DNA from: Flavipsychrobacter sp.
GTDB taxonomy: Bacteria; Bacteroidota; Bacteroidia; Chitinophagales; Chitinophagaceae
Length of the DNA stretch: 64,000 nt
Assembly (NCBI GenBank): GCA_021155965.1
Contig: JAJNBJ010000002.1
Location: 124,001-188,000 of the forward strand
Reading direction: 5' to 3'
Shown here: in pieces, positions 1 to 64,000 of the stretch
How the letters are laid out: each line of letters opens with the position of its first letter
Position numbering within the stretch: position 1 is the first letter of the stretch
Program-made: the position numbers and the translations under genes
The notes under the pieces: generated by a model
Seen by the model: only the letters and a program-made list of their open reading frames with translations
What the model was told of the DNA's origin: nothing
Databases searched by the model: none

Positions 1-1464
1 TCGGCCGACAGCATTTACCTGAGTTTTTTCTACCAGCCACAGGGAAACGGCTTTTTCCCTTTGCTGGCAGACTCCCTAATAGTGTACTTAAAAAATCGCT
101 ATAACGATTTTGTAAAAGTATGGGCGGTTGCAGGTACTCCTTTACAACCATTCCGGCAGGCAATGATACCGGTCACTGATTCGTTTTACTTTCATAACAC
201 CTTCCAGATACGCTTTGTGAATATTGCCGCATTAAACTGGGCCGATGCAGTGTGGAATGTAGATTACGTGAGGCTTGACAAGAACCGCAGCATCGGTGAT
301 ACTGCGGTTACAGACATTGCCTTTACATCTACCCCAACCTTCCTGCTCAATGATTATACCTCCATGCCCTATAACCAGTTCAAGGTAAGCCCGGCAAGCG
401 AAATTGTACCCCAGGTATCAGACAGCATCAGGAATAATTCGGCTAGCGCCGAAGCAGTAGATTACGGCATGACAGTTCGGGACCTGGCCACAGGTTCCCT
501 TTTAGCTTCCAGCGCAGTTGGCAGCACCCTCATCGGCAGCTATATGAACCTGCAGGTGGTGAGGCCCCTATCTATTGCCGCTTACCCTACGCATCCACCC
601 AATACACCTGTAATTTTTGAAACCAAATATTTTCTGCAAACAACATCGGCAGTTGGCCCTGTTGTTAATGACACTGCTGTGCGCTACCAGCATTTTGACA
701 ATTACCTTGCTTATGACGATGGCACCGCAGAAAAAAGTTATTACCTCAGCCTCTCCCCTTCGCTCCCCGGAAAGATCGCTATTGAGTTCCACCTGAACAA
801 AGCAGATACGCTGCGTGGCCTGGCCATTTATTTTGGCAGGCAAATACCATTTTCAGCGTCTAAATTGTTTGCCATATATGTTTATTCAGCGCTGGCAAAA
901 ATTAATGGAGCCCCCAAAGATGTTTTGATCGACTCTACCGACCTGCTGATGCCTGCTTATGCTGATTCGGTGAACCATTTCTGGTATTATACATTCGAGA
1001 AACCTATCCTTTTACCTGCAGGCACATTTTATGCAGGCACGCTTCAACCGCTTGGCGGTATAAGTGACAGCCTTTATTTCGGGCTTGATGTGAACAGGAT
1101 CGGCGATAATCATGCCTATTATAATGTTACCGGAGACTGGTCACACTCCCTCGTAAGCGGGGCCATCATGATGCGCCCGCTGCTGGGAAGGTATGTATCG
1201 GGCAGCAGTATACATGAAGTAGATACCAGGAAGGCTACCTGGAGTGTGTTCCCTAACCCCGCCACCAACCGGATACAATTCAGGTTTAAAGGCACGGAGC
1301 TTGCCCGCTACCGAATTACTGATGTGCAGGGCCATGTTTCAGTAACAGGCATGGCCTCTAACGGGGGTGATGTTGATATTTCGCAGCTATCGCCGGGCAT
1401 GTATTTTGTATCGCTGATAGCTGAGGGTATGCCTACACAGGCGCAAACACTCATCAAACTATAG
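1..1464 (+). CDS. T9SS type A sorting domain protein (5' end missing)
   Basis: The reading frame is open from base 1, so the gene begins upstream and only the last 487 codons are here. The visible part is a beta-rich extracellular protein with no catalytic motif I recognise. The last ~80 residues form a type A T9SS sorting domain: it starts near VFPNPATNRI, runs through DVQGHVSV and LSPGMYFVSL, and ends in a short basic tail (TLIKL). This predicts export across the outer membrane and surface attachment or release. The function of the missing N-terminal part cannot be judged. Confidence 0.85.
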   Translation, partial: SADSIYLSFFYQPQGNGFFPLLADSLIVYLKNRYNDFVKVWAVAGTPLQPFRQAMIPVTDSFYFHNTFQIRFVNIAALNWADAVWNVDYVRLDKNRSIGDTAVTDIAFTSTPTFLLNDYTSMPYNQFKVSPASEIVPQVSDSIRNNSASAEAVDYGMTVRDLATGSLLASSAVGSTLIGSYMNLQVVRPLSIAAYPTHPPNTPVIFETKYFLQTTSAVGPVVNDTAVRYQHFDNYLAYDDGTAEKSYYLSLSPSLPGKIAIEFHLNKADTLRGLAIYFGRQIPFSASKLFAIYVYSALAKINGAPKDVLIDSTDLLMPAYADSVNHFWYYTFEKPILLPAGTFYAGTLQPLGGISDSLYFGLDVNRIGDNHAYYNVTGDWSHSLVSGAIMMRPLLGRYVSGSSIHEVDTRKATWSVFPNPATNRIQFRFKGTELARYRITDVQGHVSVTGMASNGGDVDISQLSPGMYFVSLIAEGMPTQAQTLIKL

Positions 1465-1501
1465 GGAGCGCCGGATTTTTTAACTTTACTTAAAAATAGC
1501 A

Positions 1502-1807
1502 ATGAAGAACATTACTGTTGAAGAGCTGAAAAGCAGGATAGATGCAGGTGAAAAACTGCACCTTATAGATGTACGTGAGCCTGCAGAATATGCCGAATAT
1601 AATCTTGGTGGCACGCTTATTCCATTGGGTAATATAATGGGCCTGCAGCTTGAAGACCTTGAGGACCTGAAGAACGAAGAGCTGATCATACACTGCAAGG
1701 CCGGCAGCAGGAGCATGCAGGCATGCATGATGCTGGAACAGGTTGGCTTCACTAATGTGGTGAACGTAACCGGTGGCGCAATGGCCTGGAAACAGAAATA
1801 CGGTTAA
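1502..1807 (+). CDS. single-domain rhodanese-like protein
   Basis: This 101-residue protein is one rhodanese domain. It shows the LIDVREPAEY motif (residues ~21-30), the active-site loop CKAGSR with the catalytic Cys at residue 65, and the closing VTGGAMAWK motif. Such cytoplasmic proteins carry a persulfide on the Cys and pass sulfur to partners; the real substrate is unknown. There is no signal peptide. The next gene starts 6 bases after its stop, so the two are probably co-transcribed. Confidence 0.9.
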   Translation: MKNITVEELKSRIDAGEKLHLIDVREPAEYAEYNLGGTLIPLGNIMGLQLEDLEDLKNEELIIHCKAGSRSMQACMMLEQVGFTNVVNVTGGAMAWKQKYG

Positions 1808-1812
1808 AGCAA

Positions 1813-2376
1813 ATGCACGAGATAGAGCCATATTACAACTGGCGGCACTTATACATAGCCGAAGAAGATGAGCAGTCCCCGTTTTACGGGCAAGAGCACA
1901 GCGAGTTCGAATTTTCAAACACGGTTTACAATTACTACATCCATCCGCAGTGGGATGAATTCGGGTCTAAGACATTGTACCTGAAAGTGCTTTTTGTTGA
2001 CTACGAACTGAACTATGCTATAATAGAAATGATAGGCGAATGGAATGATGCAGTGGAAAATGACATCATGCAATTGAAGCGCTCCGTGATAGAGCCGATG
2101 GAAGCAAAAGGCATCAATAAATTCATACTGATAACTGAGAACGTACTTAATTTTCATAGCAGCGATACCGACTATTATGAAGAATGGGGCGAAGATATTG
2201 GCGATGAAGGCGGCTGGATAGCAGCCATCAATATGCCGGAACAAACCCAGTACGACTTTCGCCGCTCCCACATTGACTACTACATAAAAATACTGGAAAG
2301 CCCCAACTGGCGCACCTTTCAGCCGCAGGATTTTTTCCAGTCGGTTGACAACCAGATGCTGAGATTGCTGTCGTAG
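1813..2376 (+). CDS. conserved hypothetical acidic protein
   Basis: This is a 187-residue soluble acidic protein rich in Tyr, Trp, Asp and Glu, with no signal peptide, membrane segment or known catalytic motif. A central alternating hydrophobic stretch (LYLKVLFVDYELNYAIIEM, residues ~57-75) suggests an alpha/beta fold. It follows the rhodanese gene by 6 bases, so it is probably in the same transcript. I do not recognise a family and give no function. Confidence 0.75.
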   Translation: MHEIEPYYNWRHLYIAEEDEQSPFYGQEHSEFEFSNTVYNYYIHPQWDEFGSKTLYLKVLFVDYELNYAIIEMIGEWNDAVENDIMQLKRSVIEPMEAKGINKFILITENVLNFHSSDTDYYEEWGEDIGDEGGWIAAINMPEQTQYDFRRSHIDYYIKILESPNWRTFQPQDFFQSVDNQMLRLLS

Positions 2377-2378
2377 CA

Positions 2379-2543
2379 CTACATCCCCGACAGCTTCCGC
2401 ATATGGTTTACACCACCTTTTTTCGAACTATTTACGTTAGCTTTCACATTACCCCCTTTCTTTTTACCAGGCTGGTTAGAGAATACGATCTGCTTTGAAG
2501 GAAGTTTTGTTGGCCCTGCTTTTGTTGGTTTTTGCGTGCTCAT
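2379..2543 (-). CDS. small Lys-rich protein, 54 aa
   Basis: A 54-codon frame runs from ATG at 2543 to TAG at 2379 on the minus strand. The product starts MSTQKPTKAGPTKLPSKQ, is dominated by Lys, Gly, Ser and Asn, and has a KKKGG and a KKGG motif. It is highly basic and probably disordered. It ends 2 bases from the stop of the convergent gene at 1813-2376. Supporting a real gene are its placement in an otherwise empty gap and its biased composition. A nucleic-acid- or ribosome-binding role is possible but is inference only. Confidence 0.55.
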   Translation of the reverse strand: MSTQKPTKAGPTKLPSKQIVFSNQPGKKKGGNVKANVNSSKKGGVNHMRKLSGM

Positions 2544-2584
2544 AAGTTCGTTTTACCCTGCAATATAAATTATTTACAAAAAAA

Positions 2585-2606
2585 CGGGCAGGAAAATTCC
2601 TGCCCG
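2585..2606 (-). terminator. rho-independent terminator of the lipoprotein gene
   Basis: CGGGCAGG pairs with CCTGCCCG around a short AT loop. On the minus strand the hairpin is followed by a run of seven T. It lies 20 bases past the stop of the minus-strand gene 2627-3505. Confidence 0.8.
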
Positions 2607-2626
2607 CGTATATCTTTTAGAAAATC

Positions 2627-3505
2627 TTAACGCATCGTGATCACGTGTGTGCGCGAACCAATGGTCAGTTGCGCCTTATCATCGCATCCTCCCGGCGTCA
2701 TGCCCGATGGGGCATAAGTATAATTTATGGTGCGGCTGCCACCTGTGAATGATGAGCTGGTTATGGTCACCGTTCCTGCCATTATCCACCTGCATGCCAG
2801 CGCCACTTTAAGCGGATCTGTAGCAGATATGGTATGCGTGAACTCGCGGCCGCTTGCACGGCGCAATGTTGTTGTTCCTCCAATCAGGTACTCATCATCG
2901 CTCCTGGTGGGTGTGCTGTAGCCTGCAAGCCAGGTGCGTGTGCGGTTACCTGTCCAGCATATAAAGCTATCCGAACTAATAATAATAGTATCTTTTACAG
3001 TTACATCGTACCAATACTGCCCGCTGCTGTTCATCCCCCGGTTGGTCACAGATTTATGTACGATCACTTTATAGCCATCCACATAGTAGTTGTCGGTAGT
3101 TATGGTATGCACACTGCCGGCATCTTTGTAATTCCCTGTATAGCTTACAATTATCCTGCCCCTGCGCACCCTGCCATCAAGGCTTGTACAAGTGCCTGTG
3201 CCAAAATCTATAACAACCGTACGCACAGTGCCTGTGGTGTCGCGGGTTATTGTTGCGCAGCCGCCTAGTGTAGTAGCAGTGGTGCGCAGGTTGGTACCAC
3301 CAGTCTCAACCGCAGCATCTGCTATTGATATGATATCATTCCCATCTCGGTCAAGTTTTGCAGCATCGGTGGCATAACCTCCATTGTCATCTGCATTGGT
3401 AAGCACATTGTTCGCATCGTCTTTATCACGCCTGCATGCTGTAAGCGTTAATACAGAAGCCATTATGATGATGGCGCTGTTCCTCAAAATTGATTTGTAA
3501 GACAT
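2627..3505 (-). CDS. hypothetical lipoprotein
   Basis: This 292-residue protein has a lipoprotein signal peptide with lipobox LTAC (Cys ~24) followed by a charged RRDKDD stretch. The mature part is Thr/Ser/Gly rich with many short beta strands, typical of a Bacteroidota periplasmic or surface beta protein. There is no enzyme motif. Upstream of the start, near 3540-3570, lie two copies of TTGTTTAAA-like sequence (minus strand), possibly promoter or operator elements. The gene stands alone with its own terminator. Function unknown. Confidence 0.75.
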   Translation of the reverse strand: MSYKSILRNSAIIIMASVLTLTACRRDKDDANNVLTNADDNGGYATDAAKLDRDGNDIISIADAAVETGGTNLRTTATTLGGCATITRDTTGTVRTVVIDFGTGTCTSLDGRVRRGRIIVSYTGNYKDAGSVHTITTDNYYVDGYKVIVHKSVTNRGMNSSGQYWYDVTVKDTIIISSDSFICWTGNRTRTWLAGYSTPTRSDDEYLIGGTTTLRRASGREFTHTISATDPLKVALACRWIMAGTVTITSSSFTGGSRTINYTYAPSGMTPGGCDDKAQLTIGSRTHVITMR

Positions 3506-3593
3506 AGTTCTGTGTTTTTTATGATACTCTGACTAGCTATTTTAAACAAGGTTTAAAACAATTTAAAAAAAATAATTTCAAAAAACATCAAGA

Positions 3594-5249
3594 TCATGCA
3601 TTCCCGGGATTGTCTTTCGAGGTACCATATACCAGGAAGTAAAGGATAGCATGAACTATAGCAAAGGTTATAGAGAAATAGAACAATATATCCTCGGCAT
3701 CGCCAGTAGCATTACGATGCAAAAGCGATACAATGAGCAATACAATGGCTAATGCCACTCCTGTCATAGATACAGTACGATAGCTCTTTTTAGTAAAGTT
3801 CGCTTTATTCAAATAGCTGTTCTTCATACCATAGAAGAGGTAAACGTCCATACCTATCATCATCCATACTATAAGGCGTATCCATGTATCCAATGGCAGG
3901 AACACCATCATGAACAGGCAAGTGAAAATGCCCAGTATAGGGATCAATGGCACCAACGGCGTCCTGAATGCACGTGGTGCATCAGGCATTTTCATGCGCA
4001 TCAGTATCACCCCGATACACACCAGGATAAACGCAAACAATGTGCCTATGCTCGTCATCTCCCCTACTATCCTCGCCGGCACAAATGCCGCAAACAGGCT
4101 CACAAACAACATGAACAGGAAGTTATTTTTTGCCGGTGTGCGGAATTTCTCATGCAGCTTTGAGAATACAGGAGGTATCAGCCCATCGTGGCTCATAGAA
4201 TAGAATACGCGCGACTGCCCCATCAGCATTACCAGTATCACCGAAGCATAGCCACCAAGTATCGCCATGATGATCGCTTTATTTAACCAGGGATAATCAG
4301 GTACTATTGCACCATCTGCCCCTGCTTTGCCCATGTTGTCTATAGCCACAGCAACAGGCGCTATACCGTCTTTGCCAGCAAACATCTGGTAATTGGCAAC
4401 GCCGGTCATTACGTGGGCAAAAAGAATGTACAGCACCGTGCATATGGCTAACGAGAGCAATATGCCAATAGGCATATCCCGCTTCGGATTTTTTGCTTCC
4501 TGCGCTGCCGTAGATACTGCATCAAACCCGATGTAAGCGAAGAACACTATTGCTGCCGCACGCACAATACCACTGAACCCAAACTCGCCAAACGTGCCGG
4601 TATTAGCCGGTATATAGGGCGTATAATTTTCGGGATGGATATATTGCCAGCCTAATGCAATGAATATCAATACAACTGTTACTTTAAGGGCCACTATTAT
4701 TCCATTCACCCATGCCGATTCCTTTGTGCCTTTAATAAGCAGCAACGACATCAATATAACAATAAAAACAGCCGGTACATTGATAATGCCACCATCAAAC
4801 GGGGACGATGTGAACTCCGGACCAAGATGTATATCAAAGTATCCTAAAAATTTCACAAGGTAGCGCGACCAGCTTATGGATACCGTGGCAGCGCCCACAG
4901 CATATTCAAGTACCAGGTCCCAACCTATCACCCAGGCAATGAATTCTCCCATGGTAGCATACGAATAGGTGTATGCACTTCCTGCCACAGGTATCATTGA
5001 TGCAAACTCTGCGTAGCACAACCCCGCAAACGCACATCCCAATGCAGCAACCACAAAAGAAATAGTAATAGCCGGGCCCGCATTGTTAGCAGCAGCCCCC
5101 CCTGTTATTGAAAATAAACCGGCACCAATAATGGCACCAATACCTAAAGCAACTAACGCCGGTGCACCTAAAGTTTTTTTAAGTCCCTTCTCTGAAGCCG
5201 CAGCTTCAGCAAAAAGACGGTCTAATGGTTTTCTTGAAAATAACCCCAT
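3594..5249 (-). CDS. APC-family amino acid permease
   Basis: This is a 551-residue polytopic inner-membrane transporter with about 12-14 hydrophobic segments. The first helix carries the APC substrate/ion-binding motif GIGAIIGAGLFSITG (residues ~36-50), and the later FFAYIGFDAVSTAAQEAKNP segment (residues ~236-255) is diagnostic of the cationic amino acid transporter / YfnA branch. The expected role is amino acid uptake driven by an ion gradient; the substrate cannot be fixed from sequence. The gene is isolated. A perfect 14-bp palindrome lies 1 base upstream of the start codon. Confidence 0.93.
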   Translation of the reverse strand: MGLFSRKPLDRLFAEAAASEKGLKKTLGAPALVALGIGAIIGAGLFSITGGAAANNAGPAITISFVVAALGCAFAGLCYAEFASMIPVAGSAYTYSYATMGEFIAWVIGWDLVLEYAVGAATVSISWSRYLVKFLGYFDIHLGPEFTSSPFDGGIINVPAVFIVILMSLLLIKGTKESAWVNGIIVALKVTVVLIFIALGWQYIHPENYTPYIPANTGTFGEFGFSGIVRAAAIVFFAYIGFDAVSTAAQEAKNPKRDMPIGILLSLAICTVLYILFAHVMTGVANYQMFAGKDGIAPVAVAIDNMGKAGADGAIVPDYPWLNKAIIMAILGGYASVILVMLMGQSRVFYSMSHDGLIPPVFSKLHEKFRTPAKNNFLFMLFVSLFAAFVPARIVGEMTSIGTLFAFILVCIGVILMRMKMPDAPRAFRTPLVPLIPILGIFTCLFMMVFLPLDTWIRLIVWMMIGMDVYLFYGMKNSYLNKANFTKKSYRTVSMTGVALAIVLLIVSLLHRNATGDAEDILFYFSITFAIVHAILYFLVYGTSKDNPGNA

Positions 5250-5250
5250 A

Positions 5251-5264
5251 ATTCAAATTTGAAT
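5251..5264 (-). promoter_or_regulatory. 14-bp palindrome at the permease start
   Basis: ATTCAAATTTGAAT is a perfect palindrome located 1 base before the permease ATG. Its position over the predicted leader suggests an operator for a dimeric repressor. No regulator gene is adjacent. Confidence 0.4.
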
Positions 5265-5366
5265 ATTCCGTGAAAGGCTAAGATAATTAATTAGTTGATT
5301 AGTAGATAAACCTGTTCTGCGTGATATTTTCACCCGGTTTGCTGAAATTATACTAGGTTTGGGGAT

Positions 5367-6227
5367 ATGATCAGGTGGTATTGCGCCTTTTTTGTTTTCT
5401 TTTTGTTCACTGCTGCCCCGCGCGCAATTGCACAACCCACCCTTCCTGATATTGAAGGGATAGTTGAGGACGGGATGATCACACTACGTTGGAATAACCA
5501 GTATGACAAAGTAAAAGCAATTACCATTATGCGCTCTCATGATAGCCTGAGTGATTACGAGATCATCGGCTACGTAAAAAAACGGGATAAGGGCATCCAG
5601 TCATTTACTGATGACGACCCGCTGCCGGGCAAGAATTATTACAAGTTGTCTCTTTTGTTTAATAGCGGGCTTACCTGGCGCAGTAATTTCACGATGGCCA
5701 GTGCCGACGAGCCGAATGAGCACCCCAAGCCTGTTGCCGCACCAAAAGAAGCCGCTAAAAAGCCTAAACTTTCACAATTAGAATCAACATTTGTTGATTC
5801 GGTTCGCAAGAAGATGCCTGATACCTGCAAAACAACCGCTAACCGTGCGGCTGTGAATATATCTTTCGAAGCGGATCCGGCTATGAATACGCAACCCGCC
5901 CCCCCCAGGCCGAAAATCAAATTAACTTACGATGAAGCGGCAGACAATACGCCCATCTTCATACGGTCTAAATACATTTATACGGATACGCTAACAGGGC
6001 ATGTAAGCATGTCGTTGCCTGATGATATGGCTACACATAGTTATTCGGTAAAGTTCTTTGATAAAGACAAGCGGCTGATCACCGAAGTGCCTAAAATAAA
6101 CAGCCAAAAGATACTGATCGATAAAAGGAATTTTCAGCGTAAGGGAGTTTATCAATTCAGGCTGAGAAAGGATTATTTGGAACTCGAATCTGGCTTTATT
6201 GTTATTGACCCTGCCCCAAACCCCTAA
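5367..6227 (+). CDS. secreted protein with fibronectin-III-like domain
   Basis: This 286-residue protein has a signal peptide (residues 1-23, cleavage after AIAQ). A fibronectin type III-like domain follows at ~25-115: it opens with ITLRWNNQYDKVKAITIMRS and ends near GKNYYKLSLLFNSGLTWRSN. A Pro/Lys-rich linker and a second beta-rich part (~185-280) come next. A TAGGTTTG box ends 5 bases before the ATG. The last codons and the TAA stop lie inside a dispersed repeat (6214-6235), so the C-terminus (DPAPNP) is partly repeat-derived. Function unknown; probably envelope-associated. Confidence 0.78.
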   Translation: MIRWYCAFFVFFLFTAAPRAIAQPTLPDIEGIVEDGMITLRWNNQYDKVKAITIMRSHDSLSDYEIIGYVKKRDKGIQSFTDDDPLPGKNYYKLSLLFNSGLTWRSNFTMASADEPNEHPKPVAAPKEAAKKPKLSQLESTFVDSVRKKMPDTCKTTANRAAVNISFEADPAMNTQPAPPRPKIKLTYDEAADNTPIFIRSKYIYTDTLTGHVSMSLPDDMATHSYSVKFFDKDKRLITEVPKINSQKILIDKRNFQRKGVYQFRLRKDYLELESGFIVIDPAPNP

Positions 6228-6235
6228 AGGGGCTT
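6214..6235 (+). repeat. 3'-end palindromic repeat, copy 1
   Basis: The core CCCCAAACCCCTAAAGGGG can fold as CCCC-TAAA-GGGG. It is followed by CTTTACTGGAGAATATATTT, which is shared with the copy at 59295. It overlaps the end of the gene at 5367-6227 and supplies its stop codon. Other copies: 6302, 23121 and 59295. Confidence 0.85.
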
Positions 6236-6301
6236 TACTGGAGAATATATTTTTCAGCTATGCTACGTTAATCAGCTCACATGTTCTTGCATAACAAGGG
6301 G

Positions 6302-6323
6302 AAGCCCCTTTAGGGGTTTGGGG
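6302..6323 (-). repeat. 3'-end palindromic repeat, copy 2 (inverted)
   Basis: This copy has the same 22-base core as copy 1 on the opposite strand, 4 bases past the stop of the minus-strand gene 6328-6939. With copy 1 it makes 22-base inverted arms around a 66-base loop between two convergent genes, which could act as a two-way terminator. Confidence 0.85.
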
Positions 6324-6327
6324 TGAG

Positions 6328-6939
6328 TTACATTTCCTGCAGCATCTCTTTCCATTCAGGGCCAAGCTGTAATGACGCACCTATATACAGTTTCATCATC
6401 TGCACCATTTCTTCCGCATCCCACGAATATACACCGGCGGCAAAATACACCCTGCCCTCCAGCGTATCGAAATAAAGGTTGCCATCATGGTGGAGGCTTT
6501 GTATCAGGTGTTCGTGCGTTTCAAATCCAAAGTAATCAAAGCATTTTCCTTTCAGCGGATGATCGGTCTTGGTGCCCTTACCTTCATAGTGCAACATACC
6601 TATACGCCGCCATTCAAACCTCCTCACCTGCTGTGCAAAAATTGTTTTCTTCACCAGCGTGAGCGTATGCTGGTCGAGCATGATGCGCTCCGAAAAGAAT
6701 ATCCTTGCCAGGAAACGGTATAACGACAGCAGGTAAAGCACAGATGCCCCTATAGTCGCCGTCCAGTTAACGAAGTTGTGTTTAAAAGGCAGCGACTGCA
6801 CCAGGAACACAGTAGCCATACCCGTGGTCACCAGGAACTCTATTACATACAACGCGCGTATGCGCGGCTGCGTACGATTGCCCAGTTTGATAAGCAGGTT
6901 GCGGTCGCCCCAATAATATGTTATACTGCGTTTTGCCAA
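6328..6939 (-). CDS. hypothetical membrane protein, two TM segments
   Basis: This 203-residue protein has two hydrophobic segments at about residues 30-50 and 60-80. A soluble C-terminal half resembles a PH-like layout (LDQHTLTLVKKT, then RRFEWRRIGMLHYEGKG). There is no catalytic motif. It lies 11 bases downstream of the lipB stop on the same strand, so it is probably in the lipB transcript. Family not recognised with confidence. Confidence 0.7.
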   Translation of the reverse strand: MAKRSITYYWGDRNLLIKLGNRTQPRIRALYVIEFLVTTGMATVFLVQSLPFKHNFVNWTATIGASVLYLLSLYRFLARIFFSERIMLDQHTLTLVKKTIFAQQVRRFEWRRIGMLHYEGKGTKTDHPLKGKCFDYFGFETHEHLIQSLHHDGNLYFDTLEGRVYFAAGVYSWDAEEMVQMMKLYIGASLQLGPEWKEMLQEM

Positions 6940-6950
6940 GTCAAGATCAT

Positions 6951-7688
6951 TTATATAACTACCAGTTCATCCACTATGCCTGTTACCACTACAGCATCAA
7001 ACACCTCACTGAATTCCTTTCTAATCAATTCCTTCACTTCTTCTTCAGGCACACTTCTTCCCAGTTCTTTCTGTATAGAGGTAACACTTTTATCGGTGAT
7101 ACCGCAGGGTACTATATAATCAAAGTACTTAAGATCTGTATTCACGTTCAGCGCAAAACCATGCATGGTCACCCACCTACTGCAGCGCACACCCATAGCA
7201 CATATTTTTCGGGCTTTGCCTTTTATGTCTGCATCCAGCCAAACACCGGTGGCACCCGGCAACCTGCCACCTTCTATGCCATAATGGGCGATAGTACGAA
7301 TGATCACTTCTTCTAGGTTGCGCATGTACTTGCCCAGGTCGGTAACAAAATGTTCCAGGTCCAGTATAGGATAACCCACTACCTGTCCCGGCCCGTGATA
7401 GGTGATATCTCCTCCCCTGTTGGTCTTAAAAAAAGAAACATTCAACTCTTGCAGGCGGCGGTCGTTAACCAGCAGGTTTTCCATATGCCCGCTTTTGCCA
7501 ATGGTATAAACATGCGGGTGTTCGCAAAACAGTAAATGATGCTGTGTATTTTCAAGCGGAAGTGTTACGTCGGGATCATTGAACCTTGCTGCTTTAATAC
7601 GCAGGTTCTCCTGCAACAGGTTTTCCTGGTAATCCCATGCTACATCATATGCCACCTTTCCAAGGTCTCTGAATAAGATCTTCTTCAT
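6951..7688 (-). CDS. lipB: lipoyl(octanoyl) transferase LipB
   Basis: LipB moves octanoate from acyl carrier protein onto the lipoyl domains of 2-oxoacid dehydrogenases and GcvH in the cytoplasm. The 245-residue protein shows the RGGDITYHGPGQVVGYPI motif, the catalytic Lys region (KARKICAMGVR) and the catalytic Cys at about residue 195 in VPCGI. I chose the ATG at 7688 (MKKILFRDLG) because the extra 12 upstream residues do not belong to the family. The gene downstream is 6328-6939. Confidence 0.96.
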   Translation of the reverse strand: MKKILFRDLGKVAYDVAWDYQENLLQENLRIKAARFNDPDVTLPLENTQHHLLFCEHPHVYTIGKSGHMENLLVNDRRLQELNVSFFKTNRGGDITYHGPGQVVGYPILDLEHFVTDLGKYMRNLEEVIIRTIAHYGIEGGRLPGATGVWLDADIKGKARKICAMGVRCSRWVTMHGFALNVNTDLKYFDYIVPCGITDKSVTSIQKELGRSVPEEEVKELIRKEFSEVFDAVVVTGIVDELVVI

Positions 7689-7818
7689 AAACGGGATATG
7701 CAATTTAAGGATATTTGACCACAAATATCCTGATATCGATCACCTTTGGGGACGAATAAGGATTATCAAGGGGTAAACTGGAAGACCTGCATCACAGAAA
7801 ATATTTTTATATGTATAA

Positions 7819-10098
7819 TTACTGCTTTTGCCCCTGCCTGCTCATCATTCCCATAGCAGCCTGCATACCTTGCTGGGCTTTCACGTTATCAGGTTTCAAC
7901 TGCAGTGATACCCTCCATGCTTCAATGGCTTCCGTGTATTGCATATTGGAATAGTATGCCCCTCCAAGGTTATACCACAGGTCAGGGTTTGTGCTGTCGA
8001 TCGCTATTCCTTTTTTGAACACATTTACAGCTTCCACATATTGTCCCTTACTGCCATACTCAGACCACCCCTTTTTCATATAATCATCGGCTATCAGCCT
8101 GTAAATACCCGGCAGCGTAGGATAGCTGGGATAACGGTGTTTCACCGAATCAAGGTTAGCTTTTGCCCTGTCCATATCACCCAGTTTATAATAGGCTATA
8201 CCCCTGTTCATATAAGACGCCACCATATCCGGGTGAATAGATAATGCATGGTTCAGCAGCTCTATAGATTTATTCAGATAGTCTTTTCTTTGTTGCTCAC
8301 TTTTGCCATCTGCCAGTGTAATGTAAGACGCAGCAACATTGGCACACACCAGCACACTGTTAGGCACTGTTTCCAGGTCAGCCAGGAATAATGTGCCGTC
8401 ATTTTTCCATGCTGCATTTCTTGCGACAGTTTTGATACCTGCAAAAACCACGATCACGCCCAACACTACTGCCAATGCCTTCTGCCCTACTGCGGCGGGT
8501 TGTATCTTCTCAAATCCCTTCCACAGCAACCAGGCTGCAGCAATGGCAAAACCAACCGATGAATGGTAAATAAGGCGCTCGCCCATAGTGGCGCCAATCT
8601 CAAAGAATATATTGCATACCAGCATCAGGTGCAGCAGGTAAAACGCAGCAGCAAACCCAAGCACATGGCGTTTCTTTGAGTACATAACAGCAACTGCAGC
8701 AATTATACCATGCACAAGCAGCGATAATAGCACCCATACATTTGAAAAGTCTTTGTAGGGAATGGAATTGTACGAATAATCGGCAGATAACGGGTGCGGG
8801 AATATCAGCAGCTTTAAATAATTGAGCGACGTAGCTATCTCTGTTGCCAGCTTCTGGTTCCCAACCGCAAAAATGTAAGGATTGTTCAATACCTCTTTTT
8901 CTGCATTTGAATTAAGCCCCGGCACTGCACCCACCAGCACCAGCAGGTATAACCCGGCAAAGAACATAAAGGGCAATAACAGGATGACATTGGTTTTAAA
9001 AACTTTACCCTCGGTCTTATCATTGATCTCCGCAAGAGAGTAATAGAATATACATAACAAAGCAGTAATGCCCACCAGGAATGGGAAAGCGTTTAATGCG
9101 GTCTGGCTCAGGCTTTCAACAGCATCTGCCAGTCCGGGGCGCTTCAGTATAGATGCGTTAAGTATCTGGTACTCCATATCATTATTGCTGAAATAAAGTA
9201 CGTATATCCTCAGTGCAACATAGATAAAGGCAACGACCATGTATGGGAATGCGGTCATTACACTTCTTTTGAATGAGAAGTTCCTGAAGGTGTAAAATGC
9301 CATGGGCAATAGTACTACAGTAGTTAACGCATATTCCTTGGACAGGAATGTAAGGAAATAACTCACCAATCCGGCTAACATCCACTTCATCTCTTTCCTT
9401 TTCTCCTCGAACCTGAACGCGAAAATAAACGTAAGGCACATGAAGAGCAGCGACATGATCTCGTCACGGCTCTTTACATTCGCAACTACCTCGGTATGAA
9501 TGGGGTGAATGGTAAAAATAAGTGCAGCGATAAAAGCAATGATAGGCTGGTTTTTAAACACCACCATCCGCAGGAAGTAAAGCAGGATAGCTATCGAGGC
9601 TATATACCATAGCACATTAAACACGTGCCTGACGTGCATTGCCTTGATGAGCTGCTGCTCCTGCTTACCCTTTACCCCATAAGCAATATTCTCTTTAAGT
9701 ACACTGTCTATCTTATCTTCATCTATAGTGCCCATGAATTGCTGCTCTATAGCAAACGTAACAATAGACAACGGGCGGTAACGGCCACCGGAAAGCTGGT
9801 TGGAAGTATTCAGTTGGCGGTAATAACTGTCGTAAGCATCCCTTGTCATTATTTTAGGGATACCGGAAAGCCCTTCCTGCACATACTCGTTCTTTACAAT
9901 TACGATCCCGTCATCATGCGCAAACTCATTAAAAAAGCTATTGAAATAAAAGACAAAAGCTATTACGCCCAGTATAACTGCCTGCACCTTAAAATCGTAC
10001 AAAGAATATTTTTTACCCGTAGGCTGTGGTGTAATTATTTCAGCCACCTTGGGTTCGGGAGCAGCTACCTGGGCTTGTTTTGGTTTATTCTTTGCCAT
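7819..10098 (-). CDS. GT-C-like membrane protein with C-terminal TPR repeats
   Basis: This is a 759-residue inner-membrane protein. After a short cytoplasmic N-terminus come about 10-12 membrane segments (residues ~35-570). The first loop carries an acidic FAHDDG motif (residues ~58-63) like the catalytic Asp site of lipid-phosphate-dependent GT-C glycosyltransferases. Residues ~600-750 form at least three TPR units (for example NPDLWYNLGGAYYSNMQYTE). GT-C plus TPR resembles eukaryotic TMTC O-mannosyltransferases and related bacterial proteins. A role in protein or lipid glycosylation is inference. It lies 50 bases downstream of gmk on the same strand. Confidence 0.8.
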   Translation of the reverse strand: MAKNKPKQAQVAAPEPKVAEIITPQPTGKKYSLYDFKVQAVILGVIAFVFYFNSFFNEFAHDDGIVIVKNEYVQEGLSGIPKIMTRDAYDSYYRQLNTSNQLSGGRYRPLSIVTFAIEQQFMGTIDEDKIDSVLKENIAYGVKGKQEQQLIKAMHVRHVFNVLWYIASIAILLYFLRMVVFKNQPIIAFIAALIFTIHPIHTEVVANVKSRDEIMSLLFMCLTFIFAFRFEEKRKEMKWMLAGLVSYFLTFLSKEYALTTVVLLPMAFYTFRNFSFKRSVMTAFPYMVVAFIYVALRIYVLYFSNNDMEYQILNASILKRPGLADAVESLSQTALNAFPFLVGITALLCIFYYSLAEINDKTEGKVFKTNVILLLPFMFFAGLYLLVLVGAVPGLNSNAEKEVLNNPYIFAVGNQKLATEIATSLNYLKLLIFPHPLSADYSYNSIPYKDFSNVWVLLSLLVHGIIAAVAVMYSKKRHVLGFAAAFYLLHLMLVCNIFFEIGATMGERLIYHSSVGFAIAAAWLLWKGFEKIQPAAVGQKALAVVLGVIVVFAGIKTVARNAAWKNDGTLFLADLETVPNSVLVCANVAASYITLADGKSEQQRKDYLNKSIELLNHALSIHPDMVASYMNRGIAYYKLGDMDRAKANLDSVKHRYPSYPTLPGIYRLIADDYMKKGWSEYGSKGQYVEAVNVFKKGIAIDSTNPDLWYNLGGAYYSNMQYTEAIEAWRVSLQLKPDNVKAQQGMQAAMGMMSRQGQKQ

Positions 10099-10148
10099 TA
10101 CTTACTGATGAATTCCAAAAATAATCAATTGCAGTTCAAAAAATCAGC

Positions 10149-10721
10149 TCATTTAATAAATTCGGTTACCATATCTACCAGCTCTTTTGTAGCCTTTTCC
10201 AGGTCTTCATTAATAAGAATACGGTCAAACTGCGGCGCAAACATCAACTCATACTCTGCCTTGCTGATGCGTTCCTCCAGGGTTTGGGGTGTTTCCGTCC
10301 CCCTGGCTATCAGCCTTTCCCTGAGCGCCTCCAGCGAGGGTGCTTCTATGAAGATCGTCAGGCTGTTACCGGGGTATTTGTTTTTAATAGCTAAGGCCCC
10401 CTGCACGTCTATATCCACCAGGGGTGTTTGCCCTTCGCCCCATATGCGCTCCAATTCTGCTTTCGTTGTGCCGTAGTACTTTGCAGTATATACCATTTCC
10501 CACTCCACAAAAGCATCCTCGTCTATCATTTGCTTAAACTCGTCTGCACTAAAAAAGTAATAATCTACACCATGTTGCTCACCGGTCCGTGGCGTTCTGG
10601 TACATGCCGAGATGGAAAACCCCAGCTTAGGTACCGCCGCCATCAGCCGCCTCACCAACGTAGTTTTCCCCGACCCCGACGGTGCAGTAATAACAATGAT
10701 TTTCCCCTTAGCCTCCCGCAT
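10149..10721 (-). CDS. gmk: guanylate kinase
   Basis: This enzyme phosphorylates GMP to GDP with ATP. The 190-residue protein has the Walker A loop APSGSGKT (residues 13-20), the GMP-binding region SACTRTPRTGEQHGVDYYF, and the lid and C-terminal helices of the family. Length is typical for bacterial Gmk. It heads a minus-strand pair with the GT-C/TPR gene. Confidence 0.97.
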   Translation of the reverse strand: MREAKGKIIVITAPSGSGKTTLVRRLMAAVPKLGFSISACTRTPRTGEQHGVDYYFFSADEFKQMIDEDAFVEWEMVYTAKYYGTTKAELERIWGEGQTPLVDIDVQGALAIKNKYPGNSLTIFIEAPSLEALRERLIARGTETPQTLEERISKAEYELMFAPQFDRILINEDLEKATKELVDMVTEFIK

Positions 10722-10784
10722 AAATTATCTGCGAATAAAGGGAAAAAATGCGGGATGTGGTAATTTGTTTATATTTTGACCTCA

Positions 10785-11246
10785 ATGGGCAATCAAGTAC
10801 TTTTTTATATAATTATTCTGGTGGCAGTAATCCTCCTATGTTTCATTCTAAAAATATTATTAGATATATTTTATTCATACAAATCTAATGAATGGCCTTC
10901 CGTAAATGGCACAGTCATAAAAATGCGGGACGCAACAGTCTTATTTAATAATGATTCCATGTTTGATATAACTTATGGTTATGAAGTGAACGGCAAAGAA
11001 TTTACTTCAAAGAGAATTGCGTATGGCAATTACACCCTAAGTAGTATAAGCCGAAAAGACTTAAAGAAGTGCCTTGAATTATACCCAACGGGGAAAGCTA
11101 TAAAAGTCTACTATGACCCTAACAACCCCATGCGAGCAGTAATCGAAAAAGGTTTCAACAACGCATTGCTAATATATTTAGGTGGACTATTGTTAATGCT
11201 GGTTTTTTGCTCGATTAGAATTTGGCAACAGACGAAACTCTTCTAA
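10785..11246 (+). CDS. DUF3592 membrane protein
   Basis: This 153-residue protein has one N-terminal membrane helix (residues ~5-27), a small beta domain typical of DUF3592 (VNGTVIKMRD, then YGYEVNGKEF, then VYYDPNNPMRAV) and a C-terminal membrane helix (~128-148). I chose ATG 10785 over the in-frame TTG at 10776. The gene is AT-richer than its neighbours gmk and bacilliredoxin. Function of the family is unknown. Confidence 0.82.
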   Translation: MGNQVLFYIIILVAVILLCFILKILLDIFYSYKSNEWPSVNGTVIKMRDATVLFNNDSMFDITYGYEVNGKEFTSKRIAYGNYTLSSISRKDLKKCLELYPTGKAIKVYYDPNNPMRAVIEKGFNNALLIYLGGLLLMLVFCSIRIWQQTKLF

Positions 11247-11320
11247 AATTCATTGCCTTAATTAAAAGAATAAATGCAGCATACCATTTTTAAAAACCAT
11301 GAAATCCGTTAAATCTATAG

Positions 11321-11581
11321 CTATTCATAATGTCCATGACAACTATAGACATAGATAATACCCTTCTCTATTTTATAAACCAACCTATGCTCTTCTGTAA
11401 TTCTGCGCGACCAATAACCTTTCAAATTTCCTTTTAAAGGTTCTGGCTTGCCCAATCCTTTGAACAAGTTTCGGTCTATGTCAATAATAAGCCTGTTTAT
11501 TTTTTCGAAGATATCCACATTAGCTTTTGCCCAATCAATATAATCTTGGTAGGCAGAAGATTCGAACTGGATGGGTTTCAT
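11321..11581 (-). CDS. Txe/YoeB-family mRNA interferase toxin
   Basis: This 86-residue RelE-fold toxin has the YoeB signature: GLGKPEPLKGNLKGYWSRRI, EEHRLVYKI and the C-terminal SCHGHYE with the terminal His-Tyr pair. Such toxins cleave mRNA at the ribosome. The start codon overlaps the antitoxin stop by 1 base (TAATG), so the pair is translationally coupled. A close relative lies at 43877-44134. Confidence 0.93.
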   Translation of the reverse strand: MKPIQFESSAYQDYIDWAKANVDIFEKINRLIIDIDRNLFKGLGKPEPLKGNLKGYWSRRITEEHRLVYKIEKGIIYVYSCHGHYE

Positions 11582-11844
11582 TATTTGATAGCTGTGAGCA
11601 CTTTTGATAATTGCTGGAATTCCTCACCGGTAAAGGAAACAAAATTACCCTTCTCCATGCTCTTAATGGACTTCTCAATCTTCATCTTCACTTCTTCAGG
11701 TGTTTCCTCACGCAGCGATTTCTTTTTAGGTGTTGAGAAGCTTATTGTTATTTCCTTAGCGTTGATAGATTGAAAATACTTCTTTAATCCCTCCACTAAT
11801 GAAGGTTTCAATTCGTCTGTTCTGATCTTAATAGACTGTTCCAT
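11581..11844 (-). CDS. antitoxin of the YoeB-type module
   Basis: This 87-residue protein lies directly upstream of the YoeB-like toxin. It has an N-terminal dimerising/DNA-binding-type half, a charged middle (TPKKKSLREETPEEVKMKIE) and a C-terminal FTGEEFQQLSKVL segment likely to wrap the toxin. It is longer than and unlike the partner of the second YoeB at 43686. Antitoxin assignment rests mainly on position. A 19-base inverted repeat upstream (11872-11890) is a candidate autoregulatory operator. Confidence 0.8.
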   Translation of the reverse strand: MEQSIKIRTDELKPSLVEGLKKYFQSINAKEITISFSTPKKKSLREETPEEVKMKIEKSIKSMEKGNFVSFTGEEFQQLSKVLTAIK

Positions 11845-11871
11845 ACATTACAAAAATATTGAAAAAATCTG

Positions 11872-11890
11872 AAAGGTTATGGTAACCTTT
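11872..11890 (-). promoter_or_regulatory. candidate operator of the YoeB-type TA module
   Basis: AAAGGTTA-TGG-TAACCTTT is a perfect 8-base inverted repeat with a 3-base centre, 28 bases upstream of the antitoxin start. TA modules usually repress themselves through such palindromes. Confidence 0.5.
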
Positions 11891-11899
11891 TATAAAGAA

Positions 11900-11923
11900 T
11901 AAAGGTGGCTTTCACCACCTTTA
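11900..11923 (-). terminator. hairpin after the bacilliredoxin gene
   Basis: TAAAGGTGG pairs with CCACCTTTA around a 6-base loop, about 40 bases past the bacilliredoxin stop. The T-run on the minus strand is short, so it is a moderate terminator candidate. Confidence 0.6.
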
Positions 11924-11961
11924 ACTCAATCCTGAAAATTTTAAAATCCTTAAATCCTGCT

Positions 11962-12375
11962 CTAGCAATAAGTCTCAAACGCCTGTATCAGGTTCGCGGC
12001 TATCATTTGTGCCGGCCTGCCTTCTATATTATGGCGTTCTACCATATGCACCACTTTACCATCCTTCAGCAAAGCAATAGCCGGTGAAGATGGCGGGTAA
12101 GGGAGCAGGTAATTACGTGCTGCTTTTACCGCGTCTATATCAAAACCGGCAAAGCTGGTAGTGAGCCTGTTTGGCTTCTTATTAGTATTATTCACAGCCA
12201 TTATCACACCCGGACGGGCAGTACCTGCCGCGCAACCGCATACACTATTGATGAATAATAAGGTTGTTCCTTGTTTGTTGAGGGTGTTGTCTACATCTGC
12301 GGAAGTCAGCAACTCTTCAAAACCATTCGTGGTCAATTCTGCCTTCATTGGCGCTACTATCTGTTCAGGATACAT
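11962..12375 (-). CDS. BrxA/BrxB-family bacilliredoxin
   Basis: This 137-residue thioredoxin-fold protein carries the family's Cys-Gly-Cys active site at residues 46-48 (NSVCGCAAGTARPG). It also has the conserved PYPPSSPAIALLKDGKVVHMVERHNIEGR region. In Firmicutes this family removes bacillithiol from oxidised proteins; many Bacteroidota also make bacillithiol, so the same cytoplasmic role is plausible. A good Bacteroidota promoter lies upstream (12395-12429). Confidence 0.92.
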   Translation of the reverse strand: MYPEQIVAPMKAELTTNGFEELLTSADVDNTLNKQGTTLLFINSVCGCAAGTARPGVIMAVNNTNKKPNRLTTSFAGFDIDAVKAARNYLLPYPPSSPAIALLKDGKVVHMVERHNIEGRPAQMIAANLIQAFETYC

Positions 12376-12394
12376 TATATCTGTAATTTTTGTG

Positions 12395-12429
12395 CAAAGT
12401 TACGATAATATAAGCCCTCAGCCTGCAAT
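12395..12429 (-). promoter_or_regulatory. predicted promoter of the bacilliredoxin gene
   Basis: On the minus strand TAACTTTG (12395-12402) matches the Bacteroidota -7 box TAnnTTTG exactly. ATTG, 23 bases upstream, is a three-of-four match to the -33 box TTTG. The start codon follows about 20 bases downstream of the -7 box. Confidence 0.5.
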
Positions 12430-12583
12430 TGCCTCATAATTAATATCAATGATAATAGAAGCATTAATTATTACTATTTTTGAAACCCACTATTATATAT
12501 AGTAAAATTTATTCAAATTCCATATTTTTATTTGGTATGATTATTGATTTAACAATTCGTATAAACCAATCTTTGTACCCTGT

Positions 12584-13192
12584 ATGGCAGTAAACTCCAG
12601 TTCAGTGAGCGCTAAGATCATATCCTTTATAAAACGAAAAACATCCCAGCAATACCGGTTTAACCAGCAATATTCCGGCACTTATTGGGATGGCCTGAGA
12701 AATATCGAAGACCTGGGCCGGTATAGCGTAATAGTTGGCTATATCCGCTTCTTTTTCAAGCATGCGCGCATCCTGGACCTGGGCTGTGGTGAAGGCATCT
12801 TACGGGAGCGGCTCTCACCATCAGATTTTGCTTATTATCTGGGTGTGGATATCAGCGATGTTGCCATTGCAAACGCACAAAAAAATGCCGATGCCAAAAC
12901 CGGCTTTATCACGGGTGATATAGGAAAACTGGACCTTGATGAACCATTCGATGCCATTGTTTATAATGAGAGCCTCTACTACCTGAAGAATCCCAAAGCA
13001 TCTGTAATGTCCTTGTTTAAAAACCTGAGCAAGGATGGTATTTTTATTATCAGCAGTTTTAACAAGCATGGCAAAGAAAATGTTACCATGTGGAATACTT
13101 TGTCTGAAATACTAGTTTTGAAAGACAGGGCAACGATCACCAATGCAAAAGGGGATTGGTGGACGATACATATTTATACCGTAAAGCGTTAA
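12584..13192 (+). CDS. class I SAM-dependent methyltransferase
   Basis: This 202-residue protein has a Rossmann-fold SAM site: motif I ILDLGCGEGILRERL (residues ~65-80), an acidic residue after the second strand (YLGVDISDVAI) and the FDAIVYNESLYYL strand 4 region. The substrate is unknown; the fold is of the methyltransferase 11/12/25 type. A box resembling TAnnTTTG ends 8 bases before the ATG, so the leader may be very short. Its stop overlaps the convergent mscS-type gene by 4 bases. Confidence 0.88.
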   Translation: MAVNSSSVSAKIISFIKRKTSQQYRFNQQYSGTYWDGLRNIEDLGRYSVIVGYIRFFFKHARILDLGCGEGILRERLSPSDFAYYLGVDISDVAIANAQKNADAKTGFITGDIGKLDLDEPFDAIVYNESLYYLKNPKASVMSLFKNLSKDGIFIISSFNKHGKENVTMWNTLSEILVLKDRATITNAKGDWWTIHIYTVKR

Positions 13193-14343
13193 CTGGAACC
13201 TATGGGCGTGCCCAAGGTAGCATGAGACGAGATGATCGCGAATACCCTCATGTTTATATCATGTTTTATGTCATTCAGCTTCGCACTATCGGGTAGCGGA
13301 TGGGGAAGATTATAGGAAACAACCAGTTGAAATGTTTCTTTCTCAAACGACTCTACCACCGCCTCCACAGGCTCTTTTACAGATGTTTCATTCAGCAGTT
13401 CTTCTCTTATTTTTGTGATGATCAGGACCAATACTTCATGGCTCACGCCATACCTGACGTGTGCAACCACTTTCATCACCCTCAGGTCACGCATTGACTG
13501 GTTGATCAGGTTTTGGCTCACTAATTTTTGGTTAGGTATTATATGCGCCGAGCCATCCGTTGCACGCACTCTCGTACTGCGAAAACCTATGCGTTCCACA
13601 ACCCCCTCTATTTCCGCCTGCTTAATAGTGTCTCCTGTTTTAAATGGCTTATCCGAAAGAATAGTGAATGCTGCAAAGAAGTTCTCAATAGTTTCCTTGC
13701 CTGCCAGGGCTATAGCCACACCACCTATGCCAAGACCGGTTATCAGAGCCGGTATATTCACCATGAACACCTGCCCCAGTATCCAGAAGATACTTAATGT
13801 CCATATCACCAGCTTGGCTATCTCCTTGGTCAGAGGCAGCAGTTGCATACGTGCATAATCATTCTGCTGGTGCGCCTTACCCATCCGCAGGTAATAAACA
13901 AAATCAATGAAGCGGGTAATTACCTGTGTAAGAAAAACAATAAAAAGAAACAGGAAGACATGGTCGAGCACATCACCCAACTTAATGTTCACCCTCTGCT
14001 TCATACCGATGAACCGCCTGAGGACAAAGTGGTCTAAAAAATTATCCACCTCATGTATAGCAATATAATAGAGAATGGTTTGCAGCAGCCTTTCTATTGG
14101 CTTCGCCAGCATAGAGCGTATCTTGCCCCTGTACTTGGCATAGCTGAGCCGCATGGCAATGGTACTGCTCAACCGCGTGATCAGGTTGGCCATTGGCCGT
14201 TTCAGCAGCAGCGTGCCGATAATGATACCCGCACACCAGATATAATCCGCCACCTTATCGCCCATGTACACACGGTCGAAAAAGTCCAAATCGATATCTA
14301 ATAACAGTCGCACTATAAAGGAATTAGGTTTAAACCGAAACAT
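13189..14343 (-). CDS. MscS-family mechanosensitive ion channel
   Basis: This 384-residue protein has four to five membrane helices (residues ~25-235). The Gly/Ala-rich pore helix (ALITGLGIGGVAIALAGKETIENFF) is followed by the MscS beta domain (FKTGDTIKQAEIEGVVERIGFRSTRVR, then IIPNQKLV) and an alpha/beta C-terminal domain. It opens under membrane tension to release solutes on osmotic downshift. The start overlaps the dapD stop by 14 bases, implying coupled expression. Confidence 0.92.
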   Translation of the reverse strand: MFRFKPNSFIVRLLLDIDLDFFDRVYMGDKVADYIWCAGIIIGTLLLKRPMANLITRLSSTIAMRLSYAKYRGKIRSMLAKPIERLLQTILYYIAIHEVDNFLDHFVLRRFIGMKQRVNIKLGDVLDHVFLFLFIVFLTQVITRFIDFVYYLRMGKAHQQNDYARMQLLPLTKEIAKLVIWTLSIFWILGQVFMVNIPALITGLGIGGVAIALAGKETIENFFAAFTILSDKPFKTGDTIKQAEIEGVVERIGFRSTRVRATDGSAHIIPNQKLVSQNLINQSMRDLRVMKVVAHVRYGVSHEVLVLIITKIREELLNETSVKEPVEAVVESFEKETFQLVVSYNLPHPLPDSAKLNDIKHDINMRVFAIISSHATLGTPIGSS

Positions 14344-15148
14344 TAAATTCTCTCAACGCATCATTCAGGCTGGTCTTCAGGTCGGTAGATGGTTTGCGTG
14401 TGCCTATTATCAGCGCACAGCTCACACCATATTCTCCTGCAGGATATTGCTTGTTGTATGTACCCGGTATTACCACGCTGCGTGCCGGCACCCGACCTTT
14501 ATAAGTCACAGGCTCCGGACCGCTTACGTCAATTATCTTGGTAGATTGTGTGAGCACTACATTCGCGCCAAGTACTGCTTCCTTCTCCACCACTACACCT
14601 TCCACCACTATACAGCGGGAACCAATAAAACAGCCATCCTCAACAATTACTGGCGATGCCTGTAATGGCTCCAGCACACCACCAATACCTACACCACCAC
14701 TCAGGTGTACACCTTTGCCTATTTGCGCACAGGAGCCAACAGTAGCCCATGTATCTACCATTGTACCTTCATCCACATAAGCACCAATGTTTACATACGA
14801 TGGCATCAGCACCACATTCTTTGCCAGGTATGCGCCATACCTAGCCACAGCATGCGGCACGGCACGCACACCCAGCGAGGCATAATCTTTCTTCAACAGC
14901 ATTTTATCATAGAACTCGAACGGCGCCAGTTCCCACGTCTGCATTTGCTGCACACCAAAGTAAAGCAGGATTGCTTTCTTCACCCATTCCTGCACTTCCC
15001 AGCCACCTTCCAAAGGCTTGGCTACACGCAGCCTGCCTTTATCTACTTCCTCTATCACGGCACGTATTGCCGATACGTAATTCTCATTCTTTAATAATTC
15101 CCTGTTGCTGAAGGCTTCTTCTATAGCCTGCTGCCATTGTTGCTCCAT
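14330..15148 (-). CDS. dapD: tetrahydrodipicolinate N-succinyltransferase DapD
   Basis: DapD transfers succinyl from succinyl-CoA to tetrahydrodipicolinate in lysine and meso-diaminopimelate synthesis. The 272-residue protein has an N-terminal helical domain, then a left-handed beta helix with hexapeptide repeats (VNIGAYVDEGTMVDTWATVG, GVHLSGGVGIGGVLEPLQA) and the C-terminal PARSVVIPGT region. I chose ATG 15148 (MEQQWQQAIEEAF), removing 20 non-family residues. It overlaps the MscS gene downstream by 14 bases. Confidence 0.96.
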   Translation of the reverse strand: MEQQWQQAIEEAFSNRELLKNENYVSAIRAVIEEVDKGRLRVAKPLEGGWEVQEWVKKAILLYFGVQQMQTWELAPFEFYDKMLLKKDYASLGVRAVPHAVARYGAYLAKNVVLMPSYVNIGAYVDEGTMVDTWATVGSCAQIGKGVHLSGGVGIGGVLEPLQASPVIVEDGCFIGSRCIVVEGVVVEKEAVLGANVVLTQSTKIIDVSGPEPVTYKGRVPARSVVIPGTYNKQYPAGEYGVSCALIIGTRKPSTDLKTSLNDALREFNVSV

Positions 15149-15216
15149 ATATGTTATTTCGAACGCCAAATTTATACGAAAATCAAATCTCAAAAAAACA
15201 AATCCCAAATTCCAAT

Positions 15217-16443
15217 TTACTCGCTATGAGGAGGGTTTGGGGCTTTCCAGGGCCAGAACTGCTTATCCGTCATCAACCCTCGAGCATATTTCCGCTCTAC
15301 AAAGTGAAACAGCAGCATGGCGGCAAACAACGCCAGCGGAATACCAATAGCCCTTGTCAGGATACCATACACCGCAGTGCGCCACGGCGTGAAATGAGAA
15401 ATAATATTATCTACCAGGTAAAACACGGAAAAATGTATCAGGAAAAGCGAATATGACCGCTCTCCCAACCATATCATGAATGGCTTACTTAAAAGAGCTT
15501 TAAATGAACGCAGGTTAAATGCAAGAATGATAATACCTGCATATAACAACCCATATCCCGAATGCATAAATGATAAGTATATCCATGCCGGCAGCAGCTT
15601 TCCATTCTGTATGACCTCATAGCCTAAATAATGCCCTGCCAGGAATTCTGGCGCATGCCTGAACATAATTAAAGAGCCGAAGATCATTACTACCCCTGCC
15701 AGCACAAAATAAAATCCCTGCCTGAGGTTAAAATCTTTTGCAGCAAGATAAACCCCCAGCAAAAAACACAGCATATACTCGATGAACTTGCCCAGGGTAG
15801 CCACCTGGTAGGTATAGGCATAAACCCTGGACAAATACTCTGTAAAAACATTCTGCAACAAAAAGATAATGAGCAACGTACTGATGATAGAAATGATGAG
15901 CCTGCGGGCATACACCTTATCTCCCGGCGGAAAGATAAAGATGATGAGTGGCACCAATATGTAAAAAAACATCTCTATCTGCAGGCTCCACCATGCAAGG
16001 TTATAATACACACCATCAAAATTGAACATCACTGTTTCCTTCACAGTCTCCCACCAGGAGAACTGCGCCCGCAAGCCATCTTCATTATACCATGTGGGAA
16101 AGGCATTATTGAACCACACCACGAACGCACCAAACAGTAATGCAAAAAAATACGGTGGGTAAATACGCTTCACCCTTCGGTAAAAATAATCTCCTGTTTT
16201 AAACTCCCTTTGCCTCCTAAGGTAAGGCCGCAGCAGCACCACACCACTCAGCACAAAAAAAAGCTCTACGCCTGATTGCGTAAAGTAGGTAAAGAAATCT
16301 GTGAGTACAGGTATCTTCAGGTAACTGACCGCTTTAATTATATGCGCTGTAAACGCATGATGGACAACTATCATCAACGCAGCAATACCCCTCAACCCAT
16401 CCAGGAAATGAAATCTTTCTTTTGTAGTGGTTGCGCCGGTCAT
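15217..16443 (-). CDS. acyltransferase family 3 (OafA-like) membrane protein
   Basis: This 408-residue integral membrane O-acyltransferase has about 10 helices. It shows the HFLDGLRGIAALMIVVHH motif at residues ~12-29 with the catalytic His, followed by GVELFFVLSGVVLLRPYLR. It would move acyl groups onto sugars of a surface glycan. It is last in the minus-strand glycan cluster, 21 bases after the aminotransferase gene. Its final codons (KAPNPPHSE) encode a CCCCAAACCCTCC stretch resembling the 3'-end repeat family. Confidence 0.93.
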   Translation of the reverse strand: MTGATTTKERFHFLDGLRGIAALMIVVHHAFTAHIIKAVSYLKIPVLTDFFTYFTQSGVELFFVLSGVVLLRPYLRRQREFKTGDYFYRRVKRIYPPYFFALLFGAFVVWFNNAFPTWYNEDGLRAQFSWWETVKETVMFNFDGVYYNLAWWSLQIEMFFYILVPLIIFIFPPGDKVYARRLIISIISTLLIIFLLQNVFTEYLSRVYAYTYQVATLGKFIEYMLCFLLGVYLAAKDFNLRQGFYFVLAGVVMIFGSLIMFRHAPEFLAGHYLGYEVIQNGKLLPAWIYLSFMHSGYGLLYAGIIILAFNLRSFKALLSKPFMIWLGERSYSLFLIHFSVFYLVDNIISHFTPWRTAVYGILTRAIGIPLALFAAMLLFHFVERKYARGLMTDKQFWPWKAPNPPHSE

Positions 16444-16464
16444 GAATAGTTTAAAGTAAGCAAA

Positions 16465-17595
16465 TTATTTTAAGAGTGTATCAATAACGGCGAATATCTG
16501 CGCCATATCATCGTTGCTTAGATTAGAACCAGATGGCAGGCACAACCCATCCCGGAACAATTGCTCTGCAGTGCCATCACCATAGAACGGATACTCTTCA
16601 AATACCGGCTGCATATGCATTGGCTTCCACAACGGGCGAGATTCTATGTTCTCTTTCTCCAAAGCCAGCCTCAGGTCTTCCCTTGTAAAGCCGGCTTCAT
16701 TTTCATCTACCAATATCGTCGTCAGCCATCTATTGCTGAAATATCCTGATGGCTCATCTACAAATTCTATTCCCTTCTTCCCTGCCAAGTGATTATGGTA
16801 TTGCTCATAAATGCTCCGCCTCTGCTCAATACGCTTCGCCAATATCAGCATTTGCCCCCTGCCTACGCCTGCGCACAAATTACTCATGCGGTAATTATAG
16901 CCGATCCTGGAATGCTGGTAATGCGGTGCTTCATCCCGTGCCTGTGTTGCCAGGAAGCGCGCATCTTTCACTAACGCTGAACTATGGGAAACCAATGCAC
17001 CGCCACCCGAAGTAGTTATTATCTTATTACCATTGAACGACAACACCCCTATATCGCCAAACGAGCCACACTTTTGCCCGTTTATGGATGACCCTAATGC
17101 TTCTGCAGCATCTTCTATTACAGGTATTTGATAGTGGCGTGCTACAGCCGTTATCTCTTCCATTTTAGCAGGCATGCCGTACAGGTGCACCGGTATTATT
17201 GCTTTGGGCTTTTTGCCTTTTGCTATCCTGTCTTTTATAGCTGCTTCCAGTAAAGTTGGAGAAATGTTCCACGTATCTTTTTCGCTGTCCACAAATACCG
17301 GTGTGGCACCCACATAAGTTATTGGGTTGGCAGTTGCAGAGAAGGTCATGCTCTGGCATATTACCTCATCGCCTGCCTTAACGCCAAGCAATACCAATGC
17401 CAGGTGCAAACCCGCCGTACCCGAGCTCAATGCCGCCACATGGCAATCATGGTTAAGGAAAAGTTCAAGGTCCTGTTCAAAACCGTTCACATTTGGCCCC
17501 AGTGGTGCTATCCAGTTCGTCTCGAATGCTTCTTTTACAAATTGCTCTTCATTGCCACCCATATGCGGCGACGATAACCATATCTTAGGCTTCAT
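16465..17595 (-). CDS. DegT/DnrJ/EryC1 sugar aminotransferase (PglE-like)
   Basis: This 376-residue PLP enzyme would transaminate a nucleotide 4-keto-6-deoxy sugar. The N-terminus (IWLSSPHMGGNEEQFVKEAF) is typical of the PglE/LegC/PseC group. PLP-binding motifs include AALSSGTAGLHLAL, EDAAEALGS, and the Schiff-base Lys in FNGNKIITTSGGGALV. It starts 11 bases inside the end of the PglD-like gene, so the two are coupled. With PglD and PglC neighbours a di-N-acetylbacillosamine-type pathway is likely; the 4,6-dehydratase is not in this window. Confidence 0.93.
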   Translation of the reverse strand: MKPKIWLSSPHMGGNEEQFVKEAFETNWIAPLGPNVNGFEQDLELFLNHDCHVAALSSGTAGLHLALVLLGVKAGDEVICQSMTFSATANPITYVGATPVFVDSEKDTWNISPTLLEAAIKDRIAKGKKPKAIIPVHLYGMPAKMEEITAVARHYQIPVIEDAAEALGSSINGQKCGSFGDIGVLSFNGNKIITTSGGGALVSHSSALVKDARFLATQARDEAPHYQHSRIGYNYRMSNLCAGVGRGQMLILAKRIEQRRSIYEQYHNHLAGKKGIEFVDEPSGYFSNRWLTTILVDENEAGFTREDLRLALEKENIESRPLWKPMHMQPVFEEYPFYGDGTAEQLFRDGLCLPSGSNLSNDDMAQIFAVIDTLLK

Positions 17596-18202
17596 GTGCT
17601 TCTTCGTTTACTTTTATTATTCTTGCCGGGTTGCCAACGGCGGTTGAAAAATCCGGGATATCCCTTATCAGCACAGCACCGGCACCTATGGTACACCATT
17701 TACCTATTCTTACCCCCTGTATTGCCGATGCTCCTGAACCTATATGCGTTCCCTCACCCACATGCACATCGCCGCTCAGCGTTGCATTAGGCGATATATG
17801 TGCGTAATCGCCTATCACGCAATCATGATCTATAGAGCAATTGGTGTTAATGATACAGTGCCGCCCGATTTTCACATCAGGGTTCACAGTCACTCCCGCC
17901 ATCACTACAGTACCTTCACCCACATTTGCCCTTTTAGATACATATGCGGTAGCATGTATGGCTGTTCCGAATTGCACCATGCCCCTCATACGTTCAGCTA
18001 CCTTTCTGCGTGTAGCGTTCACGCCTATACTGATGATCACCTTATCCTTAATAAAATCCACCACAGGGAAAGGTTTCTGCACCGGGAACTCCCATATCGG
18101 ATCCCTATCGGCATCATCCCATATCTCTATGTTCTGCTCACCCATACTTTCCAGTATGTCGATGATCACTTTACCATGGCCGCTTGCTCCGTATAGAATC
18201 AT
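17585..18202 (-). CDS. sugar O/N-acetyltransferase of the NeuD/PglD family
   Basis: This 205-residue protein has an N-terminal Rossmann-like sugar-binding part (MILYGASGHGKVIIDILES) and a C-terminal left-handed beta helix with hexapeptide repeats (GEGTVVMAGVTVNPDVKIG, THIGSGASAIQGVRIG). His in NCSIDHDCVIGDY fits the PglD catalytic base. It would acetylate the amino sugar made by the adjacent aminotransferase, using acetyl-CoA in the cytoplasm. A TA module lies 11 bases upstream. Confidence 0.92.
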   Translation of the reverse strand: MILYGASGHGKVIIDILESMGEQNIEIWDDADRDPIWEFPVQKPFPVVDFIKDKVIISIGVNATRRKVAERMRGMVQFGTAIHATAYVSKRANVGEGTVVMAGVTVNPDVKIGRHCIINTNCSIDHDCVIGDYAHISPNATLSGDVHVGEGTHIGSGASAIQGVRIGKWCTIGAGAVLIRDIPDFSTAVGNPARIIKVNEEAHEA

Positions 18203-18213
18203 AAATACTTTAC

Positions 18214-18531
18214 TTAATACCTCAATCTTTTAGGATCTTGTCTGGTATCCGAAAATAATAGCAGTTCAACTTCCTTTTTATTTGGTTTAAACCTGTAATA
18301 CAAAGTCGTTTGCTTGCTTATTACGACTATGTGCTTGTGCTTGCCCTTTTCCGACAGTCTGAACATTGTGGGAGAATGTGATATGAGCTCCAATATACCT
18401 ACAGTTCTCCTGACAAATTTCTGAATTTCAACTTCTGAAAATTTTTCTCCAATGTAATCTAATATCGCATTATATGATTTCAATGCTTTGGGAGACCAAA
18501 TAAGTGTATTTGCATTTTTCTTTAGAGCCAC
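18214..18531 (-). CDS. ParE/RelE-family toxin
   Basis: This 105-residue RelE/ParE-fold toxin has a helical N-terminus (WSPKALKSYNAILDYIGEKF), the beta sheet core (TLYYRFKPNKKEVELLLFSDTRQDPKRLRY) and the common Bacteroidota ending DTRQDPKRL. It overlaps its antitoxin by 10 bases. The target, gyrase or ribosome-bound mRNA, cannot be decided from sequence. It lies inside the glycan cluster and in the same orientation. Confidence 0.9.
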   Translation of the reverse strand: MALKKNANTLIWSPKALKSYNAILDYIGEKFSEVEIQKFVRRTVGILELISHSPTMFRLSEKGKHKHIVVISKQTTLYYRFKPNKKEVELLLFSDTRQDPKRLRY

Positions 18532-18755
18532 TTGCGGAGTTTTTTCATTACCTGCGCATGAGGTATTCCCTTCCCAGCGTCTAATTCCGCTTCTGCCTCC
18601 TTAATTGCTGCCACCTGCTCTTCACTGAGTTCATCCCACCAATCTTTTTTTTCGCTTGCAAATGTCTTTACAACACCTAGAACTGCTTTTTTCTGTGTCG
18701 GATTCAGTTGGTGAACATACTTCGCGATTTCTCTTTCTAATGCCTGTGCAGTCAT
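18522..18755 (-). CDS. antitoxin of the ParE-type module
   Basis: This 77-residue helical protein precedes and overlaps the ParE-like toxin. It contains WWDELSEEQVAAIKEAEAEL and ends AQVMKKLRKWL, a pattern common in Bacteroidota antitoxins of this type. On the minus strand a TAGATTTG box (18770-18777) directly after the sugar transferase gene could be its own promoter. Confidence 0.88.
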   Translation of the reverse strand: MTAQALEREIAKYVHQLNPTQKKAVLGVVKTFASEKKDWWDELSEEQVAAIKEAEAELDAGKGIPHAQVMKKLRKWL

Positions 18756-18777
18756 AACCTGTATTTATACAAATCTA

Positions 18778-19395
18778 CTAATTCCCCCTGAATTTTTCCA
18801 TCGTTGCACTGGTCTCAGAGCTTATCCCTTCTGACTTCGCAACATTACGGAATGTCATTAATAATATCCTGAGGTCTAATGCAAAACTAACATTATTTAC
18901 ATACCACACATCGTACTCAAATTTCTGCTGCCAGCTTATGGCATTGCGGCCGTTCACCTGTGCCCAGCCGGTAATGCCGGGGCGTACATCGTGCCGGTGT
19001 TTTTGCGTTTCGCTATATAGTGGTAAATATTCCACCAGCAGCGGCCTTGGGCCTATAATGCTCATATCGCCCTTCAGCACATTCAGCAACTGCGGCACTT
19101 CGTCCAGCGATGTCCTGCGCACCCATTTTCCGATAGGGGTCAGCCGCACAGCATCGGGCAGTAACTCACCATTCTTATCCTTACGGTCGTTCATGGTCTT
19201 ATACTTGATGACCCTGAATATCTTGCCCCCTTTCCCCGGCCTGGGTTGCAGGAAAAATGGTTTGCCGCCATTGGCAACAGCTAATAAAATTGTAACAACT
19301 ATAAATAATGGAGATAAAAGCAGGAACATGACCAAAGCCACAAAAAAGTCGATCAGCGGCTTAATAAATTTTACATATATGGAAGCGGAGGCCAA
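18778..19395 (-). CDS. PglC-like phosphoglycosyl transferase
   Basis: This 205-residue monotopic membrane enzyme starts glycan assembly by moving a sugar phosphate from a UDP-sugar to undecaprenyl phosphate. It has an N-terminal re-entrant/membrane helix (residues ~10-40), the FRVIKYKTM motif, the catalytic Asp-Glu in TSLDEVPQLLNVLKGDMSI, and the RPLLVEYLPLY and PGITGWAQVNGRN signatures. Small size without the extra N-terminal region places it with PglC rather than WcaJ. It is first in the cluster 19395-15217. Confidence 0.95.
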   Translation of the reverse strand: MASASIYVKFIKPLIDFFVALVMFLLLSPLFIVVTILLAVANGGKPFFLQPRPGKGGKIFRVIKYKTMNDRKDKNGELLPDAVRLTPIGKWVRRTSLDEVPQLLNVLKGDMSIIGPRPLLVEYLPLYSETQKHRHDVRPGITGWAQVNGRNAISWQQKFEYDVWYVNNVSFALDLRILLMTFRNVAKSEGISSETSATMEKFRGN

Positions 19396-19481
19396 TATTG
19401 CTGTTCTAAAGAAATGCTAAGATAGCTTATACGCACTTACATTAAAAAGCGTTGGCATGAAAATGCTTAATTTTGCACGGT

Positions 19482-19844
19482 ATGAAGAACAAAACCCTTG
19501 TATTAGGCGCATCTGATAATCCCGGCAGGTATAGCAATATGGCTATTCTTAAATTATTGAATAAGAAGCAGGAAGTAGTAGCCGTAGGAAAGCGGCCGGG
19601 CAAAGTAAATAACATAGAGATACATACACAACCCGTAAAAACTGATGATATAGACACCGTTACCCTATACCTTAACCCTGACAACCAGAAACCTTATTAC
19701 GATTATATTATTTCCCTGAAGCCCCGCCGTATCATCTTCAATCCCGGTACGGAAAATGAAGAACTGGAACGCATGGCCGCAAAAGAAGGTATAGACATAC
19801 TGGAAGCCTGCACACTGGTGATGCTGGGCACAGGCCAGTATTAG
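19482..19844 (+). CDS. CoA-binding domain protein (YccU-like)
   Basis: This 120-residue protein is one CoA_binding Rossmann domain: KTLVLGASDNPGRYSNMAI, VVAVGKRPG and RRIIFNPGTENEELE. Known members bind CoA; the role in the cell is unclear. I chose ATG 19482 over TTG 19473. A TAATTTTG box (19468-19475) ends 6 bases before the ATG, so the transcript may be leaderless. Confidence 0.9.
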   Translation: MKNKTLVLGASDNPGRYSNMAILKLLNKKQEVVAVGKRPGKVNNIEIHTQPVKTDDIDTVTLYLNPDNQKPYYDYIISLKPRRIIFNPGTENEELERMAAKEGIDILEACTLVMLGTGQY

Positions 19845-19888
19845 CAGGTTTACCTCAAAATTGCTACTTTTAAGGCAATAATTACCGC

Positions 19889-20332
19889 ATGCGCCTGTTT
19901 TCGAAGATCTTTTTTGCACTCTTACTGTTTGCTTCAGCCACCTATGCACAGGATGATGCCGTTGGCACAGTATCCGGCAAACTGATGGGCAACCTGCAAC
20001 CCGTGGCAGGCGCAGAGGTGGTTATACTGCAAAAAGATAAGCTGTTTGACCAGACAACCACCGATGAGAACGGCAATTACCGCTTCCCCTACCTGCGCCC
20101 CGGCTATTATGATGTACGCGCCACAATGCCGGGCTACCGCACCAGCATCATTATAAAAATACCCGTAGCTGAGAACAAGACCACCAAGAACGACTTCTAC
20201 CTCCCCAAGTACAACAACGGCAACATGCCCAGCTACCCACTTGTGGAAGGTTACGAAGACAATTGCCGCAACTATATGCGCAACAAAACCTACCGCACAA
20301 AAAAACAGCGCCGCTTAGCCAAGTATGAGTAG
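19889..20332 (+). CDS. secreted carboxypeptidase-regulatory-like domain protein
   Basis: This 147-residue protein has a signal peptide (residues 1-20, cleavage after ATYA). An Ig-like CarboxypepD_reg domain follows (GKLMGNLQPVAGAEVVILQ, then TTTDENGNYRFPYLRPGYYD). The basic Tyr-rich tail ends KKQRRLAKYE. Such domains often sit at the N-terminus of TonB receptors; here it stands alone. It is the first of three neighbouring small genes with this fold. Function unknown. Confidence 0.8.
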   Translation: MRLFSKIFFALLLFASATYAQDDAVGTVSGKLMGNLQPVAGAEVVILQKDKLFDQTTTDENGNYRFPYLRPGYYDVRATMPGYRTSIIIKIPVAENKTTKNDFYLPKYNNGNMPSYPLVEGYEDNCRNYMRNKTYRTKKQRRLAKYE

Positions 20333-20367
20333 TGTTTTTACGTCTATATAGATAGGGGATAACATAA

Positions 20368-20796
20368 ATGCGAATATTATTACTCATACTAACTATATTT
20401 TACCTGAGCACAAGTTTATGCGCACAGGGAATTAAAGGGTTGGTTGTTGACGAAAAAAAGGAGCCGTTAATAAACTCCGTTGTCCAGATTTATCAAAATG
20501 GCGTGCAAAAAGGTGGTGTCGTTACCGACTTCAACGGCCTATATACTATTAGCCCTCTTGACACCGGAAAATATTTTCTTTTATTTTCATATCCCGGATA
20601 TGACTCAGTCCTATTAATAAATGCTTCAGTAACAAATAAAGGAATTACAACAGTGGACTGTCAACTTAAACGCTCTGCAAATATTAAGATAATAAGTTGC
20701 CCCATTATTAAAACCTACAAAGTGCCACTGATTGATATGGACAACCCCTCAAAACGCACTTACGACCGCGAAGAAATAAGACGTATGCCTTACTAA
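20368..20796 (+). CDS. carboxypeptidase-regulatory-like protein with receptor-like tail
   Basis: This 142-residue protein has a signal peptide (cleavage after LCAQ) and a CarboxypepD_reg domain (IKGLVVDEKKEPLINSVVQI, then GGVVTDFNGLYTISPLDTG). The tail ends YDREEIRRMPY then stop. The EEIRRMP ending looks like the start of a TonB receptor plug, so the gene may be a truncated receptor N-terminus or a signalling adaptor. It is paralogous to the next gene and AT-richer than flanking genes. Confidence 0.75.
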   Translation: MRILLLILTIFYLSTSLCAQGIKGLVVDEKKEPLINSVVQIYQNGVQKGGVVTDFNGLYTISPLDTGKYFLLFSYPGYDSVLLINASVTNKGITTVDCQLKRSANIKIISCPIIKTYKVPLIDMDNPSKRTYDREEIRRMPY

Positions 20797-20797
20797 T

Positions 20798-21133
20798 ATG
20801 AAAGAGCTAATAGTCATAGCAATTTTCAGTTTACTCAATTTTACCGGATATGGCCAGGGTATAAAGGGACAGGTTGTAAACAAGAAAAAAGATCCGCTAA
20901 TCAATGCAGATGTTATTGTATACCAAAATGGAGTTCTAAAAGGAAAAACGATTACAGATTACGATGGCAAGTACACGATTAAACCACTAGATACCGGATG
21001 TTACAATATTCTTGTTTCATATATTGGATGTGACACGGGTAAAACAACTGGTATTTTGGTAGTCCCAAATCAAATGACCATATGGAATTTTCAACTCAAG
21101 GGGATCAACTGTCAAGCAGAAATAAGAGACTGA
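20798..21133 (+). CDS. carboxypeptidase-regulatory-like protein, paralogue
   Basis: This 111-residue protein is a close paralogue of the preceding gene: signal peptide (cleavage near GYGQ), IKGQVVNKKKDPLINADVIV and TITDYDGKYTIKPLDTG. It stops soon after the domain (GINCQAEIRD) and lacks the EEIRRMP tail. It starts 1 base after the previous stop, so the two share a transcript. It is probably a tandem duplication with 3' loss. Confidence 0.72.
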   Translation: MKELIVIAIFSLLNFTGYGQGIKGQVVNKKKDPLINADVIVYQNGVLKGKTITDYDGKYTIKPLDTGCYNILVSYIGCDTGKTTGILVVPNQMTIWNFQLKGINCQAEIRD

Positions 21134-21149
21134 TTTTTCAAATGACATA

Positions 21150-22226
21150 TCACCCCAACCACAGCGCCCCTCCCACACTATCCCTGCTCGCGCCTGTCAC
21201 GCTGCTTAATACATTCACTTCCTCACGCCACCTAAGTGTACCTATCAGCGCCATCACCAACGCTTCTTTATACTTTACCACATTAGCATCCGGTACCACC
21301 ACCGTTACATTATAGGGTGCTAAAGCCTTCTCTATCTCCATCATTAAAAAAGTATTGAAAGCCCCGCCGCCCGTTGCCAGCAGTTTTGCCTGCTCTTTAC
21401 CATGCGGGTATTGCTGCACAGCATTCGCCACCTGGTCGGCAATATGGTGTACTACCGTATGCAGCATATCATAAACACTATGCTCTGCCTCCAGCAGCTT
21501 CGGGAAAACAAGGTCCCTCGCCGTCTCATTGCTCAACGACTTCGGCGGTTGTTGTTTATAATAACCTGCACTGTTCAATCTATCCAGCACATCCGGTAGT
21601 AATATACCTTGCGCAGCCATTGCCCCACCCTCGTCCATTGTTTTGCCTTCACGCTCTGCCAACCCATTCAATATTTGGTTCGCCGGACAAACATCAAATG
21701 CCACTGCGCTTGCCTGCACTGTAATATTCGCTATCCCGCCGATATTCAGCAAATAATCAAACTCCCCGAACAACAACCTATCCCCTATTGGCACAATAGG
21801 GGCACCCTGCCCACCCAGCGCCACATCCATCGCCCGCAGGTCACTGATAACAGGCAACCCCGTCACAGCAGCTATTGCTGCCCCATCGCCTATCTGCCCC
21901 GTGGTTGCATGCTGCGGCTCATGAAAAACCGTATGCCCGTGCGACGCTATAAAATGTACATTATGCCCGAGGTTGTATTTCTCTATAAATTCATTCACCC
22001 GCTCACCCAAATACCTGCCATACCGTGTATGCAGCTTCAAAAAATCGCTCACATGCACATCAGCCGCACGCCGCAGGTCTTCTGCCCATTTATCACTGTA
22101 AGGCATACATTCCGCATGCAATATCTCATAGCTCCACTTGCCCCGCACCTCCTCAAGTTGCACATGCGCCACATCCAGCCCATCCAGCGAGCTGCCAGAC
22201 ATTAACCCTATAACCTTATAAACCAT
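21150..22226 (-). CDS. anmK: anhydro-N-acetylmuramic acid kinase
   Basis: AnmK phosphorylates and opens 1,6-anhydro-MurNAc during peptidoglycan recycling, giving MurNAc-6-phosphate. The 358-residue protein shows the ATP site GLMSGSSLDGLDVAHV at the N-terminus, ASHGHTVFHEP with catalytic-site residues, GDGAAIAAVTGLPVISDLRAMD and NIGGIANIT. I chose ATG 22226 (MVYKVIGLMSG). It is the distal member of a minus-strand run with surE and sppA. Confidence 0.95.
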   Translation of the reverse strand: MVYKVIGLMSGSSLDGLDVAHVQLEEVRGKWSYEILHAECMPYSDKWAEDLRRAADVHVSDFLKLHTRYGRYLGERVNEFIEKYNLGHNVHFIASHGHTVFHEPQHATTGQIGDGAAIAAVTGLPVISDLRAMDVALGGQGAPIVPIGDRLLFGEFDYLLNIGGIANITVQASAVAFDVCPANQILNGLAEREGKTMDEGGAMAAQGILLPDVLDRLNSAGYYKQQPPKSLSNETARDLVFPKLLEAEHSVYDMLHTVVHHIADQVANAVQQYPHGKEQAKLLATGGGAFNTFLMMEIEKALAPYNVTVVVPDANVVKYKEALVMALIGTLRWREEVNVLSSVTGASRDSVGGALWLG

Positions 22227-22314
22227 TGTGTAAAAATAATTCGGCAATTTGATAATTCGACAATTTGACAATTCGGCAATCATTTTCAAATTTTCAAATC
22301 AGCACATTTTCAAA
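22227..22314. repeat. AT-rich simple direct repeats between surE and anmK
   Basis: The gap contains repeated ACAATTTGACAATTCG-like units and two TTTTCAAAT units. This low-complexity pattern is common between Bacteroidota genes. No gene or clear hairpin is seen. Confidence 0.6.
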
Positions 22315-23091
22315 TTAGACGAAGTCTTTCCATTCCTTCTCCATCCACTCCTTCATCCGCATATTCGTAAAATCAATTGTGATCGGTACAATAGATGCAT
22401 ACCCCGCTTTCAACGCCTCCACATCGCTGCCCGGGTTCTTATCCATGTTCATGAACTTACCCGTCATCCAGTAGTAATCCTTACCTCTCGGGTCCACGCG
22501 GTGGTCAAACTCTTCCGCCCACTTTGCGTATGCCTGCCTGCATATCTTCATACCTTTGAAGTCTGCAGGCCGCACAATAGGCACATTCACATTCAGCAGC
22601 ATATGGTCGGGCATCGGCCCGGCAAGCATTCGTTTGGTCAACTCATACGCCACATTTGCCGACACTTCAAAATCAGCTTCAAACTTAAAATCCAGTAGTG
22701 ATATTCCTATAGATGGTATCCCCTCTATGGCAGCTTCCATAGCTGCGCTCATAGTACCAGAGTAAATAACATTGATAGAATGGTTCGCCCCATGGTTAAT
22801 ACCACTCAGGCAAATATCGGGTTTCCGGTGCAGCACCTTATCACGCGCCAGCTTCACACAATCGGCAGGAGTGCCACTGCACTGCCACGAATCTATTCCA
22901 TCAAACACATCCACTTTATCCAGCCTCAGCGGGTCTCCAATTGTTATCGCATGCCCCATCCCACTCTGCGGACTATCCGGCGCCACCACAACCACCTGCC
23001 CCAACTCCCTCACAGCCTCCACCAATGCCCGTATACCCGGCGCATTGATACTGTCATCATTAGTAATAAGAATTACGGGCCTGTCTTTCAT
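22315..23091 (-). CDS. surE: 5'/3'-nucleotidase SurE
   Basis: SurE is a metal-dependent survival-protein nucleotidase acting on nucleoside monophosphates. The 258-residue protein begins with the metal-binding ILITNDDSINAPG motif (Asp-Asp), then VVAPDSPQSGMGHAIT, GTPADCVKLA and SGINHGANHSINVIYSGTMSAA, all family signatures. I chose ATG 23091 (MKDRPVILITNDD), removing 25 residues encoded by the upstream repeat region. Confidence 0.96.
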   Translation of the reverse strand: MKDRPVILITNDDSINAPGIRALVEAVRELGQVVVVAPDSPQSGMGHAITIGDPLRLDKVDVFDGIDSWQCSGTPADCVKLARDKVLHRKPDICLSGINHGANHSINVIYSGTMSAAMEAAIEGIPSIGISLLDFKFEADFEVSANVAYELTKRMLAGPMPDHMLLNVNVPIVRPADFKGMKICRQAYAKWAEEFDHRVDPRGKDYYWMTGKFMNMDKNPGSDVEALKAGYASIVPITIDFTNMRMKEWMEKEWKDFV

Positions 23092-23120
23092 ATCTCTTCT
23101 AAATTTTACTCTCCATGAAG

Positions 23121-23142
23121 AAGCCCCTTTAGGGGTTTGGGG
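23121..23142 (-). repeat. 3'-end palindromic repeat, copy 3
   Basis: Minus-strand core CCCCAAACCCCTAAAGGGG begins 2 bases after the sppA stop. It is followed by CTTCTTCATGGAGAGTAAAA, a diverged form of the flank seen at 6214 and 59295. It separates sppA from surE. Confidence 0.85.
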
Positions 23143-23144
23143 CC

Positions 23145-24923
23145 TTACTCCACCACCGGCACCCATGGCATTGCCATCATCGCCTTACCATTCATCTTCC
23201 GCAGGTCCTGTATCCTTTCTATCCATTCATATTCCGGCCCCACCTCCTCTTTAATAGCTGTTTTGATGGCAGCCTTCATCTCCGTGTTGTTATCAAACTT
23301 CTTCAGCAGCTTTTCCAGTTTGTCTGCCGGTGCAGGATAGGTGACAACTTTATAATCCTTCACCTTTGCCATGCTTACCGCGCTGGCTATCGCCCTGTCC
23401 AGCCCGCCCAGTCCATCAACAAGGCCTATCTCATATGCATCGCTGCCTGTCCACACACGCCCCTGCGATATAGTATCCACATCAGCCACGTCCAGCTTCC
23501 TGCCCGATGCCACATGCCTTTTGAATATTGCGTATATAGTGTCCACCGATGCCTGTATCATCTTACCTTCTTCGGGTGTTAGCGGCCGTGTAGATGTCGG
23601 CACATCAGCATACGGCGCATTCTTAACACCATCAAAAGTGATGCCCAGCTTATTCTTTGCCAGCTTATCCATGGCGAACATCATCCCGAAAACACCTATG
23701 CTGCCCGTCAATGTATTAGGCAATGCAAAAATGCTGTCGGCCATGGTAGATATATAATACCCGCCCGATGCCGCATAATCGCCCATAGATACAATAAGAT
23801 GCTTCTTCTGTTTCAGCAGCACCAGCTCACGCAATATCACTTCCGATGCCAGCGCACTGCCACCGGGCGAGTTCACCCTCAGCACCACCGCCTTTATCTT
23901 ATCATCCTTTGCCACCTTGCGTATCGCCTCGCAGAATGTTTTTGATGCTATCTGGTTATCGTCCTTTTCTTCGCCATCCACAATATTACCCTCAGCTATC
24001 AGCACGGCTATCTTGTTCTCGCTCAGCTTGCCTTCGTTCTTGTGTGCCCCGGCATAGTCAACAATGGATACATACTTTATATTGTTCTTCTCCGGTGTGC
24101 CCGTTTTTGCGCGTATGCGCTGCTCCACCTGGTCCCAATACAGCAGGCCTGCCACAAACCCATACTTCGCAGCATCTGCCGGAAACTGTATGCTTCCCCT
24201 AACCGCCCATTGGTGTATCGTATCCCTGGGCACACCGGTATACTCTGATGCCGCATCAAGGTACTGGCCCCATATGCCATTCTGGAAAGCAGCCACCTGC
24301 AGTTTGTTAGGCTCGCTCATCTTCTCTGCCCTGAAAGGTTCCGTTGCGCTCTTGAACTTCCCTGCATAAAATATCTCAGGCTCAAGTTCCAGTTTGTCCA
24401 GTGTTCCTTTAAAGAAAGCCAGTGTAGTAGCAAAACCTTTAAGACCAATATCGCCTGCCGGGTTCAGGTAAATGCTGTCTGCAGGGCTTGCAGCAAAATA
24501 AGCTGCCTGGGTTATATCCTCGCCATAAGCATAAATGAATTTCTTCGATATTTTAAAATCTTCCAGTGCAGCCCTCAGTTGTTGCAAGGTTGCCCAGCCA
24601 TTTGGCGTAGGGCCTAATTTTATCAGTATGCCTTTAATGCCGCCATCGGTTTTTGCATATGCCAGCGCCTTGGTAATATCATACAGGCCCGGCACATAGT
24701 CATTGCCGCCACCCAATGCTGCCAGCGAATTTATCTCCCCCTGCTCATGTATACGCTTCGCAAGGTCTATCACCAACACATCGCCCTTTGTTTTAGTCAC
24801 ATCTTTTTCCGACAAGCTGCTGGCTATACCCATGACCACCGCAACACATACCACCACGCTGATGATGCTCACCACTACCATTGCCAATGCCGACGCAAAA
24901 AACATTTTAAAAAACTCTTTCAT
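23145..24923 (-). CDS. sppA: signal peptide peptidase SppA, long (67K) type
   Basis: This 592-residue membrane-anchored serine protease degrades cleaved signal peptides. It has an N-terminal membrane helix (residues ~5-28) and two tandem S49 domains. The first carries the catalytic Lys (near residue 189, AGKFKSATEPF) and the second the catalytic Ser (near 385, MGDYAASGGYYIS); VLRVNSPGGSALASE precedes it. I chose ATG 24923 (MKEFFKMFF). Confidence 0.96.
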   Translation of the reverse strand: MKEFFKMFFASALAMVVVSIISVVVCVAVVMGIASSLSEKDVTKTKGDVLVIDLAKRIHEQGEINSLAALGGGNDYVPGLYDITKALAYAKTDGGIKGILIKLGPTPNGWATLQQLRAALEDFKISKKFIYAYGEDITQAAYFAASPADSIYLNPAGDIGLKGFATTLAFFKGTLDKLELEPEIFYAGKFKSATEPFRAEKMSEPNKLQVAAFQNGIWGQYLDAASEYTGVPRDTIHQWAVRGSIQFPADAAKYGFVAGLLYWDQVEQRIRAKTGTPEKNNIKYVSIVDYAGAHKNEGKLSENKIAVLIAEGNIVDGEEKDDNQIASKTFCEAIRKVAKDDKIKAVVLRVNSPGGSALASEVILRELVLLKQKKHLIVSMGDYAASGGYYISTMADSIFALPNTLTGSIGVFGMMFAMDKLAKNKLGITFDGVKNAPYADVPTSTRPLTPEEGKMIQASVDTIYAIFKRHVASGRKLDVADVDTISQGRVWTGSDAYEIGLVDGLGGLDRAIASAVSMAKVKDYKVVTYPAPADKLEKLLKKFDNNTEMKAAIKTAIKEEVGPEYEWIERIQDLRKMNGKAMMAMPWVPVVE

Positions 24924-25050
24924 ATACTTTGCTTTAATTGAATTACAAATATACACTGGCAAGGCATATCACTTTGGGTGAATTTAGCGTTAAATCAGCG
25001 CCCTGAGGCTACAACTGGTTTAAAACCGGTAAATTCGCAACCATATCCTG

Positions 25051-26451
25051 ATGACAAAGCGCTTTTTATTATTCGGCCTGGTTTTTCTGTTTAGCAGCCT
25101 CATTCATGTCCGGGCAATAACCGGCCCTTCTGCCGTATGTATCGGTTCAACTATAGCCCTGAGTGACACCGCTGCGGGTGGAACATGGAGCAGCAGCAAC
25201 CCCGCCGTGGCAACTGTGGGTTCTTCAATAGGATCAGTTACAGGTGTTTCAGCCGGTATAGCAACGATCACTTATACTACCGGCAGTGGTTTTGCAACAA
25301 TTGATATAACAGTAGAATCTTTCCCAAACCCCGGAACCATCACCGGCCCCGATAGCCTTTGTGCATGGGCCCCGGCATTATACGCGAATATAGCTCCCGG
25401 CGGCACATGGGCCGTAAGCAACGGAAAAGGCACCGTAGATTCTGCAGGCAATTTCACAGGCATGTTTGCGGGACTGGACACACTATTCTATGTAGTTACA
25501 AATTCCTGCGGCAGCGATACTGCTGCAAAAGAAATAAAGATAAAACCACTTGCCGAGGCAGATATGATCTTTGCCCCTGCCGGGGTATGTGTTGGCGACA
25601 CCATCAGTCTTATGGTGACCGTCCCGGGTGGCACCTGGCATGTCACAAATCCAACAGCGCAACTCATCGACACTGCAAAATTAATAGGCATATCGCCTGG
25701 CGCAGATACTGTTTTCTATCGTGTCGAAAATTCCTGCAGCGCTGATACTGCCGTAAGGGTATTTACAGTAACAGCCTACCCCAGCGCCGGTTCTATAACC
25801 GGGCCTTCTGTACTTTGTGTCAATCAAACCATTACCTTAACAGACACGATGAAGAACGGGGTTTGGCGCAACCGCAACAGCAATACCGCGATCTCAGGCG
25901 CACTCATTGTAACAGGCGTAAAAGAAGGCCTCGACACGATAAGCTACACGGTCACCAACACATGTGCAACAGACAGCGTTACCTGGCCCCTCGTTATCAA
26001 TCCCCAACCTGCAATACCGGCTATTACCCGCACAGGAAATGTATTGGCAGCACCCGCCGGGCATACCGCATACCAGTGGCTGCTGCTGGGCAATCCCATA
26101 CCGGGCGCTACTAACAATACTGTTACGGCAACTACGTTGGGCAGCTATTATGTAATTGTTTCCAATACCTATAGTTGCTCCATTACTTCGTTCCCCCAAA
26201 CCATTACAGAGATCAAATGCAACCCTGAAGACCTGCGCATATATCCTAATCCCACTTCTTCAACATTGCATCTAGGCTGGTGCAAACCTGTAAATACACG
26301 GTTGACCGGCACAGATGGCAAAACAATAAAAACCGAACACATCAACCAGTTGGACCTCACCCCCCTGCCAAACGGTATTTACCAGCTTTCCGTATTCGAT
26401 GAGCTAGGCAACAAGCTACGAACAGAGACAATAACCAAACTCAGGCAATAG
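25051..26451 (+). CDS. Ig-repeat secreted protein with T9SS type A sorting domain
   Basis: This 466-residue protein has a signal peptide (residues 1-22) and about four tandem Ig-like repeats of ~75-80 residues, each marked by a GP-Ser/Asp-x-x-Cys start (GPSAVC, GPDSLC, GVC, GPSVLC) and a GGTW or GVW motif. A cleft-like spacer with AYQWLLLGNPIPGAT leads to a T9SS sorting domain (LRIYPNPTSSTLHLGW to the end). A near-palindrome (25014-25030) lies 20 bases upstream. It is probably a surface adhesin or structural protein. Confidence 0.88.
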   Translation: MTKRFLLFGLVFLFSSLIHVRAITGPSAVCIGSTIALSDTAAGGTWSSSNPAVATVGSSIGSVTGVSAGIATITYTTGSGFATIDITVESFPNPGTITGPDSLCAWAPALYANIAPGGTWAVSNGKGTVDSAGNFTGMFAGLDTLFYVVTNSCGSDTAAKEIKIKPLAEADMIFAPAGVCVGDTISLMVTVPGGTWHVTNPTAQLIDTAKLIGISPGADTVFYRVENSCSADTAVRVFTVTAYPSAGSITGPSVLCVNQTITLTDTMKNGVWRNRNSNTAISGALIVTGVKEGLDTISYTVTNTCATDSVTWPLVINPQPAIPAITRTGNVLAAPAGHTAYQWLLLGNPIPGATNNTVTATTLGSYYVIVSNTYSCSITSFPQTITEIKCNPEDLRIYPNPTSSTLHLGWCKPVNTRLTGTDGKTIKTEHINQLDLTPLPNGIYQLSVFDELGNKLRTETITKLRQ

Positions 26452-26497
26452 CGATAGTATACTACAACAATCATAAATCGCAAATCACACATCATAA

Positions 26498-26980
26498 ATG
26501 AACAACGCATACCTTTTACTGGGCAGCAACCAGGGCGACCGCACAGGCTGGCTGCAACAGGCAATGAACATGCTTGCAGAAAAATGCGGCACTATCGCAC
26601 AAAAGTCATCTGTTTATGAAACAGCCGCATGGGGCATTACCGACCAACCCGCATTCCTGAACATGGTCATCCATCTGCAAACCGTTTTATCACCCACCGA
26701 ACTACTAACGCAAATCCAGCAAATAGAAACCACCCTTGGCCGCCAGCGCGATATAAAATGGGGCCAGCGAACACTGGATATTGATATTCTGTTATACAAT
26801 GATGCAGTTGTCGACCTCCCGGAACTTGTTATTCCCCATCCATATATGCAGGAACGCAGGTTCACCCTAGCCCCTCTAGCCGAGATCGCCCCCCACTATA
26901 TGCATCCGAAACTGAATAAAACCATAACTGAACTACTCGCCGCCTGCCCCGATACTTTAGAAGTACATAAAACACATTGA
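26498..26980 (+). CDS. folK: HPPK (2-amino-4-hydroxy-6-hydroxymethyldihydropteridine pyrophosphokinase)
   Basis: FolK transfers pyrophosphate from ATP to 6-hydroxymethyl-7,8-dihydropterin in folate synthesis. The 160-residue protein has LLGSNQGDR at the N-terminus, SSVYETAAWGITDQPAFLNMV, and the PPPK signature RTLDIDILLY followed by IPHPYMQERRFTLAPLAEI. Length is typical. Confidence 0.97.
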   Translation: MNNAYLLLGSNQGDRTGWLQQAMNMLAEKCGTIAQKSSVYETAAWGITDQPAFLNMVIHLQTVLSPTELLTQIQQIETTLGRQRDIKWGQRTLDIDILLYNDAVVDLPELVIPHPYMQERRFTLAPLAEIAPHYMHPKLNKTITELLAACPDTLEVHKTH

Positions 26981-27186
26981 TTGCGAACCTTCGGTTTGGA
27001 ATTCATCAACCGGGATTTCTACATCAGTATATTACTTATTATAAAATCTATTTTATAACAAAATTCTTGCATTTTAACTGGATTTTTATTACCTTAACTT
27101 TCGTAAATTCGCAAACTTTAAAAATCCCTCCTATCTTAATTACTCACGAAGCGGATAGAATATAACTTTTTAGTTAAAATTTGTGT

Positions 27187-29397
27187 ATGGGCGCAGCTAA
27201 GGCTATTAATCTTAAAAAAGAATTACAGAAATATTTCGGTTTTGATACCTTCAAAGGTGAGCAGGAAAAGATCATAAAAAGTATCCTTGCGGGCAAAGAT
27301 ACTTTCGTGATCATGCCTACCGGTGGCGGCAAATCAATGTGCTACCAGTTGCCGGCATTGCTCAGCGATGGCGTGGCGATCATAGTTTCCCCGCTTATCG
27401 CCCTCATGAAGAACCAGGTGGACCTGATTCGTGGCTACAGTTCACAGGATAACATTGCACATTTTTTAAATTCCACTTTAAGCAAGGTTCAGCAAAAAAA
27501 GGTAAAGACCGATCTTACCGAAGGACGCACCAAAATGCTCTATGTGGCCCCCGAAACACTCACCAAGCAGGAGAATATAGCTTTCTTTTCAGACCTGCCA
27601 ATATCTTTCATAGCCGTTGACGAGGCGCACTGTATCTCCGAATGGGGCCACGACTTCCGCCCGGAATACCGCAAGCTCAGGGATATGATCAATATGATCA
27701 ACCCCGACCTGCCGATAATAGCACTTACAGCTACAGCAACCCCTAAGGTGCAGGACGATATTGTGAAGAACCTTACACTCCATGAGCCCAACATATTCAT
27801 AGACTCCTTCAACCGTGCTAATCTTTATTACGAGATAGTACCAAAAGGCGCTAAAGAGCAGACCCTTAAAAGCATAGTAAAATTCATCAATACGATGAAG
27901 GGTAAGAGCGGTATCATCTACACCCTCAACCGTAAAACCACCGAGGAACTGGCAAATACGCTGCAGGCAAATGGCATCAGTGCTGTTGCCTACCATGCCG
28001 GCCTGGAAGGCCCACTTCGTTCCCAGCGCCAGGATATGTTCCTGATGGAAAAGGTGGACGTGATCGTGGCAACCATTGCTTTCGGTATGGGGATTGACAA
28101 GCCCGATGTACGCTTTGTAATACATTATAATATTCCAAAATCTTTAGAGAACTATTACCAGGAGACAGGCCGGGCCGGACGAGATGGAATGGAAGGCAAA
28201 TGCCTGCTGTACTACTCTCATAAAGATGTACAGAAACTGGAACACCTGATGCGCGATAAGCCCCTTAGCGAACGCGAAATGGGAGGACAGCTTATATCAG
28301 AAACACTGGCATATGTGGAAAGCGGAGTATGCCGCCGCAGGCTCCTGCTGCATTATTTTGGGGAAGAGTACAAATCCGAAAATTGTGGCCATTGCGATAA
28401 CTGCCTGCACCCCAAAGAAAAACTGGACGTAAAAGACAGCGTTAAGATAACCCTCGATGCCATTGCCGAACTCGATGAACGTTTTGGTATCGACTATGTT
28501 GTTAATATAATTCTTGGCAAAGCCAATCCACAAATTCAAACTTTCCGTCATGATAAATTAAAGTCTTTTGGAAAGGGCCTTATCATGAAAATGGATGCCA
28601 ACTTCTGGAATTCACTCATCCGCCAGATGATGCTGGAGGGAATGATACGGAAGGATATCGAAGAGTATGGACTGCTGAAAATTACCGACCAGGGCCGAAA
28701 ATTCCTGAAAAAACCTTTCTCGATCAAGGTGGCCCTTAACCACCAGTATGAGGATGCCGTAGGCGACGATGACGAGGCAAGTGGATCGGGCGGAACTGCC
28801 ACTACGGACCCTGTCCTCTTCGAAATGCTGAAGGACCTGCGCAAGACAGTAGCCCGCGAAAAAAACCTGCCACCATTTGTTATCTTCCTCGAGAATTCGC
28901 TGGAAGATATGGCAACAAACTACCCCACAACTATTGAAGAGTTGGAGAAGATACAGGGTGTAAGTAAAGGAAAAGCAATACGTTATGGTAAAAAATTCAT
29001 AGAGCTTATTGCCAAGTATGTGGAGGAGAACGATATTGTGAAGCCGGACGACTTTGTGATGAAGAGCGTGGTGAATAAGAGCGGCATGAAGGTGTTCATC
29101 ATACAGAATATAGATAAAAAAATACCGCTCGAGACCATTGCCAGGAACAAAGGCCTCTCCCTGCCCGACCTATTGGTGGAAATGGAGACCATAGTAGCCA
29201 GCGGCACCAAACTAAACCTGGACTACTGCCTGGAACAAGAACTGGACGAAGACGAGCAGGAAGACATATTCGACTACTTCCGTAACAGCCACGACGATAA
29301 CATGGATAGCGCATACGAAGAGTTTAAGGATCAGGATGTTAGCATAGAGCACCTAAAGATGATGCGCATCAAATTTTTGAGCGAATATGCGAATTAA
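27187..29397 (+). CDS. recQ: ATP-dependent DNA helicase RecQ
   Basis: This 736-residue 3'-5' helicase acts in recombination and fork repair. It has Walker A MPTGGGKSMCYQLPA (residues ~43-57), the DEAH box with aromatic loop DEAHCISEWGHDFRP, motif VI QETGRAGRDG, four zinc-binding Cys in CRRRLLLHYFGEEY and ENCGHCDNC, a winged-helix RQC part and an HRDC domain (~560-630). About 110 extra residues follow, with an acidic ELDEDEQEDIFDYF segment. ATG 27187 is preferred to TTG 27181. A strong terminator follows. Confidence 0.97.
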   Translation: MGAAKAINLKKELQKYFGFDTFKGEQEKIIKSILAGKDTFVIMPTGGGKSMCYQLPALLSDGVAIIVSPLIALMKNQVDLIRGYSSQDNIAHFLNSTLSKVQQKKVKTDLTEGRTKMLYVAPETLTKQENIAFFSDLPISFIAVDEAHCISEWGHDFRPEYRKLRDMINMINPDLPIIALTATATPKVQDDIVKNLTLHEPNIFIDSFNRANLYYEIVPKGAKEQTLKSIVKFINTMKGKSGIIYTLNRKTTEELANTLQANGISAVAYHAGLEGPLRSQRQDMFLMEKVDVIVATIAFGMGIDKPDVRFVIHYNIPKSLENYYQETGRAGRDGMEGKCLLYYSHKDVQKLEHLMRDKPLSEREMGGQLISETLAYVESGVCRRRLLLHYFGEEYKSENCGHCDNCLHPKEKLDVKDSVKITLDAIAELDERFGIDYVVNIILGKANPQIQTFRHDKLKSFGKGLIMKMDANFWNSLIRQMMLEGMIRKDIEEYGLLKITDQGRKFLKKPFSIKVALNHQYEDAVGDDDEASGSGGTATTDPVLFEMLKDLRKTVAREKNLPPFVIFLENSLEDMATNYPTTIEELEKIQGVSKGKAIRYGKKFIELIAKYVEENDIVKPDDFVMKSVVNKSGMKVFIIQNIDKKIPLETIARNKGLSLPDLLVEMETIVASGTKLNLDYCLEQELDEDEQEDIFDYFRNSHDDNMDSAYEEFKDQDVSIEHLKMMRIKFLSEYAN

Positions 29398-29410
29398 TTA
29401 AAAATCCGCT

Positions 29411-29446
29411 AATAAGAAAGCCCACCTATCGGTGGGCTTTCTTATT
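29411..29446. terminator. strong two-way terminator between recQ and ricT
   Basis: A perfect 16-base stem (AATAAGAAAGCCCACC with its complement) closes a TATC loop. It lies 14 bases past the recQ stop and 18 bases past the stop of the convergent minus-strand gene. A/T-rich ends on both sides fit termination in both directions. Confidence 0.93.
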
Positions 29447-29464
29447 TTAAATCTCTGCTTATTA

Positions 29465-31093
29465 CTATTCCGGCTTAGGCGCATTTTCAGGCTTGTTGCC
29501 TTCCGGCCTTGGCGCCTCTCCCTGCGGGCGGTTGCCCCTCGGGCGGTTATCCCTGTTTTGCCGTGGTGGCCTGTCACCCTGCTGCCTGCTTTCTGCCCCT
29601 CCCTGCTGCCCCTTATTTTGCTGCGGCCTATTTTGCTGGTTATCAGCATTTTGCTGAGGCTTATTACCCTGTTGCTGCGGCCTGTTTTGCTGCTGGCCAC
29701 CCTGCGGCCTGCCACCTGCCTGCTGCCCCTTATTGCCTTGTTGCTGATTACCACCCTGCTGCTGCGGCCTGTTCTGCTGCGGGCCTCTGTTCTGGTTCTG
29801 CTGACCACCGCCCTGCTGGCCTTTAGCCTGCTGTGGCCTATCGCCCTGCGGCCTGTTACCTCCTTGCTGCCTCCTGTCACCCTGTGGCCTGCCTCCTGCT
29901 ACTGCTTGCTGCCCTTCTCCTTGCGGTCTGCCACCTGCGTTTTGCTGCGGCCTCTCCCCCTTTCCACCTCCGCCTTTCTTCTTCTTGCCTTTTTTCTCCA
30001 ATGCTTTCAGGGTTATCTGGCCTACGTCGTTCACATAGCCCATATCTGCCACCTTGCCGCTCTTCGTCTCACGGGTCTCAATTTCCACCGGCTGCAGCTC
30101 ATCAGCTTTCTGGCCCTGCTTGTTCAGCGCTTTTATCTCTTTTACTCTTTCTATGCTTAACGGGTACTGCTTATTGTTGTCAGAATAGCTGTACCACATC
30201 AGGTTTTTAAATATATCGCGTTTCTGCAAATGCGCAACGCCCTTCACAGTTTCCAAATGGTCGGCATGATCGGGGAAGTCATGCAGCGCATCCATATAGG
30301 TATCCAACTCGTAGTTAAGGCAGCATTTAAGCCTGCCGCACTGCCCGGAAAGTTTGGTCTGGTTGATAGATAAGTTCTGGTACCGCGCCGCCGTAGTATT
30401 CACCGATTTAAAATCTGTGAGCCACGTGCTGCAGCACAACTCCCTGCCGCACGATCCTATGCCACCCACTTTGCCGCTCTCCTGCCTTGCACCTATCTGC
30501 TTCATCTCCACCTTCATCTTGAAGTCGGTGGCATATACCCGTATCAGTTCGCGGAAGTCAACCCTTTGGTCTGCGGTATAGAAGAAAGTACCTTTTTTGC
30601 TGTCGGCCTGTATCTCCACCTCGCACAGCTTCATGTCCAGTTTCAGGTTGCGGGCTATGGCGCGGCTGCGTGTAAGCACATCGGCCTCGCGGTCTTTTTG
30701 CTTGGTGGCGTTCTCCAGTTCTTCTTCGGTAGCAGGGTGCAGCACACGCTTGGTCACCTCGTGCTCTTTTACCCCATACTTTTTCAACTGGAGTTTGACG
30801 AGTTCGCCTGTCAGGCTCACCTGGCCAACATCATAACCACCCACGCCCTCCAGGGCAAACCACATGCCTTTCTCCAGCACATGGTGTGTGTTATTTTTGA
30901 AAAATTCCTTACGGCTACCCTTATTGAAAGAGAATTCTACTATCGGGTAAGGTTTTGCTGCATCGTGCAGTGGAAGGGTGCTCAGCCAGTCGAAGACATT
31001 TAGGCGGTTACATCCGCCGGTGCTGCATCCACCATTTCCTTTGCAACCGGGTGCTGCGCCACTGGCGCCGGACCCGCAATTGCCACATCCCAT
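29465..31093 (-). CDS. RicT/PSP1-type protein with long disordered Q/G/R/N tail
   Basis: This 542-residue protein has a Cys/Gly-rich N-terminus (residues 1-30, seven Cys). Next is a PSP1 domain (~40-290) with conserved Cys clusters CGRELCCSTWLTDFKS and GQCGRLKCCLNYE, which bind Fe-S clusters in RicT. From ~375 to the end it is low-complexity: Gln, Gly, Asn, Arg and Pro with about ten RPQ units. In Bacillus, RicT works with RicA and RicF and modulates RNase Y; rny is in this window (57717). The tail could bind RNA or drive condensates (inference). Confidence 0.88.
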   Translation of the reverse strand: MGCGNCGSGASGAAPGCKGNGGCSTGGCNRLNVFDWLSTLPLHDAAKPYPIVEFSFNKGSRKEFFKNNTHHVLEKGMWFALEGVGGYDVGQVSLTGELVKLQLKKYGVKEHEVTKRVLHPATEEELENATKQKDREADVLTRSRAIARNLKLDMKLCEVEIQADSKKGTFFYTADQRVDFRELIRVYATDFKMKVEMKQIGARQESGKVGGIGSCGRELCCSTWLTDFKSVNTTAARYQNLSINQTKLSGQCGRLKCCLNYELDTYMDALHDFPDHADHLETVKGVAHLQKRDIFKNLMWYSYSDNNKQYPLSIERVKEIKALNKQGQKADELQPVEIETRETKSGKVADMGYVNDVGQITLKALEKKGKKKKGGGGKGERPQQNAGGRPQGEGQQAVAGGRPQGDRRQQGGNRPQGDRPQQAKGQQGGGQQNQNRGPQQNRPQQQGGNQQQGNKGQQAGGRPQGGQQQNRPQQQGNKPQQNADNQQNRPQQNKGQQGGAESRQQGDRPPRQNRDNRPRGNRPQGEAPRPEGNKPENAPKPE

Positions 31094-31298
31094 TTATACA
31101 ATACGTTTATATAGAGCAGGCGAAGATTAACTTTTTTTGAAGTGAAAAGTGAGAAGTCAAAACCCAAAACTTTTGGGTCATTCCTTTTGACTTTTGACTT
31201 AATATATTACTACCACCGGGCTCCCCGCCCCCCTTACCACACAGTTATTCTTCGCAAGCCAATTGTTAAAAAATAATTACCAAAAAACTTACTGATGG

Positions 31299-31318
31299 CG
31301 AAGTTAAGAAAAAAGGAT
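31299..31318 (-). repeat. 20-bp direct repeat, left copy (possible ricT promoter)
   Basis: CGAAGTTAAGAAAAAAGGAT is identical to 31940-31959. On the minus strand it reads TTTTTTCTTAACTTCG, with TAACTTCG resembling a -7 box. It lies about 200 bases upstream of the ricT-like gene. Confidence 0.75.
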
Positions 31319-31358
31319 GGGAAAAGGAGACTTATTAATATTATGCACTATTTAATGT

Positions 31359-31715
31359 TCACAGCCTATGCGTTCCCCAACAAAGATTTGTATAGAGCAT
31401 ACTGTCTTTAATAGTAGCATAAACGAAATATTTTTCATGCGCTTTAAAGGGAATCCCACAGCATGCCTCGTTCAAACAAGGCACTTGAACATATAATATA
31501 TCGCTATCATACGGCTGCTTTAAATACCTCCTCACCTAAATTTTTATGATATAACATTTATAAGGATTTTCTAGTTGGGTTACATTTATGACTTTGCCTT
31601 CGAAAACACTTGTAGCTTGATCAAACCATACCGATTCAGTTAAAGAATCAATGCAACTACATGGAATACATTTATATCCAATGAAAAGAAGTAAAACCAA
31701 CAATGAAATTTTCAT
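31359..31715 (-). pseudogene. NTR/TIMP-like lipoprotein gene with in-frame TAG
   Basis: From ATG 31715 the frame encodes a lipoprotein-like signal (MKISLLVLLLFIGYKCIPCSC) and a CxC start typical of NTR/TIMP-like domains. It then gives VFEGKVINVTQLENPYKCYI and a TAG at 31536-31538. Reading on in the same frame to TGA 31359 gives 58 more residues that look like the rest of the domain: ACCGIPFKAHEKYFVYA and LYTNLCWGTHRL. One nonsense codon therefore splits an otherwise intact ~118-codon gene. It starts 1 base after the orphan antitoxin stop. Confidence 0.72.
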
Positions 31716-31716
31716 A

Positions 31717-31935
31717 TTATAAAGAAAGCAAATTTCCGTTACGCAAGTCATTTAGCTGTTTGTCAATATCTGCAGGAGATTGTTTTGCCATTGCCCCTTT
31801 ATATTTAGCCGCCCAGTTTACAGTTGCGTGTTGCTTGCTGTTTTCCTTGCGCACACGAATAAGTTGCAGCGATTCCAGATCCTGCAACAGTTTTAACGCC
31901 TTACTATTTATAATATCTACGATGAGGCTTTGCAT
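31717..31935 (-). CDS. orphan VapB-like antitoxin
   Basis: This 72-residue protein is similar to the antitoxin at 34177: both start MQ, have an EL/DL-x-x-LIRV segment at ~20-28 and a C-terminal KQL-x-x-LRN / KEL-x-x-MRN stretch. No PIN toxin follows; the next frame is a broken NTR-like gene. It is either a solitary antitoxin or the remnant of a module whose toxin was lost. A 20-bp direct repeat lies 4 bases upstream of its start. Confidence 0.72.
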   Translation of the reverse strand: MQSLIVDIINSKALKLLQDLESLQLIRVRKENSKQHATVNWAAKYKGAMAKQSPADIDKQLNDLRNGNLLSL

Positions 31936-31939
31936 GAAA

Positions 31940-31959
31940 CGAAGTTAAGAAAAAAGGAT
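31940..31959 (-). repeat. 20-bp direct repeat, right copy (antitoxin promoter region)
   Basis: This is identical to 31299-31318. About 40 further bases upstream on the minus strand are also similar, at roughly two thirds identity by eye. The TAACTTCG part would serve as the -7 box of the orphan antitoxin. Confidence 0.75.
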
Positions 31960-32087
31960 TGTAAAGTAGATATATTAGTATTACACAACATCTAAATACA
32001 AGGTCGTTGTACCATGGCATGAAAAATAAGGCAGACCTTACAATAATGATAAATTATAAACGTTATTATTATAACACGCTCCGGGGA

Positions 32088-33371
32088 ATGCTAAAAAACT
32101 ATATACCACTTCTTGTTTTATTACTGTTCTCCCCGCAGGTGTATTGCCAAAACCTGGTCACTAATCCCGGTTTTGAATTAAAGTATAAATGCCCTAACGA
32201 CAGGGGGCAAATAAACTATTCGCCAAGGTATGACAATTTTCATACAGCGCTGGATTGGGTAAGCCCCACCACCACCACCCCGGATTATTTTCACAGGTGT
32301 GCAACAAACGATATGGTGAAGCTGCCCGACCTGAGCATAGATGGCTACCATGAGCCACGTGGCGGCGATGCCTGTGCAGGTATCTGTATGTTCTCGGGGC
32401 ACCCGATGAATACTGCTATTGACTACTGGGCCGAATACCTGGAGACACGCCTGTCTGCACCTTTAGTTGCCGGACATGATTATTACATCAGCTATTATAT
32501 ATGCCGCACAAACCACCTGGGCGAACACTACAACCTTATTGCTATAGACAAACTGGGCGCCCGCATCACGAAGGAAATGATAGATACGATCTGTAACCCC
32601 CCGCTGTTTTTTCTGTATGGGCCGGCAGATATACAAACACCCCCCGGTGTTTTTATTACGGACACCGTAAACTGGACACGGGTCTCGGGTATTTATCATG
32701 CTGATGGCGGCGAACAATGGCTGACCATCGGGCGGTTTTATTCGCATACGGTTAATTACCAGGTAATGTACTCCCCTAACCCTGTACATGAATTTGATAA
32801 ACTTGCTTCTAATTCCTATTTTCTGATTGATGATGTTTGTGTTATAGACATGGCCGACCCGGTGGTTACGGATACCACTATATACACGCCGCAGTTTCCG
32901 GCGGCTATTGGCAGGGGAAAAGATGAGGGGCAATATCTTTGGGAGAGCGGTGATACCACACAGCAAATTGAAATTGCGGGGCCCGGAACTTATACCCGGC
33001 AAAGGTGGAGCGAATGTGGCTATTACATTGATAAATTCACCGTAAGCCCTGCCGTGCCTGACTTTTGCTTATGGCTGCCAACGGCGTTCACCCCAAATAA
33101 TGATGGAAAGAATGACCTGTTTGGCCCCGGCAATAATTACTGCGAGCCCGAGTTCAGTGTTTTTAGCTTCAACGTATTCAACAGGTTCGGCCAGGTGGTG
33201 TTCCACACAACAGAACCGGGCAGAAAATGGGATGGCATGCTTGATGGCGTGCCTGCAGAGCTGGGGGTTTACTACTACTTATTGCGATACCGGTATGCGC
33301 AAAACGCTTCCGCACAGAAAAGATCGAACGTACCCAGCATTATCAGCGGGGATGTGACATTAATAAGGTAG
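32088..33371 (+). CDS. gliding-motility-associated C-terminal domain (T9SS type B) protein
   Basis: The start at 32088 gives a good signal peptide (MLKNYIPLLVLLLFSPQVYC); in-frame ATGs at 32019 and 32046 would add a poor leader. The N-terminal half (NLVTNPGFELKY to ~residue 250) is a carbohydrate-binding-like beta sandwich. The C-terminus is a T9SS type B / CHU_C domain: PTAFTPNNDGKNDLFGPG, FNVFNRFGQVVF, KWDGMLDGVPAELGVYYYLL. The product is expected on the cell surface or secreted. Confidence 0.88.
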   Translation: MLKNYIPLLVLLLFSPQVYCQNLVTNPGFELKYKCPNDRGQINYSPRYDNFHTALDWVSPTTTTPDYFHRCATNDMVKLPDLSIDGYHEPRGGDACAGICMFSGHPMNTAIDYWAEYLETRLSAPLVAGHDYYISYYICRTNHLGEHYNLIAIDKLGARITKEMIDTICNPPLFFLYGPADIQTPPGVFITDTVNWTRVSGIYHADGGEQWLTIGRFYSHTVNYQVMYSPNPVHEFDKLASNSYFLIDDVCVIDMADPVVTDTTIYTPQFPAAIGRGKDEGQYLWESGDTTQQIEIAGPGTYTRQRWSECGYYIDKFTVSPAVPDFCLWLPTAFTPNNDGKNDLFGPGNNYCEPEFSVFSFNVFNRFGQVVFHTTEPGRKWDGMLDGVPAELGVYYYLLRYRYAQNASAQKRSNVPSIISGDVTLIR

Positions 33372-33692
33372 TGCTCCAAAATCTTACGCCGCTTCGTCTT
33401 ATTTGTTGCAAGTGTCCTTCTCTGGTTTTTAGTGTTTCACTTAAATCACCAATAAAAAGCAAGACTGTGTCCCGCAAGACCTTGATTAGCTAAATCTTGC
33501 AGCCGCAATATGGAGGAAGTGCTGCTATAAACAAATTACTAAACTTCAGGGGATTTCTCCTATCGTCGAAATGAGACTTCGATCAAGCTTTTCAAATGGC
33601 CACCGAATGTTAAAAATCAATAGAAAGCCATAGCAGGTATAATTCTTATAGTATATAGCCGGATAACCTTGGGCTGGATAAAAGAATGTGTG
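33372..33692. other. intergenic gap, no feature seen
   Basis: This 321-base gap holds no frame longer than about 30 codons that looks coding, no strong hairpin and no exact TAnnTTTG box. A CCGCTTCGTCTTA 13-mer (near 33389) recurs at ~36077. Confidence 0.5.
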
Positions 33693-34130
33693 ATGAAAAA
33701 GATAAGAGCATTGATAAGTATATGCATAATGGCAATGATAACCGGGGCGTTATCCGGGTGTGGCAGCGACAATAGCGAAACCACATCAACAATTCAAAAT
33801 ACCGACGTAATACTGGTGGACAACAATGATGATGCAGATGCTTCAGCGAGCATTAGAAACAGTACCACTTGGTCGCAAAATCCCGAATGGATATCAAGGA
33901 ATTACGATCTGAACGGACGGCCTAAAATAGCTAAACGGGTTTATTACGATTATTTCCGGTTCAGGAGGCAAAAGGCCGAGCGTGAACTGGCAGCCAGGCA
34001 GGCAACAGATTCGATGCTATATCAATATGCCCATCAGCGCAATGCAGAAGACGTACCGGATACCGTGGTTGAAGTGCAAAGAACATTTACCGGCTACCGG
34101 CCGGATACCGTAGGGGACACTTTGCAGTAG
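33693..34130 (+). CDS. small hypothetical lipoprotein
   Basis: This 145-residue protein starts MKKIRALISICIMAM and has lipobox LSGC (Cys ~23). The mature part is hydrophilic, Asp/Asn/Thr rich, with a central basic-aromatic stretch (RVYYDYFRFRRQKAERELAAR) likely helical. I chose ATG 33693 over the upstream TTG. No family recognised. Confidence 0.72.
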   Translation: MKKIRALISICIMAMITGALSGCGSDNSETTSTIQNTDVILVDNNDDADASASIRNSTTWSQNPEWISRNYDLNGRPKIAKRVYYDYFRFRRQKAERELAARQATDSMLYQYAHQRNAEDVPDTVVEVQRTFTGYRPDTVGDTLQ

Positions 34131-34176
34131 GACCAATTCAACACACTCATACATTTTTCGTATCTTTATGCTACTT

Positions 34177-34395
34177 ATGCAAACGGTTACCATAGAAATA
34201 AACAACACCCATGCCGCTCGTCTGATTGACGAACTGGCTGCTATGAACCTGATACGTGTCATAAAAAAAATGCCGGCAAAAGAAAACAAGAAAAAACTAT
34301 CTGAAAGACTTGCAGGCAGTATCACTTCAAAACAGGGAAAGCAAATGCACAAAGAACTTGCCCAAATGCGCAACGAATGGGAGAGAGATACTTAA
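34177..34395 (+). CDS. VapB-like antitoxin
   Basis: This 72-residue antitoxin has an N-terminal beta strand (MQTVTIEINN), a helix ending in ELAAMNLIRV and a charged C-terminal half that would bind the toxin. It overlaps the PIN toxin by 19 bases. An alternative ATG at 34168 adds three residues. A TATCTTTA box lies upstream at ~34161. Confidence 0.87.
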   Translation: MQTVTIEINNTHAARLIDELAAMNLIRVIKKMPAKENKKKLSERLAGSITSKQGKQMHKELAQMRNEWERDT

Positions 34396-34757
34396 TAGAT
34401 ACCAATATCATTATTGATTTTTCCGAAAACAAGTTGCCCGCAAAGGTTAAGTCATTTATTGCATTTGCCATTGATAACGAGCCTCATCTTTCCGTTATTA
34501 ATAAAATTGAATTGCTGGGCTTTTCATCAGTTACAAAAAACATTACTGAATTTGTGAATGCGGCAAATGTGATCCCCTTATCCGATGAGATCATTGAAAA
34601 GACTATAACTATAAGGAAAACTCATCGTATTAAACTGCCCGATGCTATCATTGCGGCTACAGCTGTACTGCAAAAACTCATATTGCTTACCAGTAATGAT
34701 TCTGACTTCAAAAATATTAAAGGACTAAAAGTTGTCAACCCCAAAACGATACAATAA
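34377..34757 (+). CDS. PIN-domain toxin (VapC family)
   Basis: This 126-residue PIN nuclease has the first acidic residue in YLIDTNIIIDF (Asp ~8), a conserved Glu in INKIELLGF, and the third/fourth acidic positions in LPDAIIAATA and LTSNDSDFKNI. VapC toxins cleave tRNA or rRNA. It forms a coupled operon with the upstream antitoxin. Confidence 0.94.
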   Translation: MGERYLIDTNIIIDFSENKLPAKVKSFIAFAIDNEPHLSVINKIELLGFSSVTKNITEFVNAANVIPLSDEIIEKTITIRKTHRIKLPDAIIAATAVLQKLILLTSNDSDFKNIKGLKVVNPKTIQ

Positions 34758-34815
34758 CCACCTTCACAATAAAACCCACCCCACACCGTTCTTGCTACCA
34801 AAACCACACAATTAA

Positions 34816-35058
34816 ATGAGAGTTCCCTGCATCCTGCTCCTGTCCACTGCCATCTTCTCTGCCTGTCAAAAAAGAAATGTAACGGTCTATGAGTGCAAAT
34901 GCTCGTGGGTGCGCGCATCTACCAATAAAGACACTTCAAAAACTCTTTCATTCGCTGATATGATCAAGGGTACTGCACAATCTTCCTGCAACGATCAAAA
35001 GGCCATCATCCCAAAAGATACCGATGTAAAGGACTCGGTTGCCTGCAACCTGCTTTGA
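34816..35058 (+). CDS. small Cys-containing lipoprotein
   Basis: This 80-residue lipoprotein (MRVPCILLLSTAIFSAC) has a YECKCSW motif and two further Cys near SSCNDQ and VACNLL. Its last ~25 codons exist as two decayed copies at 36110 and 37342, next to the two bestrophin genes. Function unknown. Confidence 0.7.
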   Translation: MRVPCILLLSTAIFSACQKRNVTVYECKCSWVRASTNKDTSKTLSFADMIKGTAQSSCNDQKAIIPKDTDVKDSVACNLL

Positions 35059-35105
35059 GAATTCCGGAAGTATAGTTCTTAACCTTGCTTACGGCCGGTG
35101 TACCA

Positions 35106-36002
35106 TCACATCAGGTAAAAACTTTCCGGTGCGGTTGGGTTGGGCACTTCTTTTTCTCCCAGCAACTGGCGGATATTAATTTCAATATTGCGGGCAATTG
35201 CGGTCATCGCTGTATCGCTCGGTGAATTGCCAAATGGGTCCTGTATATTGTTCGCGCTCTTATCAACCAGGAAAAAAACGGATGAAATAGTAACCAGCAA
35301 GGGTATCTCAAATAGGGTATCAATAGTATTGAGGGCGAGCGACAGGGTGATGACAAATACATAAACTGCATAATGCAGGAAGATCCGGTAAGAGGCAGGG
35401 AATATTGTAGATTTTATACGCTCTGCACGGCCCATAGCATCAACTAACCTAACTATCGTACTGTCAAGTTGCAAATGAGAATATACATCCATCTGCTTAT
35501 TTTCAAAGTGCATTACTTTTATATCCCGGGCATTTAGGTTCAGTAGTGCCAGCGGTATATTTCTTTGTGCCAATACTTCCTGCATATCCTTATCGTCAAC
35601 AAATTTCGAGATACTTTCGGCAGGGGCAAGTCCGCGCAACACATCCCCAAGGGCATAGCAAAACGCAATTTGCCGGTAAGCAATAGTTTTGATCTGTTCT
35701 TTGTTATGGCCATGGGTAAGCGATTCAAGCTGAATAACAAATGTGCGTGAATCGTTTACAATGGAGCCCCATATTTTACGCGCTTCCCACCACCGGTCAT
35801 ACGATTGGTTCATTTTAAACGACAGAAGGATGGATATCGACGTACCTAGCAGCGTGGGTATATATGGCGGCATCTCAGGCACAATATGGTCGAACGTAGC
35901 AGCAATATAATGGGTCCCCAGGGCAACGCAGGTAATGATCAGCAGGTCATATTTTACGTCCTTGAGCGTATAGCTTAATGGTATTCTTTTATTTAAAAGC
36001 AT
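35106..36002 (-). CDS. bestrophin-family channel, copy A
   Basis: This 298-residue protein belongs to the bestrophin/RFP-TM (UPF0187) family of anion or cation channels. It has four main hydrophobic segments and signatures SISILLSFKMNQSYDRWWEARKIW, NDSRTFVIQ and QDPFGNSPSDTAM. I chose ATG 36002 (MLLNKRIPLSY) by comparison with copy B. It is very similar to 36242-37132 over the full length, indicating recent tandem duplication. Confidence 0.93.
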   Translation of the reverse strand: MLLNKRIPLSYTLKDVKYDLLIITCVALGTHYIAATFDHIVPEMPPYIPTLLGTSISILLSFKMNQSYDRWWEARKIWGSIVNDSRTFVIQLESLTHGHNKEQIKTIAYRQIAFCYALGDVLRGLAPAESISKFVDDKDMQEVLAQRNIPLALLNLNARDIKVMHFENKQMDVYSHLQLDSTIVRLVDAMGRAERIKSTIFPASYRIFLHYAVYVFVITLSLALNTIDTLFEIPLLVTISSVFFLVDKSANNIQDPFGNSPSDTAMTAIARNIEINIRQLLGEKEVPNPTAPESFYLM

Positions 36003-36109
36003 ATGGCCGGCAAAAGTAGTACATGAGACGAACATTAAAAAGAAATAGCAAGGTAAGGGCAATTTCTCCACTCGTACCGCTTCGTCTTACCCTCTTATAG
36101 CAAGCCCCC

Positions 36110-36193
36110 CACAGTCCTCCTCCAACGACCAGCAGTTGATCATTCCAAAAAGATACAGAGGTAAAAGACCCGGTCTCCGGTAACCTGCGCTAA
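36110..36193 (+). pseudogene. decayed copy of the lipoprotein 3' end (frameshifted)
   Basis: Reading TCCTCCAACGAC... and removing one A from the five-A run at 36147-36151 gives SSNDQQLIIPKDTEVKDPV and a C-terminal SGNLR then TAA. This matches the end of the lipoprotein at 34816 (SCNDQKAIIPKDTDVKDSV). No start or lipobox part is present. Confidence 0.75.
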
Positions 36194-36241
36194 AACAAAT
36201 ATACCGTATTCCTCACCCAACCTGCACTGCTATAACCGGCA

Positions 36242-37132
36242 TCACATCAGGTAAAAACGATCGGGGGCTACGGGCTCAGGTAATGCTTTTTCACCCAGCA
36301 TTTGGCGGATGTTTATTTCTATGTTCCGTGCTATTGCAGTTACTGCGGTATCGCTCGGCGTATTGCCAAACGGGTCCTGCATGTGGTTCGCACTTTTCTC
36401 GATAAGGAAAAAGCAGGACGAAATAACAACCAGCAAGGGAATCTCGAACAGCGTAGCGATATTGTTGAGCGAAATAGATAGGGTGATGACAAACACATAG
36501 ATAGCAAAATGGAGGAACAGCCGGTATGTAGCGGGAAACACGGTGGATTTTATACGCTCAGCCCGGCCCATAGAATCGCACAGCCGTGTTAGTGTATTGT
36601 CCAGTTGCACATGGTTATAAGCATCCACATGCTTCTGGTCCTGCATTTTTTTTATATCCCGGGCATTAAGATGAAGCAATGCCAGCGGCATGTTTTTATG
36701 TCCGAAGATATCGTGCATGTCATTACTGCTCACAAATTTCGAAATGGTATCCGTGGCATTGAGGCCACGCAACCCCTCACCAAGGGCATAACAAAACGCG
36801 ATCTGCCTGTAGGCCATTACCTTTATTTGTTCTTTGTTACCACGCGTCAGCGAATCCAGTTGGATAACTAATGTCCGGGAATCATTCACAATGGAGCCCC
36901 ATATTTTGCGGGCCTCCCACCACCTGTCGTAAGACTGGTTCATTTTAAAAGACAGAAGAATGGATATAGAGGTACCCAATAAAGTAGGTATGTAGGCAGG
37001 CATGGGTGGCACAATATGCCGGAATATAGTAGCAAGATAATGCGTTCCCAGACCCACACAGGTGATCACCAGCAGATCAAATTTTATTTCGCTGAAAGCA
37101 TAGCCTAATGGTATTCTCCTGTCTAAAAGCAT
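36242..37132 (-). CDS. bestrophin-family channel, copy B
   Basis: This 296-residue paralogue of copy A has all the same motifs (FKMNQSYDRWWEARKIW, QDPFGNTPSDTAVTAIARN, MLGEKALPEPVAPDRFYLM). The start ATG 37132 (MLLDRRIPLGY) aligns with copy A. Both copies look intact, so two related channels may form homo- or hetero-oligomers. Confidence 0.93.
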   Translation of the reverse strand: MLLDRRIPLGYAFSEIKFDLLVITCVGLGTHYLATIFRHIVPPMPAYIPTLLGTSISILLSFKMNQSYDRWWEARKIWGSIVNDSRTLVIQLDSLTRGNKEQIKVMAYRQIAFCYALGEGLRGLNATDTISKFVSSNDMHDIFGHKNMPLALLHLNARDIKKMQDQKHVDAYNHVQLDNTLTRLCDSMGRAERIKSTVFPATYRLFLHFAIYVFVITLSISLNNIATLFEIPLLVVISSCFFLIEKSANHMQDPFGNTPSDTAVTAIARNIEINIRQMLGEKALPEPVAPDRFYLM

Positions 37133-37290
37133 AGTACGTTGTTTGTGATTTCGAGTGCGCAAATTAAACACGCATTACTCTAAAATAACGTTAAAATGCG
37201 CTCTGGTAAAGGTTCTTATTGTATTCTAATCCCGTTCTAATGAAGCTATAATTACTTCAGTCGCAACACTATGATGCGGCAAACAATGCG

Positions 37291-37413
37291 ATGCAGAAAT
37301 ATTTTCATCCTTCTTCAGGTTCAGGAATATACACGAAGCCCTCCTGCAACGATCAGAAAGTTATTATCCCAAAATATGCGGATGTAAAAGGCTCAGTGAA
37401 CTGCAGGTTATAA
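37291..37413 (+). pseudogene. second decayed copy of the lipoprotein 3' end
   Basis: A 40-codon frame starts at ATG 37291. Its last 24 codons (37342-37413) read SCNDQKVIIPKYADVKGSV, then NCRL and stop, closely matching the 34816 lipoprotein end. The signal peptide part is absent, so it is probably not functional. Confidence 0.75.
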
Positions 37414-37427
37414 TAATGTTAGCCTGC

Positions 37428-37934
37428 TCAATAAGCAAACCGCAATGCTATTGTAGAGCTGCCGGATGACACAGCATAACCGTCTTTCGACGATAATGCC
37501 ACATCGTTCATCACATAATCAGTGCGGTTGGTACAGGGATAGCCGTTCTTACTTCCCATACCTATCGAAAACTCAGCTATCTGCTTATTGTCATGGCTTA
37601 TATTCCTTATTTTATAAGTCCTGCCCGATGGCAGCAGTATCACTATCCAATCGTAATTGTAGGGCATATAACTGTCGGCAGATGTAACCGGGAAACTTAC
37701 ATTTATGCGGTCAGGCCCTGTTAATCCGCTTGTGGGCATATTATAAAAGGCATCCACAACAGTGGCAAAGTCGCCGCTCTTCTCGTATTGCACTACTATC
37801 GCGCCGTTGTCCGGTATACTGCTGCTGCGATTTATGCTCACACCCGTGATACCCCATGTGTGGCAACTCTTTTTGCACGACGAATGGCCTGCAAATACTA
37901 CCAGTGCAAAGAGAGCAGATAAAAACAGTTTCAT
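37428..37934 (-). CDS. hypothetical lipoprotein
   Basis: This 168-residue protein has signal MKLFLSALFALVVFAG and lipobox HSSC. The mature part is beta-rich with extra Cys residues. I chose ATG 37934; an in-frame ATG 21 bases upstream is possible. It is the last of three minus-strand envelope genes. No family recognised. Confidence 0.72.
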   Translation of the reverse strand: MKLFLSALFALVVFAGHSSCKKSCHTWGITGVSINRSSSIPDNGAIVVQYEKSGDFATVVDAFYNMPTSGLTGPDRINVSFPVTSADSYMPYNYDWIVILLPSGRTYKIRNISHDNKQIAEFSIGMGSKNGYPCTNRTDYVMNDVALSSKDGYAVSSGSSTIALRFAY

Positions 37935-37991
37935 AAAGCGGTTTAAAAATAGCAACTGCTAAATTAAATACTTCCCTGCAAACTATTGCCC

Positions 37992-38777
37992 CTATCCATC
38001 AATGCGGAACCTCGTAGACATGGCAAATTTATAATAGCTCCAGCTGGTCAATCCAACCCTTACCGACACACTATCCGGGCAAAGGGTGATGTCTATGGTT
38101 TTGTCGAATAGCTGCTCCACATACACATTAGCACCTCCTTTTGTTTTCATACCATCAACACTGACGACCACATTGTTTGGCCCGATATAACCCGACGTTT
38201 TATAAATACCCGATATCGGATACTGCCCAAAGCTATAGATGATAGTACGACTGTCAGATCGGGTAATTACATCATATCCGTCGGGTGTCTCTGTCAACCC
38301 AGAAATATAGGTATACGGATCCGCTCTATTGTAGGGTATGCCTGCCCATGTTATCTTTTGCTTTGCAGGGGCGCAAGCTCTAAGTGTTGTATCAAAAACA
38401 ATACTGTCGGCCAATACCGCATCACCTATCCCATAACCATGTCCGTTCGCCACCCATGCCCGGAAATAATATTTCTTCAGGGTATTGAACGACCCAAAAG
38501 TATACGAGAAAGTATCGCCTGTTATTGCCGATACCATTACCTGGTTTTGCGTCATGCCGGGGTTGGGCAATGTATCCATACAAAAGCCGGCAAACTCAAT
38601 ATCGCTGGTGCCTTTCGAGGTAAGCTGCCCGGTTATTTTCACTGTGCCGTCTGGCAGTTTTTCGGCGCTCAGCGTTTTTACTTTCGGGTAGTACGCGCGT
38701 GCATTTTTTTCCACTTTACGGCAGGTGGCAAATACTAAAACAAGCGCTGATAAAAAGAGTATACGTAATGAGGTCAT
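37992..38777 (-). CDS. hypothetical lipoprotein with FnIII-like part
   Basis: This 261-residue lipoprotein (lipobox FATC) contains a region resembling a fibronectin type III / surface-repeat module: TLSAEKLPDGTVKITGQL, GFCMDTLPNPG and KKYYFRAWVANGHGYGIGD. The start overlaps the upstream gene's stop by 4 bases (ATGA), so they are translationally coupled. Probably outer-membrane associated. Confidence 0.77.
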   Translation of the reverse strand: MTSLRILFLSALVLVFATCRKVEKNARAYYPKVKTLSAEKLPDGTVKITGQLTSKGTSDIEFAGFCMDTLPNPGMTQNQVMVSAITGDTFSYTFGSFNTLKKYYFRAWVANGHGYGIGDAVLADSIVFDTTLRACAPAKQKITWAGIPYNRADPYTYISGLTETPDGYDVITRSDSRTIIYSFGQYPISGIYKTSGYIGPNNVVVSVDGMKTKGGANVYVEQLFDKTIDITLCPDSVSVRVGLTSWSYYKFAMSTRFRIDG

Positions 38778-39394
38778 TTTTCGGCTTTAATAGTGTAAGC
38801 AAATCCAACTCCAAAGGTGTAATGCAGCAGGCTGGTATATTTTGTGTTCAGGGTCAGGTTGCACCCCGCTTCGCCAAAAACGTCGAAGTGGTGGTTTATC
38901 TTGTAATTAAGCATGGAGAATACCTTAAACCCGCCAATAAACATATTCCGGTTCACGCTCTCTGTTAAAACGGCTTCAAACTCACGATCATAGGCAACGC
39001 GCGCCATACCTGCCATCATTCCTGCACCCAAATACAGGCCAACAGGTTTAACTTTCACCACCCGGTAACTGTAGTCTATAAAAATATAACCCATCCCCAT
39101 GTTATGGTTCACCAGGTAGCCCGGTATTATGGTTGTAGTGCCGCCATCCTCTTTCACCATATAAACAGGTGCCGAGTCTATGCGTGGCGAAAGCCTGGCG
39201 TAAAAAATACCGGCACGCCCTCTCCAGTTATCTTCGTCAAACATGGTATAAACGCTCACAGCGGGCGCCTTTTTGAAATACTGCCCTATCTCTCCGTTAG
39301 GGCTTACCTGGGATATGGTCACCCCGAATTGCGCGTGAGTTAAATTGCACATTAACAGCATTACGAGCACCAAAATGCTCCTGGTTAAGTTCAT
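38774..39394 (-). CDS. putative outer-membrane beta-barrel protein
   Basis: This 206-residue protein has a signal peptide (cleavage near THAQ). Alternating amphipathic strands (VYTMFDEDNWRGRAGIFYARL, MGYIFIDYSYRVVKV, PVGLYLGAGMM) end in an aromatic GVGFAYTIKAEK, which suggests a small 8-strand barrel. A TATATTTG box upstream (39414-39421, minus strand) is a likely promoter for this gene and the coupled lipoprotein. Confidence 0.72.
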   Translation of the reverse strand: MNLTRSILVLVMLLMCNLTHAQFGVTISQVSPNGEIGQYFKKAPAVSVYTMFDEDNWRGRAGIFYARLSPRIDSAPVYMVKEDGGTTTIIPGYLVNHNMGMGYIFIDYSYRVVKVKPVGLYLGAGMMAGMARVAYDREFEAVLTESVNRNMFIGGFKVFSMLNYKINHHFDVFGEAGCNLTLNTKYTSLLHYTFGVGFAYTIKAEK

Positions 39395-39413
39395 AAGGTC
39401 TGTTTTTAGTGGC

Positions 39414-39421
39414 CAAATATA
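39414..39421 (-). promoter_or_regulatory. -7 box upstream of the beta-barrel gene
   Basis: Minus-strand TATATTTG matches TAnnTTTG, 20 bases before the start codon at 39394. No clear TTTG is seen at the expected -33 distance. Confidence 0.4.
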
Positions 39422-39550
39422 ATTCTTAAAATGTGCATTTTTTATGTAATTTTATATAATAATATATTGCTTTCTGTTTCATTTTAAATTCAGGTTATGA
39501 AACGACCATCGGGAGTTACATCTGGCAATTGGAAAGACAAATATTTTCAG

Positions 39551-41419
39551 ATGAACAAGGTATACACTTTTTTATTAGCTACTGCTATAGTAGTAGCTGC
39601 GCAAGCCCAGAATAATTCTCAACCCGACAAAAGTAAAATAACAGGCACCACCTACCCGGTTGCGGGGTCCCCCGTTTTGTGCAGCGGTTCGGCAAACCCG
39701 CTATCGCTCGATATTGACTGGAAACCTACCCTTGTAAAAAAAGTGGCAGAAGCCAAACACCCTGCCCCAGACCAGGAAAACCTGAGGCAGATAAAAGAAG
39801 CAAAGTTGCAAAGAAAAAATTTTAAAGAGGCAGCACCCGGCAGCGAAGCAAAAACTTCTTTCATCACACCCGAAGTGGGGCCAAACTTTGCCGGCAATAC
39901 CCACAACGGCATGACGCCGCTGGATAACTCAGTAGCCATATCCAACAGCGGGAATATTGTAAGCGTGAGCAACCATGTAATTGCCTGCTATAACACCAGC
40001 GGCACAAACACCTACTACCGCGATATTGTCACCTTCATGCCAACCTCGTTTGGCGTAAGCGCTGTTTGCGACCCCGTGGTAGTGTACGATCAGCGTGCCG
40101 ACCGTTTTGTTTTCTTCTGCCAGGAGTATTCAACATCGTTCACGCTCTTCAACAACAACAGGATATTCATCTGCTTTTCCAAAGGGAGTAATCCCGCTTC
40201 AGATGGATGGTGGTGTTACGCCTTCACCGGCGACCCTAGCGGCGCGGGCGATGCATACGATTATTCAAAACTCGCTGTTACAGATAGCGAATTGTACATA
40301 AGCGGCAATCTTTTCTACGAGCCGGCAAATACTTTCCACCGCTCTGTATTGTTCCAGATGTATAAGCACCCGGGCTATGCGGGTACAACTCTGAATTATC
40401 TTTACTATACCAACATCGCAGGCTCGCCATTCACTGTGCTGCCTGTTGGCTGCGGACAAGATCTCAGCTACGGACCGGGCGCATACTGTGTGGCCACGCG
40501 CTCCAGTTCAGGTTCCAATATAGAACTGTACAAGACTACGGCAAATGCGTGCTGCAGTCCAACACTTAGCCGCTGGACAGTATCTGCCACAGCATACAGC
40601 GCTTCGGGCGATGCAAACCAGTTAGGCTCTTCCTGCACATTGAACACAGGCGATTGCAGGGCATTGAGCGGTTTTTTCCTCAATAACACGATCCACTTTG
40701 TAACCAACTGCGATGGTGGCAGCGGTTATACAAGCATCAACTATCACCGGGTGAACACTTCGGCATTGAGCAGTACATCCAGCACATTCGGATTGTCAGG
40801 GTTCGATTATGCCTACCCAGCTATTGCCTCTTATGCCTCGTCATCCACCGATCAGTCTGTGATGATCGGCTTTTCACGTTCGGGTTCATCTATAAGGCCG
40901 GAGCTGAGAGTAGTGAATTGCGATAATGCCATGAGTTGGTCGGGCTCCACCCTGGTGCGCTCAAGTTCAACCTCCGTAGATTGCGGCAGCAGCGGCTCTG
41001 CCCGCTGGGGCGACTATAGCGGCATGTCGCGCAGGCATAATGCAAGTTCCAACTCGGTATGGATGAGCGGGGCATTCGGCGCGTCCAACACCTGGGACAC
41101 CTGGATCGCAGAGATACATACACCGGGCACCGGTATAAACGATATGGCAGAAGCGCAGCCTAAAGCTAAAGTGTACCCTAACCCGGTGTACCAGCAGTTT
41201 GCAGTTGAGTTTTCGCTGAAGGAAAATATAAACAACCTCAGCATTTTTATAACAGACGTAACCGGCAGGGTGGTAAAAGAGCTGTACAAAAGCAAGGCCA
41301 CCATAGGCGATAATATTTTCTCTTTCAACAAAGCCAACCTTGCGGAAGGTGTTTATACACTGCACATAATATCAGACACTAAAACCATACACAATGAAAA
41401 AATTGTTATTGCTCATTAG
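39551..41419 (+). CDS. secreted protein with T9SS type A sorting domain
   Basis: This 622-residue protein starts at ATG 39551 with signal MNKVYTFLLATAIVVAAQAQ. The large central region has repeated Ser/Thr/Gly-rich beta strands and motifs common in secreted propeller-type proteins (MTPLDNSVAISNSGNIVSVS, VVYDQRADRFVFFCQE, ARWGDYSGMS). It ends in a T9SS type A domain (AKVYPNPVYQQFAVEF to IVIAH). The ligand is unknown. Its end overlaps the next gene by 26 bases. Confidence 0.88.
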   Translation: MNKVYTFLLATAIVVAAQAQNNSQPDKSKITGTTYPVAGSPVLCSGSANPLSLDIDWKPTLVKKVAEAKHPAPDQENLRQIKEAKLQRKNFKEAAPGSEAKTSFITPEVGPNFAGNTHNGMTPLDNSVAISNSGNIVSVSNHVIACYNTSGTNTYYRDIVTFMPTSFGVSAVCDPVVVYDQRADRFVFFCQEYSTSFTLFNNNRIFICFSKGSNPASDGWWCYAFTGDPSGAGDAYDYSKLAVTDSELYISGNLFYEPANTFHRSVLFQMYKHPGYAGTTLNYLYYTNIAGSPFTVLPVGCGQDLSYGPGAYCVATRSSSGSNIELYKTTANACCSPTLSRWTVSATAYSASGDANQLGSSCTLNTGDCRALSGFFLNNTIHFVTNCDGGSGYTSINYHRVNTSALSSTSSTFGLSGFDYAYPAIASYASSSTDQSVMIGFSRSGSSIRPELRVVNCDNAMSWSGSTLVRSSSTSVDCGSSGSARWGDYSGMSRRHNASSNSVWMSGAFGASNTWDTWIAEIHTPGTGINDMAEAQPKAKVYPNPVYQQFAVEFSLKENINNLSIFITDVTGRVVKELYKSKATIGDNIFSFNKANLAEGVYTLHIISDTKTIHNEKIVIAH

Positions 41420-41621
41420 TTTTGTATGGCTTAGTGGCGCTGGCTATGCGCAGCAAAGCAGCACAAAAACAAAAACCGCTGTCACGCAGAAAAAAACTGT
41501 GTTTAAGAAAAAGCGCAAGGTTAAAAAGAAGAAGTATACGCAGCGCGAGGTGGTACACCGCTCTCCCGACCAGGCAAAGCTGGACTCGATGAAGAAGGCA
41601 AAAACGCTGCAGAAAAAATAA
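41394..41621 (+). CDS. small secreted Lys-rich protein
   Basis: This 75-residue protein has a clear signal peptide (MKKLLLLISFVWLSGAGYAQ) and a very basic mature part with KKKRKVKKKKY. It overlaps the end of the T9SS cargo gene by 26 bases in another frame, suggesting coupling. A periplasmic partner of the upstream protein is conceivable. No family recognised. Confidence 0.65.
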   Translation: MKKLLLLISFVWLSGAGYAQQSSTKTKTAVTQKKTVFKKKRKVKKKKYTQREVVHRSPDQAKLDSMKKAKTLQKK

Positions 41622-41907
41622 TCAGCTAAAAGCCTGGATGCAGCACACGTACCCTCAAGAGTGAACCTACACCGGAAGACAACAATAAATACAATAGTTT
41701 ACGTAAGCCTATGAAAGAAAATCCAACACATTATCCAATATAGAGACGCAAAAATACCGACGGCTATAGTTGCTGCAACACAGGCAGCTATCAGTTTTAA
41801 AAGAACCTTGCATAGTTCTGTAAAAATGTTCATTTCCTTTTGTCGTTACCGATGTTCTTGACTGGCAACACTCGCGCTGGTGAGGACTCACATATCCTGT
41901 TACATAA

Positions 41908-42028
41908 AGTCTAAAAAATAATTTCACAATCAGCTAAATAAAAGAACTGTCATGGTGAGCCGTCGAACCATGACTGCTGATTGAATGAGGTGAAGCTGAA
42001 CAGCGAATGTGAAATTATTTTTTAGACT
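41908..42028. repeat. nested inverted-repeat element (MITE/REP-like)
   Basis: This 121-base unit has perfect 20-base terminal inverted repeats (AGTCTAAAAAATAATTTCAC and its complement at 42009-42028). Inside are CAATCAGC/GCTGATTG (41927-41934 with 41976-41983) and GTCATGGT/ACCATGAC (41949-41956 with 41967-41974) around GAGCCGTCGA, a sequence typical of bacterial REP hairpins. No frame is coded. It lies in an 886-base gap without genes. Confidence 0.75.
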
Positions 42029-42381
42029 CAATATAATTCAAAAATCCCAATCCTGGTCCAAACACAATCCTCAATATACGCAAAATAGCAAATGGTTTCG
42101 CCACCACATTTTTCAACAAAAGTTTTTCAATACAAAATAATTTCGCAAACCGTCAAAACCCGCGCCCACAGTGCCAACTATTTTCCGTCACGGTTGTACT
42201 ATCATGGAAAATATATTTTGCCACCACCCATCCCCTCCCGAACTTTACACGCAAAGCCCTTTTTAATGAAACATAAACCTTTGCGGCCCTTTGCGCATTC
42301 TTTGCGGACTCCTTTGCGGTTAATTTTTAACGCGCACCGGAAAACACGCAACACAGAAGACAAAACTTGTGCAAGACAGCT

Positions 42382-42430
42382 ATTGATTATCAATCATAAC
42401 GTGCGCAAAAAGTGCGCAAGTAGTGCGCAA
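42382..42430 (+). promoter_or_regulatory. palindrome plus three phased GTGCGCAA repeats
   Basis: ATTGATTATCAAT (42382-42394) is a perfect palindrome around one T. It is followed by GTGCGCAA at 42401, 42412 and 42423, spaced exactly 11 bases. The array ends 77 bases before the DUF3810 gene. It looks like a binding array for one protein on one DNA face. Confidence 0.5.
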
Positions 42431-42507
42431 AAACAAATACATATCATGCCTGTAATTCAGTAATTTATACATGCGAGTGTTGTTACAAAAAAACTGGTAC
42501 AAAAAAA

Positions 42508-43629
42508 ATGAAACTGCAAAAGAAAATATTCATATTCATCACACTTGCAATATTGTCGGTGATAGTATTCATTTGCCTCCCGGAAAATGCGCACCTTATA
42601 CCCACTTATGATGAGCATATATTCTACCCGTTCCAGTCGTTGCGGGGCAGGCTGTTCAGTTCTGCACCGCTAAGCTTTGGCGATATTATATACGTAGCCA
42701 TGGGATTCAGCCTGCTGGTCACGATATTGAAGTGGATTTTCTGGCTGTTCAGTGTCACAGAATGCGGAGAGAAGTTAGCCGTATCATTCGTTAGCACATT
42801 AAATACAGCACTGTTTCTCTACCTGTTTTTCATTATTGGCTGGGGTGCTAATTACTACAAACCCTCACTCGCCAAAAACTGGGGATTAGTACAAACAGAT
42901 TCTGCATTACAGCAATTATCGAAAGGTGAATTCAAACAAATGGTAATAGCCGACCTTACTGCATTCGATACATTCCTCATCAACCGTATCAACGAATATG
43001 CCCCGCATTACCGCTCATCATCTTTCAAAAAAATAAACCGGCGTGCGGTAGACTACTATCGCCAATACACCGATAGCAAGGTAAAAGACTATGGACTGGG
43101 AATAAAACCAACATTGTTCAGCTACTTTATGGAGCGGTTGGGAGTAGAAGGCTACTACAACCCGTTTACGGGAGAGGGGCAGATCAATAAGAACATGCCC
43201 GCATTCATATTGCCGTTCCTCATCAGCCACGAGATAGCCCACCAGGCAGGCATTGCCGCAGAGGGCGATGCCAACCTGATGGCGTATGCACTCTGCACCG
43301 CAACTGATGACAGTTCATTCCGCTACAGCGCCTACTTAGAGATATGGCTGTACACCAACCGCCGCCTCTACTACAGGGATTCTGCACTTGCTTTGAGTTT
43401 TGAAAAACAATTGAACAAACTCACGCTGGCGCATATCGACACCATAGAGGAAATAAACAAGAAAAGTGATAATGAATATGCCCGCTATAGTTCTGAGCTA
43501 TTCGATAGTTATCTAAAAATGAATGACCAGAAAGAAGGCATACGTACTTATGGCAATGTATCAGCCACAGCGTGGCGGTTGGAGCAGAGAAGAATTTTAG
43601 ATAAAAACATGCTTATTATTATCCCATAA
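42508..43629 (+). CDS. DUF3810 zinc-metallopeptidase-like membrane protein
   Basis: This 373-residue protein has three N-terminal hydrophobic segments (residues ~7-27, ~55-80 and ~90-112). A soluble domain carries a gluzincin-like motif SHEIAHQAGIAAEGDAN near residue 240 (HExxH, with an E further on as third ligand candidate). Family DUF3810 is typical of Bacteroidota; its substrate is unknown. The long upstream gap has a repeat array that may regulate it. Confidence 0.87.
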   Translation: MKLQKKIFIFITLAILSVIVFICLPENAHLIPTYDEHIFYPFQSLRGRLFSSAPLSFGDIIYVAMGFSLLVTILKWIFWLFSVTECGEKLAVSFVSTLNTALFLYLFFIIGWGANYYKPSLAKNWGLVQTDSALQQLSKGEFKQMVIADLTAFDTFLINRINEYAPHYRSSSFKKINRRAVDYYRQYTDSKVKDYGLGIKPTLFSYFMERLGVEGYYNPFTGEGQINKNMPAFILPFLISHEIAHQAGIAAEGDANLMAYALCTATDDSSFRYSAYLEIWLYTNRRLYYRDSALALSFEKQLNKLTLAHIDTIEEINKKSDNEYARYSSELFDSYLKMNDQKEGIRTYGNVSATAWRLEQRRILDKNMLIIIP

Positions 43630-43638
43630 ATTGCAGTT

Positions 43639-43669
43639 TTTGCTTTGGGTTAAATATTTAGTAAATTTG
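43639..43669 (+). promoter_or_regulatory. promoter of the second YoeB-type TA module
   Basis: TTTG (43639-43642) and TAAATTTG (43662-43669) are 19 bases apart, the ideal Bacteroidota -33/-7 layout. The start codon is 16 bases after the -7 box. ATTTGCAAAT (43665-43674), a perfect palindrome over the -7 box, may be the autoregulatory operator. Confidence 0.7.
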
Positions 43670-43685
43670 CAAATAAATTGGAGAT

Positions 43686-43886
43686 ATGGAAATATTGTTG
43701 GTGAGGCCGGAAAATAGCGAACAGCTTAAAGCTATTAAGTCTGTATTGAAAGTTTTAAACGTCGATTTTGTCACAAAAAAAGACAGTGGCTATGATGCTG
43801 AATTTGTAAAAAAAATACAGGACAGCCGTAAGCAAGTGAAAGAAGGAAAGCTAACAACCATCAATCCTAAAAATTTATGGAAGTAG
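43686..43886 (+). CDS. antitoxin (DUF2683-like) of the second YoeB-type module
   Basis: This 66-residue protein has an N-terminal beta strand (MEILLVRPENSEQLKAIKSV) followed by helices and a Lys-rich C-terminus ([13 protein letters not shown]). The layout matches the antitoxin at 59422, although the toxins differ. It overlaps the toxin by 10 bases. Confidence 0.87.
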   Translation: MEILLVRPENSEQLKAIKSVLKVLNVDFVTKKDSGYDAEFVKKIQDSRKQVKEGKLTTINPKNLWK

Positions 43887-44134
43887 CTTTTACCGATAAA
43901 GCAAAAGAAGATTTGGAGTTCTGGAAGAAAAGTGGAAATTCATCTATAAGATCAAAAATCACCAAACTAATAGAATCTATAGCAATCACTCCATTTGAAG
44001 GTATTGGAAAACCTGAACCTTTAAAATATGAACTCACGGGCGCGTGGTCTCGCCGAATAAATAAGGAACACAGGATTATATACGAGGTACAGAGCAAAAA
44101 GGTGATCATCCTTTCATTGAAAGGACATTACTAA
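43877..44134 (+). CDS. Txe/YoeB-family mRNA interferase toxin
   Basis: This 85-residue toxin is related to the one at 11321: shared [23 protein letters not shown] and terminal GHY. Ribosome-dependent mRNA cleavage is expected. Its stop overlaps the convergent mutase gene by 4 bases. Confidence 0.93.
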
Positions 44135-45684
44135 CCCCTATACTCTCCCCACACGCCACGTAGCGTATCAGCTATCTCGCCCAGTGTGCATAAGTTTTCT
44201 ACAGCATCTATTACATATGGCATTAAGTTTTCGGTAGTACCTGCTTTTTCTTTAATGGTGGCAAGGCATGCCGAGGCAACTTCATTATTGCGTTTCTCGC
44301 GCAGTTTCTTCAGCTTCTCGCTCTGCACCACTCGGATGGAGTCATCTATCTTCAATAATGGTGGCGCAGCCATTTCCTCCGATGTGAATTTATTCACACC
44401 TACTATCACCTTGCTGCCATCCTCAATAGCCTTATTGTATGCATATGCTGAGCGAGCTATTTCATCCTGCATAAAACGGTGCTCAATAGCTTTCACCGAT
44501 CCGCCCATGGCATCTATCTTCTCTATCAGTTTCCATGCAGCAGCCTCCACTTCATTCGTCAGCGACTCTACATAATAAGAACCGGCCAAAGGATCTACTG
44601 TATCGGTAGCACCACTCTCATACGCCAGTATCTGCTGCGTGCGTAGCGCTATTGATGCAGCCTCCTCAGTTGGCAAAGACAATGCCTCATCATACCCATT
44701 TGTATGCAGCGACTGTGTGCCACCCAGCACCGCAGACAAACCCTGCAGCGCCACACGAATGATATTGTTCTTAGGCTGCGGGGCAGTAAGCGTACTGCCA
44801 CCCGTTTGCGTATGGAAACGCAGCATCTGGGCACGTGCATCGGTAGCCCCCAATGACTTGGTAATGTTCGCCCACATCCTCCGTGCCGCCCTGAACTTGG
44901 CTACTTCCTCAAAAATGTTATTATGTGCATTGAAGAAGAACGACAATCGCTGCGCAAACACATTTATATCCAGCCCTTTGGTAATGGCTGCCTGCAAATA
45001 TGCCTTACCATTCGCCAGCGTAAAAGCTAATTCTTGCGTGGCATTAGCGCCCGCCTCGCGGATATGGTATCCTGATATGGAAATGGTATTCCATTTAGGC
45101 ACTTCTTTGCTGCAATACTCAAAAATGTCAGTGATCAGCCGCATAGACGGTACAGGTGGATATATATATGTGCCACGCGCAGCATACTCTTTCAATATAT
45201 CGTTCTGTATAGTGCCTGATATCTTCTTTATATCAGCGCCTTGCTTTTTAGCAAGTGCTATATACAATGCTAACAGGATGAATGCGGTAGAGTTAATGGT
45301 CATCGATGTGGAGATGTCACCCAACTTAATATCCTTGAAGAGTATCTCCATATCCTCCAGCGAATCAATGGCAACTCCTACTTTACCCACCTCGCCTTCA
45401 GCCATAGCATGGTCAGAATCATATCCTATCTGTGTTGGCAGATCGAATGCCACCGAAAGGCCGCTCACCCCCTGGCTCAGCAGGAAGTGGTACCGTTTAT
45501 TGGACTCCTCCGCTGTGCTGAAACCCGCATACTGCCGCATGGTCCACAGTTTATCCCGGTACATGGCAGCATGCACACCACGGGTAAAAGGGAACTGCCC
45601 CGGCAGCTCATCCATTTTCACCGGCTGGCAGTACAACTCCTTTATTTCAATTCCTGAATCTGTTTTGATGGTCTTTTTTTCCAT
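44131..45684 (-). CDS. acyl-CoA (methylmalonyl-CoA) mutase catalytic subunit without B12 domain
   Basis: This 517-residue protein is the TIM-barrel part of an adenosylcobalamin-dependent acyl-CoA mutase. It has [11 protein letters not shown] (substrate Tyr), [20 protein letters not shown] with the Arg expected for methylmalonyl-CoA, [11 protein letters not shown] and [17 protein letters not shown]. It stops before the cobalamin-binding domain found in ~700-residue mutases, as in two-subunit enzymes, so a separate B12-binding small subunit must be elsewhere. Start chosen at [11 protein letters not shown]. Confidence 0.92.
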
Positions 45685-45720
45685 TCTTCTAAGTAGCAAG
45701 TATATAGTCGAAAGTAGTTG

Positions 45721-46269
45721 CTATACTACCCCGTGGGACATGACAATTTTCACTTCTTCATTAATTATCTGCAGCGCAACATTGGTGGGCAATGTCTGGT
45801 CGGCTTTCAGTATTATATCCAGTATCCTGGTGTGCAGGTCTTTGCCGGGAGCATCAGGCTCCAATGTCTGGGCAATTTGTATCACCATGTTAATTTCCTG
45901 TTCTTTAACATTTCTTACAGTCTCCCAGGCATTTTTCGATACGTATATCTGCTGTGCAAGGTTATGCTCAAACTCAGCACGGATGTTAAAGATCATAGCC
46001 TGTTGCAGGTCGCGTACCGTCATCCCATTTACATATACGCGAGGTATCAATTGGCCTGGGCCAATGCGCTCCAGGAAAAGCACCAGCCTCTCATATGCCT
46101 GCAAACGCAAACGAAGTGTTATATCCTGCGAATCCTTAAATACCGCAAGCTGTTTTCGCTGCATCTCCGATACCAGAAATTTCTGCACGATCATGTAGCT
46201 GGCAGCCAATACTATTAACGCGGGAATAGTGTACCTTATAATATCCAGCAATGTTCCTGTTACACCCAT
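45721..46269 (-). CDS. hypothetical single-pass membrane protein
   Basis: This 182-residue protein has one N-terminal membrane helix (residues ~10-32) and a helical cytoplasmic domain (LRLQAYERLVLFLERI, LQQAMIFNIRAEFEHNLAQQ). It is 36 bases upstream of the mutase gene on the same strand and probably shares its transcript. No enzyme motif is seen. It belongs to no family I can name with certainty. Confidence 0.75.
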   Translation of the reverse strand: MGVTGTLLDIIRYTIPALIVLAASYMIVQKFLVSEMQRKQLAVFKDSQDITLRLRLQAYERLVLFLERIGPGQLIPRVYVNGMTVRDLQQAMIFNIRAEFEHNLAQQIYVSKNAWETVRNVKEQEINMVIQIAQTLEPDAPGKDLHTRILDIILKADQTLPTNVALQIINEEVKIVMSHGVV

Positions 46270-46344
46270 AATTGTGCAAAAATATATTGTTTTTAATGCA
46301 CAGGTGGCATAATTTTTTATCCCAGTATATTAAAAGATGATTTT

Positions 46345-46824
46345 ATGGAGATCAATGAGGTGGTAAACGATGCGTTAAATGACCTTATAATGGTTAATAA
46401 CGACCGCATAGCAGGGTACGAAAAGTCCATCGAAGAAGCTAAGGACCTTGATATTGACCTTAAAGCTATGTTCCGTGGAATGATAGAGCAAAGCCAGATA
46501 TATAAACAGGAGTTAAGCGCAATAATAGAGAAGAATGCCGGCATAGTAGAAGATGATACCAGCCCTTCCGGTAAAATATACCGGGCCTGGATGGATATAA
46601 AAGCAACCGTTACAGACACAGATCGCAATACCATATTGGAAGCGTGCGAATTTGGTGAGGATACAACGCAGCGGGCGTATGATGCGATCCTTTCATCAGG
46701 CAAAATATTGGACGAGGATGTGCGCAAACTGGTGGAATGCCAGAAGAACGCACTGATGAAATCGCATGATATGATCAAGACACAAAAAGATGCATACGAA
46801 CAAATTGCTTCACATAACCATTAA
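46345..46824 (+). CDS. PA2169-type four-helix-bundle protein (DUF2383)
   Basis: This 159-residue helical, ferritin-like protein has paired motifs NDLIMVNNDRIAGYEKSIEEA and ECQKNALMKSHDMIKTQKDAYE, typical of the PA2169/DUF2383 family. These small proteins are often stress-induced; a metal site is not certain. The next gene starts 9 bases later. Confidence 0.85.
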   Translation: MEINEVVNDALNDLIMVNNDRIAGYEKSIEEAKDLDIDLKAMFRGMIEQSQIYKQELSAIIEKNAGIVEDDTSPSGKIYRAWMDIKATVTDTDRNTILEACEFGEDTTQRAYDAILSSGKILDEDVRKLVECQKNALMKSHDMIKTQKDAYEQIASHNH

Positions 46825-46833
46825 ACATTTTTT

Positions 46834-47241
46834 ATGGCATTCGAATTAGAAAATAGAAAAATAGAGGCAGAGGTAACCAATCCTGGACCGGATAACAAAG
46901 TCCCGATGAATACGCTCACTGAGCGTGTTAACAAAGCTATCCAAAATGGTTATGTGGAAAATTTCAAGGTGACGAAACAAGGGTTGTACGTGGAGCGGAC
47001 CGACAAGACCTACCAGCCGGCCGATGTATACATTAAAGACTTTTACAGGTTTGAGGGAGAGTCAGACCCGGCAGATAATGCGATCATGTACGTCATTGAA
47101 ACTTGGGATGACTTAAAGGGCACACTGATCGACGCATATGGTGCATACTCTGACGCCAATGTAACGAAGTTCATTTCCGAAGTGCAGGAGATCAACAAAA
47201 AAGTGGATATCAATAAAGAGAATAAAGAAGAAGAAAAATAA
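46834..47241 (+). CDS. hypothetical small acidic protein
   Basis: This 135-residue soluble protein has an N-terminal TLTERVNKAIQNGYVENFKV helix region and a Glu/Lys-rich tail (KKVDINKENKEEEK). It lies 9 bases downstream of the DUF2383 gene, so the two are likely co-expressed. No family recognised. Its stop is 2 bases from the convergent kinase gene. Confidence 0.72.
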   Translation: MAFELENRKIEAEVTNPGPDNKVPMNTLTERVNKAIQNGYVENFKVTKQGLYVERTDKTYQPADVYIKDFYRFEGESDPADNAIMYVIETWDDLKGTLIDAYGAYSDANVTKFISEVQEINKKVDINKENKEEEK

Positions 47242-47243
47242 AG

Positions 47244-48632
47244 TCATTCCATAGGGAAGAATAACTTAAAGTGGGCCCCCATGTGGGGCTCACCGTGTGC
47301 TATCAGGTATCCTTCATGGTTTGCCATAACACGCTGGCAAATGGCCAGCCCTATACCCTTTCCTTCATATTCCGACTCCTGGGTATGCAACCGTTGGAAT
47401 ATCTTGAATATCTTATCCATGAACTTGTTGTCGAAGCCAATGCCATTGTCGGAAAAAGTAATGCGGTGAAATTTCTTATGCTGCAGGTTCGGATTGATAT
47501 CTCCCAATTCATGACCATTGATCGTTTCACAGCTTATTGATATCACAGGCTTCACTCCTTCCCTGCGGAATTTCAATGAATTATCCAGTAATGCCCTGAA
47601 AAGAATAGCTATCTGCGTTTCGTAACCGTCTATAATTGGCAACAACTGGGTGTCAACAGTTGCTTCTTTACTCTGTATGATGTCGTGTGTCTCAACAAGT
47701 ATAGTCTGTATCAGGCTATTCAGGTCAACAGGTTTCTTTGGCTCGTCTGTGTTCGTGAGGCTGGTAAGGTTCATCAGGTCTGTAATCAGCGTCTGCATCC
47801 GTTTAGCGGCAGTATTTATACGCCCCAGCGTAGCCTGCCGCTCTTCCTCGTTCCCATTCTTCTGGTATAGCAGCATATCGCTGAATACCTGTATCTTCCT
47901 CAGCGGCTCCTGCAGGTCGTGGGAGGCAGCGTAAGCAATTTCCTTCAATTCGTTATGAGACCTTTTCAGGTCTATTACCTTAGCCTGCAGCTCTTCCTGG
48001 TATAGCATCCTGCTACGCAGTTCTTTTACCATCATGATGAACAAAAAGAGTGTCACGAGGCAGAATATGACCAAAAGGTACTTAAGTGTAGAGTTTGTGA
48101 GCTTCTGGTAGATCTTCTCGCTCTGGAACTTTTCTTCAAGTAACTTATTCTCAGCCAACCGCATATCCCTCAGCCTGCGGGAGCATTCGATCATAAGTTC
48201 CCTGCTATCGTCATAAAATTTCGACCTTGTTGATTGCTGCGAACTGTCAACATAAGCAATATTATCCCTTGCAGCTGCAATACGCAATGCCACCGAACCT
48301 CTAAGCAGTGCCAGGTTTTTTTGCTGTTCATGGTTATACGCCGTCAATTCTTTAATAGTGGCTATTGCCTTGTTAATACTATCTATCGTATTGTTGAGGT
48401 AGCGCAGGTACATAGTGTCCTTTGTGATCATATACCCACGTTCCGTAAGCCCCATATCCCGCAAACTCACTTCGGCTGAACGAATACTGATAACAACCCT
48501 GCTTGAATGGTCTACGTCGTTTGAATAGTTAGAGAACATCGTAAACCTTTCCATGGAAAAAAGAGACAAGGCAACCATAGAAATGAACGAAATGCAAAAT
48601 GCAATAATGATCGTAGCCAGCCGCTTTTTCAT
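47244..48632 (-). CDS. CHASE3-type sensor histidine kinase
   Basis: This 462-residue kinase has two membrane helices (residues ~7-27 and ~183-205). They flank a CHASE3-like helical sensor (RSAEVSLRDMGLTERGYMIT). HisKA follows with phospho-His in YAASHDLQEPLRKIQVFSD (~242) and a HATPase domain (N box ALLDNSLKFR, G boxes DNGIGFDNKF and GKGIGLAICQ). It has no receiver; a partner regulator is probably in the island on either side. It is divergent from rpoN. Confidence 0.92.
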   Translation of the reverse strand: MKKRLATIIIAFCISFISMVALSLFSMERFTMFSNYSNDVDHSSRVVISIRSAEVSLRDMGLTERGYMITKDTMYLRYLNNTIDSINKAIATIKELTAYNHEQQKNLALLRGSVALRIAAARDNIAYVDSSQQSTRSKFYDDSRELMIECSRRLRDMRLAENKLLEEKFQSEKIYQKLTNSTLKYLLVIFCLVTLFLFIMMVKELRSRMLYQEELQAKVIDLKRSHNELKEIAYAASHDLQEPLRKIQVFSDMLLYQKNGNEEERQATLGRINTAAKRMQTLITDLMNLTSLTNTDEPKKPVDLNSLIQTILVETHDIIQSKEATVDTQLLPIIDGYETQIAILFRALLDNSLKFRREGVKPVISISCETINGHELGDINPNLQHKKFHRITFSDNGIGFDNKFMDKIFKIFQRLHTQESEYEGKGIGLAICQRVMANHEGYLIAHGEPHMGAHFKLFFPME

Positions 48633-48844
48633 GAATGATCAAATCTACATTTTGTAGAACAAATTCCTCATTACTAAATGAAAATGCAAGTCATAAATAA
48701 TTGTAAAATAACAAATACGACTATATGACACTTCAATTATACCTGTTAATCAATTCATTAACTATATTCAAAAAATTACTACAAAAACACAGAGAGTTTG
48801 GCGCAAGGCTTGCTTTATATGCGGTAACCATATTACTTGAAGCT

Positions 48845-50257
48845 ATGCTTACGCAACAACAAACACAGAAACAACAATTAAAAATTCTGCCACAACAGAT
48901 CCAGTTGCTGAACCTGTTTTTCCTGAATTCACTGGAACTGCAGCAGAGAATAAAAAATGAGCTGGAAGAAAACCCGTTCCTTGATGCACAGGAGGAAAAA
49001 GAAAAGGCAGACGAAGTAAAAACCGCCCAGGACGAAAAAGACTGTGAGACCTGGGAAGAGTATAACTCAGACGACAGGCCTGACTATAAGTCGGAATACA
49101 TGAACTACTTTGATGCTTCGGTTGCGCCCAATACTGCAATAGTGAATGTCTCCACATTTAAAGAAGATGCCAAACAACAGTTACATATGCTGGCTTTGGG
49201 CGAAGAAGAACGCAGGATAGCAGAATATATAATCGACATCCTTAACCCACATGGCCTTATGGACAGGCCGCTTGATGAAGTTGCCGATGATATGTCGTTC
49301 CATTTTCAGAATGTGGTGGAAGTAGACACCGTACGGAAAGGCCTCGCAATAGTGCAGTCGTTAGAGCCTGTAGGTTTGGGTGCATGCAATATTAAAGAAT
49401 GCCTGCTGCTGCAATTGCACCATTTGAATGCCAAGCGCCCGGACGTAAAGTGCGCAATAAACCTGCTGGAACATCATTATGAGGACCTGATGCACCGGCA
49501 GTTCGAAAAACTGCACCATGTATTAAAGGTAGATGATGAAGAAATGAAAATGGTGCTTAACCTTATCGGCAGCCTGAAATTCTACCCCGTTAGCGAAACA
49601 TCCCAGCACGACCCCAAGGACACAATAATACCAGACTTTATTATTACTAACTACGGGGAATCCATACAAGTGAATTTGTTTTCGAGCAAAGCCGGTTATG
49701 TTTTCGTTAACCAGTCGTTACATGACCAGTTAGCCAGCCAGGTGAGCAATAAAGATAAAACTGCCAGCCAGTATATCAAGAGCAAACTGAGCAGCGCACA
49801 ATGGTTTGTAAACGCAGTGAAACAGCGGGAAGAAACTATGCTAAAAGTAATGCAATGCATAGTGGAGATGCAACGGGACTATTTTATAAGTGGCGATATC
49901 CGCCTACTGAAGCCTATGGTATTGCGCAATATAGCCGAGACGTCCGGGTTGGATATATCTACCATTTCACGTATTACAGGCAATAAATATGCCGAGACCC
50001 ACTTCGGAATTATCTACCTGAAAGACCTCTTCAGCGAAGGTATTGCCGATAAAAAAGGTGAGGTGATCAGCAATAAAGTGATACAATCTGTTATAGGCGA
50101 AGCGATACAATCGGAAGATAAAAAGCACCCCTATACCGACCAACAACTGGTAAATTACCTCATGACAAAGGGCTATAATATAGCCAGGCGCACCGTTGCC
50201 AAATACCGCGAGCAAATGCAGATACCCATTGCCCAGATACGGGCTGTGTGGGCATAA
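48845..50257 (+). CDS. rpoN: RNA polymerase sigma-54 factor
   Basis: This 470-residue sigma-54 directs RNA polymerase to -24/-12 promoters and needs an AAA+ activator. It has Gln-rich region I (residues 1-50, LKILPQQIQLLNLFFLNSLE), an acidic region II (~55-85), a core-binding region (ADDMSFHFQNV to LEPVGLGACNIKECLLLQL), an HTH (RNIAETSGLDISTISRITG) and the RpoN box ARRTVAKYRE near the C-terminus. I chose ATG 48845; 40 upstream residues do not fit the family. An NtrC-type activator follows 65 bases later. Confidence 0.96.
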   Translation: MLTQQQTQKQQLKILPQQIQLLNLFFLNSLELQQRIKNELEENPFLDAQEEKEKADEVKTAQDEKDCETWEEYNSDDRPDYKSEYMNYFDASVAPNTAIVNVSTFKEDAKQQLHMLALGEEERRIAEYIIDILNPHGLMDRPLDEVADDMSFHFQNVVEVDTVRKGLAIVQSLEPVGLGACNIKECLLLQLHHLNAKRPDVKCAINLLEHHYEDLMHRQFEKLHHVLKVDDEEMKMVLNLIGSLKFYPVSETSQHDPKDTIIPDFIITNYGESIQVNLFSSKAGYVFVNQSLHDQLASQVSNKDKTASQYIKSKLSSAQWFVNAVKQREETMLKVMQCIVEMQRDYFISGDIRLLKPMVLRNIAETSGLDISTISRITGNKYAETHFGIIYLKDLFSEGIADKKGEVISNKVIQSVIGEAIQSEDKKHPYTDQQLVNYLMTKGYNIARRTVAKYREQMQIPIAQIRAVWA

Positions 50258-50322
50258 AATGCAACCATATGCAGAACACTTAAAATTAAAAATCATTATA
50301 TTTACAACACACAATCAAACAT

Positions 50323-51780
50323 ATGCATAAAATACTCGTAGTAGACGATGATAATGATATGTGCCTGCTCCTTAACCGTTTCCTGACCCGGAACGGTTAT
50401 GTTGTAGCAAGTGCCGGCAGCGGACATGCAGCCATAGAATGGATGAAGAAAAATAAGCCCGACCTCGTGCTCTGCGATTTCAGGCTTGATGACATGACAG
50501 GCGTTCAACTGCTGGGCAAAATAAAAGAAAGCCACCCTGAAGCATCAGTTATCATTATTACAGGCTATAGTGATGTTAAGGATGCGGTGGAAGTAATGAA
50601 GCTGGGAGCTTATGACTATGTGACCAAACCGCTTTTCCCGGAAGAAATATTACTGACAATTAAGAAAGCCCTTTCTGAGGAAACCCGCAGTTCGGTAACT
50701 CCTAAAGCTGCACAAAACGGTACGCGCAGCACACCCGGCAACACCGCAGTGAGAACAACCACTGCTTACAATAACCAGTATATCATAGGTGATAGCCCTG
50801 AATTCCTGGAGATCATCAGGCAGATAGACCTTGTGGCGCCAACCAATTTCAGTGTAATAATATATGGTGAGAGCGGAAGCGGTAAGGAAGCAATAGCACA
50901 ACAGATACACCAGAAAAGCAAACGTGCAGGCAAGCCATTCGTAGCTATAGATTGCGGCGCACTTTCTAAGGAACTGGCCGGCAGTGAATTGTTTGGCCAC
51001 GAGAAAGGGGCTTTCACCGGCGCTATAAGCCAGAAAATAGGCAGCCTTGAGGTAGCTAATGATGGCACCATCTTCCTGGATGAGATAGGCAACCTTTCTT
51101 ACGATGTGCAGGTGTCTCTGCTCCGTACGGTGCAGGAGCGCAAAATAAGGCGTGTGGGGGGCATTAAAGATATAGATCTTGATGTACGCATCATCATCGC
51201 CAGCAACGAAAACCTCTGGGATGCTGCCAGGGCTGGCAAATTCAGGGAAGACCTTTACCACCGTTTCAACGAATTCAGCATACAGGTACCCTCATTGCGC
51301 GAACGCAAGCAGGATATCATGCTTTTTGCGCGCCATTTCCTGAAGCTGACCAATACAGAACTGGGCAAGAATGTAAAGGGCTTTACCAAAGAAGTGGAAG
51401 ACATCCTTAATAATTACATCTGGTATGGTAACCTCCGCGAATTGAAGAATGTGATCAAAAGGGCTACCCTGCTGGCCGATGGGGACGTGATAGAAGTGAA
51501 GTGCCTGCCATTCGAGATCAACAATTTCTTTAAGCTGCAGTTTGACTCCCCTGCAACTACGCAGGTTGCAGATAAAACCGATACAGCGGTTAACGGCGGG
51601 CTGGATATACCTTTTGAGAACAAACTGAAAAGTGCCAACCTGGATGCCGAATATGATGTGATACTCGACGCATTGAAGCAGTCCAACTTCAATAAAAGCA
51701 AAGCGGCAAAGCTGCTGAATATAGACAGGAAGACATTGTATAACAAAATGCGCCAGTTCAAGGAATTCAACCTGGATTAG
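50323..51780 (+). CDS. NtrC-family sigma-54-dependent response regulator
   Basis: This 485-residue activator has a receiver domain (residues 1-120, phospho-Asp 52). A central AAA+ domain (~145-375) has Walker A GESGSGKEAIAQQI, GAFTGA loop EKGAFTGAIS and Walker B GTIFLDEIGNL. A Fis-type HTH at the end (FNKSKAAKLLNIDRKTLYNK) binds DNA. It would remodel the closed RpoN complex from enhancer sites. The kinase genes at 51790 and 53383 follow at 9 and 3 bases, so one operon is likely. Confidence 0.95.
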   Translation: MHKILVVDDDNDMCLLLNRFLTRNGYVVASAGSGHAAIEWMKKNKPDLVLCDFRLDDMTGVQLLGKIKESHPEASVIIITGYSDVKDAVEVMKLGAYDYVTKPLFPEEILLTIKKALSEETRSSVTPKAAQNGTRSTPGNTAVRTTTAYNNQYIIGDSPEFLEIIRQIDLVAPTNFSVIIYGESGSGKEAIAQQIHQKSKRAGKPFVAIDCGALSKELAGSELFGHEKGAFTGAISQKIGSLEVANDGTIFLDEIGNLSYDVQVSLLRTVQERKIRRVGGIKDIDLDVRIIIASNENLWDAARAGKFREDLYHRFNEFSIQVPSLRERKQDIMLFARHFLKLTNTELGKNVKGFTKEVEDILNNYIWYGNLRELKNVIKRATLLADGDVIEVKCLPFEINNFFKLQFDSPATTQVADKTDTAVNGGLDIPFENKLKSANLDAEYDVILDALKQSNFNKSKAAKLLNIDRKTLYNKMRQFKEFNLD

Positions 51781-51789
51781 TACCTTATA

Positions 51790-53379
51790 ATGAACCAGAC
51801 GAAGATCATAACCAAAAAAACCGGGTATGGCTTACTGCCAGATGCCTCTTATTTTGATAAGTTTCCTGCTTATAATCCGGGATTAGTAGCCATTGTCCGT
51901 TCTTCGGACCTCAAAGTTTTTTATGTGAACGATGCTTTTGAATACTACCTTGGATATTCCAATGACTACCTGAAAGATATAGGACTAAGTTTTGCAGAAG
52001 TAGTTGAAGAACATCAGCGCGACCATCTTTTGAACCAGTTCAATAATGTAAAGGAAAGTATTGCAGCACGGTCGGCTTTCGTTATTTATCAGCTGAGGAA
52101 CCAGAAAAAGATAACTACGCCCTTTTATCTGTATGCCTCCCCTATTCTGGATAACTCTATAGCTGAAGGCGATTTATTCTACATACTCATGCACCCCGAC
52201 CTCTCGAAATGGGGCATGCCATTTATCTCTTTCGATTCTAAAGACCTGTTCCTTGAGCAATTCAAGAGCGAGCACTTCGGCACCTTCGAATGGATCATTG
52301 ATGAAGACAAAATATACTGCTCACCGGGCGTGTACCAGATATATGAAATTGACCCGCATAATCATGAGATCACCAATTTTCTGGCAAAAGAATTCGTTCA
52401 TCCTAATGACAAGCAAAGAGTTAGGGAAGAGACCAAATTAGCCTTAGAAGGAAATGTGGAACTGAATATAGAATACCGGATCATCACAGCGAAACAAAAA
52501 ATAAAAACTATCCATTGTCTAGCCCGGGCTATCAAAAACCGGGACGGCAAGGCGATAAAATATGCAGGCAGCATCCGTGATGTGACGGAACAAAGATATA
52601 TTGAAGAAGACCTGAAACGTAAAGTTGAGGAATTATACAACTCCAATAAGGAACTTGAGGAGTTTGCCTATGTAGCAAGCCATGACCTCCAGGAACCGCT
52701 CAGGAAAATAACTACTTTCAGCGACAGGTTATCAGAAAAATACAAAGATGTGCTGACGGGAGATGGGGCCATGTATCTTACCCGTATGATCGCATCGGCT
52801 GAAAATATGCGCTCGCTCATCAACGACCTGCTTGAATTCTCGCGGGTATCTAAAGCAGGGCAAAAATTTGAGACAGTCGATCTTGATACAATACTTGCGC
52901 AGGTAAAAACAGACCTCGAACTGACCATAGAAGAAACAGGCACTGTTATTAATAGCCAGCCACTTCCTAAGGTTGAGGCTGTTGCATCGCAGATGAAACA
53001 GCTATTTGCCAATATCATCAACAATGCCATCAAATTCCGTAAACCCGATACTTCTCCTGTAATTACGATCGAGTGCACCCTTGCTTCAAAAGAAGAAAAA
53101 CTGAAGCATGAAGTAAATCCGGGCGACATCTATTATAAGATACAAATAGCCGACAATGGGATAGGATTTGAAAGTGAGTACGCAACCCGCATATTCCAGG
53201 TATTTCAACGGCTGCACGGGAAAGCAGAATATCCCGGATCAGGAATTGGCCTCGCTATCTGCAAAAAAATACTGGAGCACCATAAAGGGACCATTTATGC
53301 AGAGAATATCCACGATATTGGTGCACGGTTCACATTCATACTGCCCGAACACCTGCCGGCAACTAAAGGGAAAGAATAA
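51790..53379 (+). CDS. PAS-domain sensor histidine kinase
   Basis: This 529-residue kinase lacks membrane segments. It has two PAS-type domains (residues ~25-130 and ~150-275; the second includes the PAC motif IKYAGSIRDVTEQRYIEED). A short coiled coil leads to HisKA (phospho-His in YVASHDLQEPLRKITTFSD, ~297) and HATPase with DNGIGFESEY and GSGIGLAICKK. It should sense a cytoplasmic signal and may phosphorylate the NtrC-type regulator directly upstream. Confidence 0.93.
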   Translation: MNQTKIITKKTGYGLLPDASYFDKFPAYNPGLVAIVRSSDLKVFYVNDAFEYYLGYSNDYLKDIGLSFAEVVEEHQRDHLLNQFNNVKESIAARSAFVIYQLRNQKKITTPFYLYASPILDNSIAEGDLFYILMHPDLSKWGMPFISFDSKDLFLEQFKSEHFGTFEWIIDEDKIYCSPGVYQIYEIDPHNHEITNFLAKEFVHPNDKQRVREETKLALEGNVELNIEYRIITAKQKIKTIHCLARAIKNRDGKAIKYAGSIRDVTEQRYIEEDLKRKVEELYNSNKELEEFAYVASHDLQEPLRKITTFSDRLSEKYKDVLTGDGAMYLTRMIASAENMRSLINDLLEFSRVSKAGQKFETVDLDTILAQVKTDLELTIEETGTVINSQPLPKVEAVASQMKQLFANIINNAIKFRKPDTSPVITIECTLASKEEKLKHEVNPGDIYYKIQIADNGIGFESEYATRIFQVFQRLHGKAEYPGSGIGLAICKKILEHHKGTIYAENIHDIGARFTFILPEHLPATKGKE

Positions 53380-53382
53380 CGC

Positions 53383-54828
53383 ATGCCTTACAAAAGTTCC
53401 AGGATACTGATAATTGATGATGATGAAGATGACTTCATTATCACGAGTGAGTACATACGGTCTATACCGGGCAATTCCTTTACTATTGAATGGTGCAAGA
53501 ATTACAATACAGGGTTGAAGCATCTTCAGAACAGCGACTATGACCTGTATTTTGTTGATTACCTGCTGGGAGCGAAATCGGGCGTTGACTTTTTAAAAGA
53601 AGCTGCACGTCTTAAGATAGAGGACCCGATAGTACTGTTAACCGGCAAAGGCAACTATGACGTTGATCTGCAGGCAATGAAACTTGGCGCTGTGGATTAC
53701 CTCGTAAAAACAGACCTTACGGTTGAAAAATTAGAGCGAAGCATCCGTTATGCGTTGGAACATGCTGCTACGCTAAAAGCATTAAGGGCTAATGAGCGTA
53801 AATACCGCAGTATTTTCGAAAAGTCAAAGGATGTAGTCTTTGTGACCAACTTTGCGCTCGACTTCAAGGACGTCAATGATGCGGTCCAAAACTTGCTGGG
53901 CTATACAAGGGAAGAAGTGCTGAAAATGAACCTATGCGACTTTATAGGTAAGGAGCAGCATAAAAAAATATTGCAGCACGCACTTTTGCTTGGCAGTGAA
54001 CTGAACGACTGGGAAGTGACACTTACGTCAAAGAATGGCGAGCACAAGCAGTGCATACTAACCGTTACCCTTGAAGAAAGTGACAAAGACGAAGGATACC
54101 TGCAAGGAATAATACATGACATCACCAACCTGAAAAAGGACGAAGCAGTGAAACTGCAGGTGGAAAAACTGGCCGCAGCAGGCAGGTTGGTGCGCACAAT
54201 AGCCCATGAAGTACGTAATCCGTTGAACAATATTACCCTGTCGGTGGAGCAGATGCACGAATTTATACAGGATGAGCAATTGCAACTGTATATGAATATT
54301 ATCCAGCGAAACGGTAAGCGCATCAGCGACCTTATCACCGAACTGCTGAACACATCAGGGCCTGCTGAAAATGTGTTGCACAAGCAAACACTGCAAAATA
54401 TTGTAGATGATGTGATTGCGGCCTCTATCGACAGGCTCACCCTCAAACATATCAAACTTAAACTCGCCTACCCGGATACGACCATCGAAATTTTAGCAGA
54501 TAAAGAGAAATTAAAACTGGCATTGCTCAACATAGTTACCAACGCCATTGAAGCAATGGAAGAGCAAAAAGGCATACTTAATATATCGTTGCACCAAAAC
54601 CACAATAATGCTGTATTAACTATCAACGATAATGGGTGTGGCATTAGCGAAGAAAATATTTCACGCTTGTTTGAGCCTTTCTTTACTCAAAAACGTAATG
54701 GCGTAGGACTGGGGCTTACTTTCACACTGAATATTCTGCAAGCTCATCGGGCTAAAATTGAAGTGGCGTCAAAACCCGATAACGGCACCACTTTTACGAT
54801 AGTATTCCCCCTGGCAATTAACGAATAA
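53383..54828 (+). CDS. receiver-PAS-histidine kinase
   Basis: This 481-residue cytoplasmic protein has an N-terminal receiver (phospho-Asp 59 in LYFVDYLLGAKSG), a PAS domain (~145-260), a HisKA with NtrB-like H box (TIAHEVRNPLNNITLSVEQM) and HATPase (NDNGCGISEENI, RNGVGLGLTFT). The H box with adjacent Glu and Asn is NtrB-like, fitting phosphotransfer to the NtrC-type regulator. The N-terminal receiver suggests control by the preceding kinase, making a relay. Confidence 0.92.
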   Translation: MPYKSSRILIIDDDEDDFIITSEYIRSIPGNSFTIEWCKNYNTGLKHLQNSDYDLYFVDYLLGAKSGVDFLKEAARLKIEDPIVLLTGKGNYDVDLQAMKLGAVDYLVKTDLTVEKLERSIRYALEHAATLKALRANERKYRSIFEKSKDVVFVTNFALDFKDVNDAVQNLLGYTREEVLKMNLCDFIGKEQHKKILQHALLLGSELNDWEVTLTSKNGEHKQCILTVTLEESDKDEGYLQGIIHDITNLKKDEAVKLQVEKLAAAGRLVRTIAHEVRNPLNNITLSVEQMHEFIQDEQLQLYMNIIQRNGKRISDLITELLNTSGPAENVLHKQTLQNIVDDVIAASIDRLTLKHIKLKLAYPDTTIEILADKEKLKLALLNIVTNAIEAMEEQKGILNISLHQNHNNAVLTINDNGCGISEENISRLFEPFFTQKRNGVGLGLTFTLNILQAHRAKIEVASKPDNGTTFTIVFPLAINE

Positions 54829-54829
54829 C

Positions 54830-55180
54830 CTAAAGTTTCAACAGATGCTTATCGAGCTCGGCAAAACTTATGGGCTTCTCAATAGTGTTGAACTTTGCCC
54901 CGGCAGGCATTACGGGCAATGCGGGATTATAAGCGCTAATCAATAAAATATAGATATCGGGAAAGTCAGCAGCTATCTGCGAGGCCGTACTCCATCCCGT
55001 ACCACCGGGCAAATTATTATCAAGCACAACCATATCGGGCACAATTTTGTGCAGCAGGTCTTTACCTTCATTCAGGTCGTTCGATATGGTAACATCATGG
55101 CCTTTACGACGGAAGTAATCTTTCAGCAAGAGGCACAGATCCTCTTCATCATCGATTATTAAAATTTTTTTACCGGGCAT
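54830..55180 (-). CDS. single-domain response regulator
   Basis: This 116-residue receiver has the acidic pair DDEED, phospho-Asp 54 (VVLDNNLPGGTGW), Ser in LLISAY and Lys in IEKPIS. It has no output domain, so it acts by protein contact or as a phosphate shuttle. It is convergent with the receiver-PAS-kinase gene, 1 base apart. Confidence 0.93.
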   Translation of the reverse strand: MPGKKILIIDDEEDLCLLLKDYFRRKGHDVTISNDLNEGKDLLHKIVPDMVVLDNNLPGGTGWSTASQIAADFPDIYILLISAYNPALPVMPAGAKFNTIEKPISFAELDKHLLKL

Positions 55181-55333
55181 ATTCTAACGAAAAAAATTTA
55201 AAGTGCTCACTGCAAAATAGATACCTCACGCCAATTCTGCAAAAATAAACGCATAGCAATAAATAAAGAGTGTAGTGTGTTGTAATAAACGCTGCAACAT
55301 TTAAGCACAAAAACAATGCCGAAGAAGATAAAC

Positions 55334-55762
55334 CTACTTTGGGAAACTGGTTGTATTTATCCAGTAGCTGCGCACTGCCGCAACGGTTTTTATCAGGTTC
55401 TCAAAACTATTGGGCTTGGTAATGTATGAGTTAGCGCCAAGCTCATAGCAGCGCTTCATTTCCTGCTCATTATTGGTAGTGCTGAATATGATTACAGGTA
55501 TTTTCTTTAACGATGGGCTCTGTTTTATTTCCTTTAACACTTCCCTCCCGTCTTTCTTCGGCATGTTAAGGTCCAGCAGGATAAAGCGTGGCATTTTCGC
55601 CTCATTTTTATCCGCCTCCAATTGGTGCAGGTAATCAATCAATTCAACGCCGTTCTCTACAAAAGACAATTTATCGCAATACCCATTCTCCTCAAAAGCA
55701 GACTGAAGTAAAAAGCGGTCATCCGCATCGTCCTCGGCGATCAATATGAATATTTCTTCCAT
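55334..55762 (-). CDS. single-domain response regulator (Rcp1-like)
   Basis: This 142-residue receiver resembles the Rcp1/phytochrome-partner group: AEDDADDRFLL start, ENGVELIDYLHQ, phospho-Asp 64 in LLDLNMPKKDGREVL, STTNNEQE and YITKPNSFENL. Such proteins often pair with PAS or phytochrome kinases. It is upstream of and co-oriented with the regulator at 54830. Confidence 0.93.
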   Translation of the reverse strand: MEEIFILIAEDDADDRFLLQSAFEENGYCDKLSFVENGVELIDYLHQLEADKNEAKMPRFILLDLNMPKKDGREVLKEIKQSPSLKKIPVIIFSTTNNEQEMKRCYELGANSYITKPNSFENLIKTVAAVRSYWINTTSFPK

Positions 55763-55859
55763 CCCGGTTTTAGTCAGAATAAAGATAACAATAAATGATG
55801 TAGCATAAAAACTTCATTCAATTTTCTGTAGGAGTATACCATACACCCGATCTACTTTT

Positions 55860-55871
55860 TTGTTTAAACAA
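55860..55871 (+). promoter_or_regulatory. 12-bp palindrome upstream of the small Gln-rich gene
   Basis: TTGTTTAAACAA is a perfect palindrome 54 bases before the start at 55926. A similar TTGTTTAAA motif lies upstream of the lipoprotein gene at 2627-3505. The regulator is unknown. Confidence 0.35.
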
Positions 55872-55925
55872 TTGTACCAATGGCATAGTCTTTTAGCTTA
55901 TGCGACTAATAAAAAAAACAATTTT

Positions 55926-56156
55926 ATGGCAAATCAAAATCAACAAGAAAAGCAGAACAGGCCCGGAAGTGGCGATCAACAACAACAACAACGTGGCAAC
56001 CAACCGATCCAGCAACCCAACAGCCCCACGCCCAGGCCAAGTGAACGTGATGACCAGGAAACACCACAAAAGAACCCTAAACACTCCTTAACACAGGCTC
56101 CGCCCACAGGTTACAATGAAGAATGGAACGACGATGAGGCAGGAATTAAAAGGTGA
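55926..56156 (+). CDS. small disordered Gln/Asn/Pro-rich protein
   Basis: This 76-residue protein starts MANQNQQEKQNRPGSGDQQ. It is almost free of hydrophobic residues, with a polyQ stretch and a Pro-rich middle, and ends WNDDEAGIKR. No signal peptide. Similar hydrophilic proteins in Bacteroidota are often stress-linked (inference). It follows the response-regulator cluster divergently and has a terminator 28 bases after its stop. Confidence 0.7.
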   Translation: MANQNQQEKQNRPGSGDQQQQQRGNQPIQQPNSPTPRPSERDDQETPQKNPKHSLTQAPPTGYNEEWNDDEAGIKR

Positions 56157-56184
56157 ATCGCGTAAATAAATGCGTATTTACAAA

Positions 56185-56212
56185 AAAGAGAGGCCATTTG
56201 AGCCTCTCTTTG
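56185..56212. terminator. two-way terminator
   Basis: A 9-base stem AAGAGAGGC / GCCTCTCTT closes a 7-base loop. It lies between the convergent genes 55926-56156 and 56220-56636. The minus-strand side has a six-T run. Confidence 0.88.
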
Positions 56213-56219
56213 CATTCGG

Positions 56220-56636
56220 TTAAGACACTGCTTTTCTTTTTTCCCAACCCGGTTCATAACGCACAAAAAACGCTATCCATATAGACCGGGACAACCGCTG
56301 AAGCATCGGCTGCAACAAAACAAGCAATAATGTATTGGTTATCAGCCACCACCATATCCTGTTATCACTTACAGACATACCTATAATAAACCACCACAAA
56401 ACAAACGAAATGCCGCTAAGCAATACCGCCAATGCATAACTGACAAATCCGGTCCCGAAGTAGAACCCTGACTGGAGTTCATATTTCTGCCCGCATACCG
56501 GGCATACATCAGGCATTTTCATTGTTGTTTTAAGATGGTATGGATTAGCGCCTGTGAATAGATTGCCTTTGCGGCAGTGGGGGCATTTATTGGTGAACAC
56601 ACTTTTCAATAAACTAACATTCTTGCTATTGCTCAT
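56220..56636 (-). CDS. DUF983 membrane protein with zinc-ribbon-like Cys pairs
   Basis: This 138-residue protein has two Cys pairs (CPHCRKGNLF and CPVCGQKYELQSGFYFGTGF), the DUF983 signature, followed by two membrane helices (~68-90 and ~95-118). I chose ATG 56636 (MSNSKNVSLLKSVF). Function of the family is unknown. Confidence 0.87.
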   Translation of the reverse strand: MSNSKNVSLLKSVFTNKCPHCRKGNLFTGANPYHLKTTMKMPDVCPVCGQKYELQSGFYFGTGFVSYALAVLLSGISFVLWWFIIGMSVSDNRIWWWLITNTLLLVLLQPMLQRLSRSIWIAFFVRYEPGWEKRKAVS

Positions 56637-56702
56637 GCTCTGGTCTTTAAGCAAAGGTACAACGGTGTACTGTGCTCAAAAATCGATTTGCCAAATACGC
56701 TC

Positions 56703-57500
56703 TTAGCTTTTAATTATCCTTTTCACAAACCTGAGGTTGTGCGTACGCATCTTTAAAGCAGTGCTGATAATGCCAGCCTGGTCTATACGGTCTATCACTA
56801 CCCTGCCGGCTGTATCGGTTGCGTGAATGATGGTTTGGTTGTCGAGCAATATGCCCACATGCACAATTTTCCCTTCTTTGTTATCAAAAAAGGCAAGATC
56901 ACCGCATTTTGCATTTTGCAGAAAGTCAACCAGTTCCCCTTCCGTCGACTGCGGTTGCGCATCGCGGGGAAACGATTTGTTGCATAACTTAAAAGCCATT
57001 TGCACCAACCCCGAACAGTCGATACCCGCAACACTCCTGCCACCCCACACATACGGAGCATGTATATATCTCTTAGCTGCGCTCACAAAAGCATCGCAAT
57101 TAAGATCAGCATCTTTATATTTTAATTTTTTACCCTTGTATTTGCCTTGCTCATTCGCCGGCTTTGTTTTACCTCCTCTCAGCGAAACAAGATCGCTGCC
57201 TAATGGCAACCACATATCGCCCGATTCCATCGCCAGCTTGTCATTATGACTTCCCGCCATATATTTTGCCCCTTTCCTATATTCCTTCCTTTGGATAATA
57301 GCCAGTTGCGATTGCTTGCACCACCCTTCATAACCATCCCACGAGCAGTGTATGCGTGCCCAATCCCGATTATTCACTTCAATTATCTCTGCTTTTTCAC
57401 CAAAAAGCAGTTGGTTGGTTTGCTCTGCACTGTGAAAAGGCTCCTTCCTGATAGGCATTACAGGCACATTACAATAAGCATATGCTAATGGCATCACCAT
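56703..57500 (-). CDS. NlpC/P60 (C40) peptidoglycan peptidase with SH3 domain
   Basis: This 265-residue protein has an SH3b-like domain (~10-75, RKEPFHSAEQTNQLLFGEKAE) and a C-terminal NlpC/P60 domain. Catalytic Cys is near residue 162 (GIDCSGLVQMAFKLC), with His in VHVGILLD and a third site IIHATD. It would cut a D-Glu-diaminopimelate bond in cell-wall peptides. No clear signal peptide is seen at the chosen start, so it may act on recycled peptides or be exported another way. Confidence 0.93.
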   Translation of the reverse strand: MVMPLAYAYCNVPVMPIRKEPFHSAEQTNQLLFGEKAEIIEVNNRDWARIHCSWDGYEGWCKQSQLAIIQRKEYRKGAKYMAGSHNDKLAMESGDMWLPLGSDLVSLRGGKTKPANEQGKYKGKKLKYKDADLNCDAFVSAAKRYIHAPYVWGGRSVAGIDCSGLVQMAFKLCNKSFPRDAQPQSTEGELVDFLQNAKCGDLAFFDNKEGKIVHVGILLDNQTIIHATDTAGRVVIDRIDQAGIISTALKMRTHNLRFVKRIIKS

Positions 57501-57673
57501 ATGTCAATTTTAAAAAATATTCAATAGGTAAAGGTAATATAGCCCGTGCAGGCAGCCGAAAGAAGTTTTTAACATTAGGGAATTATATGTATGGTCGTGC
57601 CCCTAGCCATACCGAAATGTTTCACTAACTTAGCACGCTAATTTTAAACCCCCGGATAGTATTTTTTTAAAAA

Positions 57674-57703
57674 TATATGATGGGAACGACTATTTATCAT
57701 ATA
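57674..57703 (+). promoter_or_regulatory. inverted repeat upstream of rny
   Basis: TATATGAT (57674-57681) and ATCATATA (57696-57703) form an 8-base inverted repeat with a 14-base spacer, 13 bases before the rny start. It may be an operator or a 5' leader hairpin. Confidence 0.35.
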
Positions 57704-57716
57704 AAACCGAACAAAA

Positions 57717-59291
57717 ATGAACGACGTAATCATAGTTGCTATCGTTGCGGTAGTGGCTATCATAATAGGTATATTTCTTGGCAAAATGATCTTTGCCAAA
57801 AACACGAAAAAGGAGCTTGAAGAAGCAGAAGTACTGGCAAAAAAAACAATTGAGGACGCAAAAACACTCGCAGAAACATTAAAAGAAAAGAAATTATTAG
57901 AAGCTAAGGAACATTTTCTTCAACTTAAGAGCACTCACGACAAAGAAGTTTCTCAACGCAACCAGAAACTATCTGAAGGAGAGAACAGGTTAAAGCAGCA
58001 GCAGCAGGCTATCAACGACAAAACTTCGTCGTTGCAGAAGCAAATTCATGAGAATGAGCAGCTGAAGGAAACCCTGGAACGCCAGCAGGAGACGCTGAAT
58101 ATTAAGCGTAACGAACTGGAAAAACACCACGAAGAGCACGTAAAGCGCCTTGAAAAAGTAGCCGGCCTCTCAGCCGAGCAGGCCAAGACCGAGCTGATGG
58201 AAGTGGTTAAAGAAGAAGCCCGCACCAGGGCTATGGCCTACGTAAAGGACATCATGGAAGAGGCAAAGGTAAATGCCTCCAAAGAAGCCAAGAAGATCAT
58301 CATCCAGACCATACAGCGTACAGGCGCTGAGCAGACCATTGAGAACGCGATCACCGTTTTCAACCTGGAAAGCGATGAAATTAAAGGCCAGATCATCGGC
58401 CGCGAGGGTCGTAATATCCGCGCCCTTGAAGCGGCAACCGGTGTTGACCTGATCATTGACGATACCCCTGAAGCTATAGTACTGAGCTGTTTCGACCCGC
58501 TTCGCCGCGAGATAGCCCGTCTTTCTTTACAGCGCCTGGTACAGGATGGCCGTATACACCCTGCCCGTATCGAGGAAGTGGTGGAAAAGACCAAAAAGCA
58601 ACTGGAAGACCAAATAATGGAAATAGGTGAACGCACTATTATAGAACTGGGCGTTCATGGTTTACATAAAGACCTGGTTCGCCTGGTAGGCAAAATGCGC
58701 TTCCGTTCGTCTTATGGCCAGAACCTGCTGATGCACTCTAAAGAGACAGCTAACCTTTGTGGTATCATGGCATCTGAATTAGGCCTGGGCCAGAAAGTAG
58801 TGAAATTGGCAAAACGTGCAGGCCTGCTCCACGATATTGGCAAAGTGCCTGATGAAGAAACAGAACTGAGCCACGCATTGCTGGGTGCCAAGGTTGCTGA
58901 AAGATGTGGTGAACACGCATCTATCGTGAATGCCATAGGCGCTCACCACGATGAAATGGAGATGCAGTACATTATCTCCCCTATCGTTCAGGCTTGCGAC
59001 GCCATAAGCGGTGCCCGCCCCGGCGCACGCCGCGAGATGATGCAGAGTTACCTGCAGCGTATCAAGGACCTGGAGAACCTGGCAATGGCATACAACGGTG
59101 TGGAAAAAGCCTATGCGATACAGGCTGGCCGCGAGCTGCGTGTGATGGTTGAAGCAGATAAAGTAACCGATGCAGAAAGCGATAAACTGTCTTTCGAGAT
59201 AGCTGAAAAGATCCAGAAAGAAATGCAATACCCCGGCCAGATAAAGGTTACCGTGATACGGGAGCTTAGGGCGGTGAACATTGCGAGGTAA
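57717..59291 (+). CDS. rny: ribonuclease Y
   Basis: This 524-residue membrane-anchored endoribonuclease starts mRNA decay. It has an N-terminal membrane helix (residues ~4-26), a long coiled coil (~30-190), a KH domain with IIGREGRNIRALEAATGVDL, and an HD domain with HSKETANLCGIMASELGL, LLHDIGKVPDEE and AIGAHHDE. A RicT-like protein that may modulate it is at 29465. The stop is followed after 3 bases by the 3'-end palindromic repeat. Confidence 0.97.
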   Translation: MNDVIIVAIVAVVAIIIGIFLGKMIFAKNTKKELEEAEVLAKKTIEDAKTLAETLKEKKLLEAKEHFLQLKSTHDKEVSQRNQKLSEGENRLKQQQQAINDKTSSLQKQIHENEQLKETLERQQETLNIKRNELEKHHEEHVKRLEKVAGLSAEQAKTELMEVVKEEARTRAMAYVKDIMEEAKVNASKEAKKIIIQTIQRTGAEQTIENAITVFNLESDEIKGQIIGREGRNIRALEAATGVDLIIDDTPEAIVLSCFDPLRREIARLSLQRLVQDGRIHPARIEEVVEKTKKQLEDQIMEIGERTIIELGVHGLHKDLVRLVGKMRFRSSYGQNLLMHSKETANLCGIMASELGLGQKVVKLAKRAGLLHDIGKVPDEETELSHALLGAKVAERCGEHASIVNAIGAHHDEMEMQYIISPIVQACDAISGARPGARREMMQSYLQRIKDLENLAMAYNGVEKAYAIQAGRELRVMVEADKVTDAESDKLSFEIAEKIQKEMQYPGQIKVTVIRELRAVNIAR

Positions 59292-59294
59292 TAT

Positions 59295-59334
59295 CCCAAA
59301 CCCCTAAAGGGGCTTAACTGGAGAATATATTTTG
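59295..59334 (+). repeat. 3'-end palindromic repeat, copy 4 with long flank
   Basis: The core CCCAAACCCCTAAAGGGG is followed by CTTAACTGGAGAATATATTT, almost identical over ~40 bases to the copy at 6214. It starts 3 bases after the rny stop. Confidence 0.88.
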
Positions 59335-59421
59335 AACTGCAACGCTAACCCGTTGCAGTTTTTTATTTGTAACAATACCTTTTATCTAAATTTCTTACCT
59401 TTGATAATAATTAATACGATT

Positions 59422-59613
59422 ATGACTTATATAGTTATAGACAAAACAGATAAGCAGGCCGAAGCGTTTTTGCGCTATGTAAAAACTTTGCCTTTTGCAA
59501 AAATACAATCCGGCGAAAATGCCGTTACAATTAAAGCAATGGAACAGGCCAAAAAAGGAAAAGTAACAAAACATAAAAGCTCGAAAGAACTTATTGCTTT
59601 CCTGAATAAATAA
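59422..59613 (+). CDS. antitoxin (DUF2683-like) of the YafQ-type module
   Basis: This 63-residue protein has an N-terminal strand MTYIVIDKTDKQAEAFLRYV and a Lys-rich C-terminus (HKSSKELIAFLNK), like the antitoxin at 43686. I chose ATG 59422. A TACCTTTG -7 box (59396-59403) lies 18 bases upstream; the nearest TTTG is 26 bases further, longer than usual. Confidence 0.87.
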   Translation: MTYIVIDKTDKQAEAFLRYVKTLPFAKIQSGENAVTIKAMEQAKKGKVTKHKSSKELIAFLNK

Positions 59614-59615
59614 CC

Positions 59616-59888
59616 GTGTACAAGTTAACCACAACAAAACAATTTGAGAGAGATTACAAATTGTGCAAGAAGCGGGGCTTAAATCTAAGCCTTCTTCACA
59701 AAGTATTTACCCTGTTAGAGGATTCAGGAACTTTACCGCCAAAATATAAGCCACATAAATTAACTGGTCCGTATACCGGCTTTTTAGAATGCCATGTACA
59801 AAATGATTGGTTGCTCGTTTGGTCGAAAAATGAAGAAAAGGGAGAGATCCTGCTTACAAGGACTGGAACCCACAGCGACCTTTTTTAA
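59616..59888 (+). CDS. YafQ/RelE-family mRNA interferase toxin
   Basis: This 90-residue toxin has the YafQ signature: FERDYKLCKKRG, PHKLTGPYTGFLECHVQNDWLLVW and the C-terminal TGTHSDLF with catalytic-site His. YafQ cleaves mRNA in translating ribosomes. It uses a GTG start 2 bases after the antitoxin stop. Confidence 0.93.
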   Translation: MYKLTTTKQFERDYKLCKKRGLNLSLLHKVFTLLEDSGTLPPKYKPHKLTGPYTGFLECHVQNDWLLVWSKNEEKGEILLTRTGTHSDLF

Positions 59889-59946
59889 TCTATCGCAGTT
59901 TTTTATTTAAGCACTGCTTAACTACATTTACTCAAAGGTTTATCCT

Positions 59947-62835
59947 TTGAAGAAATTAATACTTTATATTTTACTCAATTGCCTGGTGCTGTTTTCTTAT
60001 GCCCAGCACCCATACTATTATACCCTGCACGATGATAATGGCCTGCCGTCAAATGAAGTGTACCAGATTCACCAGGATGAGTTTGGGTATATGTGGGTAG
60101 GATGCAATACCGGGCTTTACCGGTACGATGGTTTTAATTTCATGCCCTTCAAAAATGCCAGCCAGAATTCAATAGCAATTTCCGGGTTAACCATTGCTCC
60201 TGATAAAAAACTATACTGCCAGAATTTCTCCGGCCAACTGTTTTACGTAGCCAATGATTCGCTGGTTCTGCTTGCCGATGTGAAAGAACGTATTCGATCT
60301 CATCCTGCATATACTGTAGACGGGCATAACAACATATGGATCGGCTTACCTGAAGGAATACTGAAACGGGATGCCAATGGAAAAGAAGGATTATTGTTTA
60401 AGGGAGAATTGTATATAACAGAATTTGAGCTATGCCCTGATGGGTCTTTATACGCTATAGACGTTGCCAGGGGCTTACTGAAGATCGCTAAGAACAACTC
60501 TGGCTATACCTGGAAAAAGATCCATGGCACGCCCGAAGCATTTACTAATGCGCGCTCAACTATCCGGCGCTACGGCAATAAATTCTATGCACTCTCATCC
60601 ACAAACGGGGAACGCGATTATTTCATCACAGAAATACGAAGTGACACTGCAGCATTGATAAAAAAAATTCCAGCCGGCTACTCAATTGAGTTCATTTATT
60701 CGATGGATCTTTTCAACAATAAGATATGGCTGGGAACTTCTGCAGGAGCTATTTGCATGAATTTGAACGGCGATATTGAGCAACGGTGCTTCCCCTCCGA
60801 GAAAATATCGGACATCATCTTAGACCGCGAAGGGAATTACTGGTTTTCATCGCTGCAAAATGGCATTTTTATTATCCCCGATCTTTCCCTTGAAAGCATA
60901 ACATCCACCAATTCAACCCTGAAAGACAATAATATTACCGCGTTGAAAGCTATCTCCAATGAGAATTTACTCATTGGCACCTATTCAGGCGACGTTTATC
61001 ATTATTCATTAAGCAGCAATGGCCTGGAGTTATTACCTAAAAGTAAAGATGCCGCGTACCGGAACGTAACGTCAATTATTCCTTATGATGAGGATAATAT
61101 TATAGTTGGCCGTGGGTCTGTTTCAGTTATTAATGTAAGATATAAACAAGATCATTCCTACTCCTCTGCATATATCCGCGATATGGCGCGCACTGGTGAT
61201 AGTATCATTTTTGTTTCTTCCGAAATGGTGGGAGCCATGCCTAGGATACAGGAACTAATTAACAGGCACAAATACCCCCCTCGTAATATTAAGAGTACTG
61301 CTGGAAAGCACGTTTGCGTTGACACCACCACCGGCACAATATGGATATCGCTCAACGACGGACTGGCAGCTTATGAAGGAGGAATGATCACTCCATTCAA
61401 AATAAACGAAAAACCAATTTATTGTAACGCACTCTATGCCGACCGTGCAGGCATTTGGGCAGGTACTGTATCAGACGGGGTATATAATATCAGGAATAAA
61501 AAAGTGGCACTTCATTTAAACAATACTAATGGCTTGCAGGGCAGTAATGTGCGTTGCATCATATCAGCAAACGACACACTCTATATCGCAACCGATGTAT
61601 GTGTTAATATCTATTACCCTGATGGCACATTTGCCTATCTTGATTACACGGAAGGCATCAATGCAAAAGAAATAACAGCCCTTGCGCTAACCGGCAAATA
61701 TCTATTCATAGGTACAATAAGAGGTCTGTTCCGGTTGCCTGCCAACTCGCTGTTTACCAACAATACCCCGCCAAATATCCGGATAACATCGATCGTGATA
61801 AATGGAAAGGACCAGGGCGCCGCAAGATCTGTACGCTTACCATGGAATAACGCAGATGTGTTGATCAACTTCTCCTCAGTGGCCTTGCGCAGCAGGGGAA
61901 AATTCAATTACCTGTATAGAATAAAGGGCTTTCGCGACGAATGGCAAAAACTGGATGGAAGTGCAAATTATGTGCGCCTGAACCACCTGCCGCCGGGTAC
62001 GTTCACATTTGAAGTGAAAGCCGCAAATGAAGATGGAGTAGCTTCCGATAGCGTAGCCTCTATTACCATCATTGCCGAAGCCCCATTCTGGCAGCAATGG
62101 TGGTTTTATGTGCTCCTTACCATACTAGGTGCTGCTGTGGTCACTTTACTGTTCATTATCCGCATCAGGAAAATAAGAAGTGAAGCTGATACACGAAACC
62201 AGCTTATTACATCGCAGCTTACTGCACTCAAAGCGCAAATGAACCCGCACTTCATGTACAACACACTTAATTCGATACAGGACCTCATTTTGCAGAACGA
62301 TATTAAAAGCACTAACTATTACCTCAGCCGTTACAGCACACTCATGCGCAAGATCCTCGACTCATCGGGGCACAACGAAATAGAACTGGCGGAAGAAATA
62401 GAGATATTGCAACTCTATATGGAACTCGAAAAGCTAAGATTTGGCAATGATTTCACCTACGCTATATCAGTACCTGATACAATAGGAAAAAGCATACTAC
62501 TGCCATCTATGATCATACAGCCTTTTGTTGAAAATGCCATAAAACATGGCCTGTTGCACAAAAAAGGGCCAAAAATGCTTGAAATAACTTTCGATAAACA
62601 AGGAACGAACCTCATATGCACCATAAAAGATAATGGTGTTGGCAGAAAGAAAGCAGCAGAGATCAAAGAGCGCTCTCCCATTCCCCATAAGTCATTCGCC
62701 ACAAAAGCAACCGAACGGCGCCTGGAACTGGTGAATATGGGCCGCTTGCACAAAATAAAACTGGCAATAACAGACAATAAGGAGAACGGCATACCCACAG
62801 GCACAGAAGTAAGGCTGGAAATACCAATGGAATGA
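59947..62835 (+). CDS. two-component propeller sensor histidine kinase (LytS-type output)
   Basis: This 962-residue protein has a TTG start giving signal MKKLILYILLNCLVLFSYAQ. A periplasmic beta-propeller with many Reg_prop motifs (GYMWVGCNTGLYRYDGFNF, NNIWIGLPEGIL, GIWAGTVSDGVY) leads to a Y_Y_Y domain (~660-725) and one membrane helix (~733-755). The cytoplasmic His_kinase domain (PF06580) has MNPHFMYNTLNSIQDLI (phospho-His near 770) and HATPase box DNGVGRKKA. Its partner is the LytTR regulator 97 bases downstream. The ligand may be a glycan, but this is inference. Confidence 0.94.
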   Translation: MKKLILYILLNCLVLFSYAQHPYYYTLHDDNGLPSNEVYQIHQDEFGYMWVGCNTGLYRYDGFNFMPFKNASQNSIAISGLTIAPDKKLYCQNFSGQLFYVANDSLVLLADVKERIRSHPAYTVDGHNNIWIGLPEGILKRDANGKEGLLFKGELYITEFELCPDGSLYAIDVARGLLKIAKNNSGYTWKKIHGTPEAFTNARSTIRRYGNKFYALSSTNGERDYFITEIRSDTAALIKKIPAGYSIEFIYSMDLFNNKIWLGTSAGAICMNLNGDIEQRCFPSEKISDIILDREGNYWFSSLQNGIFIIPDLSLESITSTNSTLKDNNITALKAISNENLLIGTYSGDVYHYSLSSNGLELLPKSKDAAYRNVTSIIPYDEDNIIVGRGSVSVINVRYKQDHSYSSAYIRDMARTGDSIIFVSSEMVGAMPRIQELINRHKYPPRNIKSTAGKHVCVDTTTGTIWISLNDGLAAYEGGMITPFKINEKPIYCNALYADRAGIWAGTVSDGVYNIRNKKVALHLNNTNGLQGSNVRCIISANDTLYIATDVCVNIYYPDGTFAYLDYTEGINAKEITALALTGKYLFIGTIRGLFRLPANSLFTNNTPPNIRITSIVINGKDQGAARSVRLPWNNADVLINFSSVALRSRGKFNYLYRIKGFRDEWQKLDGSANYVRLNHLPPGTFTFEVKAANEDGVASDSVASITIIAEAPFWQQWWFYVLLTILGAAVVTLLFIIRIRKIRSEADTRNQLITSQLTALKAQMNPHFMYNTLNSIQDLILQNDIKSTNYYLSRYSTLMRKILDSSGHNEIELAEEIEILQLYMELEKLRFGNDFTYAISVPDTIGKSILLPSMIIQPFVENAIKHGLLHKKGPKMLEITFDKQGTNLICTIKDNGVGRKKAAEIKERSPIPHKSFATKATERRLELVNMGRLHKIKLAITDNKENGIPTGTEVRLEIPME

Positions 62836-62849
62836 ACCAATGCCTTTCG

Positions 62850-62880
62850 TTAATGAACTGAAATCAACCGTTCATGAGTT
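62850..62880 (+). promoter_or_regulatory. predicted LytTR binding site upstream of the regulator gene
   Basis: TTAATGAACT (62850-62859) and TTCATGAGTT (62871-62880) are direct repeats with a 21-base period, each preceded by CG. The second copy is followed after 2 bases by the -33 box. The same arrangement occurs at 63765-63795. Confidence 0.65.
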
Positions 62881-62882
62881 TT

Positions 62883-62915
62883 TTTGTGAACAAATCCGTA
62901 AATAAAATAGTTTTG
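62883..62915 (+). promoter_or_regulatory. promoter of the LytTR regulator gene
   Basis: TTTG (62883-62886) and TAGTTTTG (62908-62915) are 21 bases apart, an exact match to TAnnTTTG. The start codon is 17 bases after the -7 box. The regulator can thus be made independently of the kinase gene. Confidence 0.7.
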
Positions 62916-62932
62916 CCTAATTGAAGGAACCT

Positions 62933-63709
62933 ATGCCGGATACAGGTAAGATACAGGCTATTATTATAGACGACGAGCTTAGGGCGCGTAATAGCTTAAG
63001 CAAGCTGGTTACAGACTATAATCCGAATGTGGAAATAATAGCCATGTGTGCCTGTGTGCCCGAGGGAGTGCTGGCTATAAACCAGAAGCGGCCGCAGCTT
63101 GTTTTCCTTGACATTGAAATGCCCGAATATAACGGTTTCGAACTGCTCTCATTTTTCAGGGACATAGATTTTCACATCATCTTTGTTACGGCCTACAACG
63201 AATACGCTTTGAAAGCTTTCGAAGTTTCTGCCGTTGATTACTTGTTAAAACCGGTAGATATTGATAAGCTGAAAGCCGCAATAAGCAAGGTAGACCAAAA
63301 GTTGAGCACTTATGATATGCAGAGCAAAATGGATGTGCTCAAAGAAACATTCAAAACCGGCCAATTCAACAGGATTGCGCTGCCGGTATCTGAAGGCCTC
63401 TTGTTCGTGGAAGTACCGGACATTGTTTACCTGGAAGCCGAGGGAGCTTATACTACCGTTTGGCTCCAGAATGGCTCTAAAATACTGGTGAGCAAGAAAA
63501 TGAAATTCTTTGAAGAGATACTCGAGGCCAGGCAAAACTTCTTCAGGTCGCACCGCTCATTCATTGTAAATATTAACTTCCTGAAGAAGTATAGTAAAAA
63601 TGAAGGCTCCCTCACACTAGATAATGGTAAAGTAGCCTATATCTCCCGCGATCGTAAAGCAGAGTTTGAAGAACTGCTGAAACAAAACAAATTGACAGTA
63701 GGATTTTGA
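62933..63709 (+). CDS. LytTR-family response regulator
   Basis: This 258-residue protein has a receiver (phospho-Asp 60 in LVFLDIEMPEYNGFELL; Thr in FVTAYNEYA; Lys in LLKPVD). The C-terminal LytTR DNA-binding domain (~150-250) has IVYLEAEGAYTTVWLQNG, FFRSHRSFIVNINFLKKYS and a final beta strand with the usual YISRDRKAEF. I chose ATG 62933 over TTG 62921. Two copies of a 21-base-period repeat lie upstream, suggesting autoregulation. Confidence 0.95.
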   Translation: MPDTGKIQAIIIDDELRARNSLSKLVTDYNPNVEIIAMCACVPEGVLAINQKRPQLVFLDIEMPEYNGFELLSFFRDIDFHIIFVTAYNEYALKAFEVSAVDYLLKPVDIDKLKAAISKVDQKLSTYDMQSKMDVLKETFKTGQFNRIALPVSEGLLFVEVPDIVYLEAEGAYTTVWLQNGSKILVSKKMKFFEEILEARQNFFRSHRSFIVNINFLKKYSKNEGSLTLDNGKVAYISRDRKAEFEELLKQNKLTVGF

Positions 63710-63731
63710 TAATTCACCACCCCGCAAGTAG

Positions 63732-63760
63732 AAGGCAACCTATAAACCGGTTGCCTTTTT
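63732..63760 (+). terminator. terminator after the LytTR regulator gene
   Basis: AAGGCAACC pairs with GGTTGCCTT across an 8-base loop. The hairpin ends in a T-run (63756-63760). It lies 22 bases past the regulator stop. Confidence 0.9.
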
Positions 63761-63764
63761 ACTG

Positions 63765-63795
63765 TTCATGAACTGGAACAGTCATTTCGTGAACT
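63765..63795 (+). promoter_or_regulatory. predicted LytTR binding site upstream of the NHL gene
   Basis: TTCATGAACT (63765-63774) and TTCGTGAACT (63786-63795) are direct repeats with a 21-base period. GACTTTTG (63824-63831) is a near match to the -7 box, 38 bases from the start of the second repeat, against 37 at the regulator promoter. Confidence 0.65.
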
Positions 63796-63856
63796 TTGCA
63801 CTTACATGCTGCAACAACCATCCGACTTTTGATCTGCAAAACAAAAAACTATAATT

Positions 63857-64000
63857 ATGAAAAAGCGCTACTTATCAAAACTCATTATAGCGGCCGTTTA
63901 TCTTGCAGCTATAGTAATAGCCACGATCTCACATGCACAAACCATCAGCACTTTTGCAGGCAATGGCACAGGTGCCCTGGCAGGGGATGGCGGGGCCGCA
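63857..64000 (+). CDS. secreted NHL-repeat protein (3' end outside window)
   Basis: The first 48 codons give a signal peptide (MKKRYLSKLIIAAVYLAAI, cleavage after SHAQ). They are followed by TISTFAGNGTGALAGDGGAA, the standard start of Bacteroidota NHL-repeat propellers. The rest lies beyond 64000. It is probably a T9SS cargo and the likely target of the upstream LytTR circuit. No alternative start fits the signal peptide. Confidence 0.82.
   Translation, partial: MKKRYLSKLIIAAVYLAAIVIATISHAQTISTFAGNGTGALAGDGGAA

Follow-up and report, generated by a model that had tools for sequence, protein, structure and literature searches.

The published binding sites of LytTR regulators have no sequence in common; each is made of two repeats of 9-11 bp, direct or inverse, around a spacer of 11-13 bp. 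The site of E. coli YpdB, for example, is a direct repeat of GGCATTTCAT in PyhjX (PMC4847170). In operons of LytTR Regulatory Systems (LRS), where an inhibitory membrane protein accompanies the LytTR regulator, the repeats are found just upstream of the -35 element, autoregulation is direct and positive, and the geometry is better conserved than the sequence; in two such systems of S. mutans, HdrRM and BrsRM, 9-bp repeats are mostly 12 bp apart, with a 21-bp period (PMC6193735).

The locus described here lies near the end of the window, a stretch of 64,000 nucleotides from Flavipsychrobacter sp., and its features are collected in Table 1. The hybrid two-component systems (HTCS) of Bacteroidetes have a Reg_prop and Y_Y_Y sensor module, and sensor, kinase, receiver and AraC output are joined in one chain. 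The kinase of the present locus shares this sensor module, but has neither an AraC nor a receiver domain; the output is a separate LytTR regulator without a fused AraC domain, and the target is not a glycan-utilisation locus. The locus resembles E. coli YpdB (PMC4847170) and S. aureus AgrA (PMC4227749) in that a LytS-type kinase is paired with a LytTR regulator, and in the form of the site, i.e., a pair of 9-11-bp repeats around an 11-13-bp spacer, located upstream of a promoter that would be activated. Unlike those systems, it has a half-site of its own and a promoter of Bacteroidota type, with a TAnnTTTG -7 box 27-28 bp past the operator and without a -33 element; the putative targets are secreted T9SS cargo and lipoproteins, and the sensors are of propeller or TPR type. 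The 21-bp period, the position just upstream of a promoter, a repeat sequence less well kept than its geometry and the probable positive autoregulation are as in HdrRM and BrsRM, but the neighbour of the regulator is a histidine kinase, not an inhibitory membrane protein, and the regulator itself carries a receiver domain. By this comparison the operator fits the known kind of LytTR site. New about it are its half-site and its setting in a Bacteroidota promoter, together with its targets and with sensors that are exchanged between loci. We found no description of a Bacteroidota LytTR operator in the open-access literature.

Table 1. Features of the kinase-LytTR-NHL locus (window positions; operators and -7 boxes are putative)
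Feature	Position	Strand	Remarks
Sensor kinase gene, 962 aa	59947..62835	+	Reg_prop propeller, Y_Y_Y, LytS-type His_kinase, HATPase-like C terminus
Operator 1	62850..62880	+	Distal half TTAATGAACT 62850-62859, proximal half TTCATGAGTT 62871-62880
-7 box TAGTTTTG of LytTR promoter	62908..62915	+	27 bp past operator 1
LytTR response regulator gene, 258 aa from ATG	62933..63709	+	Response_reg PF00072, LytTR PF04397, orthologues
Intrinsic terminator of LytTR gene, predicted	63734..63760	+	GGCAACC-N8-GGTTGCC-TTTTT, read from sequence
Operator 2	63765..63795	+	Distal half TTCATGAACT 63765-63774, proximal half TTCGTGAACT 63786-63795
-7 box GACTTTTG of NHL promoter	63824..63831	+	28 bp past operator 2
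NHL-repeat protein gene with T9SS sorting domain, start	63857..64000	+	NHL PF01436, Por_Secre_tail PF18962

The regulator has a response regulator domain and a LytTR domain in one chain, both above the Pfam cut-offs (68.7 and 68.1 bits); an alternative TTG start of its gene is possible at 62921. In the neighbouring kinase, PF07494, PF07495 and PF06580 (His_kinase, 80.7 bits) are above cut-off, and HATPase_c, with 23.6 bits, is under its cut-off of 26.4. The adjacency of kinase and regulator genes is kept in six genomes. The NHL-repeat protein has 598 aa, and its gene runs past the window end (L039:5858-7654). The repeat pairs had been reported in the earlier note at 62850/62871 and 63765/63786 with a period of 21 bp, and the second repeats at 37 and 38 bases from the box; direct reading of the sequence gives exactly these values, the distances being counted from the start of the second repeat. 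Each site is thus made of 10-bp repeats with an 11-bp spacer, and ends 27-28 bp before the -7 box. Every half-site contains the palindrome TTCATGAA. The NHL box deviates from TAnnTTTG in base 1, where G or C is common in homologous sites.

Two other features flank this locus. The kinase gene is directly preceded by a type II toxin gene of the YafQ family (PF15738, 107.8 bits; 59616-59888, plus strand), before which lies a small ORF at about 59332-59613, a probable antitoxin. Downstream of the NHL gene there is an ORF for an EGF-like, lipoprotein-type protein of 238 aa (L039:7831-8547, or G000:C16:189830-190546), which has this position only in the genome of the window and may be co-transcribed with NHL.

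Short two-copy repeats are often due to chance. The pattern TTMRTGARYT-N11-TTMRTGARYT has two perfect matches in the whole 4.25-Mb genome, operators 1 and 2, and no match with one mismatch, so that the pair does not occur at random frequency. At up to three mismatches, the matches are at background level in the genome (31+33, vs 26+28 for a reversed-pattern control), and number 5 inside the window, vs 0.75 +/- 0.89 in shuffles. The pattern was drawn from these same two sites, and evidence against chance therefore has to be independent of it; such evidence is provided by conservation and by a fixed box distance at sites found without reference to the box (see below). When the box is included, three sites with at most one mismatch are found in the genome, operators 1 and 2 and a site on another contig (G000:C18:52623-52653), 49 bp before the gene for a 354-aa lipoprotein. 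This protein is 36-40% identical to proteins of genomes G034, G018 and G014, whose genes also have the operator, with a TACTTTTA box. As read from sequence, the own-genome regulon is small, with about three genes rather than many genes for secreted proteins, and comprises LytTR, NHL T9SS cargo and one lipoprotein. Geometry-matched sites at up to one mismatch number only three, and we reject a large secreted-protein regulon here. The genome has 10 LytTR regulators, and use of the same half-site by the paralogues is likewise rejected, as no weight-matrix score of 9 or more is found in the paralogue loci L040-L047.

Orthologues of the LytTR regulator with 74-77% identity are present in six genomes of the same genus, and the NHL gene adjoins the regulator in five of them. 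In the aligned intergenic regions of all seven genomes, our own included, the operator precedes the LytTR gene (operator 1 is kept in 6/6 orthologues), and it also precedes the NHL gene in 7/7; conservation upstream of both genes, on which the earlier note had made its case depend, was thus found in all six relatives. The regions also share the -7 box, which is TAGYTTTG-like before LytTR and GACTTTTG-like before NHL. In five relatives operator 2 is at the same place, so that together with our genome it adjoins LytTR in six. The exception is G007, where a 5S rRNA gene at the end of the contig comes next after the LytTR gene, with no operator between them; the NHL homologue, on a separate contig, does have an operator, 73 bp ahead of its start. 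It is thus the target gene that the operator accompanies. G002 has a third copy, before the kinase gene. Position kept in six further genomes, the fixed box distance and the three geometry-matched sites of our genome refute chance resemblance, to which we give almost no credence.

Alignment of these sites extends the bare repeat pair to a 31-bp operator, TTCATGAACTnAAAnCnACCnTTCRTGAAtT, with conserved bases in the spacer and two halves that differ from each other; the conserved block nTnATGAACTnAAAnnnnCnnTTCnTGAnnT amounts to 27 bits in a weight matrix. An RNA hairpin that can be drawn inside operator 2 (ACTGTTC/GAACAGT, 63762-63783) was discarded, being upstream of the box and not kept in relatives. 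On contig C4 of G007, two long secreted proteins with degenerate repeats are encoded in tandem (649 and 543 aa); both genes have an operator 58 bp from the start (L159:7304-7334 and L159:9581-9611), followed by TAATGTTG or TAACATTG in place of the usual box.

Operator searches in the genus and the order used no box information. With a TAnnTTTG-type box defined as 5 of 6 fixed letters, the box starts 27 or 28 bp past the 31-mer in 32 of 36 operators, as compared with a mean of 0.6 and a maximum of 6 in 2000 trials with shuffled flanks, and none of the 36 has a box at offsets 21-25 or 29-32. When sites are aligned on the box, there is no TTG at the -33 spacing between operator and box, and no conserved base in this interval. 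In Flavobacterium psychrophilum promoters the box occupies positions -12 to -5 (PMC9723704); by this placement the operator spans about -71 to -41. We infer from this layout an activated promoter, in which the bound protein replaces the -33 contact. Position alone leaves the sign of control unfixed, and AgrA, itself a LytTR protein, reportedly represses another gene, bsaA; the regulator of the present locus might repress from this operator, or repress and activate depending on its phosphorylation state. We regard this as improbable, because the operator is upstream of the box, does not overlap it, and stands at one fixed distance in 32/36 sites, at promoters without a -33 element, all of which is as expected of activated promoters.

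More widely, an exact scan for operator plus box in 84,980 species genomes gave 32 stretches. Seventeen of these have a weight-matrix score of at least 25 and all are from Bacteroidota, among them Taibaiella, Flavipsychrobacter, a Chitinophaga pinensis MAG, other Chitinophagales and Bacteroidia, and also Flavobacterium sp. UMI-01 and Microscilla. Exact matches from outside Bacteroidota stay below 25 without exception and are regarded as chance. In 13 of the 17, the fetched stretch includes a LytTR gene of 46-77% identity, and the gene 3' of the high-scoring operators mostly starts with an apparent signal peptide. In the order, the strict pattern identifies operator plus box in 8 of 398 genomes (the box was checked in the fetched stretches, which cover all but a few weak pattern matches), and a LytTR orthologue at E 1e-60 or better is present in 7 of these 8, vs 33/398 overall; without our own genome the values are 6/7 and 32/397 (P about 1e-6). 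In the class, three of 395 genomes have operator plus box, with zero control matches, and these appear to be the same contigs as in the species scan, with LytTR proteins 59-70% identical. Drifted versions of the operator are seen in G128, G186 and G419, and TTCACAAA types in G422 and G261, while LytTR orthologues of 48-56% identity without a recognisable operator nearby are found in G101, G064 and G338. The putative targets vary between loci, with NHL/T9SS here and, at other places, different T9SS proteins and PKD lipoproteins. The sensors beside the operator vary too, Reg_prop/Y_Y_Y here and TPR elsewhere; the kinase core, LytTR and the operator are constant across loci. In a genome from another family of the order (L154:7430-10057, G155:C43), four operator copies are found within 2.6 kb around a LytTR gene, and three of them precede separate genes for small lipoproteins or secreted proteins.

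These data also bear on the idea that another transcription factor, such as an HTH dimer on the TTCATGAA palindrome, binds the site, and that proximity to LytTR reflects co-regulation only. The near-palindromic form of each half-site and the conserved spacer bases agree with it, as do two genomes that have operator and box with no close LytTR orthologue detected (G089 and, in the genus, G014), both of which are incomplete MAGs. The operator nevertheless goes with LytTR orthologues in different families, where sensors and targets are not the same, and other LytTR loci share the 21-bp period and the box distance with other half-sites (see below), so that we think such a factor very improbable.

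The paired repeats are thus very probably, judging from sequence, the docking site of the regulator. Conservation, fixed box distance, the absent -33 element and linkage to LytTR orthologues all support a LytTR operator, and in most sites the minus strand of the distal half has 8 or 9 of 9 positions of the LytTR consensus (4.5% of random 13-mers do); the proximal half fits this consensus weakly. With high confidence, we consider the repeats to be the operator of the adjacent regulator, which would activate its own promoter and a few genes of envelope proteins; binding, phosphorylation, direction of control and signal are what we infer. The reading of the earlier note is upheld by LytTR-site geometry, conservation and the tracking of orthologues, and is refined to a 31-bp site with unequal halves and, in one relative, an extra copy at the kinase gene. 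The propeller/LytS-type kinase encoded just upstream probably phosphorylates the regulator, a dimer of which would occupy both half-sites, separated by two helical turns, between about -71 and -41, and bring RNA polymerase to promoters that have the Bacteroidota -7 box and no recognisable -33 element. Activation of its own gene would be a positive feedback, and the NHL-repeat T9SS cargo and at least one unlinked lipoprotein gene would be activated as well.

The same geometry recurs near other LytTR genes. With sites of the present type taken out, we found 15 period-21 repeats with a box 26-30 bp away, as compared with 0-6 for each of the other periods from 14 to 30, and 2 for period 21 far from LytTR genes. 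Their half-sites include TTTACTAACC, TTTCACTCAT and TTCACTTATA, the last of which precedes a T9SS protein in our own genome. Operator groups also differ in LytTR residues near the C terminus (SHRS...SR[DE]RK or ARERK vs CHKS...SPDKV, the latter in the TTTACTAACC group). Cut-offs for box and repeat were chosen after the first operator type had been seen, and the result is therefore a lead and not a proof. At L042:14382-14412 (G000:C22), another LytTR system of this genome, repeats TCACTTATAG/TCACTTATTG of period 21 with a TACTTTTG box precede a 433-aa GEVED/T9SS protein, the geometry being the same and the half-site another one. Two divergent operators of TTTACTAACC/TTTCACTAAC type are found together in one intergenic region before a kinase gene (L088:4070-4150 and L090:4325-4400). 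That one geometry recurs with various half-sites would point to a readable code of general use, and we think it somewhat probable that Bacteroidota LytTR systems share one, in which a 21-bp-period direct repeat ending about 27-30 bp before the -7 box replaces the -33 element, the half-site (TTCATGAACT, TTTACTAACC, TTTCACTCAT, TTCACTTATA) drifts with the LytTR domain, and sensors and secreted targets are exchanged around a constant module of kinase core, LytTR and operator.

The operator at a fixed promoter distance would define a concrete regulon of LytTR, NHL T9SS cargo and one lipoprotein, and thereby tie surface and secreted proteins to a two-component system. Around it the sensor and target genes are exchanged, and the regulator-operator pair stays constant. 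LytTR regulators are numerous in Bacteroidota, and the present operator is a template for reading the other systems; if the shared code is true, the regulons of these abundant systems would be predictable from sequence.
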